38,913 nt of DNA, taken from NCBI GenBank assembly GCA_011391275.1, contig JAABQW010000309.1:1-38913 (forward strand). The letters run 5' to 3'. Positions within the stretch are counted from its first letter, which is position 1. Each line of letters begins with the position of its first letter. The DNA comes from Betaproteobacteria bacterium. GTDB taxonomy: Bacteria > Pseudomonadota > Gammaproteobacteria > Burkholderiales > Usitatibacteraceae. The notes under the pieces were generated by a model. That model was given only the letters and a program-made list of their open reading frames with translations, had not been told where the DNA came from and searched no databases. A program made the translations under genes and the position numbers. This document shows positions 1 to 38,913 of the stretch, in pieces.

Positions 1-177
1 CTCGCGGTAGGTGATCGAGCTCGTGCCGAGCGCGTCGTCCTCGACGATCATCGCCACGCGGTCCGCGGCGGGGGTGCCCAGGTGCGCGTCCGTGCAGGCG
101 ACGCCGATGTTGAGCCGCGCGGGAATCGCCCACTTCCAGGCCGGGAACGGGGCGAAGGGCGAGGTGCGCGCGTTCAA
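1..177 (-). CDS. AMP-forming acyl-CoA ligase, N-terminal fragment (runs off window start)
   Basis: Only the first 59 codons are inside the window; the rest lies before base 1. The translation has an N-terminal signature I associate with acetyl/medium-chain acyl-CoA synthetases: a Trp-rich start, then IPARLNIGV, then a strand reading VAMIVEDD followed by ITYRE, where the family has the edge of the first ATP-binding subdomain. The start is uncertain. I chose TTG at 177 because the conserved part begins about 17 residues later and a hairpin lies just upstream. An in-frame ATG at 270 would add 31 residues and overlap the end of the upstream lyase gene. Neither has a good ribosome site. The gene follows the HpcH/HpaI lyase on the same strand, so the two could act on the same CoA thioester. 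The substrate is not readable from this fragment. Confidence 0.7.
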   Translation of the reverse strand, partial: MNARTSPFAPFPAWKWAIPARLNIGVACTDAHLGTPAADRVAMIVEDDALGTSSITYRE

Positions 178-197
178 AGGATGAACCCCGGTCGAAT

Positions 198-235
198 TTG
201 GCGGTCCCGTAACCTGAAGGTTAGTGACCGCCGAA
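198..235. promoter_or_regulatory. nested inverted repeat between lyase and acyl-CoA ligase genes
   Basis: An outer 7-bp stem (GGCGGTC at 200-206 with GACCGCC at 226-232) encloses an inner 5-bp stem (AACCT at 211-215 with AGGTT at 218-222). There is no T-run on the minus strand after it, so it is not a textbook intrinsic terminator. It could be a processing or attenuation hairpin between the two minus-strand genes, or a protein site. Confidence 0.45.
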
Positions 236-253
236 ACTGGCCTTGCATGTCCG

Positions 254-1390
254 TCATAGGATGACTCCATACGGCCAGTTTTCCCGCACGACCTGCGCCG
301 GCAGGCGCCTGAGGACTTCCATCGCGAAATCGGTGTCGGCCGCGGACAGGGCGTGCAGGGCGTGGGCGCGCAGCAGCGTCTGCAGCGCCTTGCCGAACAT
401 CGGCGGGTCGAGCATCTCGCCCTGGAACTTGATCGCGCCGCCCAGCAGCGCGTCGGCCTCGATCGCCGCCTTGAGGATCGCGATCTTCGTCCTGGTCTCC
501 GAAGGCGAGGGCGTGAAGGCCACCTTGCAGGGATGGATGTGCGAGGGATGGATCACCTGCTTGCCGGAAAGCCCCAGGGAAGCCTCCTCGCACGCGTGCC
601 TGTAGACGACGCGCGACTCCTCGTCGCCGTGCAGGTCGAGCCAGCGGCGCACGTCGTCGGGCTCGACGAAGGTCTCCGGCATCGCGCTCTGGCCGATGAG
701 GGTCTCCACGCCGCCGATCACGCCCTTGCCCGCGATGCGCGCCTCGAAGAGGATGTCGTGCAGGTAGAACTTGAGCTCCTCGGTCCAGTGGCGCGGCGTG
801 ATCTGGATGCCCATCGCCTTGGAGAAGTCGTGGATGCCGAACACCACGTGCTTCACGGTGGCGTACTGCATGAGCTCGGGGGCGATCTTGAGCGACTTGG
901 GGTGCTCGATGATCGGCTGGATGGTGATCCGGTGGTTCAGCCCCACCAGCACCGCGGAGAGGTCGCGGATCTCGGGGGCGCCGTAAGCCTCGCCGGCCTT
1001 GGCAAGCATCACCGCGTCGAAGCAATCCGGCAGGTCGCGGATCAGCGCGAGGTCCTTCTCGTATTCATCCGTGCGGAACGGGTTGATGCGCACCGCTATC
1101 TGCACCTCGCGCTTGCGCGGCAGGCCCGGCAGCTCGCGGCGCAGGAGCTCGCGGCTCATCTCCTTCTGCCGGCAGCCGTCCTCGAGGTCGAAGAGCAGCG
1201 TGTGCGAGGTCGTGTTCCACGCGTGCTTCTTGAAGCGCTGCGCGGCCTGCTCCAGGTCCTCGTAGATGCCCAGCGACGGCGCGTACTTCACCGGCGGGTA
1301 GTAGATCTGGATGCCGGGCCAGTAGTCGCCGAGGATCTCGGGGGCCGCCGGGGTCGGGGACGAGGGCGATGCGTGCAGCGGGGCGTTCAT
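254..1390 (-). CDS. HpcH/HpaI aldolase/citrate lyase family protein (CitE-like)
   Basis: A 378-residue protein of the CitE/malyl-CoA lyase type, TIM-barrel enzymes that make or break C-C bonds of beta-hydroxyacyl-CoA thioesters with Mg2+. The visible motifs are LLFDLEDGC (acidic metal-site strand), VRINPF (the conserved Arg loop) and GIHDFSKAMG (second metal/substrate loop). It is longer than bacterial CitE (about 300) and nearer to malyl/citramalyl-CoA lyase-like members. The start was set at the ATG at 1390 because GAGG lies 6 bases upstream and the residues after it fit; a longer frame to 1495 would run through the promoter region. The acyl-CoA ligase follows on the same strand, consistent with a two-step activation and cleavage route. 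The actual substrate is unknown. It is divergent from acs. Confidence 0.85.
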   Translation of the reverse strand: MNAPLHASPSSPTPAAPEILGDYWPGIQIYYPPVKYAPSLGIYEDLEQAAQRFKKHAWNTTSHTLLFDLEDGCRQKEMSRELLRRELPGLPRKREVQIAVRINPFRTDEYEKDLALIRDLPDCFDAVMLAKAGEAYGAPEIRDLSAVLVGLNHRITIQPIIEHPKSLKIAPELMQYATVKHVVFGIHDFSKAMGIQITPRHWTEELKFYLHDILFEARIAGKGVIGGVETLIGQSAMPETFVEPDDVRRWLDLHGDEESRVVYRHACEEASLGLSGKQVIHPSHIHPCKVAFTPSPSETRTKIAILKAAIEADALLGGAIKFQGEMLDPPMFGKALQTLLRAHALHALSAADTDFAMEVLRRLPAQVVRENWPYGVIL

Positions 1391-1466
1391 GGAAACCTCG
1401 CGGTTTTTCAACGGGTTGCGCGCTTCTCCCGCGGGGTTCCGGGAGGGCGCGGACGGCATGGAATCC

Positions 1467-1495
1467 ACGCTAGCACCGATGTTGCGGTGCGTCAA
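1467..1495 (-). promoter_or_regulatory. candidate sigma70 promoter for the lyase gene
   Basis: On the minus strand TTGACG (1490-1495) is separated by 17 bases from TAGCGT (1467-1472). The -35 is good and the -10 is poor. The spacer holds the inverted repeat GCACCG/CGGTGC. A palindromic operator candidate lies immediately upstream at 1497-1519. Confidence 0.35.
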
Positions 1496-1496
1496 C

Positions 1497-1519
1497 AGTC
1501 TTATATAAGATATGAGACT
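1497..1519. promoter_or_regulatory. AT-rich palindromic operator candidate in lyase/acs divergent region
   Basis: A perfect 10-bp palindrome, CTTATATAAG (1500-1509), sits inside a wider imperfect repeat with AGTCT at 1497-1501 and AGACT at 1515-1519. It stands out as AT-rich in a very GC-rich region and abuts the minus-strand -35. The shape resembles GntR-family operators, but the regulator is not in the window and this is inference. Confidence 0.45.
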
Positions 1520-1534
1520 AGAGGCCCCGCTTCA

Positions 1535-1544
1535 GGGTTTTCCC
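1535..1544. promoter_or_regulatory. GGGTTTTCCC element upstream of acs (candidate CrbR-type site)
   Basis: A near-palindrome, GGGTTTTCCC, centred about 52 bases before the predicted acs transcription start. The closely similar GGGTTAACCC precedes the other acetate operon (10579-10588), and both are followed by a G-rich run. This makes it a candidate shared activator site; binding is not shown. Confidence 0.3.
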
Positions 1545-1576
1545 GGGGGGCGAGGGGGGCACCGGAACGAGGGTCG

Positions 1577-1585
1577 TGCTATAAA
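1577..1585 (+). promoter_or_regulatory. extended -10 promoter candidate for acs
   Basis: TGCTATAAA gives an extended -10 (TGn plus TATAAA at 1580-1585). No recognisable -35 lies 16-18 bases upstream, which fits an activator-dependent promoter. The predicted start near 1592 leaves an 80-base 5' leader before acs. Confidence 0.45.
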
Positions 1586-1671
1586 AGTTCCCCCGCAACC
1601 GCGAGCCGGCGACACAGCCGGCCGCCCGGGCGGGGCCAACACAACGCCGCGAACGAGGAGGAATTGCGTCC

Positions 1672-3642
<1,971 letters not shown>

Positions 3643-3659
3643 CCGGAAGCAACTCGCGG

Positions 3660-3694
3660 GCGCTGGCGGTCGGCACACGCACGGCCGCCGGCGC
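3660..3694 (+). terminator. GC-rich hairpin after acs, without T-run
   Basis: GCGCTGGCGG (3660-3669) can pair with CCGCCGGCGC (3685-3694) with one mismatch. It is followed by TTGACGG rather than a U-tract, so it may pause or protect the acs 3' end rather than terminate. Confidence 0.3.
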
Positions 3695-3802
3695 TTGACG
3701 GGCGTCATCCCCGCCGGCGCCGTTCGTGGAACACTCTTCGCGGTGGTCGCGGCGACGTCCGGCGACCGACAATGCCCGCCAGGGAACCGAGCCGACAAGC
3801 CG

Positions 3803-5701
3803 ATGAACGAACGCCAGCCTCCCCCGCTCCTCACCGCCGCCACGGCCGACGTGCTGCGCAAGCACGCGCCCTTCGACGCCATGCGCAAAGCCGACCTCGA
3901 GCACCTCGCCGCGGGGCTGAAGCTGCGCTACTTCGCCAAGGACACGGTGCTGCTCTCGCCCGACAGCGGGCGCATCGACTCGCTCTTCATCGTCCAGCGC
4001 GGCGCCGTGCAGGTCGAGGAGCCCACGCAGGTGTCGCTCAACACGCTGGCCGGCACGCTGACCGACGGGGACTGCTTCCCGGTCGGTGCGCTCATCGCGG
4101 GCCGCGCCACGACGCTTCGCTACCGGGCGCTTCGCGACACCTTCTGCTACGTGCTCGACGAGACCCGCTTCAAGGAAGTGATGGCAAGGAGCCCCGAGTT
4201 CCACGCCTTCTGCACGCGGCGGCTGGCGGCGCTGCTGGCGACCTCCCGGCGGGGGACTCGCGAGGCGTACTCGAACCGCGCCGCCGACGAGCTCACCATG
4301 GCCTCGCCGCTGCGCAACGCGATCCGCCACGCGCCGGTCACGCTTCCGGAGTCGGCCAGCGTGCGCCAGGTGCTGGAGCTCATGAAGAGCCGGCGCATCG
4401 GCTCGATCGTCCTCACCGACGGGGGAGGGCACCCCACGGGGATCTTCACCCAAACCGACGTGCTCAACCGCGTGGCCCTCGCCGCGCAGCCTCTGGACCG
4501 CCCGGTGGCCGAGGTGATGACGCGCGGGCCCGCCACGCTGCCGGCTTCCACGGCCCTCTCGGAAGCCGCCCAGCTCATGGCGCGGCGCGGTTTCCGCCAC
4601 GTGCTCGTGACGGACGAGGACGTCCTCATCGGCGTGATCTCGGAGCGCGACCTCTTCGGGCTGCAGCGGCTGTCGATGCAGGGCCTGCGCAAGGACATCG
4701 GCCGGGCCGAGAGCGTCGACGCGCTGGCCTTCGCGGCACGCGAAGTGCGCGAGCTGGGCACCGCGATGCTCGCGCAGGGCGTGGCGGCCGAGCAGCTCAC
4801 GCAGTTCGTTTCGGCCCTCAACGACGCGGTGACCGAGCGGGCCATCGAGCTCGCGATGCAGGACCACGACGTGGCGGGCATCGGCATCTGCTGGATGGGC
4901 CTGGGCAGCGAAGGCCGCGGCGAGCAGACGCTCGCCACCGACCAGGACAACGCGATCATCTTCCCGGACCGCGAGGGCGAGGACCGCCAGGCCACGCGCG
5001 AGCGGCTCCTCGCCTTCGCCGACCAAGTCAACCGGACGCTCGACGCCTGCGGCTTCCCGCTCTGCAAGGGCAACATCATGGCGCGCAACCCCGCCTGGTG
5101 CCTGAGCCAAGCCGAGTGGCTCGATCGCTTCGACGACTGGATCCGCAATTCGGACCCGGAGGCGCTCCTCAACGCCTCGATCTTCTTCGACTTCCGCGCT
5201 CTGCACGGCGACGCCACGCTCGTGGACCGGCTGCGCGAGTTCCTGCTCGAGAACGTGAAGGACCGGCCGGTGTTCCTGCGCCAGATGGCGGCCAACGCGG
5301 CACAGACCCGGCCCCCGCTGGGCCTCTTCGGCGACATCGTCGGCGGGGAGGGGGGCACGATCGACCTGAAGAGGCAGGTCTCCCGCGTGTTCGTCGACTG
5401 CGCGCGCATCCTATCGCTCGCCGCCGGCGTCGGCGCCGTTTCCACGGCGGAGCGGCTGCGCGCCACCGGTCCGCGCATCCGCATGAGCGACGACGACGTC
5501 GCGACCGCCATCGACGCGTTCCAGTTCGTGCAGATGCTGCGGCTTCGCGCCCAGGACAGCCTCGAGCGGGGCGCCGGCACCTCCGAGCCCAACCGCATCG
5601 ACCCGGACTCGCTCAACACGCTCGACCGCCGCATCCTGCGCGAGTCGCTGCGGCAGGCGCGCAAGCTGCAGAACCGCGTCGGCCTCGACTACCAGCTCTA
5701 G
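3803..5701 (+). CDS. cNMP-binding/CBS/DUF294 nucleotidyltransferase-like regulator
   Basis: A 632-residue cytoplasmic protein with four modules. Residues about 10-125 form a cyclic-nucleotide-binding-like domain. Residues about 165-285 form a pair of CBS domains (adenosine-ligand sensors). From about 330 comes a DUF294 GlnD-like nucleotidyltransferase with the core GLGSEGRGEQ and, shortly after, TDQDNAII, near residues 368-390; DUF294_C follows to the end, with the segment PPLGLFGD. The start was placed at 3803 because the preceding in-frame residues look like intergenic translation. Known proteins of this architecture often sit beside acs/actP-type genes and a DnaQ-like exonuclease, as here. 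Its substrate and acceptor are not established. By analogy with GlnD it may nucleotidylylate a partner in response to adenylate levels; that is inference. Confidence 0.85.
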   Translation: MNERQPPPLLTAATADVLRKHAPFDAMRKADLEHLAAGLKLRYFAKDTVLLSPDSGRIDSLFIVQRGAVQVEEPTQVSLNTLAGTLTDGDCFPVGALIAGRATTLRYRALRDTFCYVLDETRFKEVMARSPEFHAFCTRRLAALLATSRRGTREAYSNRAADELTMASPLRNAIRHAPVTLPESASVRQVLELMKSRRIGSIVLTDGGGHPTGIFTQTDVLNRVALAAQPLDRPVAEVMTRGPATLPASTALSEAAQLMARRGFRHVLVTDEDVLIGVISERDLFGLQRLSMQGLRKDIGRAESVDALAFAAREVRELGTAMLAQGVAAEQLTQFVSALNDAVTERAIELAMQDHDVAGIGICWMGLGSEGRGEQTLATDQDNAIIFPDREGEDRQATRERLLAFADQVNRTLDACGFPLCKGNIMARNPAWCLSQAEWLDRFDDWIRNSDPEALLNASIFFDFRALHGDATLVDRLREFLLENVKDRPVFLRQMAANAAQTRPPLGLFGDIVGGEGGTIDLKRQVSRVFVDCARILSLAAGVGAVSTAERLRATGPRIRMSDDDVATAIDAFQFVQMLRLRAQDSLERGAGTSEPNRIDPDSLNTLDRRILRESLRQARKLQNRVGLDYQL

Positions 5702-5712
5702 AGCCGCCCAAC

Positions 5713-6417
5713 GTGCTCTCGTCGCTCTGGCCCTTCCGGCGTGCGCGCGCAGGCCTTTCCGAGGAGGTGGCGCAGCTCGTGCGCCAGTGGCGCGGCCTGC
5801 CCGAGTACGACCAGGGCCGGCCCGCCGCGTCAGGGCGCTGGGTGGTGGTGGACGTCGAGTCGAGCGGGCTGGACGCTGTCAACGACTCGCTGATCGCCAT
5901 CGGCGCGCTGGGCGTGGTCGACGGCGCCATCGACCTGGCCGACAGCTTCGAGGTCATCCTGCGCCAGGACGCCCCGAGCGACACCGACAACATCGAGGTG
6001 CACGGCATCGGCGGCACGGAGCAGACGGAGGGCGAGGACCCGGCGCTGGCGCTGGCCGCCTTCCTCGATTTCATCGGCAAGGACCCGCTCGTCGCCTTCC
6101 ACGCTCCCTTCGACGCCACGATGATCCGCCGCGCCGTCGACCAGCACCTCGGGTTCTCCTTCAAGAGGCCCTGGCTCGACGTGGCCGACATCGCGCCGCT
6201 CGCCTGGCCCCGGTACGCGAGCCGGCTGACCGGGCTCGACGACTGGCTGGAGACCTTCGAGATCCCCGTCGCCTTCCGCCACCGGGCGATCGCCGACTGC
6301 CTCGTCACCGCGCAACTGCTGCTCATGGTCCTGCCGAACGCCCGGTCGATCGGGGCCGCGACCTCGGGCGAGCTCGTCTCGCTCTCCGCGTCGAGCCGCT
6401 GGCTCTCCCAGGGCTAG
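5713..6417 (+). CDS. DnaQ-like 3'-5' exonuclease (DEDDh family)
   Basis: A 234-residue protein with the four DEDDh motifs: VVVDVESSGLD (Exo I, Asp and Glu), AFHAPFDATMI (Exo II, Asp), and HRAIADCLVT (Exo III, His and Asp). These coordinate two metal ions for 3'-5' hydrolysis of nucleic acid or of small nucleotides. The start is GTG at 5713, 11 bases after the DUF294 stop; there is no strong ribosome site, which suggests coupling to the upstream gene. The N-terminal 40 residues before the fold are basic and amphipathic. It is not a polymerase subunit by context. The pairing with the DUF294 protein is recurrent in acetate clusters, so a role in turnover of a nucleotide modification is possible but unproven. 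Confidence 0.85.
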   Translation: MLSSLWPFRRARAGLSEEVAQLVRQWRGLPEYDQGRPAASGRWVVVDVESSGLDAVNDSLIAIGALGVVDGAIDLADSFEVILRQDAPSDTDNIEVHGIGGTEQTEGEDPALALAAFLDFIGKDPLVAFHAPFDATMIRRAVDQHLGFSFKRPWLDVADIAPLAWPRYASRLTGLDDWLETFEIPVAFRHRAIADCLVTAQLLLMVLPNARSIGAATSGELVSLSASSRWLSQG

Positions 6418-6426
6418 CCCGCTCGA

Positions 6427-6456
6427 TTGACAACGGGGGCGCCGGGGCCCTCTACT
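6427..6456 (+). promoter_or_regulatory. candidate sigma70 promoter before sensor kinase operon
   Basis: A perfect -35 TTGACA (6427-6432), an 18-base spacer and TCTACT (6451-6456). It lies 60 bases before the small membrane protein that opens the kinase operon, so kinase and regulators can be expressed separately from acs. Confidence 0.45.
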
Positions 6457-6515
6457 AGGGCCGGCCGCGCCACCCCGCGCCCGGAAGGCCGGCCGACGAC
6501 GACTTCGAGGAAACC

Positions 6516-6713
6516 ATGAGAAAGCCGAGCCTGCGCGCGTACCGCATCGTGTCCCTGTTCCTGCTCGGCTGCCTCCTCTTCAACTACCCCGTCCTCGCCC
6601 TCTTCAACGTGGGCGCCTCCGCCGGCGGGGTGCCGGTGCTGTACGTCTACCTCTTCGCCGCGTGGGGGGCCGTCATCGCGCTGGCCGCGATCGTGATGGA
6701 AAGCGGGAACTAG
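6516..6713 (+). CDS. small two-TM membrane protein preceding the sensor kinase
   Basis: 65 residues with two hydrophobic segments: about 10-30 (IVSLFLLGCLLFNYPVLALF region) and about 39-60 (VPVLYVYLFAAWGAVIALAA region). The N-terminus is basic (MRKPSLRAYR), which predicts a cytoplasmic N-terminus. GAGGAAACC precedes the ATG. It ends 10 bases before the GTG of the transporter-fused kinase, so the two are almost certainly co-expressed. I recognise similar short proteins next to CrbS-type kinases in other proteobacteria but no assigned function; it may be an accessory subunit, much as DUF4212 is for the permease. Confidence 0.7.
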   Translation: MRKPSLRAYRIVSLFLLGCLLFNYPVLALFNVGASAGGVPVLYVYLFAAWGAVIALAAIVMESGN

Positions 6714-6723
6714 GAGCGGCGCC

Positions 6724-9489
6724 GTGCTGCAGGGCTGGTTCATCGTCACCGCGTCCTTCGCCTACATCGGGCTCCTCTTCGCGGTCGCCTGGTTCGCGGA
6801 CAGGCGCGCGGCCATGGGCCGCTCGGTGATATCGAACGCCTGGGTGTACAGCCTGTCGCTCGCCGTGTACGCGACGGCGTGGACCTTCTACGGCAGCGTC
6901 GGGCGGGCAGCCACCGACGGCGTGGGGTTTCTCCCCATCTACCTGGGGCCGACGCTCACGATGCTGCTGGGCTGGTTCGTGCTGAGGAAGATGGTGCGCA
7001 TCGCGCGGCTGAACCGCACCACGTCGCTCGCCGACTTCGTCGCCTCCCGCTACGGCAAGAGCGCGCTCATCGGCGGCCTGGTGACCGTGATCGCGGTGAT
7101 CGGGATCCTTCCCTACATCTCGCTGCAGCTGAAGGCGGTGTCGACGAGCTTCCAGATCCTGCTGGGCTACCCCGAGATCGCCATGCCCCCCAGGGCGGGT
7201 TCGATGGAGGTGATGCAGGACACGGCCTTCTACGTGGCGCTCTTCATGGCGCTCTTCGCCATCGCCTTCGGGACGCGCCAGCTCGACGCGGCCGAGCGCC
7301 ACGAGGGGATGGTCGCCGCCATCGCCTTCGAGTCGCTGGTGAAACTCCTCGCCTTCCTCGCGGTGGGGGTCTACGTGGCCTTCTTCATGTACGACGGGAT
7401 GGGCGACATCTTCGCGCGGGCGGCCGGCCGGCCGGACCTCGAGGTGCTGATGACCCCCCTGGGGGGGGCCGCCGGCAGCTATGCGAGCTGGGTGTGGCTC
7501 ACGGTGCTGTCCATGTTCGCGATCGTCTTCCTGCCCCGCCAGTTCCAGGTGGCGGTGATCGAGAACACCGACGAGCGCCACCTGCGGCGGGCGGCGTGGC
7601 TCTTCCCGCTGTACATGCTCGCGATCAACGTGTTCGTGCTGCCGATCGCGTTCGGCGGCGTGCTGCACTTCCCCCCCGGCCAGGTCGATGCGGACACCTT
7701 CGTCCTCACCCTGCCGATGTCGCAGCGGGCGGAGGGGCTGGCGCTCCTCGTCTTCATCGGCGGCCTTTCCGCGGCCACGGGCATGGTCATCGTCGAGACG
7801 ATCGCGCTGTCCACGATGGTGTGCAACGACCTCGTGATGCCGCTGCTGCTGCGCATCCGCGCCTTCCGGCTCACCGAGCACCGCGACCTCTCCAGCCTGG
7901 TGCTCGACATACGCCGGGCGGCGATCATCACGCTGCTCATGGGCGGGTACTTCTACTACCTGCTCGCCGGCGAGGCCTACGCGCTCGTTTCGATCGGGCT
8001 GGTCTCCTTCGCGGCGGCCGCACAGTTCGCACCGGCGGTCATCGGCGGCCTCTACTGGCGCGGCGCCACGCGCACGGGGGCGCTGGCGGGGCTCCTCGCC
8101 GGTTTCTCCGTTTGGACCTACACCCTGCTGCTTCCGGCGTTCGCGAAGTCGGGATGGCTGGGCGCCGAGTTCCTGGAGCGCGGGCCCTTCGGGATCGAGC
8201 TGCTGCGGCCCACGCAGCTCTTCGGGCTGGCGGGCCTGGACCAGATCACCCATGCGATGATCTGGAGCATGATCGCCAACGTGGGCGCGTACATCGTCGG
8301 CTCCGTGATCCGGCGCCAGAGCGCAGCCGAGCATGCCCAGGCCACGCTCTTCGTCGACGTTTACCAGCAGACGGGCGAACCGGGGTCCTCCTGGCGCGGC
8401 GCGACCTCGGCCTCGGCGCTGCAGACCCTCGTGGGCCGCTTCCTCGGCCCGGCCCGCGCGGTGGAGCTCTTCACCGCCTACGCCCGGCTTCGCGGGGTGA
8501 AGAGCGTCGACGAGCTCGAGGGCGACCGCGAACTGGTGCGCTTCGCGGAGCTGCAGCTCGCCGGCACCATCGGCGCCGCCTCCGCCCGGACGATGGTGGC
8601 GACGGTGGCCCAGGAGGAGCCGCTGGGGCTCGAGGAGGTGATGACGATCATCGACGAGGCCTCCCAGGTGATCGCCTACAGCCACCGCCTCGAGGAACAG
8701 CAGCAGGAGCTCGAGGCGGCGACCCGGGAACTCAAGGCCGCCAACGAGCGCCTGAAGGAGCTCGACCGGCTGAAGGACGACTTCATCTCCACGGTGACGC
8801 ACGAACTGCGCACGCCGCTCACCTCGATCCGGGCGTTTTCCGAGATCCTGCACGACAACCCCGAGCTCGACCCCGCGGAGCGCCAGCGCTTCCTCGCGCT
8901 GGTGATCCGGGAATCCGAGCGCCTCACGCGCCTCATAAACCAGGTGCTGGACCTCGCGAAGATCGAGTCGGGGCTGGCGGAGTGGCGCACCGCCGAGCTC
9001 GACATGCGCGAGATCGTCCTCGAGGCGATGAACGCGACGAGCGCCATCTTCAAGTCGCGCGGGGTGACGCTCGAGGCGCGCCTGGCGGCGTCGGTCCCCC
9101 CCGTCATGGCCGACCGCGACCGCCTGATGCAGGTGCTGCTGAACCTCCTGTCGAATGCATCCAAGTTCTGCACCCCGGGGACGGGGCGCGTCGAGGTGCG
9201 GCTGGCCGGCGACGCGGCCACGGTCCGCGTGGATGTGCAGGACAACGGCGTGGGCATCGCGCGCGAGGACCTGGCCCTGATCTTCGAGAAGTTCCGCCAG
9301 GTGGGCGACACGCTCACCGAGAAGCCCGCGGGCACGGGCCTGGGCCTCGCCATCTGCCGCCGCATCGTCGGCCACTTCGGCGGGCGCCTGTGGGTGCAGA
9401 GCGAACCGGGGCAGGGCTCCGTGTTCTCCTTCGTCCTGCCGGTGTCGGCGGCGGCTGCGGGCGCCGGCCGCCTGTCGGCCAACGCCTGA
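6724..9489 (+). CDS. SSS-fused sensor histidine kinase (CrbS/CbrA-like)
   Basis: A 921-residue inner-membrane protein. Residues 1 to about 500 form a sodium/solute symporter fold with many TM helices. A STAC-type linker domain follows (about 560-640), then a coiled linker with EEQQQELEAA, the HisKA box THELRTPLTS with phospho-acceptor His693, and a HATPase with NLLSNASKF (N box near 807), DNGVGI and GTGLGLAICRR. Start GTG at 6724. Known CrbS proteins control acs and acetate permease genes, and many carry a C-terminal receiver. This one stops after the ATPase, and a single-domain receiver is encoded 11 bases downstream, so the relay is split. The ligand could be acetate or acetate flux; this is inferred from the neighbours. 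Confidence 0.9.
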   Translation: MLQGWFIVTASFAYIGLLFAVAWFADRRAAMGRSVISNAWVYSLSLAVYATAWTFYGSVGRAATDGVGFLPIYLGPTLTMLLGWFVLRKMVRIARLNRTTSLADFVASRYGKSALIGGLVTVIAVIGILPYISLQLKAVSTSFQILLGYPEIAMPPRAGSMEVMQDTAFYVALFMALFAIAFGTRQLDAAERHEGMVAAIAFESLVKLLAFLAVGVYVAFFMYDGMGDIFARAAGRPDLEVLMTPLGGAAGSYASWVWLTVLSMFAIVFLPRQFQVAVIENTDERHLRRAAWLFPLYMLAINVFVLPIAFGGVLHFPPGQVDADTFVLTLPMSQRAEGLALLVFIGGLSAATGMVIVETIALSTMVCNDLVMPLLLRIRAFRLTEHRDLSSLVLDIRRAAIITLLMGGYFYYLLAGEAYALVSIGLVSFAAAAQFAPAVIGGLYWRGATRTGALAGLLAGFSVWTYTLLLPAFAKSGWLGAEFLERGPFGIELLRPTQLFGLAGLDQITHAMIWSMIANVGAYIVGSVIRRQSAAEHAQATLFVDVYQQTGEPGSSWRGATSASALQTLVGRFLGPARAVELFTAYARLRGVKSVDELEGDRELVRFAELQLAGTIGAASARTMVATVAQEEPLGLEEVMTIIDEASQVIAYSHRLEEQQQELEAATRELKAANERLKELDRLKDDFISTVTHELRTPLTSIRAFSEILHDNPELDPAERQRFLALVIRESERLTRLINQVLDLAKIESGLAEWRTAELDMREIVLEAMNATSAIFKSRGVTLEARLAASVPPVMADRDRLMQVLLNLLSNASKFCTPGTGRVEVRLAGDAATVRVDVQDNGVGIAREDLALIFEKFRQVGDTLTEKPAGTGLGLAICRRIVGHFGGRLWVQSEPGQGSVFSFVLPVSAAAAGAGRLSANA

Positions 9490-9500
9490 GGCGCCGCGCC

Positions 9501-9914
9501 ATGGCCAGGCGGGTCCTCATCGCGGAAGACGAGCCCAGCATCGTGACCTCGCTGGAGTTCCTGATGCGCCGCGCCGGCTTCGAGATCCGCACGGCGTCCG
9601 ACGGGGAGGAGGCGCTGCAGCTCGTGTCCACCTTCCGGCCGCACCTCGTCATCCTGGATATCATGCTTCCCCGGCGCAGCGGCCTGGAAGTGTGCCGGCT
9701 CATCCGCGCCGACGCCTCGCTCGCGGGTACGCGCGTGCTCATGCTCACGGCCAAGGGCGGCACCCGCGACCACGAGCGCGGGATCGAGGCCGGTGCCGAC
9801 GACTACCTCACGAAGCCCTTTTCCACGCAGGAACTGGTCGCGCGGGCGCAGGCCCTGGTCGCGGACCCGGTCCTGAGGCTCGCGCCGGGCGCGGGCCCGG
9901 CGCAGTCACCATGA
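9501..9914 (+). CDS. single-domain response regulator (receiver only)
   Basis: 137 residues, just one CheY-like receiver: acidic pocket AEDE at 8-11, phospho-acceptor Asp53 in VILDIMLP, Thr/Ala switch region MLTAKG, and Lys105 in TKPF. There is no output domain. It starts 11 bases after the kinase stop, and its TGA overlaps the ATG of the next regulator (ATGA at 9911-9914), so kinase, receiver and CrbR-like regulator are translationally linked. It probably replaces the C-terminal receiver found in fused CrbS proteins, as a phosphate relay or sink between kinase and CrbR. Confidence 0.9.
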   Translation: MARRVLIAEDEPSIVTSLEFLMRRAGFEIRTASDGEEALQLVSTFRPHLVILDIMLPRRSGLEVCRLIRADASLAGTRVLMLTAKGGTRDHERGIEAGADDYLTKPFSTQELVARAQALVADPVLRLAPGAGPAQSP

Positions 9915-10579
9915 GCTCGCCGCCCCTCCTCCCTGGCGCGCCCGCCCAGGAGCCCATCGTTTACGTGATCGACGACGACGAGTCGATCCGCGAGCTCCTC
10001 ACCTGGCTCATGAAGCGCAACGCCATCCGCACGGAGGCGTTCCCGAACGCGAAGGCCTTCCTCAAGGCGTACCGTCCGGGCGCGCCGGGTTGCCTCATCC
10101 TCGACCTCTACATGCCCGGCATGAGCGGGCTCGACCTGCAGCAGTACCTGAAGGAGGCCGGCATCGAGATGCCGGTGATCTTCCTGTCGGGCCGCGCGGA
10201 CGTCCCCAACGCGGTTCTTGCCGTGAAGAGCGGGGCCATCGACTTCATCGAAAAGCCCTTCGATTACCGGAGAATCGTCGAGCTGGTCCGCGACTGCCTG
10301 CGCCGCGACGCCGCCGCGAGGCTCGATCGCGAGCAGGCGAAGGGGCGTGCCGGGCGGCTCGCTACCCTCACCCTGCGCGAGCGCGAGGTCCTGGACCGGG
10401 TGATCGCCGGCAAGGTGAACCGCGTGATCGCCGAGGAAATGCAGATCTCCATCAAGACCGTGGAGGCGCACCGGTCCCGCATCATGGAGAAGCTCGCCGT
10501 CGACTCCGTGGCCGGTCTCGTCCAGGCCACTTTGGGGGCGCGCCCCCCCGACCGGACGGGGGGCGGCCAGCCGGGTTAG
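9911..10579 (+). CDS. FixJ/NarL-type response regulator (CrbR-like)
   Basis: 222 residues. Receiver domain at about 16-130 with DDDE at 21-24, phospho-acceptor Asp65 in LILDLYMPG and Lys115 in EKPF. After a linker, a LuxR-type helix-turn-helix at about 155-215 (LTLREREVLDRV, then ISIKTVEAHRSRI). This is the architecture of CrbR, which activates acetyl-CoA synthetase and permease genes in Vibrio and Pseudomonas. It is translated from an ATG overlapping the preceding stop. The likely targets here are acs (1672) and the DUF4212-symporter operon directly downstream, which has a palindrome starting at the last base of this gene's stop codon. Confidence 0.88.
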   Translation: MSSPPLLPGAPAQEPIVYVIDDDESIRELLTWLMKRNAIRTEAFPNAKAFLKAYRPGAPGCLILDLYMPGMSGLDLQQYLKEAGIEMPVIFLSGRADVPNAVLAVKSGAIDFIEKPFDYRRIVELVRDCLRRDAAARLDREQAKGRAGRLATLTLREREVLDRVIAGKVNRVIAEEMQISIKTVEAHRSRIMEKLAVDSVAGLVQATLGARPPDRTGGGQPG

Positions 10580-10588
10580 GGTTAACCC
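10579..10588. promoter_or_regulatory. GGGTTAACCC palindrome, candidate CrbR-type operator
   Basis: A perfect 10-bp palindrome within TAGGGTTAACCCCTA (10577-10591). It overlaps the final base of the regulator stop codon and lies 3 bases upstream of a possible -35, the usual place for an activator. A variant is found upstream of acs at 1535-1544. Confidence 0.4.
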
Positions 10589-10591
10589 CTA

Positions 10592-10621
10592 TTGCGGGGG
10601 GCTGGACAGGCGCATTAGCAT
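10592..10621 (+). promoter_or_regulatory. candidate promoter for DUF4212-symporter operon
   Basis: TTGCGG (10592-10597), an 18-base spacer and TAGCAT (10616-10621). Both boxes are weak, as expected for an activated promoter. It would give a leader of about 240 bases before 10872. I see no coding sequence or clear riboswitch in that leader. Confidence 0.35.
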
Positions 10622-10871
10622 CCGGCGAGTTGAGGAGGAGGGCCACCCAAGAAGAACAAACGGCGGCGCCCCGCCAATCCCCGTGAAGAGGGATGGCCGG
10701 GCGCGCAACGCCGGACCGGGTCGCGGTGGTTTCGGCTGTTTCCCCTCGACGAAGGATTCGACGGCGACCCGTGCCGGCCAGGCGCCCACCCGTGGGCGGC
10801 TTCCGGCAACTCGACCGGCCCGGACGGCTCGCCCGCCGTACCGAGGACAACGATCAACGAGGAGGAAAGCG

Positions 10872-11138
10872 ATGCAGCTGACGGAGAAACACATCGACTA
10901 CTGGCAGAAGAACCTGCGGCTTACGGCGATTCTGCTGGCCATCTGGTTCGTCGTCACGTTCGTGATGGCGTGGTATGCCATCCCGCTGGCCGAGATCAAG
11001 ATCTTCGGCTGGCCGCTGTCGTTCTACATGGCGGCACAGGGGTCCCTGATCATCTACGTCGCGATCATCGGCTACTACGCGCTCGCCATGCGCAAGAACG
11101 ACCTCGAGCATGGTGTCCAGGAAGGGGAGGAAGACTGA
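10872..11138 (+). CDS. DUF4212 family small subunit of a sodium/solute symporter
   Basis: 88 residues with two TM segments (about 18-38 and 50-70) and an acidic C-terminus (GVQEGEED). The N-terminus reads HIDYWQKNLRL, typical of DUF4212 proteins, which are nearly always encoded just before a VC_2705-type symporter. The start at 10872 has GAGGAGGAAAG upstream; the longer upstream frame is not supported. The stop overlaps the symporter ATG by one base (TGATG), so the two are probably made in fixed ratio as a membrane complex. Confidence 0.9.
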   Translation: MQLTEKHIDYWQKNLRLTAILLAIWFVVTFVMAWYAIPLAEIKIFGWPLSFYMAAQGSLIIYVAIIGYYALAMRKNDLEHGVQEGEED

Positions 11139-13207
11139 TGGCCACCAGCCAGAAGAGTTTCACGCAGCAGCTCAAGAAGTACTACACCTTCTACACGGGC
11201 GGGTTCGTCCTGTTCGTGGTCCTGCTCGCCATCGCCGAGCAGATGGGCATGACCAACAAGTGGATCGGCTACACCTTCCTCGTCTTCACGATCCTCCTCT
11301 ACGCGGGCATCGGCATCATGAGCCGCACCGTGGAGGTCGCGGAATACTACGTGGCCGGGCGCCGGGTACCGGCGTTCTTCAACGGCATGGCGACCGGCGC
11401 GGACTGGATGAGCGCGGCCTCCTTCATCGGCATGGCCGGCACCCTCTACCTGACCGGCTTCCAGGGCCTGTCGTTCATCATGGGCTGGACCGGCGGCTAC
11501 GTGCTGGTGGCGCTGCTGCTCGCGCCCTACCTGCGCAAGTTCGGCCAGTTCACGATTCCCGACTTCCTGGGCGCGCGCTACGGCGGCAACATCGTGCGGT
11601 CCTTCGGCGTCATCGCCGCGATCCTGTGCTCGTTCACCTACGTGGTGGCGCAGATCTACGGCGTAGGCGTGATCACCAGCCGCTTCACGGGCCTCGAATT
11701 CGGCATCGGCGTGTTCGTCGGCCTCGCGGGGATCCTGGTCTGCTCCTTCCTCGGCGGCATGCGGGCGGTGACGTGGACGCAGGTGGCCCAGTACGTCATC
11801 CTGATCGTGGCCTACATGATCCCGGTGGTGTGGCTCTCCGTGAAGCACACGGGCGTGCCCATCCCGCAGGCGGTGTACGGCGGGGTTCTCGAGCGCCTGA
11901 CCGAGCGCGAGAAGCAGCTTACGGCGGACCCGAAGGAACTGGAAGTCCGCAAGATCTTCGCCGACCGCGCCAAGGCCGCGGACGACAAGGTCAAGGGCCT
12001 GCCGGCCACCTACCAGACCGAGAAGGATGCGGTCACGAAGAAGCTCGAGGACCTGAAGGCCGCGAACGCGCCCAAGGCGGACCTCGACGCCGCCGAAGCC
12101 GCGGTCAAGGGCTTCCCGGCCTCGCCCGATGCCGCCAAGGCCAAGTGGACCGCGGACAAGGGCGCCGCCGCAGGCCGCACCGGCCCGCCGCTGCCGCATG
12201 CCACGCCCTACCCCGGCAAGGACGAGAAGGCCCGCGATACGAGCCGCCTCAACTTCCTCGGCGTCGTGTTCTGCATGATGTTCGGCACGGCAGCGCTCCC
12301 GCACATCCTGATGCGCTACTACACCACGCCCTCGGTGCAGGAAGCGCGCGTGTCGGTGTTCTGGTCGCTCTTCTTCATCTTCCTGCTCTACTTCACGGCG
12401 CCCGCCCTCGCGGTGCTTGCGAAGTTCGACGTGTACACGCTGGTGGTCGGCACCAAGTTCTCGGAGCTTCCAGCCTGGGTGAACGCGTGGCAGGCGGTGG
12501 ACAGGACGCTGCTCAGCATCACCGACATCAACAAGGACGGCATCGTGCAGCTGGCCGAGATCGTCATCGGCGGCGACATCATCGTGCTGGCGACCCCGGA
12601 AATCGCGGGCCTGCCGTACGTGATCTCCGGCCTGGTGGCTGCGGGCGGTCTCGCCGCGGCGCTCTCGACCGCCGACGGCCTGCTCCTCACGATCGCCAAT
12701 GCGCTGTCGCACGACCTGTACTACAAGATGATCAACCCCAACGCCTCGCCGACGATGCGTATCTCGGTGGCCAAGGGGCTGCTTCTGGTCGTGGCGGTCA
12801 TCGCGGCGTACGTGACCTCGCTCAAGCCGGGCAACATCCTGTTCCTGGTGGGCGCGGCTTTCTCGATGGCGGCATCGGCCTTCTTCCCGGCCCTCGTGAT
12901 GGGGATCTTCTGGAAGCGGGCCTCCAAGTGGGGTGCCATTTCCGGCATCATCACGGGCCTGGGCGTGTGCCTGTACTACATGGTCCACACCTATCCGACG
13001 TTCATCCAGTGGTTCGGCACGACCCCGATCCCGAAGTGGTTCGGTCTCGATCCGATCTCGGCGGGCCTGTTCGGCGTGCCGGTGGGCATCATCACCATCT
13101 TCGTCGTGAGCCTCGTGACCCCGGCGCCCTCGAAGGAAGTGCAGGAGCTGGTGGACCACGTGCGCTACCCGAGCCTCACGGGCGACATCGACACCAAGGG
13201 CACCTGA
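11138..13207 (+). CDS. sodium:solute symporter, VC_2705/ActP-like (probable acetate permease)
   Basis: A 689-residue member of the solute:sodium symporter family. The first TM block includes the conserved segment GADWMSAASFIGMAG. Two extramembrane insertions stand out. One, at about residues 247-368, is charged, Ala/Lys-rich and partly coiled. The other carries the EF-hand-like loop DINKDGIVQLAE at residues 463-474. The C-terminal TMs include GLAAALSTADGLLLT, a motif of acetate-type permeases. The length exceeds E. coli ActP (549) because of the insertions. The gene is coupled to DUF4212 and lies in the acs regulatory island, so uptake of acetate or another short carboxylate is likely. The exact substrate is inferred. 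Confidence 0.88.
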   Translation: MATSQKSFTQQLKKYYTFYTGGFVLFVVLLAIAEQMGMTNKWIGYTFLVFTILLYAGIGIMSRTVEVAEYYVAGRRVPAFFNGMATGADWMSAASFIGMAGTLYLTGFQGLSFIMGWTGGYVLVALLLAPYLRKFGQFTIPDFLGARYGGNIVRSFGVIAAILCSFTYVVAQIYGVGVITSRFTGLEFGIGVFVGLAGILVCSFLGGMRAVTWTQVAQYVILIVAYMIPVVWLSVKHTGVPIPQAVYGGVLERLTEREKQLTADPKELEVRKIFADRAKAADDKVKGLPATYQTEKDAVTKKLEDLKAANAPKADLDAAEAAVKGFPASPDAAKAKWTADKGAAAGRTGPPLPHATPYPGKDEKARDTSRLNFLGVVFCMMFGTAALPHILMRYYTTPSVQEARVSVFWSLFFIFLLYFTAPALAVLAKFDVYTLVVGTKFSELPAWVNAWQAVDRTLLSITDINKDGIVQLAEIVIGGDIIVLATPEIAGLPYVISGLVAAGGLAAALSTADGLLLTIANALSHDLYYKMINPNASPTMRISVAKGLLLVVAVIAAYVTSLKPGNILFLVGAAFSMAASAFFPALVMGIFWKRASKWGAISGIITGLGVCLYYMVHTYPTFIQWFGTTPIPKWFGLDPISAGLFGVPVGIITIFVVSLVTPAPSKEVQELVDHVRYPSLTGDIDTKGT

Positions 13208-13232
13208 GAGCCGTTCCTTCCGTGGCACAATG

Positions 13233-13262
13233 GGCCCGCGCCTTTCCGGCGCGGGCCTTTTT
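13233..13262 (+). terminator. intrinsic terminator after the symporter
   Basis: A 10-bp perfect stem, GGCCCGCGCC (13233-13242) with GGCGCGGGCC (13248-13257), with a five-base loop and five T's. It ends the acetate operon. Confidence 0.85.
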
Positions 13263-13274
13263 CATTCTTCCCCC

Positions 13275-13559
13275 ATGGAACCTGAATTCCTGCTGCGCGC
13301 CCTCAAGGCCGTGATCGAGGTGGCGGGCTTCGCCTACATCGGGCAGGGCCTGGTCGCGCTCTTCTCCGGCACGCGGCGCGATCAGAACGTGATCTACCAG
13401 GTCTTTTGCATCGTGACCGGCCCGGTCACCCGCGCCACGCGCGTGATCACGCCCCGGTTCGTGCCCGACCGGCACGTGCCCTTCGTCGCCTTCGGGCTGC
13501 TCCTGTGGGCGTGGATCCTCGTCATCGTCGTGCTGGCGAGGGTGCTGCAGGGCGGCTAG
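13275..13559 (+). CDS. small membrane protein of unknown function
   Basis: 94 residues. An amphipathic/hydrophobic N-terminal segment (LLRALKAVIEVAGFAYIGQGLVALF) is followed by a basic stretch (SGTRRDQN), a middle part reading IYQVFCIVTGPVTRATRVITP, and a clear C-terminal TM helix (FVAFGLLLWAWILVIVVLARV). The pattern of a TM helix, then a T-G-P-V-x-R-x-x-R stretch, recalls YggT-type proteins, but I would not assign it to that family. The start at 13275 lies just after the terminator. It ends 10 bases before lptG and probably shares its transcript. Confidence 0.65.
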   Translation: MEPEFLLRALKAVIEVAGFAYIGQGLVALFSGTRRDQNVIYQVFCIVTGPVTRATRVITPRFVPDRHVPFVAFGLLLWAWILVIVVLARVLQGG

Positions 13560-13569
13560 CGGGCCGGCG

Positions 13570-14634
13570 ATGCTCTTCCGCTACTTCGCGCGCGAGATCC
13601 TCGCCACGAGCCTGCTGGTGCTCGCGGCGCTGCTCGCGCTCTTCGGCTTCTTCGACCTGGTGCGCGAGTTGGACGACGTGGGCCGCGGCGGCTACCGCCT
13701 CGGCGTCATGGTCGGCTACGTGCTCCTGTCGCTTCCGTCCCACGCCTACGTCCTCCTGCCCGCCGCGGCGCTGATCGGCACGCTCTTCTCGCTCGCGCGG
13801 ATGTCGGATCAGTCGGAGCTCACCGTGATGCGCTCCTCGGGGCTGTCGATGCGCCAGCTCGCCGCGCACGTGGGAGGGGCGGGGCTCGTGGTGGCCGCGG
13901 TGACGCTCGCGATGGGCGAACTCGTGACGCCGTACACCGAGGAGGCCGCCAAGAGCGTTAGGCTGAAGGCCACCACCTCGATCGTCGCCCGCGAGTTCCG
14001 TTCCGGCTTCTGGGTGAAGGAGGACAGGAGCTTCGTGAACATCCAGGACGTCACCGCCGACACGGTGCTCCTCAACCTGAGGATCTACGAGTTCGACGAC
14101 GCCTACCGCCTGGCCTCGATCAGCCGCGCGGGGAAGGCCACCTACGAGGGCAACCGCTGGACGCTTTCGGACGTGGAAGTGACGCGCTTCGACGGCGACA
14201 AGGCGGTGCTGGAGCGCCGGCCCGTCTCGGTTTGGAACTCGGTCCTCACGCCCGACATCCTCTCCGTCCTCAAGATCGTGCCGGAGCGCATGTCGGTGCT
14301 GAACCTGTGGGCCTACATCGACCACCTGCGCGAGAACCGGCAGATGACCACGCGCTACGAGATCGCGCTGTGGCAGAAGGCGCTGTACCCGGTCGCGGCC
14401 ATCGTGATGATGGTGCTGGCCATCCCGTTCGCCATCCACTCGCAACGCACGGGGGGCACCGGGGCGAAGATCGTGCTGGGGATCCTCCTGGGGCTCGGCT
14501 TCCACTTCTCCGGCCGGCTCTTCTCCCACGTGGGGCTCCTGAACGACTGGCCGGCGGCCTTCTCCGCCGGCATGCCGACGCTTCTCTTCCTGGGGGTGGC
14601 GGCCGCGGGCCTGGCGCACGCGGAGCGGCGCTAG
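13570..14634 (+). CDS. lptG: LPS export system permease LptG
   Basis: 354 residues, close to the usual 355-360. It is a YjgP/YjgQ-family permease: N-terminal TMs with the segment FFDLVRELDDVGRGGY typical of LptG, the loop DQSELTVMRSSG that contacts LptB, a large periplasmic beta-jellyroll (about 125-270), and C-terminal TMs with KALYPVAAIVMMVLAIPFA. With LptF and LptB2 it extracts lipopolysaccharide from the inner membrane and passes it to LptC. The usual neighbour lptF is not present; the gene stands alone after a small membrane protein. It converges with the RDD gene, and the two stop codons overlap in CTAG. Confidence 0.92.
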   Translation: MLFRYFAREILATSLLVLAALLALFGFFDLVRELDDVGRGGYRLGVMVGYVLLSLPSHAYVLLPAAALIGTLFSLARMSDQSELTVMRSSGLSMRQLAAHVGGAGLVVAAVTLAMGELVTPYTEEAAKSVRLKATTSIVAREFRSGFWVKEDRSFVNIQDVTADTVLLNLRIYEFDDAYRLASISRAGKATYEGNRWTLSDVEVTRFDGDKAVLERRPVSVWNSVLTPDILSVLKIVPERMSVLNLWAYIDHLRENRQMTTRYEIALWQKALYPVAAIVMMVLAIPFAIHSQRTGGTGAKIVLGILLGLGFHFSGRLFSHVGLLNDWPAAFSAGMPTLLFLGVAAAGLAHAERR

Positions 14635-15077
14635 GCGGGAGGGTTCCCGGTTGCGGGCCGCGTGTCCGCGAGACGAGTGCCTGCGAGGCGGTCGTGCATG
14701 AACTGCCCGTCGCGGTCCACGAGAGCCCAGAGGAAGCCGATGCCGAGCGCGGCGGCGCCCACCAGGGCCAGCAGGTAGCGGCGGACTGCACGCGCGAGCG
14801 GGACCGGCCCGCCGTCCGCGTTCTCCAGGCGGATCCGCCAGGTCTTCATGGCGATCGTCTGGCCGCCGCGGCTCCAGAACCCGGCGAGGTAGGCGCCCAC
14901 GACGAAGACGACCCAGGCCTGCAGCACATGCCGGCGCAGCCCGCTGGTGGAATCGCCCGCCAGGGCGAGGAATGGAAACGTCGCGATGAGGACCAGCGCG
15001 GCGAGGATCAGGGTTTCGTAGACCGCGCAGGCGGCACGCCGCGCCAGGCGAGGGGCGCGAACGCCATCTCCCGCCAC
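14631..15077 (-). CDS. RDD family membrane protein
   Basis: 148 residues. The N-terminus ARLARR-A-CAVYETLILAALVLI gives the first TM after the Arg-rich start. A second TM lies around QAWVVFVVGAYLAGFW, then GQTIAMKTWRIRL and a third TM, RRYLLALVGAAALGIGFLWAL, ending with the RDD-family signature DRDGQFMHDRLAGT. Function in the family is mostly unknown; some members are linked to ion exchange. The start is GTG at 15077, one base after the DUF3106 stop, so it is translationally coupled and the last gene of the sigma factor operon. Confidence 0.85.
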   Translation of the reverse strand: MAGDGVRAPRLARRAACAVYETLILAALVLIATFPFLALAGDSTSGLRRHVLQAWVVFVVGAYLAGFWSRGGQTIAMKTWRIRLENADGGPVPLARAVRRYLLALVGAAALGIGFLWALVDRDGQFMHDRLAGTRLADTRPATGNPPA

Positions 15078-15078
15078 G

Positions 15079-15519
15079 TCAGCGGGACTCCGGTCCGGTT
15101 CCGGGTGCGGGCCCGGTCTCGGGCGCCTGCGCGGCGTTGCGCTCCAGCCACCGCTCCCGGAGCTCGTGCTGCTTGGACGGCGGCAGCTTCTTCAGGCCCT
15201 TGAACGTCTCGCGGGCCGCCTTGCGCTGCTCCGGGGTCATCGCGGCCCAGTCGCGGATGCGCTCCTGGAAGCGCTCCTGCTGGATGGGGCGCATCTGCGG
15301 GTACTTGGCCGCCGCGGACATGAGGCGCTGCTGCTGGTAGCCGGGCATCTTGTCCCAGTCCGGGGCAAGGGGGGCGAGGACCTTGCGGTCCTCGGCCGGC
15401 AGGCTCGCCCACGGGGTCTGCGGTGTCTTGAGCCTCGTCTCCGCCGGGATCGCGGCGAGCGCGACGCAGGCGAGGAGGGCGCCTAGAAGGAGCCGGAGAC
15501 CGAGGCGTTCTTGAGCCAC
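15079..15519 (-). CDS. DUF3106 secreted protein
   Basis: 146 residues. An N-terminal signal-like segment (RLGLRLLLGALLACVALAAIPA) is followed by a charged helical body rich in Gln, Arg and Trp, with repeated short helices (LPAEDRKVLAPLAPDW, MTPEQRKAARETF) that recall periplasmic CpxP/Spy-like helical proteins by composition only. The start is GTG at 15519, inside the end of the DUF3619 gene (37-base overlap), which gives a clean signal peptide; the longer frame in front is a shadow. It belongs to the sigma-DUF3619-DUF3106-RDD unit. Function unknown; a periplasmic envelope-stress partner is speculation. Confidence 0.8.
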   Translation of the reverse strand: MAQERLGLRLLLGALLACVALAAIPAETRLKTPQTPWASLPAEDRKVLAPLAPDWDKMPGYQQQRLMSAAAKYPQMRPIQQERFQERIRDWAAMTPEQRKAARETFKGLKKLPPSKQHELRERWLERNAAQAPETGPAPGTGPESR

Positions 15520-15866
15520 TGGTCGAAATCCTCGTCGAGGAACGCGTCGATCGGCAACTCGCCGGTCAGGAGCTGTGCGTCGAGCTCGCCGAGATCGATC
15601 TCGGGCGAGAGCGCCTTGGCCGCCAGCGTCGCAAGCAGGATGGCGATGGGCAGCCACAGCAGCACCTGCTGGAGGATCGAGTACTTGAGCGTCTGCGCCG
15701 TCCCCGGACCGACAGTGACGAGCCCGAGCAGGTGCACCGGCTCCTGCCAGTGGTCCATGGCCCGCAGGCGCGCCGCGCGCAGGCGCGTGGCCTGCATTTC
15801 CCCCACCTCGCCGGCCGACCGGTCGAGCCAGGGCCGGATTCTCTGGCCAAAATCCTTTTCGTTCAT
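15483..15866 (-). CDS. DUF3619 one-TM protein, candidate anti-sigma partner
   Basis: 127 residues. The N-terminal half is cytoplasmic and charged (GQRIRPWLDRSAGEV, then RLRAARLRAMDHW). One TM lies at about 65-90 (VLLWLPIAILLATLAAKAL) and the C-terminal tail is acidic (DLGELDAQLL, DAFLDEDFDQW). The ATG overlaps the sigma factor stop (ATGA at 15866-15863), so the pair is made together. A short soluble N-terminal domain, a single TM and coupling to a sigma factor match what one expects of an anti-sigma factor. No known anti-sigma motif is visible, so this is inference; the family is annotated only as DUF3619. Confidence 0.8.
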   Translation of the reverse strand: MNEKDFGQRIRPWLDRSAGEVGEMQATRLRAARLRAMDHWQEPVHLLGLVTVGPGTAQTLKYSILQQVLLWLPIAILLATLAAKALSPEIDLGELDAQLLTGELPIDAFLDEDFDQWLKNASVSGSF

Positions 15867-16429
15867 AGGGTTATGCCTTTTGATCTCAGGGTCTTCGCCA
15901 AGGCATGGGTGGCCCGGGAGCAGTGCGTCTTCACGCTGCCCTCCGAACACCCCATCGCCCTGGCCGTTTCACTGACATCGAAGTCTTCCCAATAACGCAG
16001 CAGGAAGGCCTGCCGTTGACGTTCGGGCAGCGACTGCACGGCTTCCTCGATGATCTGCATCACCTGCGACTGCTCCAGCCGGTCGGCCGGCGAGGCCGGC
16101 ACGTTCGTGTGCTCCTCGACCTCGAAGGTCTCGAGCGGGTCGGCGTCGTCGTCCTCGCCGGTGAGGCCCAGGGAGGACCAGAGCGAGGTCCACGCCGAGC
16201 GCACCTTGCTGCGCCGGAAGTGGTCGCGGATGCCGTTCTGGACGATGCGCTGGAAGAGCAGCGGCAGCTCCCCGGGCGGGCGGGCCGAGTACTTCTCGGC
16301 GAGCTTGAGCATCGCCTCCTGGAGGATGTCGAGCGCCGCCTCGTCGTCATGGACCGCGAACACGCACTGCTTGAAGGCGCGCTTCTCGGCGGAGGCGAGG
16401 AAGTCCGACAGTTCTTTTCTGGTGGCCAG
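15863..16429 (-). CDS. sigma-70 family RNA polymerase sigma factor (ECF-like), CTG start
   Basis: 188 residues from a CTG codon at 16429. Region 2 is at about 10-75 (KQCVFAVHDDEAALDILQEAM, then LFQRIVQNGIRDHFRR), followed by an acidic linker (GEDDDADPLETFEVEE) and region 4 at about 125-180 (SLPERQRQAFLLRYWEDF, then MGCSEGSVKTHCSRA). No ATG, GTG or TTG lies in frame between the upstream stop at 16504-16502 and the GTG at 16363, and starting there would remove the first 22 residues of region 2. GGAGGA lies 4 bases before the CTG. The N-terminus it gives, MATRKELSDFLAS, matches what I recall of homologues. It heads the DUF3619-DUF3106-RDD operon. Confidence 0.85.
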   Translation of the reverse strand: MATRKELSDFLASAEKRAFKQCVFAVHDDEAALDILQEAMLKLAEKYSARPPGELPLLFQRIVQNGIRDHFRRSKVRSAWTSLWSSLGLTGEDDDADPLETFEVEEHTNVPASPADRLEQSQVMQIIEEAVQSLPERQRQAFLLRYWEDFDVSETARAMGCSEGSVKTHCSRATHALAKTLRSKGITL

Positions 16430-16433
16430 GGGG

Positions 16434-16439
16434 TCCTCC
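16434..16439 (-). promoter_or_regulatory. Shine-Dalgarno GGAGGA deciding a CTG start
   Basis: On the minus strand GGAGGA is followed by CCCC and then CTG at 16429. This near-perfect ribosome site at standard spacing is the main local evidence that the sigma factor is initiated at CTG. Confidence 0.6.
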
Positions 16440-16500
16440 GCGGGCTGCCGGGCGGGCTCCGCGCGCGGGGCGGGGAGCGAACCCGGTTCGCGACGCCGCG

Positions 16501-16509
16501 ACTATAGCA
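16501..16509 (-). promoter_or_regulatory. extended -10 promoter candidate for the sigma factor operon
   Basis: The minus strand reads TGCTATAGT, an extended -10 with no clear -35. The same nine bases occur in the leuA leader promoter at 21966-21974. Transcription would start near 16494, about 65 bases before the CTG. Confidence 0.45.
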
Positions 16510-16563
16510 AACGGCCCCGCGGCGCCCGCCGGGTCGCGTAAGCCGTTTATCCCGCCATTCGGC

Positions 16564-16592
16564 TTGACCAATCCGACCCTGCCGGCTAATGT
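16564..16592 (+). promoter_or_regulatory. sigma70 promoter for ilvB
   Basis: TTGACC (16564-16569), a 17-base spacer and TAATGT (16587-16592). Transcription would start near 16599, 35 bases before the ATG at 16634. There is no room for a leader peptide, so attenuation of ilvB is unlikely. Confidence 0.55.
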
Positions 16593-16633
16593 TCTAGGTC
16601 CCCTTTTTGAAACCTCCCGAATTACAAGACCTT

Positions 16634-18382
16634 ATGGAACTCAAGCTCCCCCCGCTCGCGGAAACCGGTGAAACCCTGACGGGCGCCGAGATCGCCATCC
16701 GCTGCCTTTCGGAGGAGGGCGTCGAGTTCGTGTTCGGCTACCCGGGGGGCGCGGTCCTCTTCATCTACGACGCCCTCTTCAAGCAGAAGAAGGTGAAGCA
16801 CATCCTCGTCCGGCACGAGCAGGGTGCGCTCCACGCGGCCGACGGCTACGCGCGAGCCACGGGCCGCCCGGGGGTGGCGCTGGTCACCAGCGGACCCGGC
16901 GTGACCAATGCGGTCACCGGCATCGCGACCGCGTACATGGACTCCATCCCGATGGTCGTGATCACGGGCCAGGTGCCCACGCGGGCCATCGGCGAGGACG
17001 CCTTCCAGGAGTGCGACACGGTGGGCATCACCCGCCCGTGCGTGAAGCACAACTTCCTCGTGAAGGACGTGAACGAGCTCGCGGTCACGATCAAGAAGGC
17101 CTTCCACATCGCCACGACGGGCCGGCCCGGCCCGGTGCTGGTCGACATCCCGAAGGACGTCTCCCAGCAGACGGCGCGCTTCCACTACCCCGACAAGGTC
17201 CACCTGCGCTCCTACAGCCCGGTGGTGAAGGGGCACGGCGGCCAGATCAAGAAGGCGATGCAGCTCCTCCTGGATGCGAAGCGGCCGATGATCTACGTGG
17301 GGGGCGGCGCCGTGCTCGGCGAGGCGTCCCAGGAGGTGACGGAGCTGGTGCGCCTGCTCGACTTCCCGTGCACCAACACCCTCATGGGGCTGGGCTCCAT
17401 CCCCGCCTCGGACAAGCGCTTCGTCGGCATGCTGGGAATGCACGGCACCGTCGAGGCCAACATGGCCATGCAGAACTGCGACGTGCTGCTGGCCGTGGGC
17501 GCGCGCTTCGACGACCGCGTCATCGGCAACCCGGCGCACTTCGCCGCGGGAAACCCGAGCCGCAAGATCGTCCACATCGACGTCGACCCCTCCTCGATCT
17601 CCAAGCGGGTGCGCGTCGACGTGCCGATCGTCGGCCACGTGAAGGACGTGCTCACGGAGCTCATCGCGCTGATCAAGGCCGGCAAGGAGAAGCCCGATGC
17701 CGCCGCACTGGCTGCGTGGTGGGCCCAGATCGCCACCTGGCGGGCCAAGGACTGCCTGAAGTACGACCGGGCGTCCCCGATCATCAAGCCGCAGTTCGTG
17801 ATCGAGAAGCTCTGGGAAGTGACCAAGGGCGACGCCTACGTCACCTCCGACGTGGGCCAGCACCAGATGTGGGCCGCCCAGTTCTACCGGTTCGAGAAAC
17901 CCCGGCGCTGGATCAATTCCGGCGGGCTGGGGACGATGGGCGTGGGGCTTCCCTACGCGATGGGCGTGAAACTCGCCTTCCCGGAGGCCGACGTCGCCTG
18001 CGTGACGGGGGAGGCCTCGATCCAGATGTGCATCCAGGAGCTCTCCACCTGCAAGCAGTACCACCTGCCGGTGAAGCTCGTGAACCTCAACAACCGCTAC
18101 ATGGGCATGGTCCGCCAGTGGCAGGAGTTCTTCCACGGCAACCGCTACGCCGAGTCCTACATGGACGCGCTGCCGGACTTCGTGAAGCTCGCCGAGGCCT
18201 ACGGCCACGTCGGGATGAAGGTCGAGAAGCCCGGCGACGTCGAGGGGGCGCTGCGCGAGGCCTTCGCCCTCAAGGACCGCCTCGTGTTCCTCGACATCAT
18301 CACCGACCAGACCGAGAACGTCTTCCCGATGGTGCCCGGCGGCAAGGGCATGTCGGAGATGATCCTCGCCGAGGACCTGTAG
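16634..18382 (+). CDS. ilvB: acetolactate synthase large (catalytic) subunit
   Basis: 582 residues. It condenses pyruvate with pyruvate or 2-oxobutyrate, the first shared step of valine, leucine and isoleucine synthesis, using thiamine diphosphate, Mg2+ and FAD. Features in order: N-terminal PYR domain with VFGYPGGAVL and the catalytic-Glu segment VRHEQGALHAADGYARATG, a central FAD domain (VGARFDDRVIGN), and a C-terminal PP domain with GEASIQMCIQEL and LNNRYMGMVRQW. The ThDP motif has Glu where many enzymes have GDG, a substitution I recall in betaproteobacteria. I chose ATG at 16634; a TTG at 16607 would add nine residues and lies too close to the predicted transcription start. ilvN and ilvC follow. 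Confidence 0.95.
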   Translation: MELKLPPLAETGETLTGAEIAIRCLSEEGVEFVFGYPGGAVLFIYDALFKQKKVKHILVRHEQGALHAADGYARATGRPGVALVTSGPGVTNAVTGIATAYMDSIPMVVITGQVPTRAIGEDAFQECDTVGITRPCVKHNFLVKDVNELAVTIKKAFHIATTGRPGPVLVDIPKDVSQQTARFHYPDKVHLRSYSPVVKGHGGQIKKAMQLLLDAKRPMIYVGGGAVLGEASQEVTELVRLLDFPCTNTLMGLGSIPASDKRFVGMLGMHGTVEANMAMQNCDVLLAVGARFDDRVIGNPAHFAAGNPSRKIVHIDVDPSSISKRVRVDVPIVGHVKDVLTELIALIKAGKEKPDAAALAAWWAQIATWRAKDCLKYDRASPIIKPQFVIEKLWEVTKGDAYVTSDVGQHQMWAAQFYRFEKPRRWINSGGLGTMGVGLPYAMGVKLAFPEADVACVTGEASIQMCIQELSTCKQYHLPVKLVNLNNRYMGMVRQWQEFFHGNRYAESYMDALPDFVKLAEAYGHVGMKVEKPGDVEGALREAFALKDRLVFLDIITDQTENVFPMVPGGKGMSEMILAEDL

Positions 18383-19999
<1,617 letters not shown>

Positions 20000-20007
20000 C
20001 GTTTCGG

Positions 20008-20027
20008 GGGCCGGGGAAACCCGGCCC
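20008..20027 (+). terminator. GC hairpin after ilvC, weak terminator
   Basis: GGGCCGGG (20008-20015) pairs with CCCGGCCC (20020-20027) around a GAAA tetraloop. It is followed by TCCCGC, not a T-run, so read-through into psd is likely. Confidence 0.4.
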
Positions 20028-20080
20028 TCCCGCAATGGCCGGCCGCGCGGAAGTAAAATGGCGCTTGCGAAGCGCAATCC

Positions 20081-20092
20081 GGAGGCACCTTG
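20081..20092 (+). promoter_or_regulatory. ribosome binding site and TTG start of psd
   Basis: GGAGG (20081-20085) lies 4 bases before TTG (20090-20092). The fit of the site and the family N-terminus select this TTG. Confidence 0.65.
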
Positions 20093-20737
20093 GCGCACTA
20101 TCCGCACCCCATCATCGCCCGCGAAGGGTGGCCCTTCCTGGCGGCATCGGTCGCGGTCGCGGCCGCCGTCACCTGGTTCGGCGGCTGGTGGTCCGCCCCG
20201 TTCTGGATCGTCGCCGCCTTCATCCTGCAGTTCTTCCGCGATCCGCCCCGGGAAATCCCCGAAGGCGAGGGGTTCGTGCTCGCGCCCGCCGACGGCCGCA
20301 TCGTCCAGGTCGGCAACGCCCGCGACGAGTACGCCGGCCGCGACGCGGTGAAGATCAGCGTTTTCATGAACGTCTTCAACGTGCACTCGAACCGCTCGCC
20401 CGTGGAGGGCACGGTCGAGAACGTGTGGTACTTCCCCGGGCTCTTCGTGAACGCGGACCTCGACAAGGCATCGACCGACAACGAGCGCAACGCCATCCAG
20501 CTGCGCATGGCCTCGGGCCTGGACGTCACCGTCGTCCAGGTCGCCGGGCTCATCGCGCGGCGGATCCTCTGCTACGTCGGCCGCGGCGACAAGCTCGCCC
20601 CCGGGCAGCGCTACGGCTTCATCCGCTTCGGCTCGCGGGTCGACGTCTACCTGCCGCCCGGCTCGACGCCGAAGGTCGCGATCGGTGACCGGGTCTCGGC
20701 GACCTCCACGGTCCTGGCCCTCCTGCCGGGGCGCTGA
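20090..20737 (+). CDS. psd: phosphatidylserine decarboxylase proenzyme
   Basis: 215 residues, the short (archaeal-type/PSD-A) form found in many betaproteobacteria. It decarboxylates phosphatidylserine to phosphatidylethanolamine at the inner membrane. An N-terminal pair of hydrophobic segments (about 13-45) is followed by [10 protein letters not shown], then ADGRIVQVG, the segment [16 protein letters not shown] with an essential His, and the self-cleavage site in [12 protein letters not shown], where the Ser after Gly becomes the pyruvoyl cofactor. It starts at TTG. It lies between ilvC and pssA, the next enzyme upstream in the same lipid pathway, so the two consecutive phosphatidylethanolamine steps are co-encoded. 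Confidence 0.95.
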
Positions 20738-20764
20738 AGTAATGCCGGGACGCACCGCGCGCGC

Positions 20765-21931
20765 ATGAACGCCCCCCGGAAGCCGCGCCCCGCGCTGATG
20801 GAGCCGATCCGCCGGCGCGGCATCTACCTGCTGCCCAACCTGTTCACCACGCTCGCCCTTTTCGCGGGCTTCTACGCGGTCGTGCAGGGCATGAACCACG
20901 ACTTCGAGCGCGCTGCCATCGCCATCTTCATCGCGGGGGTGCTCGACGGCCTCGACGGGCGCGTCGCGAGGCTCACCAACACCCAGTCCGCTTTCGGTGC
21001 AGAGTACGACAGCCTCGCCGACATGGTCTCCTTCGGCGCCGCCCCCGCGCTCGTCATGTACGAGTGGGCGCTTCGCGACATGGGGCGCATCGGCTGGATC
21101 GCGGCGTTCGTCTACTGCGTCGGCGCGGCCCTGCGGCTGGCGCGCTTCAACACGCAGCTCTCGGTGGCCGACAAGCGCTGGTTCACCGGGCTGCCGAGCC
21201 CGGCGGCCGCGGCACTCGTGGCGGGCATGATCTGGGTGCTCAACGACTACCAGGTGAAGGGCGGCGAGGTGAAGTGGTTCGCCGCGGCGATCCTCGTCTA
21301 CGCGGGCGTGACGATGGTGTCGAACATCCGCTTCTACAGCGGCAAGGACCTGAACCTGCGCCGGGCAGTGCCGTTCTGGATGACGCTGGTGATCGTGGTC
21401 GCGCTGCTGCTCATCTCGATCGAGCCCTCGCACGTTCTCTGGGGCATCATGGTCGCCTACGGCGTCTCGGGCTACGTGCTCTGGGCCGTGCAGCGCCTGA
21501 GGACCGAGGCCAAGGAGAGGCAGTACCAGCACATCCGCGACGCGATCGACGCCGGCGACGTGACCGCCCTCGCGCGGATGCTCCACTCCACTCCGCCCGA
21601 CACGGTGGTGAACGGGGGAGGCCGCTCGCTCCTCATGGTGGCCATCGAGGAGACGAACCTGCCGGCCGTCGAGCTCCTCCTGGCGCGCGGCGCCCCGGCG
21701 GACCATCGCGACGAGAGCGGCCTGACCGCCCTCGCGCTGGCCGCGCAGATGGGGTTCAAGGAGGCCGTGTCGGTGCTGCTCGCCGCGGGAGCCGACCCCA
21801 ACCTCCGTGACGAGGCCGGCCTCACCGCGATGGACCTGGCCGAGGAGCACGGTTCCCACGACATCGTCGCCGAGCTGCTTCGCGCCGGCGCCAAGTCGGG
21901 CACGGAGATCGGCGACCCGCCGGGCGCTTGA
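20765..21931 (+). CDS. pssA: CDP-diacylglycerol--serine O-phosphatidyltransferase fused to ankyrin repeats
   Basis: 388 residues. The first 250 or so are a normal PssA: several TM helices and the CDP-alcohol phosphatidyltransferase signature starting DGLDGRVAR (Asp61, Asp64) and ending YDSLAD (Asp82, Asp86), the metal and substrate ligands. It makes phosphatidylserine from CDP-diacylglycerol and serine. After the last TM (ILWAV-like, near 240) the frame continues without a break into about 125 residues with three to four ankyrin repeats (RSLLMVAIEETNLPAVELLL, then SGLTALALAAQMGFKEAVSVL, then AGLTAMDLAEEHGSHDIVAEL). Bacterial PssA usually ends near 250. The repeats face the cytoplasm by prediction and may recruit Psd or another protein. 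Confidence 0.9.
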   Translation: MNAPRKPRPALMEPIRRRGIYLLPNLFTTLALFAGFYAVVQGMNHDFERAAIAIFIAGVLDGLDGRVARLTNTQSAFGAEYDSLADMVSFGAAPALVMYEWALRDMGRIGWIAAFVYCVGAALRLARFNTQLSVADKRWFTGLPSPAAAALVAGMIWVLNDYQVKGGEVKWFAAAILVYAGVTMVSNIRFYSGKDLNLRRAVPFWMTLVIVVALLLISIEPSHVLWGIMVAYGVSGYVLWAVQRLRTEAKERQYQHIRDAIDAGDVTALARMLHSTPPDTVVNGGGRSLLMVAIEETNLPAVELLLARGAPADHRDESGLTALALAAQMGFKEAVSVLLAAGADPNLRDEAGLTAMDLAEEHGSHDIVAELLRAGAKSGTEIGDPPGA

Positions 21932-21945
21932 GCCCCGGGCGCCAG

Positions 21946-21974
21946 TTGCCAGCCCCGGCTGCCATTGCTATAGT
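21946..21974 (+). promoter_or_regulatory. strong sigma70 promoter for the leuA leader
   Basis: TTGCCA (21946-21951), a 17-base spacer and TATAGT (21969-21974), preceded by TGC (extended -10). Transcription should start at 21980-21982, that is, at or next to the ATG of the leader peptide (21981). Confidence 0.65.
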
Positions 21975-21980
21975 CGTCGC

Positions 21981-22067
21981 ATGAATTCCGTCGCGCGCAT
22001 CGCCGACCACCTGTTTCGCATCCCCCTGGCGGGCCTCCCCGGCCTGCTGCTGCGCCTCGCGCGCTAA
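21981..22067 (+). CDS. leucine-rich leader peptide of leuA
   Basis: A 28-residue ORF beginning MNSVARIADHLFRIP and ending GLLLRLAR, with seven leucines, three of them consecutive (CTG CTG CTG, residues 22-24). It lies between pssA and leuA, ends 81 bases before leuA and has its own promoter. Leu-rich peptides in this position are the sensing part of leucine attenuators in other proteobacteria. The predicted transcript begins almost exactly at the ATG, so it would be read from a leaderless mRNA. The downstream sequence can form competing hairpins (22096-22117 versus 22110-22126), but no T-run follows, so the control could be on leuA translation rather than classic termination. Confidence 0.65.
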   Translation: MNSVARIADHLFRIPLAGLPGLLLRLAR

Positions 22068-22095
22068 AAATCCCCCCCAATTCGGCAGTTGCGGC

Positions 22096-22126
22096 GCCGC
22101 CCGGCAGACGGGACGGCTTGTGTCCC
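22096..22126 (+). promoter_or_regulatory. mutually exclusive hairpins in the leuA leader
   Basis: Hairpin 1 pairs GCCG-CCCG (22096-22103) with CGGG-A-CGGC (22109-22117). Hairpin 2 pairs GGGAC (22110-22114) with GTCCC (22122-22126). They share GGGAC and cannot coexist. The leuA ribosome site (GGAGTG) begins about 12 bases after hairpin 2. Attenuator function is inferred from position. Confidence 0.35.
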
Positions 22127-22148
22127 ATCCCACATCCCGGAGTGACCC

Positions 22149-23705
22149 ATGCAGGACCAATTGATCATTTTCGACACCACCATGCGCGACGGCGAGCAGA
22201 GCCCGGGCGCTTCGATGACCCGCGAGGAGAAGGTGCGCATCGGCAAGCAGCTCGAGCGCCTGCGCGTGGACGTTATCGAGGCCGGCTTCGCCGCGGCGAG
22301 CCAGGGCGATTTCGAGGCCATCCGCGCGGTCGCCGACGCGGTGAAGGAGTCGACCGTCTGCTCGCTCGCGCGGGCCAACGAGAACGACATCCGCCGCGCG
22401 GGAGAGGCCGTGGCGCCGGCGGCGCGCAAGCGCATCCACACCTTCATCGCGACGAGCCCGATCCACATGAAGCTCAAGCTGCGCATGAGCGAGGAGCAGG
22501 TCCTCGAGGCCGCCGTTCGCGCGGTCAAGCAGGCGCGGCAGTACACGGACGACGTCGAGTTCTCCGCCGAGGACGCCGTCCGCTCCGAGGTCGATTTCCT
22601 GTGCCGCGTCTTCGAGGCGACCATTGCGGCCGGCGCGACCACGATCAACGTCCCCGACACCGTCGGCTACAGCGTGCCGGAACGCTGGGGCTCCCTCTTC
22701 CGTGAGCTGCTCACGCGCATCCCCAACGCCGGCAAGGCGGTCTGGTCCACGCACTGCCACAACGACCTCGGCATGGCCGTGGCCAACTCGCTGGCGGCGG
22801 TGATGAACGGCGCGCGGCAGGTGGAATGCACGATCAACGGCCTGGGCGAGAGGGCGGGCAACGCCTCGCTCGAGGAAATCGTGATGGCGGTGCGGACGCG
22901 CTCGGACGTGTTCGACTGCCGCACGGGCATCGACGCCACGCAGATCGTCCCGACGAGCAAGCTGGTGTCGACCATCACCGGCTACCCGGTCCAGCCCAAC
23001 AAGGCCGTGGTGGGCGCAAACGCGTTCGCGCACGAGTCCGGCATCCACCAGGACGGCGTGCTCAAGCACCGCGAGACCTACGAGATCATGCGTGCCGAGG
23101 ACGTCGGCTGGGGGGCGAACCGCCTGACGCTCGGCAAGCTCTCCGGGCGCAACGCCTTCCGCAGCCGCCTTTCGGAGCTCGGCATCACGCTCGCTTCCGA
23201 GGAGGCGCTCAACGCGGCGTTCGCCAAGTTCAAGGAGCTTGCGGACAAGAAGCGCGAGATCTTCGACGAGGACCTCCAGGCCCTGGTCTCCGACGAGAGC
23301 GTGACGCCCGAGACGGAGCGCTTCAAGCTGGTCTCCCTGGTGGCCCATTCCGAGACGGGGGAGCAGCCGTTCGCGCGCGTGGTGATTGCCGACGGCGGGC
23401 ACGAGGCGCGCGCGGAGGCCCGCGGGGCCGGCCCGGTGGACGCCTCCTTCCAGGCGATCGAGGAGCTGGTCCACAGCGGGACCGAGCTGCTGCTCTACTC
23501 GGTGAACAACATCACGACCGGGACGGACTCCCAGGGGGAGGTGACCGTCCGGCTCTCCAAGGATGGCCGCGTCGTCAACGGCATGGGGGCGGACACCGAC
23601 ATCGTCGTTGCCTCAGCCAAGGCCTACCTGAGCGCCCTCAACAAGATGGGCATCAGCTCGGGCAGGATGAACCCGCAGTACGGCGAGGAGCCCGTCGCGC
23701 CCTGA
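22149..23705 (+). CDS. leuA: 2-isopropylmalate synthase
   Basis: 518 residues, the usual LeuA length. It condenses acetyl-CoA with 2-oxoisovalerate in the first committed step of leucine synthesis. The N-terminal TIM barrel has [15 protein letters not shown] with the metal-binding Asp and catalytic Arg, the metal-ligand motif HCHNDLGMA, and [13 protein letters not shown]. The flexible subdomain contains [13 protein letters not shown]. The C-terminal allosteric domain (about 390-510) binds leucine, with [13 protein letters not shown] and the ending [14 protein letters not shown]. The ribosome site CCCGGAGTG precedes the ATG. The gene is the last of the ilv-psd-pss-leuA block, after a Leu-rich leader peptide. 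Confidence 0.96.
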
Positions 23706-23718
23706 GCCGGAAATGAAA

Positions 23719-23744
23719 ATGCCCGCGAGTCGCCTCGCGGGCAT
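23719..23744 (-). terminator. hairpin terminator between leuA and the HhH gene
   Basis: A perfect 11-bp stem ATGCCCGCGAG/CTCGCGGGCAT with a TCGC-type loop. On the minus strand it is followed by TTTCATTT, so it terminates the helix-hairpin-helix gene best. It probably also stabilises the leuA end on the plus strand. Confidence 0.7.
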
Positions 23745-23774
23745 TCGAGGGGTGGCGCGACCGCGGGATGCCGG

Positions 23775-24125
23775 TCAGCAGCCGCCCTTCTTCTTTTTCT
23801 TGTCGTCCGCGGGCTTGGCGGCGGCCTGCTTGGCGATCACCTTGTCCTTGATGTCGTTGTAGACGCTCTCGGGGACGATCTTGCGGTCGACGAGCTCGTT
23901 CTTGGCCTTGTAGGGGCGCCCCTTGATGATCGCGTCTGCACGCGCGTCGCCCACGCCCTTGAGCTTGACCAGCTCGTCGCGCGAGGCGGTGTTGAGGTCG
24001 AGCATCGCCTCGGCCTTCGCCGGTGCGGCGGCGGTGGTGGCGGGCTTCTTCGGTTCTTCCTTGGCGATGGCCGTTCCGGTCGCGGCAAGCAGTGCGATTG
24101 CGGCGGCGGCGATGAGCTTCTTCAT
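23775..24125 (-). CDS. secreted helix-hairpin-helix protein (ComEA-like)
   Basis: 116 residues. The signal peptide is residues 1-21 ([20 protein letters not shown]). Then comes an Ala/Pro/Lys linker, and a helix-hairpin-helix domain at about 42-95 with [21 protein letters not shown], the pattern of ComEA/DUF655 proteins that bind DNA without sequence preference. The C-terminus is a short lysine run and GGC. ComEA binds DNA in the periplasm during uptake, but small secreted HhH proteins like this are common in betaproteobacteria without evident competence genes nearby, and none are seen here. AGGAGAA precedes the ATG, and a possible -10 (TAGAAT, minus strand) lies at 24162-24167. Confidence 0.8.
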
Positions 24126-24447
24126 GGGTTCTCCTGTGGACGGTGGGGGCGACGCCGGAAGATTCTAGCCCGTTCCCGGCGGTCGCGCCCCCTAAACGCG
24201 GTGGCGCGCGTACCGGTTGACAGGCGTCTCCCGGGAGAGACAGCGGGGTTCCCATGCAATCAGGCGCTTGCGACCGCGCGGCGCCTGCGATGTCGCGGGA
24301 CGGAGACGGGAGCGGTCAAACGGCCCGAGGGACGACCGGCCGCAAACCCGCATGGATGCTCGATTCCCGGCCCGCGGCCCGTCATGGCACGGATCGTGAT
24401 TCAGTGTCCCGTCGGTTCCCGACACCCCTGACACGAGGAGCACTGCC
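24126..24447. other. intergenic region between divergent HhH and bactofilin genes
   Basis: 322 bases with no convincing gene on either strand. It holds a perfect 12-bp palindrome TCTCCCGGGAGA at 24227-24238 and an isolated TTGACA at 24217-24222 without a matching -10. The short frames here lack ribosome sites and look like random translation of GC-rich DNA. Confidence 0.6.
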
Positions 24448-26354
<1,907 letters not shown>

Positions 26355-26397
26355 TTATCACGCGGCCCGCGGCGGGCGGCTGCCGGGACCCCGGTGC

Positions 26398-26403
26398 TAT
26401 ACT
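26398..26403 (+). promoter_or_regulatory. candidate -10 for the GST gene
   Basis: TATACT at 26398-26403, 31 bases before the ATG, with no clear -35 in the GC-rich DNA upstream. Confidence 0.35.
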
Positions 26404-26433
26404 CGGCGCCCGCCGCCTCGTTGAGGTTTCCCG

Positions 26434-27039
26434 ATGAAGCTCGTCGCCTCGAAGACCAGCCCCTACGCCCGCAAGATCCGCGTGCTTCTTGCCGAGAAGC
26501 AGCTCGCCTTCGAGTTCGTCGAGGAAAGCGCCTGGAACGCCGGCACGACCGTGCCGCGATACAACCCCCTCAACAAGATTCCCGTCCTGGTGCTGGACGA
26601 CGGCACCTGCCTCTACGACTCGGTGGTGATCGCCGAGTACCTCGACCCGCTCGGCGCCCCGTCCTTCATCCCGCCCTCCGGCCTCGAGCGCGCCTGCGTG
26701 CGCCGCGACGAGGCGCTGGGCGACGGCATCGCCGACGCGGGCATCGCGATCTTCCTGGAGCGCAAGCGCGACCCGGCCCGCCAGGATCCGTCGTGGATCG
26801 ACCGGCAACGCAGCAAGGTGGATGCGGGCATCGAAGCGCTGGCGCGCGAGCTGGGCGGCAAGGCCTTCCTGCGCGGCGACACCCTCTCCCTGGGCGACGT
26901 GGCCTGCGCGTGCGCGCTTCTGTGGCTGGAGTTCCGCATGCCGGAGATCGCCTGGCGGTCGCGGCACGCCGCCCTCGGGCGCTGGATCGAGCGGCTCGAG
27001 TCGCGGCCGTCGTTCGCCACCTCCCGCCCGCAGGGCTGA
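26434..27039 (+). CDS. glutathione S-transferase family protein
   Basis: 201 residues. The N-terminal thioredoxin-like domain starts KLVASKTSPYARKIRVLLAEK, with Ser/Tyr at the site where GSTs bind glutathione, then NPLNKIPVLVLDDGTCLYDSVVIAEYLD, the cis-Pro and the gamma-glutamyl-binding D-S pair. The C-terminal helical domain ends with LSLGDVACACALLWLEFR. The sequence resembles the YibF-like/stringent-starvation-type GSTs rather than a detoxifying class, and the substrate is unknown. It is divergent from purB and convergent with mnmA. Confidence 0.88.
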   Translation: MKLVASKTSPYARKIRVLLAEKQLAFEFVEESAWNAGTTVPRYNPLNKIPVLVLDDGTCLYDSVVIAEYLDPLGAPSFIPPSGLERACVRRDEALGDGIADAGIAIFLERKRDPARQDPSWIDRQRSKVDAGIEALARELGGKAFLRGDTLSLGDVACACALLWLEFRMPEIAWRSRHAALGRWIERLESRPSFATSRPQG

Positions 27040-27079
27040 GGGTTCCGGTTCGCGTGGCGGGCTCCCGGCCGGCCCGCGC

Positions 27080-28147
27080 TCAGGCGATCACTCCCCCGCC
27101 GAGGCATTCGTCGCCCCGGTAGAGCACCGCGGATTGCCCCGGGGTCACGGCCCACTGCGGCTCGCCGAATTCCAGCGTGAACGCCCCAACGCCCTCGGCG
27201 GAGAACCGGCAGGGCGCGTCCGCCTGCCGATAGCGCGTCTTGGCGCCCAGCGGCCCGTCCCCGACGGGCGGTGAACCCGACACCCAGCTGGCGTCCTGGG
27301 CCCGCAGGCGGGAAGAGAAGAGGCGGGGGTCGTCGTGGCCCTGCACGACGACGAGCGTGTTGGTGGCCAGATCCTTTGCCGCGACATACCACGCCGCGCC
27401 GTCGCCGCCGCGGCGGCCGCCTATGCCGAGGCCCTGGCGCTGGCCCAGCGTGTAGTACATGAGCCCCTGGTGCTCCCCGAGCCGCTCGCCGTCGGGCGTG
27501 ACGACCGGCCCCGGCTCGCGCGGCAGGTAGCGCGACAGGAATTCGCGGAAGGGGCGCTCGCCGATGAAGCAGATTCCCGTCGAGTCCTTCTTGGCGTGGT
27601 TGGGAAGCCCGGCTTCCCGGGCGATCTCCCGCACCCGCGGCTTGCGCAGGTGCCCCACCGGGAACATCGAACGCGACAGCTGTGCCTGGGTCAGGCGATG
27701 CAGGAAGTACGACTGGTCCTTGCCCGGGTCCAGGCCCTTGAGAAGCCGGTACGCGCCGCCGGTCTCATCGACTCGCGCGTAGTGGCCGGTCGCGATGCGT
27801 TCTGCGCCCAGCGTCATCGCGTGGTCGAGGAACGCCCGGAACTTGATCTCGGCGTTGCACAGGACGTCCGGGTTGGGCGTCCGGCCCGCCCGGTATTCCG
27901 CAAGAAAGCTGGCGAAGACGCGTTCGCGGTACTCGGCCGCGAAGTTCACCGCCTCGACCTCGATCCCCACGCGGTCCGCCACGGAGACCGCATCGACGAG
28001 ATCCTGGCGGGTCGAGCAGTACTCGCCGTCGTCGTCGTCCTCCCAGTTCTTCATGAACAGGCCGACGACTTCGTGCCCCTCGCGCTTGAGCAGCAGCGCG
28101 GCGACGGCCGAATCGACACCTCCGGAGAGCCCGACGACGATCTTCAT
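27080..28147 (-). CDS. mnmA: tRNA-specific 2-thiouridylase
   Basis: 355 residues, matching MnmA (360-370). It installs the 2-thio group on U34 of tRNA-Lys, -Glu and -Gln with sulfur from the IscS relay. The N-terminal PP-loop is SGGVDS at residues 8-13. The catalytic cysteines are Cys97 (DVLCNAE) and Cys193 ([11 protein letters not shown]). The pair DQSYFLHRL is a tRNA-binding signature. The C-terminal beta domains run to the end ([15 protein letters not shown]). The start at 28147 gives [10 protein letters not shown]. Confidence 0.96.
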
Positions 28148-28188
28148 GGGGCGCTATCTTGCGGGAAAAACGGCGGCACGGGCGACAT

Positions 28189-28218
28189 GAAAAAAGGCAG
28201 GGCCGAAGCCCTGCCTTT
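28189..28218 (-). terminator. intrinsic terminator after the Ala/Lys-rich gene
   Basis: An 11-bp stem AAAGGCAGGGC/GCCCTGCCTTT with loop CGAA. On the minus strand it is followed by a T-run. It lies 25 bases after the stop of the Ala/Lys-rich gene and separates it from mnmA. Confidence 0.85.
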
Positions 28219-28242
28219 CCCTTGCGGCCGGAAAAGCGCGAA

Positions 28243-28572
28243 TCAGGACTTCGGCGCTTCGGTCTTCGTTTCCTTCGTCGCCTTCTTCGCCGTCTTCTTC
28301 GTCTTCTTCGTTTCCTTCGTTTCCTTCTTCACCGACTTCTCGGCGGCCTTCGGGGCTTCGGCAGCCTTCGCTTCGGTCTTGGCGGGGGCCGCGGCCTTGG
28401 CGGGTGACTCCGCCTTGGCGGACGGGGTTGCCGGGGCGGCGGGCGCAGCCGGGGCCGCGGCTGCGGGTTTGGCGGGCTTGGCGGGTTCGGCCGGCTTCGC
28501 GGGCGCCTGGGCGAACGCGCCCAGGGACACGGAGGCGAAAACGGCGGCGACCAGGACGGAGAGCTTCTTCAT
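28243..28572 (-). CDS. secreted low-complexity Ala/Lys/Pro-rich protein
   Basis: 109 residues. A clear signal peptide (KKLSVLVAAVFASVSLGAFA, cleavage after AFA) is followed by about 40 residues of AKPAEP/AAPAAP repeats, then a Lys-, Thr- and Glu-rich tail (KKETKETKKTKKTAKK). There is no folded domain, but the composition resembles histone H1-like and PHA-granule-type tails. Codon use is regular for the genome, there is an intrinsic terminator and a plausible ribosome site (GGAATAG), so it is expressed. The function is unknown; a periplasmic polycation that binds nucleic acid or LPS is a guess. Confidence 0.75.
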   Translation of the reverse strand: MKKLSVLVAAVFASVSLGAFAQAPAKPAEPAKPAKPAAAAPAAPAAPATPSAKAESPAKAAAPAKTEAKAAEAPKAAEKSVKKETKETKKTKKTAKKATKETKTEAPKS

Positions 28573-28696
28573 TGCGTCTATTCCTTTGCGTGGAGTTGGG
28601 GGATCATTTTTATCGACCAGGCTGCATTGCCGCTCCGGTCCGGAGATTTAACGTGCCAGGGAGGGTCGCGGTTGACTTGCCGGCCGACGGGGCCGG

Positions 28697-29245
28697 TCAG
28701 AGGGCCGCCGGCGCTTCCCGCCACTGGCCGGGAAGCAGTCCCGCCAGGGTCCAGGGGCCGACCTGGTGGCGCACCAGGCGCAGCGTCGGGAGTCCCACGC
28801 GGGCCGTCATCCGCCGTACCTGGCGGTTGCGCCCTTCCCGGATGCGGATGTCCAGCCAGGCCGTCGGGATGGCCCGGCGCACGCGGATCGGGGGATCGCG
28901 GGGCCAGAGGCCGTCGGGCTCCGCGATCACGATCACCCGGGCGGGGCGGGTCACGAAGTCGCCGAGGTCGACGCCGCGGCACAGGGATTCGAGGGCGGCG
29001 GGCTCCGGTGTCCCTTCGACCTGGACCCAGTAACCCTTCTCGAGCTTGTGGCGGGGGTCGGCGATCCTCGCCTGCAGTCGCCCGTCGTCGGTCAGGACGA
29101 GGAGGCCCTCGCTGTCGGTGTCCAGCCTGCCTGCCGGGTAAACGCCCTTCACCGGCACCAGGCCCGCCAGGGTGGGGTGCTGCCCGGACGGGGTGAACTG
29201 GCAGATGAAGCCGAAGGGCTTGTTGAGAAGGATCAGCCGCGACAT
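28697..29245 (-). CDS. rluE: 23S rRNA pseudouridine synthase, RluE-type
   Basis: 182 residues without an S4 domain, as in RluE, which makes pseudouridine 2457 of 23S rRNA. The N-terminus RLILLNKPFGFICQF is followed by the catalytic segment GVYPAGRLDTDSEGLLVL with Asp42, and the C-terminal part has the characteristic LWPRDPPIRVRRAIPTAWL and REGRNRQVRRMTARVGLPTLRL. I separate it from RsuA and RluB/F by the missing S4 domain and the W-P-R-x-P-P-I-R stretch. It is read in the same direction as the cold shock gene but separated from it by a strong terminator. Confidence 0.92.
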   Translation of the reverse strand: MSRLILLNKPFGFICQFTPSGQHPTLAGLVPVKGVYPAGRLDTDSEGLLVLTDDGRLQARIADPRHKLEKGYWVQVEGTPEPAALESLCRGVDLGDFVTRPARVIVIAEPDGLWPRDPPIRVRRAIPTAWLDIRIREGRNRQVRRMTARVGLPTLRLVRHQVGPWTLAGLLPGQWREAPAAL

Positions 29246-29249
29246 GTAA

Positions 29250-29283
29250 AAAAGCCCCCGGGGCGCGAACCCCGGGGGCTTTT
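29250..29283 (-). terminator. strong bidirectional terminator after the cold shock gene
   Basis: A 14-bp stem AAAAGCCCCCGGGG/CCCCGGGGGCTTTT with loop CGCGAA, flanked by A-run and T-run on both sides. It lies 20 bases after the csp stop, and it begins only 5 bases before the rluE ATG, so the rluE promoter must lie within or upstream of it. Confidence 0.9.
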
Positions 29284-29302
29284 CAAGGGGGCGAGTCGGC
29301 TC

Positions 29303-29506
29303 TTAGGCGGCCTGGATGTTCGACGCCTGCTTGCCTTTGGGGCCTTGCGTCACGTCGAAGGAGACCTTCTGGCCTTCCTTGAGGGTCTTGAAACCCTGCA
29401 TCTGGATTGCCGAGAAGTGGGCAAAGAGATCCTCGCTGCCGTCATCCGGCGTGATGAACCCGTAGCCCTTCGCATCGTTGAACCACTTGACGGTACCGGT
29501 TGCCAT
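29303..29506 (-). CDS. cold shock domain protein (CspA family)
   Basis: 67 residues, a single cold shock domain. It has the RNA-binding motifs RNP1 (KGYGFI, residues 13-18) and RNP2 (DLFAHF, 26-31) and the usual start [16 protein letters not shown]. It acts as an RNA chaperone or antiterminator. The ATG at 29506 is chosen by homology; the longer frame in front is the 5' leader. The predicted promoter at 29619-29647 gives a leader of about 105 bases, as in cold-regulated csp genes. It is divergent from clpS. Confidence 0.95.
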
Positions 29507-29618
29507 TCGCTTGCATACCTCTTGGAAAAACGGGTGGAGGCCCGCACATCGTTCGGATCGAGGCACGCAAGTCGCGTGGAAGCGATGCGAAATCCTTGAA
29601 GCCAAACTCCAACGCGCC

Positions 29619-29647
29619 TTTTACACCCCGCGGCCCGCGCAAGTCAA
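29619..29647 (-). promoter_or_regulatory. sigma70 promoter for the cold shock gene
   Basis: On the minus strand TTGACT (29642-29647), a 17-base spacer and GTAAAA (29619-29624); TGTAAA is the alternative with 16. The start near 29612 gives a leader of about 105 bases, long enough for a thermosensing structure. Confidence 0.5.
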
Positions 29648-29663
29648 TAGAATGGGCGGGGTC

Positions 29664-29692
29664 TTGAAAAACACCCGCCCTTTGTCCATATT
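29664..29692 (+). promoter_or_regulatory. sigma70 promoter for clpSA
   Basis: TTGAAA (29664-29669), a 17-base spacer and CATATT (29687-29692), 51 bases before the clpS ATG. The -35 lies between the arms of an inverted repeat, GGGCGGG (29655-29661) with CCCGCCC (29674-29680). Confidence 0.5.
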
Positions 29693-29742
29693 GGTCGGGA
29701 CGGTAACGAACCAGCGCCCGCCGCCATCCATACGCCCAAGGC

Positions 29743-30047
29743 ATGCCCAGCAAGTCCCACGGCTCCACTCTGCTCAAGCCGAGCGCGGCCAAGGTCAAGC
29801 CGCCGCCGATGTTCAAGGTCGTCATGTACAACGACGACTTCACGCCGATGGAGTTCGTGGTGGAGGTGCTGCAGACGTTCTTTTCGCTTCCGAGGGAACA
29901 AGCCACCCAGGTGATGCTCAAAGTGCATACCGAGGGCAAAGGTGTGTGCGGAACCTACCCGCGGGACGTGGCCTCCACGAAAGTGGAGCAAGTGGTTCAA
30001 TATTCGCGCCAGCACCAGCATCCCCTGCAGTGCGCGATGGAGGAAAC

Positions 30048-30051
<4 letters not shown>
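29743..30051 (+). CDS. clpS: ATP-dependent Clp protease adaptor ClpS
   Basis: 102 residues. ClpS delivers N-degron substrates to ClpAP. After a short flexible N-terminus come [25 protein letters not shown], with the Asp-Asp and Met that line the N-degron pocket, then the His of [19 protein letters not shown], and a C-terminal helix ending HPLQCAMEE. The ATG of clpA overlaps its stop (ATGA at 30048-30051). Confidence 0.96.
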
Positions 30052-32330
<2,279 letters not shown>

Positions 32331-32377
32331 CCCGCGCTACCCTTCCGGGCTATACCCCCCCCTCCCTCAGGGGTGGG

Positions 32378-32406
32378 TTTACACGGCTTATCCCCACGGA
32401 TACTCT
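32378..32406 (+). promoter_or_regulatory. candidate promoter for the sulfide dehydrogenase operon
   Basis: TTTACA (32378-32383), a 17-base spacer and TACTCT (32401-32406), 36 bases before the ATG. The C-run and AGGGG just upstream (32356-32374) can form a small hairpin near the clpA end. Confidence 0.4.
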
Positions 32407-32441
32407 GGGATTGCGCCCAACACTCCCGGAGGAGAAAACCG

Positions 32442-32789
32442 ATGATCCGAACCGCGCGTCACTTCGCGGTGGCGGCAGCAACGCTTGCGGCCGGCATCGC
32501 CGTCGCCCAGCAGCCCGCGCCACCCGCATTTGCTCCATCCAACCTGTCCGCCTCGGGCGTTCGCGCCCTGGCCGCCAATTGCGCGGCTTGCCATGGCACG
32601 CGTGGCAAGCCGGCAGCCGGCTCGACGCTCGCGGGGCTCGCCGGCAAGCCGCGCGACGAGCTGCTTATGGCCATGACCCAGTTCAAGCAGGGCAGGAAGC
32701 CTGCGACGGTCATGCACCAGCTCACCAAGGGCTACTCGGACGAGGAACTGGCGGCCCTGGCCGACTATTTCTCGAAACAGGCCCGCTAG
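32442..32789 (+). CDS. class I c-type cytochrome, sulfide dehydrogenase cytochrome subunit-like
   Basis: 115 residues. The signal peptide is residues 1-23 (TARHFAVAAATLAAGIAVAQ). A single haem site CAACH lies at 47-51, and the distal Met is probably in LLMAMTQFKQGRK. The family pattern GLAGKPRDELLMAMTQFKQG with TVMHQLTKGYSDEE resembles cytochrome c4 halves and the monohaem FccA/SoxE-like subunits. Located in the periplasm, it would accept electrons from the flavoprotein encoded 19 bases downstream. GGAGGAG precedes the ATG at 32442. Confidence 0.85.
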   Translation: MIRTARHFAVAAATLAAGIAVAQQPAPPAFAPSNLSASGVRALAANCAACHGTRGKPAAGSTLAGLAGKPRDELLMAMTQFKQGRKPATVMHQLTKGYSDEELAALADYFSKQAR

Positions 32790-32808
32790 GCGACAGGAGA
32801 AAGAACAC

Positions 32809-34080
32809 ATGAGCATGCAAAGAAGGGATTTCCTCAAGGCCGGCGTGGCCGCGGCGGGCCTGGCGGGCCTGGCGGGTTGCGCGGGCGTTCCCGCTGGCGG
32901 ATCGAAGGCGCGCGTGGTGGTGGTCGGCGGCGGCTACGGCGGCGCGACCGCGGCCAAGTACATCCGGCTTTTCGACCCGTCCATCGAGGTCGTGCTGGTC
33001 GAGCCGAACGAGGCCTTCATCTCCTGCCCGATCTCGAACCTCGTCCTGGGCGGCTTCAAGACGATGAACGACATCACGACGCCGTATACCGGGCTCGTGA
33101 ACAACCACGGCATCCGCATCGTGCGCGACATGGCCACCGCCATCGACGCCGACAAGAAGCAGGTCCGGCTCGCGAAAGGCGAGACCCTTTCCTACGACCG
33201 CGTCATCGTGTCGCCCGGCATCGACTTCATTCCCGGTTCGATCCCCGCGCTCGCGAGCGCCGAGGCGCAATCGCGCGTGCTGCACGCCTGGAAGGCCGGG
33301 CCGCAGACGGTGGCGCTTCGCCGCCAGCTCGAGGACATGCCCGATGGCGGCGTCTACGTGCTCTCGATCCCGCAGGCGCCCTACCGGTGCCCGCCGGGGC
33401 CGTACGAGCGCGCCTGCCAGGTCGCGGCCTACTTCAAGGCGAGGAAGCCGCGCTCGAAGGTCCTCGTCCTCGACGCCAACGCCGACGTGACCTCCAAGGG
33501 CCCGCTCTTCAAGAAGGCCTGGGCGGATCTCTACAAGGGCATCGTCGAGTACCGCGGCAACAGCAAGGCGGTCGACGTGGACCTGCGCGCAGGCGCCGTG
33601 AAGCTGGAGTTCGACGACGTGAAGGGCAACGTGCTCAACGTCGTCCCGCCGATGAAGGCGGGCGCGATCGCCGGCGCGTTCATCACGACCAACAACCGCT
33701 GGTGCGACATCGACTGGCTCACCTTCGAGTCCAAGGCCGCGAGGGGCGTGCACATCCTGGGCGACTCCACGCTAAGCGCGCCGGTGATGCCCAAGTCGGG
33801 GCACATGGCCAACGGGCACGGCAAGGCCTGCGCGGCCGCGGTGGTCGCCCTGCTGAACGGCGAGGCGCCCAACCCGTCGCCTTCCCTCAGCAACACCTGC
33901 TACAGCTTCGTGTCCGGAACCGAAGTCGTGCACGTCGCATCGGTGCACAAGTACGACACGAAGGACCGCACCTTCAAGACGGTGCCGGGCTCCGGGGGCG
34001 TCTCGGCCGGCCGCAACGAGCTGGAGGCGGGCTACGCGCTCAACTGGGCGCGCAACATCTGGGCGGACACGCTTGCCTGA
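32809..34080 (+). CDS. fccB: flavocytochrome c sulfide dehydrogenase, FAD subunit
   Basis: 423 residues. It oxidises sulfide to sulfur or polysulfide in the periplasm and passes electrons to cytochrome c. A twin-arginine signal RRDFLK (5-10) is followed by a hydrophobic stretch ending LAGC with Cys24, which looks like a lipobox. The FAD site VVVVGGGYGG is at 36-45. Cys194 (YRCPPGPYERA) and Cys364 (NTCYSFV) correspond to the redox disulfide of FccB. The C-terminal FCSD domain ends NWARNIWADTLA. AGGAGAAAG precedes the start. Sulfide:quinone reductase is less likely because of the Tat signal and the paired cytochrome; SoxF is the close alternative name. Confidence 0.9.
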   Translation: MSMQRRDFLKAGVAAAGLAGLAGCAGVPAGGSKARVVVVGGGYGGATAAKYIRLFDPSIEVVLVEPNEAFISCPISNLVLGGFKTMNDITTPYTGLVNNHGIRIVRDMATAIDADKKQVRLAKGETLSYDRVIVSPGIDFIPGSIPALASAEAQSRVLHAWKAGPQTVALRRQLEDMPDGGVYVLSIPQAPYRCPPGPYERACQVAAYFKARKPRSKVLVLDANADVTSKGPLFKKAWADLYKGIVEYRGNSKAVDVDLRAGAVKLEFDDVKGNVLNVVPPMKAGAIAGAFITTNNRWCDIDWLTFESKAARGVHILGDSTLSAPVMPKSGHMANGHGKACAAAVVALLNGEAPNPSPSLSNTCYSFVSGTEVVHVASVHKYDTKDRTFKTVPGSGGVSAGRNELEAGYALNWARNIWADTLA

Positions 34081-34100
34081 ACCGCGTCGTCGCACGGAAC

Positions 34101-34130
34101 ACGGGCCGCCCGCGGGCGGCCCGTTTCTTT
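34101..34130. terminator. palindromic terminator between fccB and cytochrome c4
   Basis: A 24-base perfect palindrome beginning ACGGGCCGCCCG, followed by TTCTTT on the plus strand. It terminates fccB; transcription of the convergent cytochrome ends just beyond. Confidence 0.75.
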
Positions 34131-34150
34131 CGCCGGCGCGCGCAAGGCGC

Positions 34151-34768
34151 TCAGGGCACGGTGGCGAGGTACTCCGCCAGGGCCTTGATCTCGAGCTCGG
34201 TGAGCTTCGAGGCGACCGCGTGCATGACCGAGCTGTCGTTGGTGCGGCTGCGCTTGTTGAAGTCCTTGAGCTGGTTTTCGATGTAGAGCGCCTGCTGGCC
34301 CGCGAGCCGCGGCAGCGTTTCCGTGCCGTGCGCGGCGGGGCCGTGGCAGCTCGAGCACGCGGCCACGCCGGAAAACGAGTTGCCGCGCACGTAGAGGTAC
34401 TTGCCCACGGAGGCGAGTTCCGCGTCGGCGGGCGGGTGCGGGTCGGCCCTCTGGGCGGCGAAGAAGGCGCCGAGGTCCGCGATCTCCTGGTCGGTCAGGC
34501 CGGCGACCATGTCGTTCATCGTGGTGCCCTTGCGCCTGCCGGTCTGGAAGTCCTTGAGCTGCTTGGCGAGGTAGGTCGCGTTCTGCGTGGCGAGCCGCGG
34601 GAAGACCTCGCTCGAGCTCTCGCCGCCCATGCCGTGGCAGAGGAAGCAGCGCCCGGAGACGATCTTGCCCGCGCGCTCGAGGTCGGCGGCCGGCGCATCG
34701 AGGGCGAGGACGAGGAGTGCGGCGAAGGCGGCGAGGGCGGCGAGGAGCGGATGGCGTGGCGATGTCAT
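34151..34768 (-). CDS. dihaem cytochrome c4
   Basis: 205 residues. The signal peptide is residues 1-28 (ends DAPAAD). Two homologous cytochrome domains carry haem sites CFLCH (41-45) and CSSCH (138-142), with the axial Met in the GTTMNDMV and SSVMHAVA segments. The repeats QLKDFQTGRR and QLKDFNKRSR show the internal duplication. Cytochrome c4 shuttles electrons in the periplasm to terminal oxidases. It is convergent with the sulfide dehydrogenase operon, so it could carry electrons from FccAB, though it may also serve general respiration. Confidence 0.93.
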   Translation of the reverse strand: MTSPRHPLLAALAAFAALLVLALDAPAADLERAGKIVSGRCFLCHGMGGESSSEVFPRLATQNATYLAKQLKDFQTGRRKGTTMNDMVAGLTDQEIADLGAFFAAQRADPHPPADAELASVGKYLYVRGNSFSGVAACSSCHGPAAHGTETLPRLAGQQALYIENQLKDFNKRSRTNDSSVMHAVASKLTELEIKALAEYLATVP

Positions 34769-34929
34769 GGCGATGTCTCCCTGGGCTTGCCTGCCGATTG
34801 TAGCAATGCCCCGCGCCGGGGAACATCGGGCTCCGACCGGCTTTTGACCGCGTAGACTTGCGGCTGCAAAGACGAATCGATGACCGGCATGAGAACTCCC
34901 GAGCGCGGCGGCAAGCGCGCCCCTTCCCG

Positions 34930-36249
34930 ATGAAGCGCAAGCGCCTCCTGGTCCTGTTCCCCGACGAATGGGACCGCTCCATGGCCGCGCGCTGCCAGGG
35001 GGGCCACGACTACCGGTTCGAGGGCTTCGACCTCTTCCGCTTCCCCGACAACGCGCGCCTGTTCACCTTCGACGTGCAGCGCTTCGTCGACGGGCTCGCC
35101 CGCCGCTACGCCGGCGGCCGCCTCGACGGGATCATCACCTCGGACGAGCAGTTCGGCCCCGTGGTCGCCTCCCTCCTGGGGGAGCGCCTGGGGCTTCCCC
35201 GCACGCCCCTCGAAGCCGTGCTCACCGCGCAGCACAAGTTCTACGCGCGGCAGGCGTTCGAGCGCGAGCTCCCCGAATGCAACCCGCGCTTCGGCCTGAT
35301 CGGGCGCGACTTCCGGCGCACGCGCGAGATGCCCCTGCCGTTCCCCTTCTTCGTGAAGCCGGTCAAGGCGGCCTTCTCGGTGCTGGCCCGGCGCGTCGAC
35401 TCCTTCGAGGAACTCGACCGCCACGCGCGCTTCTCCTGGCTGGAGCAGGCCATCATCGAGCGGCTGGTGAAGCCGTTCGGCGACGTGATGCGGCGGCGCT
35501 CCGCGTTCGAGGGCGAGGCCTTCAGCCTCATCGCCGAGGAGCTGGTCGACGGCCGGCAGGTCACCGTGAACGGCTTCGCGCGCGACGGCGCGGTCACCAT
35601 GCTCGGCGTGGTCGACTCGCTGATGTACCCGGGCACCGACCAGTTCCAGCGCTTCCAGTACCCCTCCGTCCTGCCGGCCGCCTGGCAGGAAGGCGCCGAG
35701 TCGGTCGCGCGCCGTGCGCTGGCCGCGGTCGGGTTCACGCACGGCATGTTCAACGTGGAGTTGCGGCTGTGCGAGTCGACGGGTCACGCGAAGGTGATCG
35801 AGATCAACCCGCGGGCCGCCGGGCAGTTCTACGACCTCTTCGAGCGCGTCGACGGCTACAACCTCTTCGACGCGCTGGTCGCGCTGGAGACAGGGGAAGC
35901 GCCCGTCGTGCGCCGCAGGCAGGGCCGGGACGCCGTCGCGGCGAGCTTCGTGATGCGCGACCTCTCGGGCGAGGGCCTCGGGCGCTGGCCCGCGCGCGGC
36001 GAGATCGCCGCACTCCGCGCCCGCCATCCCGGTGCGCTGATCATGATCTACCCGAAGCGCGGGGCGGACCTGCGCCGCGAGATGAAATGGCTGGGAAGCT
36101 ACCGGTACGGGGTGGTCAACCTGGGTGCGGCCTCCCGCCGCGAGCTGGCGTCCGCGTACGAGGCGATCCACCGCGACATCGGCTTCCATCCGCGCACGCG
36201 CCTGGCCACGCCCGCGGCGGGCCTCCTCGGGGATTCGGCCTCGGACTAG
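34930..36249 (+). CDS. ATP-grasp protein of unknown substrate
   Basis: 439 residues. An N-terminal Rossmann-like part (RKRLLVLFPDE, DGIITSDEQFGP) precedes an ATP-grasp fold: FPFFVKPVKAAFS (ATP-binding Lys), IIAEELVDGRQVTVNGF (second Glu/Val strand), and EINPRAAGQFYDLFE (metal-binding Glu and Asn). The layout is that of carboxylate-amine ligases such as D-Ala-D-Ala ligase and carnosine synthase, which make peptide-like bonds through acyl phosphates. No amino-acid or nucleotide pathway genes lie beside it, so the substrates are unknown. The ATG at 34930 is chosen because the longer frame lacks a ribosome site; none is strong. Confidence 0.8.
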   Translation: MKRKRLLVLFPDEWDRSMAARCQGGHDYRFEGFDLFRFPDNARLFTFDVQRFVDGLARRYAGGRLDGIITSDEQFGPVVASLLGERLGLPRTPLEAVLTAQHKFYARQAFERELPECNPRFGLIGRDFRRTREMPLPFPFFVKPVKAAFSVLARRVDSFEELDRHARFSWLEQAIIERLVKPFGDVMRRRSAFEGEAFSLIAEELVDGRQVTVNGFARDGAVTMLGVVDSLMYPGTDQFQRFQYPSVLPAAWQEGAESVARRALAAVGFTHGMFNVELRLCESTGHAKVIEINPRAAGQFYDLFERVDGYNLFDALVALETGEAPVVRRRQGRDAVAASFVMRDLSGEGLGRWPARGEIAALRARHPGALIMIYPKRGADLRREMKWLGSYRYGVVNLGAASRRELASAYEAIHRDIGFHPRTRLATPAAGLLGDSASD

Positions 36250-36262
36250 CGCGCGGCGCCGC

Positions 36263-36844
36263 TCAATCGCGCAGCCACGCGGCGTCGAACCCGGGGTTCG
36301 TCCGCGACGTGAGGAAGTGGTCGCGCCATGCCCCGTCGATGAACAGGTACTCGCGCGCGTATCCCTCGCGCACGAACCCCAGCCGGTCGAGGAGCCTCGC
36401 GCTGCGCGCGTTCTCGGGGCGGTAGTTGGCCATCACGCGGTGCAGGCGCAATTCGCGGAAGGCGTGGTCCAGGGTGGCCGAAAGCGCCTCGAACATGAGT
36501 CCCTTGCCCTCGTGGCGCCGGGCAGCCTGGTAGCCCAGCACGCAGGCCCGGAAAGGGCCGCGCGCGATCTGGGTGTAGTTGCAGGTTGCGACCACTTCGG
36601 GCTCAGCGGCGCCCCTCGCGAGCGCGACCCATCGCGCCGCGGTCCCGGCCTCGTACTCGCCGGCGGCGGCCGGCAGGAATTTCTCCCAGTACGCGGAGGC
36701 GCGCTTGTCTTCCGTCATGGGCGGCGACCAGCGGTCGAGGTGACCGGCGAAGTTGTCGCGGTAGAAGCCGGCGAGAGGCTCCTCGAGCCCCGGCTGCGCG
36801 ATGACGAGGCGCAGCCGCTCGGTCTCGATCTCGGGCAGGGGCAC
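36263..36844 (-). CDS. GNAT family N-acetyltransferase (RimJ/RimL-like)
   Basis: 193 residues. The N-terminus ETERLRLVIAQ is the RimJ/RimL-type start. The acetyl-CoA-binding motif A is ACVLGYQAARRHEGKGLMFEAL, and the C-terminal segment NARSARLLDRLGFVREGYAREYLFIDGAWRDH is typical of the ribosomal-protein-alanine acetyltransferase group. The start is GTG at 36844. The substrate may be the N-terminus of a ribosomal protein (RimJ-type) or a small molecule. It ends 13 bases from the convergent ATP-grasp gene and follows slmA by 17 bases on the same strand. Confidence 0.88.
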   Translation of the reverse strand: MPLPEIETERLRLVIAQPGLEEPLAGFYRDNFAGHLDRWSPPMTEDKRASAYWEKFLPAAAGEYEAGTAARWVALARGAAEPEVVATCNYTQIARGPFRACVLGYQAARRHEGKGLMFEALSATLDHAFRELRLHRVMANYRPENARSARLLDRLGFVREGYAREYLFIDGAWRDHFLTSRTNPGFDAAWLRD

Positions 36845-36861
36845 GGCGGCCGGGCCGGCGC

Positions 36862-37434
36862 TCAGGCGGAGAAGACGCGCCAGTGCTGCGCCCAGCCCTC
36901 GGTGGGCGAGCGCCGGAAGCCGCTCTTGGCGAAGAGGTGCCAGCGCCCGATCACGTAGGCGATGAGCGTGGTGGCGTAGGCGTTCACGTCCCAGTCGGCG
37001 GGGAGCTGGCCGTCGGTCACGGCGAGGCGCGTGCTCTGGCGCAGGCTCGCCTCGAGGCGCTCGACGAGCTGGTTCACGCGGGACTGCAGCCGCTCGTCCT
37101 CGTTGACCAGCGCGTCCCCGGTGAGCACCCGCGTCATGCCCGGGTTCTTCTGCGCGAAGCCCAGCATCGCGACGACCGTGGACTCGACCTGCTTCATCGC
37201 GTCCTTCTCGTCGGCCTGGATGCGGTTCACGAGCGTGAAGAGCGTCTGCTCGATGAACTCGATGAGCCCCTCGAACATCTGCGCCTTGCTCGCGAAGTGA
37301 CGGTAGAGGGCCGCCTCGGAGACGTCGAGGCGCGCCGCCAGCAGCGCCGTGGTCACGCGCTCGGCCTTCGGCTCCTCGAGCATCGAGGCGAGCGTCTGGA
37401 GGATCTGGGCCTTGCGCTCCCCGGTCTTCGCCAT
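36862..37434 (-). CDS. slmA: nucleoid occlusion factor SlmA (TetR family)
   Basis: 190 residues. The N-terminal TetR helix-turn-helix reads RVTTALLAARLDVSEAALYRHFASKAQMFEGLIEFIE, which matches SlmA closely, including the segment SEAALYRHF. The C-terminal helices have GFAQKNPGMTRVLTGDAL and RVNQLVERLEASLRQ, as in E. coli SlmA, where this region contacts FtsZ. It binds specific chromosomal sites and blocks FtsZ rings over the nucleoid. The length agrees (about 198). A generic TetR regulator is the alternative, but the C-terminus favours SlmA. Confidence 0.9.
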   Translation of the reverse strand: MAKTGERKAQILQTLASMLEEPKAERVTTALLAARLDVSEAALYRHFASKAQMFEGLIEFIEQTLFTLVNRIQADEKDAMKQVESTVVAMLGFAQKNPGMTRVLTGDALVNEDERLQSRVNQLVERLEASLRQSTRLAVTDGQLPADWDVNAYATTLIAYVIGRWHLFAKSGFRRSPTEGWAQHWRVFSA

Positions 37435-37449
37435 GGGCCTCCCCTTCGG

Positions 37450-38913
37450 TTACCTGCGCCCGCCGAGGATGGACCCCAGCACGCCGCGGATGATGCGTCG
37501 CCCGACTTCGCTGCCGATCGCGCGGGCGGCACTCTTGGCCGCGGCTTCCACGGCCGTCTCCCGCGTGCGCCCCTTGGGCGCCTGGCCGCCGGGAAGCCCC
37601 AACGTGTCGAGTATGCCGCCGAAGACGCCGCCGCCCTTGACCTCGCCCGCCTGCGCGTCGCCCGCCTGCGCCGCGCCGGCCTCGGCGCGACCGCCGGCAC
37701 GGGCGGCCAGGATCTCGTAGGCCGACTCCCGGTCGACCGATTTCTCGTAGTGGCCCGCGACGAGCGAGCCCTCGATGACCTTGCGGCGCTCGTCGGCAGT
37801 GATCGGGCCGATGCGCGAGCGCGGCGGCAACACGTACGCGCGTTCCACGGGACGCGGCCGGCCCTTCTCGTCGAGGAAGGACACGAGCGCCTCGCCGACC
37901 CCGAGCTCCGTGATCGCCTTCTCGACGTCCAGGGCGGGGTTCTCGCGGAAGGTGGTCGCGGCCGCCTTGACGGCCTTCTGGTCGCGCGGGGTGTAGGCGC
38001 GAAGGGCATGCTGGATGCGGTTGCCCAGCTGCCCGAGGATGGTGTCCGGGACGTCGAGCGGGTTCTGCGTGATGAACCAGACGCCCACGCCCTTGGAACG
38101 CACCAGCCGCACCACCTGCTCGATGCGGTCGAGGAGCTCCTTGGGCGCATCGTCGAAGAGGAGGTGCGCCTCGTCGAAGAAGAAGACGAGCTTCGGCTTC
38201 TCCGGGTCGCCCACTTCCGGCAGCTGCTCGAAGAGTTCCGACAGGAGCCAGAGCAGCATGGTCGCGTACACGCGGGGGCGGGCGAGGAGCTTGTCGGCGG
38301 CGAGGATGTTCACGACACCCCTGCCGTCCACGGTCTGCATGAGGTCCTCGATCGCGAGGACGGGCTCGCTGAAGAACTTCTCCCCGCCCTGCGACTCGAT
38401 CGTGAGGAGCCCGCGCTGGATCGCGCCGATGCTGGCGGTCGACATGTTCCCGTACTGGGTCCGGAAACTGGCCGCGTTGTCGCCGGCGTGCTGCAGCAGG
38501 GCGCGCAGGTCCTTCAGGTCGAGGAGCGCGAGGCCGCCGTCGTCGGCGATCTTGAAGATCGCGGCAAGCACGCCCGACTGCGTCTCGTTGAGGTTCAGGA
38601 TGCGCGCGAGGAGGAGCGGGCCCATCTCGCTCACGGTGGCGCGCACCGGGTGCCCCTGCTCCCCGAAGACGTCCCAGAAGGCGACGGGGGCGGCCAGTGG
38701 CGTGTGGCCCTCGAGGCCCAGCATCTTCACGCGCTCGGCGACCTTTGCGTTGGCGCCGGCCGGGGCCGCCAGTCCCGCGAGGTCGCCCTTCACGTCGGCC
38801 ACGAACACCGGCACGCCGATGGAGCAGAGCGACTCGATCACCGTCTGGAGGGTGACGGTCTTGCCGGTGCCCGTGGCGCCCGCGATGAGGCCGTGACGGT
38901 TGGCCATGCCCGG
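37450..38913 (-). CDS. DUF853/YjgR (HerA-like) P-loop ATPase, N-terminus outside window
   Basis: The frame is open to the window edge; 487 residues are visible plus a stop at 37450. Walker A is GATGTGKT near the visible N-terminus, in the family context [21 protein letters not shown], and Walker B is [12 protein letters not shown]. An arginine-finger-like segment [20 protein letters not shown] follows. The C-terminal tail is Gly/Ala-rich ([12 protein letters not shown]). The ATG at 38907 is internal: family members have about 20 residues before it. YjgR/DUF853 proteins resemble HerA helicases and FtsK; the biological role is unknown. It lies upstream of slmA on the same strand, 15 bases apart. 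Confidence 0.9.

Follow-up and report, generated by a model that had tools for sequence, protein, structure and literature searches.

The closest solved relatives of the enzyme described here are the structures of MjPSS, the phosphatidylserine synthase of M. jannaschii (7b1k, 7b1l, 7b1n and 7pow). This archaeal protein has the same eight-helix fold as the enzyme part of our fusion, but its chain stops at helix 8, without any added cytosolic domain. In the available portion of the structural report (PMC8633023), MjPSS is a dimer with both termini in the cytosol, its lipid (CDP-DAG) channel is lined by helices 5, 7 and 8, opening takes place by a bend of helix 7 towards helix 8, and serine was seen in open forms only. 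Closer in descent, the ordinary type-I PssA of Betaproteobacteria shares with the fusion the catalytic signature, the membrane fold and a gene order with ilvC, often psd, and leuA, but ends at 237 to 298 aa in the open reading frames read and has no ankyrin tail. Ankyrin repeats are classic docking modules. In the window, i.e., the whole stretch of 38,913 nucleotides analyzed, the two are found in a single gene, pssA-ank.

Anatomy and distribution of the fusion

The gene and its surroundings are organized as follows.

16607-18382, ilvB, upstream of ilvC
18462-18953, ilvH, upstream of ilvC
18935-19999, + strand, ilvC, part of the shared betaproteobacterial gene order
20090-20737, + strand, psd, short-form phosphatidylserine decarboxylase of 215 aa (NCBIfam NF003680, 356 bits against a cut-off of 262)
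20765-21931, + strand, pssA-ank, PssA-ankyrin fusion of 388 aa (open frame with an ATG start; Pfam and NCBIfam; full-length relatives in 12 other genomes)
20765-21514, + strand, type-I phosphatidylserine synthase part, residues 1-250 (Pfam, NCBIfam; model residues 14-243 match 7b1k)
20945-21022, + strand, CDP-alcohol phosphatidyltransferase signature, residues 61-86 (signature residues invariant in 51/51 aligned sequences)
21425-21553, + strand, predicted continuous helix, residues 221-263, made up of the last membrane helix and the first helix of repeat 1 (AlphaFold2)
21515-21898, + strand, four ankyrin repeats, about residues 251-378 (Pfam Ank_2; ankyrin and DARPin chains at Z about 19-21)
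21647-21658, + strand, E295-E296-x-N298, conserved helix-A residues of repeat 2, grouped with E328 in repeat 3 and E361 and H362 in repeat 4 (conservation in 13 fusions)
22149-23705, + strand, leuA, downstream end of the shared gene order

A first-pass annotation of this DNA had read a complete CDP-alcohol phosphatidyltransferase, with all the signature aspartates, running in frame into about 125 residues of ankyrin repeats, with psd just upstream. All of this was confirmed. The frame has no internal stop across its 388 codons, the ankyrin part measures about 128 residues in four repeats, and psd lies 27 bp upstream. The Pfam family CDP-OH_P_transf matched residues 22-176 (E 2.3e-21, 77.2 bits against a cut-off of 22), the NCBIfam equivalog for pssA, TIGR00473, was passed with 124 bits against 107, and the best stretch of Ank_2 covered residues 290-377 (E 4.9e-26, 91.5 bits against 27.3). 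The catalytic signature is complete (D61-x2-D64-G65-x2-A68-R69-x8-G78-x3-D82-x3-D86), follows the motif of type-I PssA (D-x2-DG-x2-AR-x8-G-x3-D-x3-D), and its named residues are invariant in the 51 aligned PssA sequences. As for the start of the repeats, most aligned ankyrin structures open at residues 246-254 (at 240 in one case), and among the other bacterial ankyrins of the class and phylum samples those with the earliest start begin at profile positions equivalent to residues 249-257, which places it at about residue 251. Thus, it is nearly certain that pssA-ank is an ordinary type-I PssA with a four-repeat ankyrin domain joined on, and the predicted activity of its enzyme part is the synthesis of phosphatidylserine from CDP-diacylglycerol and serine.

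We searched 28 genomes of the family and found a match to the fusion profile (E <= 1e-20) in 25 of them. The fusion was full length, with a match reaching residue 385 or beyond, in 13, namely all eight of the window's genus (G000-G007) and five of the six of a sister genus, g4 (G010, G012, G014, G018 and G020). These copies are 73 to 98% identical to that of the window (the fusion loci L032-L039 come from the same genomes as G001-G007 and G018 and are not additional cases). Therefore, in these two genera the homologues do not end before the repeats, a possibility that the first-pass annotation had raised against its own reading. The other 12 genomes with a match are untailed (11 in g2 and one in g3), their matches stopping at residues 241-251, although one of them (G021) is a fragment; the 11 PssA proteins read in these two other genera have 258 to 271 aa and no repeats. 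No match at this threshold was found in G016, G025 and G027; in the case of G016, the short psd is missing as well, so its operon contig is probably absent from the assembly. An assembly or frameshift artefact might have been suspected from the draft state of the window's genome (320 contigs), but the fusion recurs in 12 other genomes, including three single-contig ones (G010, G012 and G014), which excludes it and leaves this explanation with practically no probability. The fusion is real, inherited and clade specific.

A full-length profile (best four candidates at most per genome) matched 380 of the 399 genomes of the order sample at E <= 1e-30, and among the matches listed the tail is covered to its end in only seven genomes, all of this family. 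To favor fusions, a profile restricted to residues 190-388 was used on the order, class and phylum samples, which may overlap (best eight candidates at most per genome). Both parts were spanned in the same seven genomes of the order (399 genomes, 33 with any match at E <= 1e-17) and by the window alone in the class (369 genomes, 12 with any match) and in the phylum (398 genomes, 11 with any match); apart from G140 (see below), every other match listed is confined to one of the two, the PssA end or the ankyrin repeats. Several candidates were discarded by inspection. The match in G140 starts in the PssA end and extends to profile position 95 but crosses three stops, that in an Azoarcus MAG (L042, residues 6-344) is interrupted by a stop codon at the end of 266 aa, beyond which comes a response-regulator-like frame, and that of L018 (G060) passes through stops into a leuA-like frame. 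Ten of the listed order matches, chosen for a long open frame or for a match that continued, were followed to the stop codon; the extra length of the long frames is upstream, and a C-terminal tail is absent from all ten. With scoring limited to the top candidates of each genome, the fusion can be called rare beyond the two genera but not proven absent.

The phylogeny of the PssA part alone (51 sequences, residues 14-245) gathered the 13 fusions in one clade (support 100/99) and 11 untailed relatives of the same family in a separate one (100/99). G006 is the first branch among the fusions and the other 12 group together (95/82); the window's genus and the g4 labels are not cleanly separated. 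The simplest reading is a single gain of the tail, kept since. We estimated dN/dS (Nei-Gojobori, own script) for 78 pairs of fusions and obtained medians of 0.17 for the enzyme (residues 14-245) and 0.33 for the tail (250-378), the latter split into 0.37 for the linker and repeat 1 (246-285) and 0.30 for repeats 2-4 (77 of the 78 pairs usable). The tail is under purifying selection and about half as strictly constrained as the enzyme. This twofold difference speaks for the tail being a passenger of little use, kept by chance. However, that explanation is very improbable in view of a dN/dS of 0.33, of ridge sites that are nearly fixed (see below), and of 13 copies, down to 73% identity, with neither truncation nor indel over residues 190-378. 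The PssA-ankyrin profile (E <= 1e-20) gives a single match in each of the 13 fusion genomes, so that, in a search covering type I but not the unrelated E. coli-type PssA, the tailed protein is the sole one detected. A tailed PssA kept clade-wide on the only type-I enzyme found points to a partner touching the PssA step.

We also looked for the origin of the tail. Within the genus, the best other ankyrin matches belong to an ankyrin protein with a DsbA-like part, recognized by eye (G007:C262, 39%; G002:C3, 35%), which was rejected as donor because it is no closer than generic ankyrins. This protein, found at L101:1321-2400 (- strand) and L102:2033-3229 (+ strand), looks secreted, with ankyrin repeats followed by the DsbA-like part (CPYC motif, also by eye), and represents another ankyrin fusion within the window's genus.

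The joint and the helix-A ridge

Structure prediction of the fusion alone, suggested as a check in the first-pass annotation, showed the membrane helix continuing straight into repeat 1. The AlphaFold2 model of the window protein (51-row alignment) had a pLDDT of 84.6 and a pTM of 0.66. The copy of G006 (38-row alignment) gave 89.2 and 0.75, with the helix, here at residues 223-265, equally unbroken, although the alignments behind both models largely overlap and the second is, thus, not independent. The predicted enzyme has the eight-helix PSS fold. Its residues 14-243 superimpose on residues 1-200 of the 7b1k chain (Z 22.9, rmsd 3.2, 192 aligned), the Z with 7pow is 23.3, and Foldseek TM-scores by target are 0.79-0.81 for four MjPSS chains. 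Hence, the tail begins about where MjPSS ends, and its cytosolic location, as first annotated, is supported by both the model and homology. None of the 13 fusions has a gap over residues 190-378, i.e., the joint has no indel.

Ridge, turn and framework classes in repeats 2-4 were set against the ankyrin/DARPin consensus, and entropy was calculated from 11 non-redundant fusions (L003 and L005 left out). The six ridge sites on helix A averaged 0.36 bits, compared with 1.61 at nine turn sites, 0.76 at the 26 other exposed sites and 0.58 at the 52 framework sites; random draws of six non-framework sites were as low as the ridge in 2.7% of cases. Residues 295, 296, 298 and 361 are invariant in the 13 fusions, H362 is kept in 12 and E328 in 11. 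We compared them with 25 other ankyrin loci (21 of the 22 loci of the tail profile, L143-L164, the PssA-only L160 being left out, plus L002, L101, L102 and L107). Glutamate was found in 4/24 at position 295, 4/24 at 296, 3/25 at 328 and 6/25 at 361, and histidine at 362 in 1/25. N298 is common elsewhere too (14/24). This pattern suggests a specific contact through the ridge, which could be with a partner or with the enzyme itself.

The tail is probably a control or recruiting handle. Our tentative preference, a real possibility although short of probable, is that it is a cytosolic candidate partner-binding module that would tune, and perhaps also place, PssA through helix 8. The tail would lie in the cytosol, held rigidly on membrane helix 8; the charged helix-A ridge would bind a conserved partner, most likely a protein; and binding would act via helix 8 on the synthesis of phosphatidylserine and hence of phosphatidylethanolamine. 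Since helix 8 of MjPSS lines the CDP-DAG pocket in the part of PMC8633023 available, a rigid body attached to it could influence the gate. In its most explicit form, which we consider unlikely, the tail would be a lever, with a cytosolic protein on the acidic ridge shifting helix 8 to open or close the CDP-diacylglycerol gate. If true, this would be a direct protein-based switch on phosphatidylethanolamine synthesis.

Several observations weigh against partner binding through helix 8. The continuous helix is a prediction from models that share most of their alignment, one fusion (L014) has three glycines within residues 238-263, dN/dS is twice as high in the tail as in the enzyme, and signs of co-adaptation at the joint are missing from the PssA part. 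The fusion PssA differs from all others at eight sites, and an untailed sister clade used as control likewise has eight of its own. In the fusion, helix 8 holds just one of them (R244) and helix 7 none, whereas in the control three of the eight fall on these two helices. Fusion-specific sites are, thus, no commoner than in the control and rarer on these helices, and co-adaptation at the joint is unsupported. Two others, W139 and T141, belong to the short beta-1 strand, whose counterpart in MjPSS faces the cytosol.

The ridge could also pack on the cytosolic face of its own enzyme or on the second protomer. An acidic ridge resting on the basic cytosolic face of PssA would then be a brace, within the molecule or across the dimer, that only stabilizes the enzyme. 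The rigid, indel-free joint would suit such a role, as would the dimeric state and cytosolic termini given for MjPSS in the accessible part of PMC8633023. However, the sister genera have a PssA without tail, and the missing co-adaptation signal in the PssA part counts against a brace as well, so we regard it as rather unlikely.

Neighbouring genes and the role of the tail

Gene order was compared at 20 of 69 named loci (eight tailed and 12 untailed) and at four family loci. One of them (L032), from a MAG named Lysobacter sp., is a betaproteobacterial locus with 95 to 100% protein identity to the window over ten gene parts, and the name looks wrong. Downstream, a second bactofilin gene (24448-24969 in the window) is located between leuA and purB in 11 of the 13 fusion genomes. 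In G020 it is about 9 kb beyond leuA and cut by the contig end, and it was not found in G006. The only match among the 15 other genomes of the family is in G015. This neighbor bears on pure placing, in which the tail would recruit PssA to a membrane site or envelope machine and leave its activity unchanged. Docking is the classic role of ankyrin repeats, and the second bactofilin just described agrees with it. On the other hand, G006 has the fusion without the second bactofilin, although G015 alone among the untailed or unmatched genomes has one. The bactofilin is therefore not required, and the idea that it is an obligatory partner of the tail is contradicted by this genome. Recruitment without effect on activity seems to us somewhat unlikely.

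The first-pass annotation had proposed that the repeats might dock Psd, the next enzyme of the pathway, or another lipid enzyme, or else regulate PssA. If the tail held the decarboxylase beside PssA, phosphatidylserine would be channeled into phosphatidylethanolamine. A short-form psd is, in fact, directly upstream of pssA in 12 of the 13 fusion genomes. However, a pssA that lacks the tail also has psd as its neighbor at six of the 12 loci examined beyond the family (Robbsia L087, Saezia L093, Nitrosomonas L094 and L097, Parapusillimonas L095 and the gammaproteobacterial MAG L098) and in 9 of the 12 untailed family genomes, where the gene is longer (Pfam match of about 640-660 nt versus about 500 nt in the fusion operons). 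In two of the remaining three (G011 and G023) it has a different location or contig, and the fragment G021 showed none. In the Dechloromonas/Azonexus loci L041, L046 and L059, the order ilvBHC-pssA-leuA is kept with no matching psd. Being so common beside untailed pssA, adjacency is no evidence for docking, nor is the linkage specific to tailed enzymes, one of which is unlinked. This is the case of G006, which has no psd between ilvC (match ending at 3598) and the pssA frame (starting at 3615 in L038) and whose only Psd match is a 286-aa long form, unlinked, on contig C197. As G006 keeps its tail, retention requires neither linkage nor the short Psd, and the ridge of repeats 2-4 is as conserved there as in the other fusions.

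The same genome provides the one observation that favors docking. In the linker and repeat 1, G006 shares 16 of 40 residues with the window, versus 22 to 40 of 40 in the rest, and its PssA part (201/232) is as close to the window as that of G010. Of the unique residues, 14 of 42 are in this stretch in G006, against 23 of 148 for the remaining twelve fusions together (Fisher p 0.015, post hoc and from one lineage); within the tail alone, the ratios are 14:15 and 23:66 (p 0.037, with the same two limits). Lost contact with the short Psd could be the cause of this divergence. Coming from a single lineage and post hoc, it leaves Psd docking standing with a modest probability. The proposal of the first-pass annotation is therefore weakened, and we consider docking quite improbable; regulation of PssA, the other option it had named, fits better.

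It should be noted that the family mixes different kinds of Psd (L186:1486-2355 on the - strand, L185, L178, L179 and L184). Twelve fusion genomes have the short form in the operon, most untailed genomes have the long form next to pssA, and G006 has it unlinked. A further divergent long copy is present in the window's genome and in G001.

To our knowledge, the setting of the balance between phosphatidylethanolamine and acidic lipids at the PssA step is not settled in bacteria. If partner binding is the right reading, the tail could be used as bait for the partner, with the ridge residues E295, E296 and E361 as the obvious control mutant.

Comparison with known systems

A CDP-alcohol phosphatidyltransferase with an added cytosolic domain has a precedent in AfDIPPS, whose extra domain partly covers the substrate pocket, as stated in the available part of PMC8633023. 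There, the addition is N-terminal and is itself an enzyme (IPTC, a nucleotidyl transferase), and the membrane part has six helices, whereas pssA-ank carries its binding repeats at the C-terminus. Both domain families of pssA-ank also appear in polymorphic toxin systems, for which the accessible portion of PMC3482391 names Tox-CDP-alcohol phosphatidyltransferase and Imm-ank. In those systems toxin and immunity domains are separate, and pssA-ank is one gene in an amino-acid/lipid cluster; a toxin/immunity reading was set aside on this gene context. A literature search, with most subscription journals outside its scope, found no report of a PssA-ankyrin fusion protein in the text it reached. Natural ankyrins and DARPins share with the tail the four-repeat stack, but here the stack is carried by a membrane lipid enzyme, and its turn sites are variable while its ridge sites are nearly fixed. 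The enzyme is a known one, and its ankyrin-tailed form, new as far as the literature search extended, is rare in the samples.
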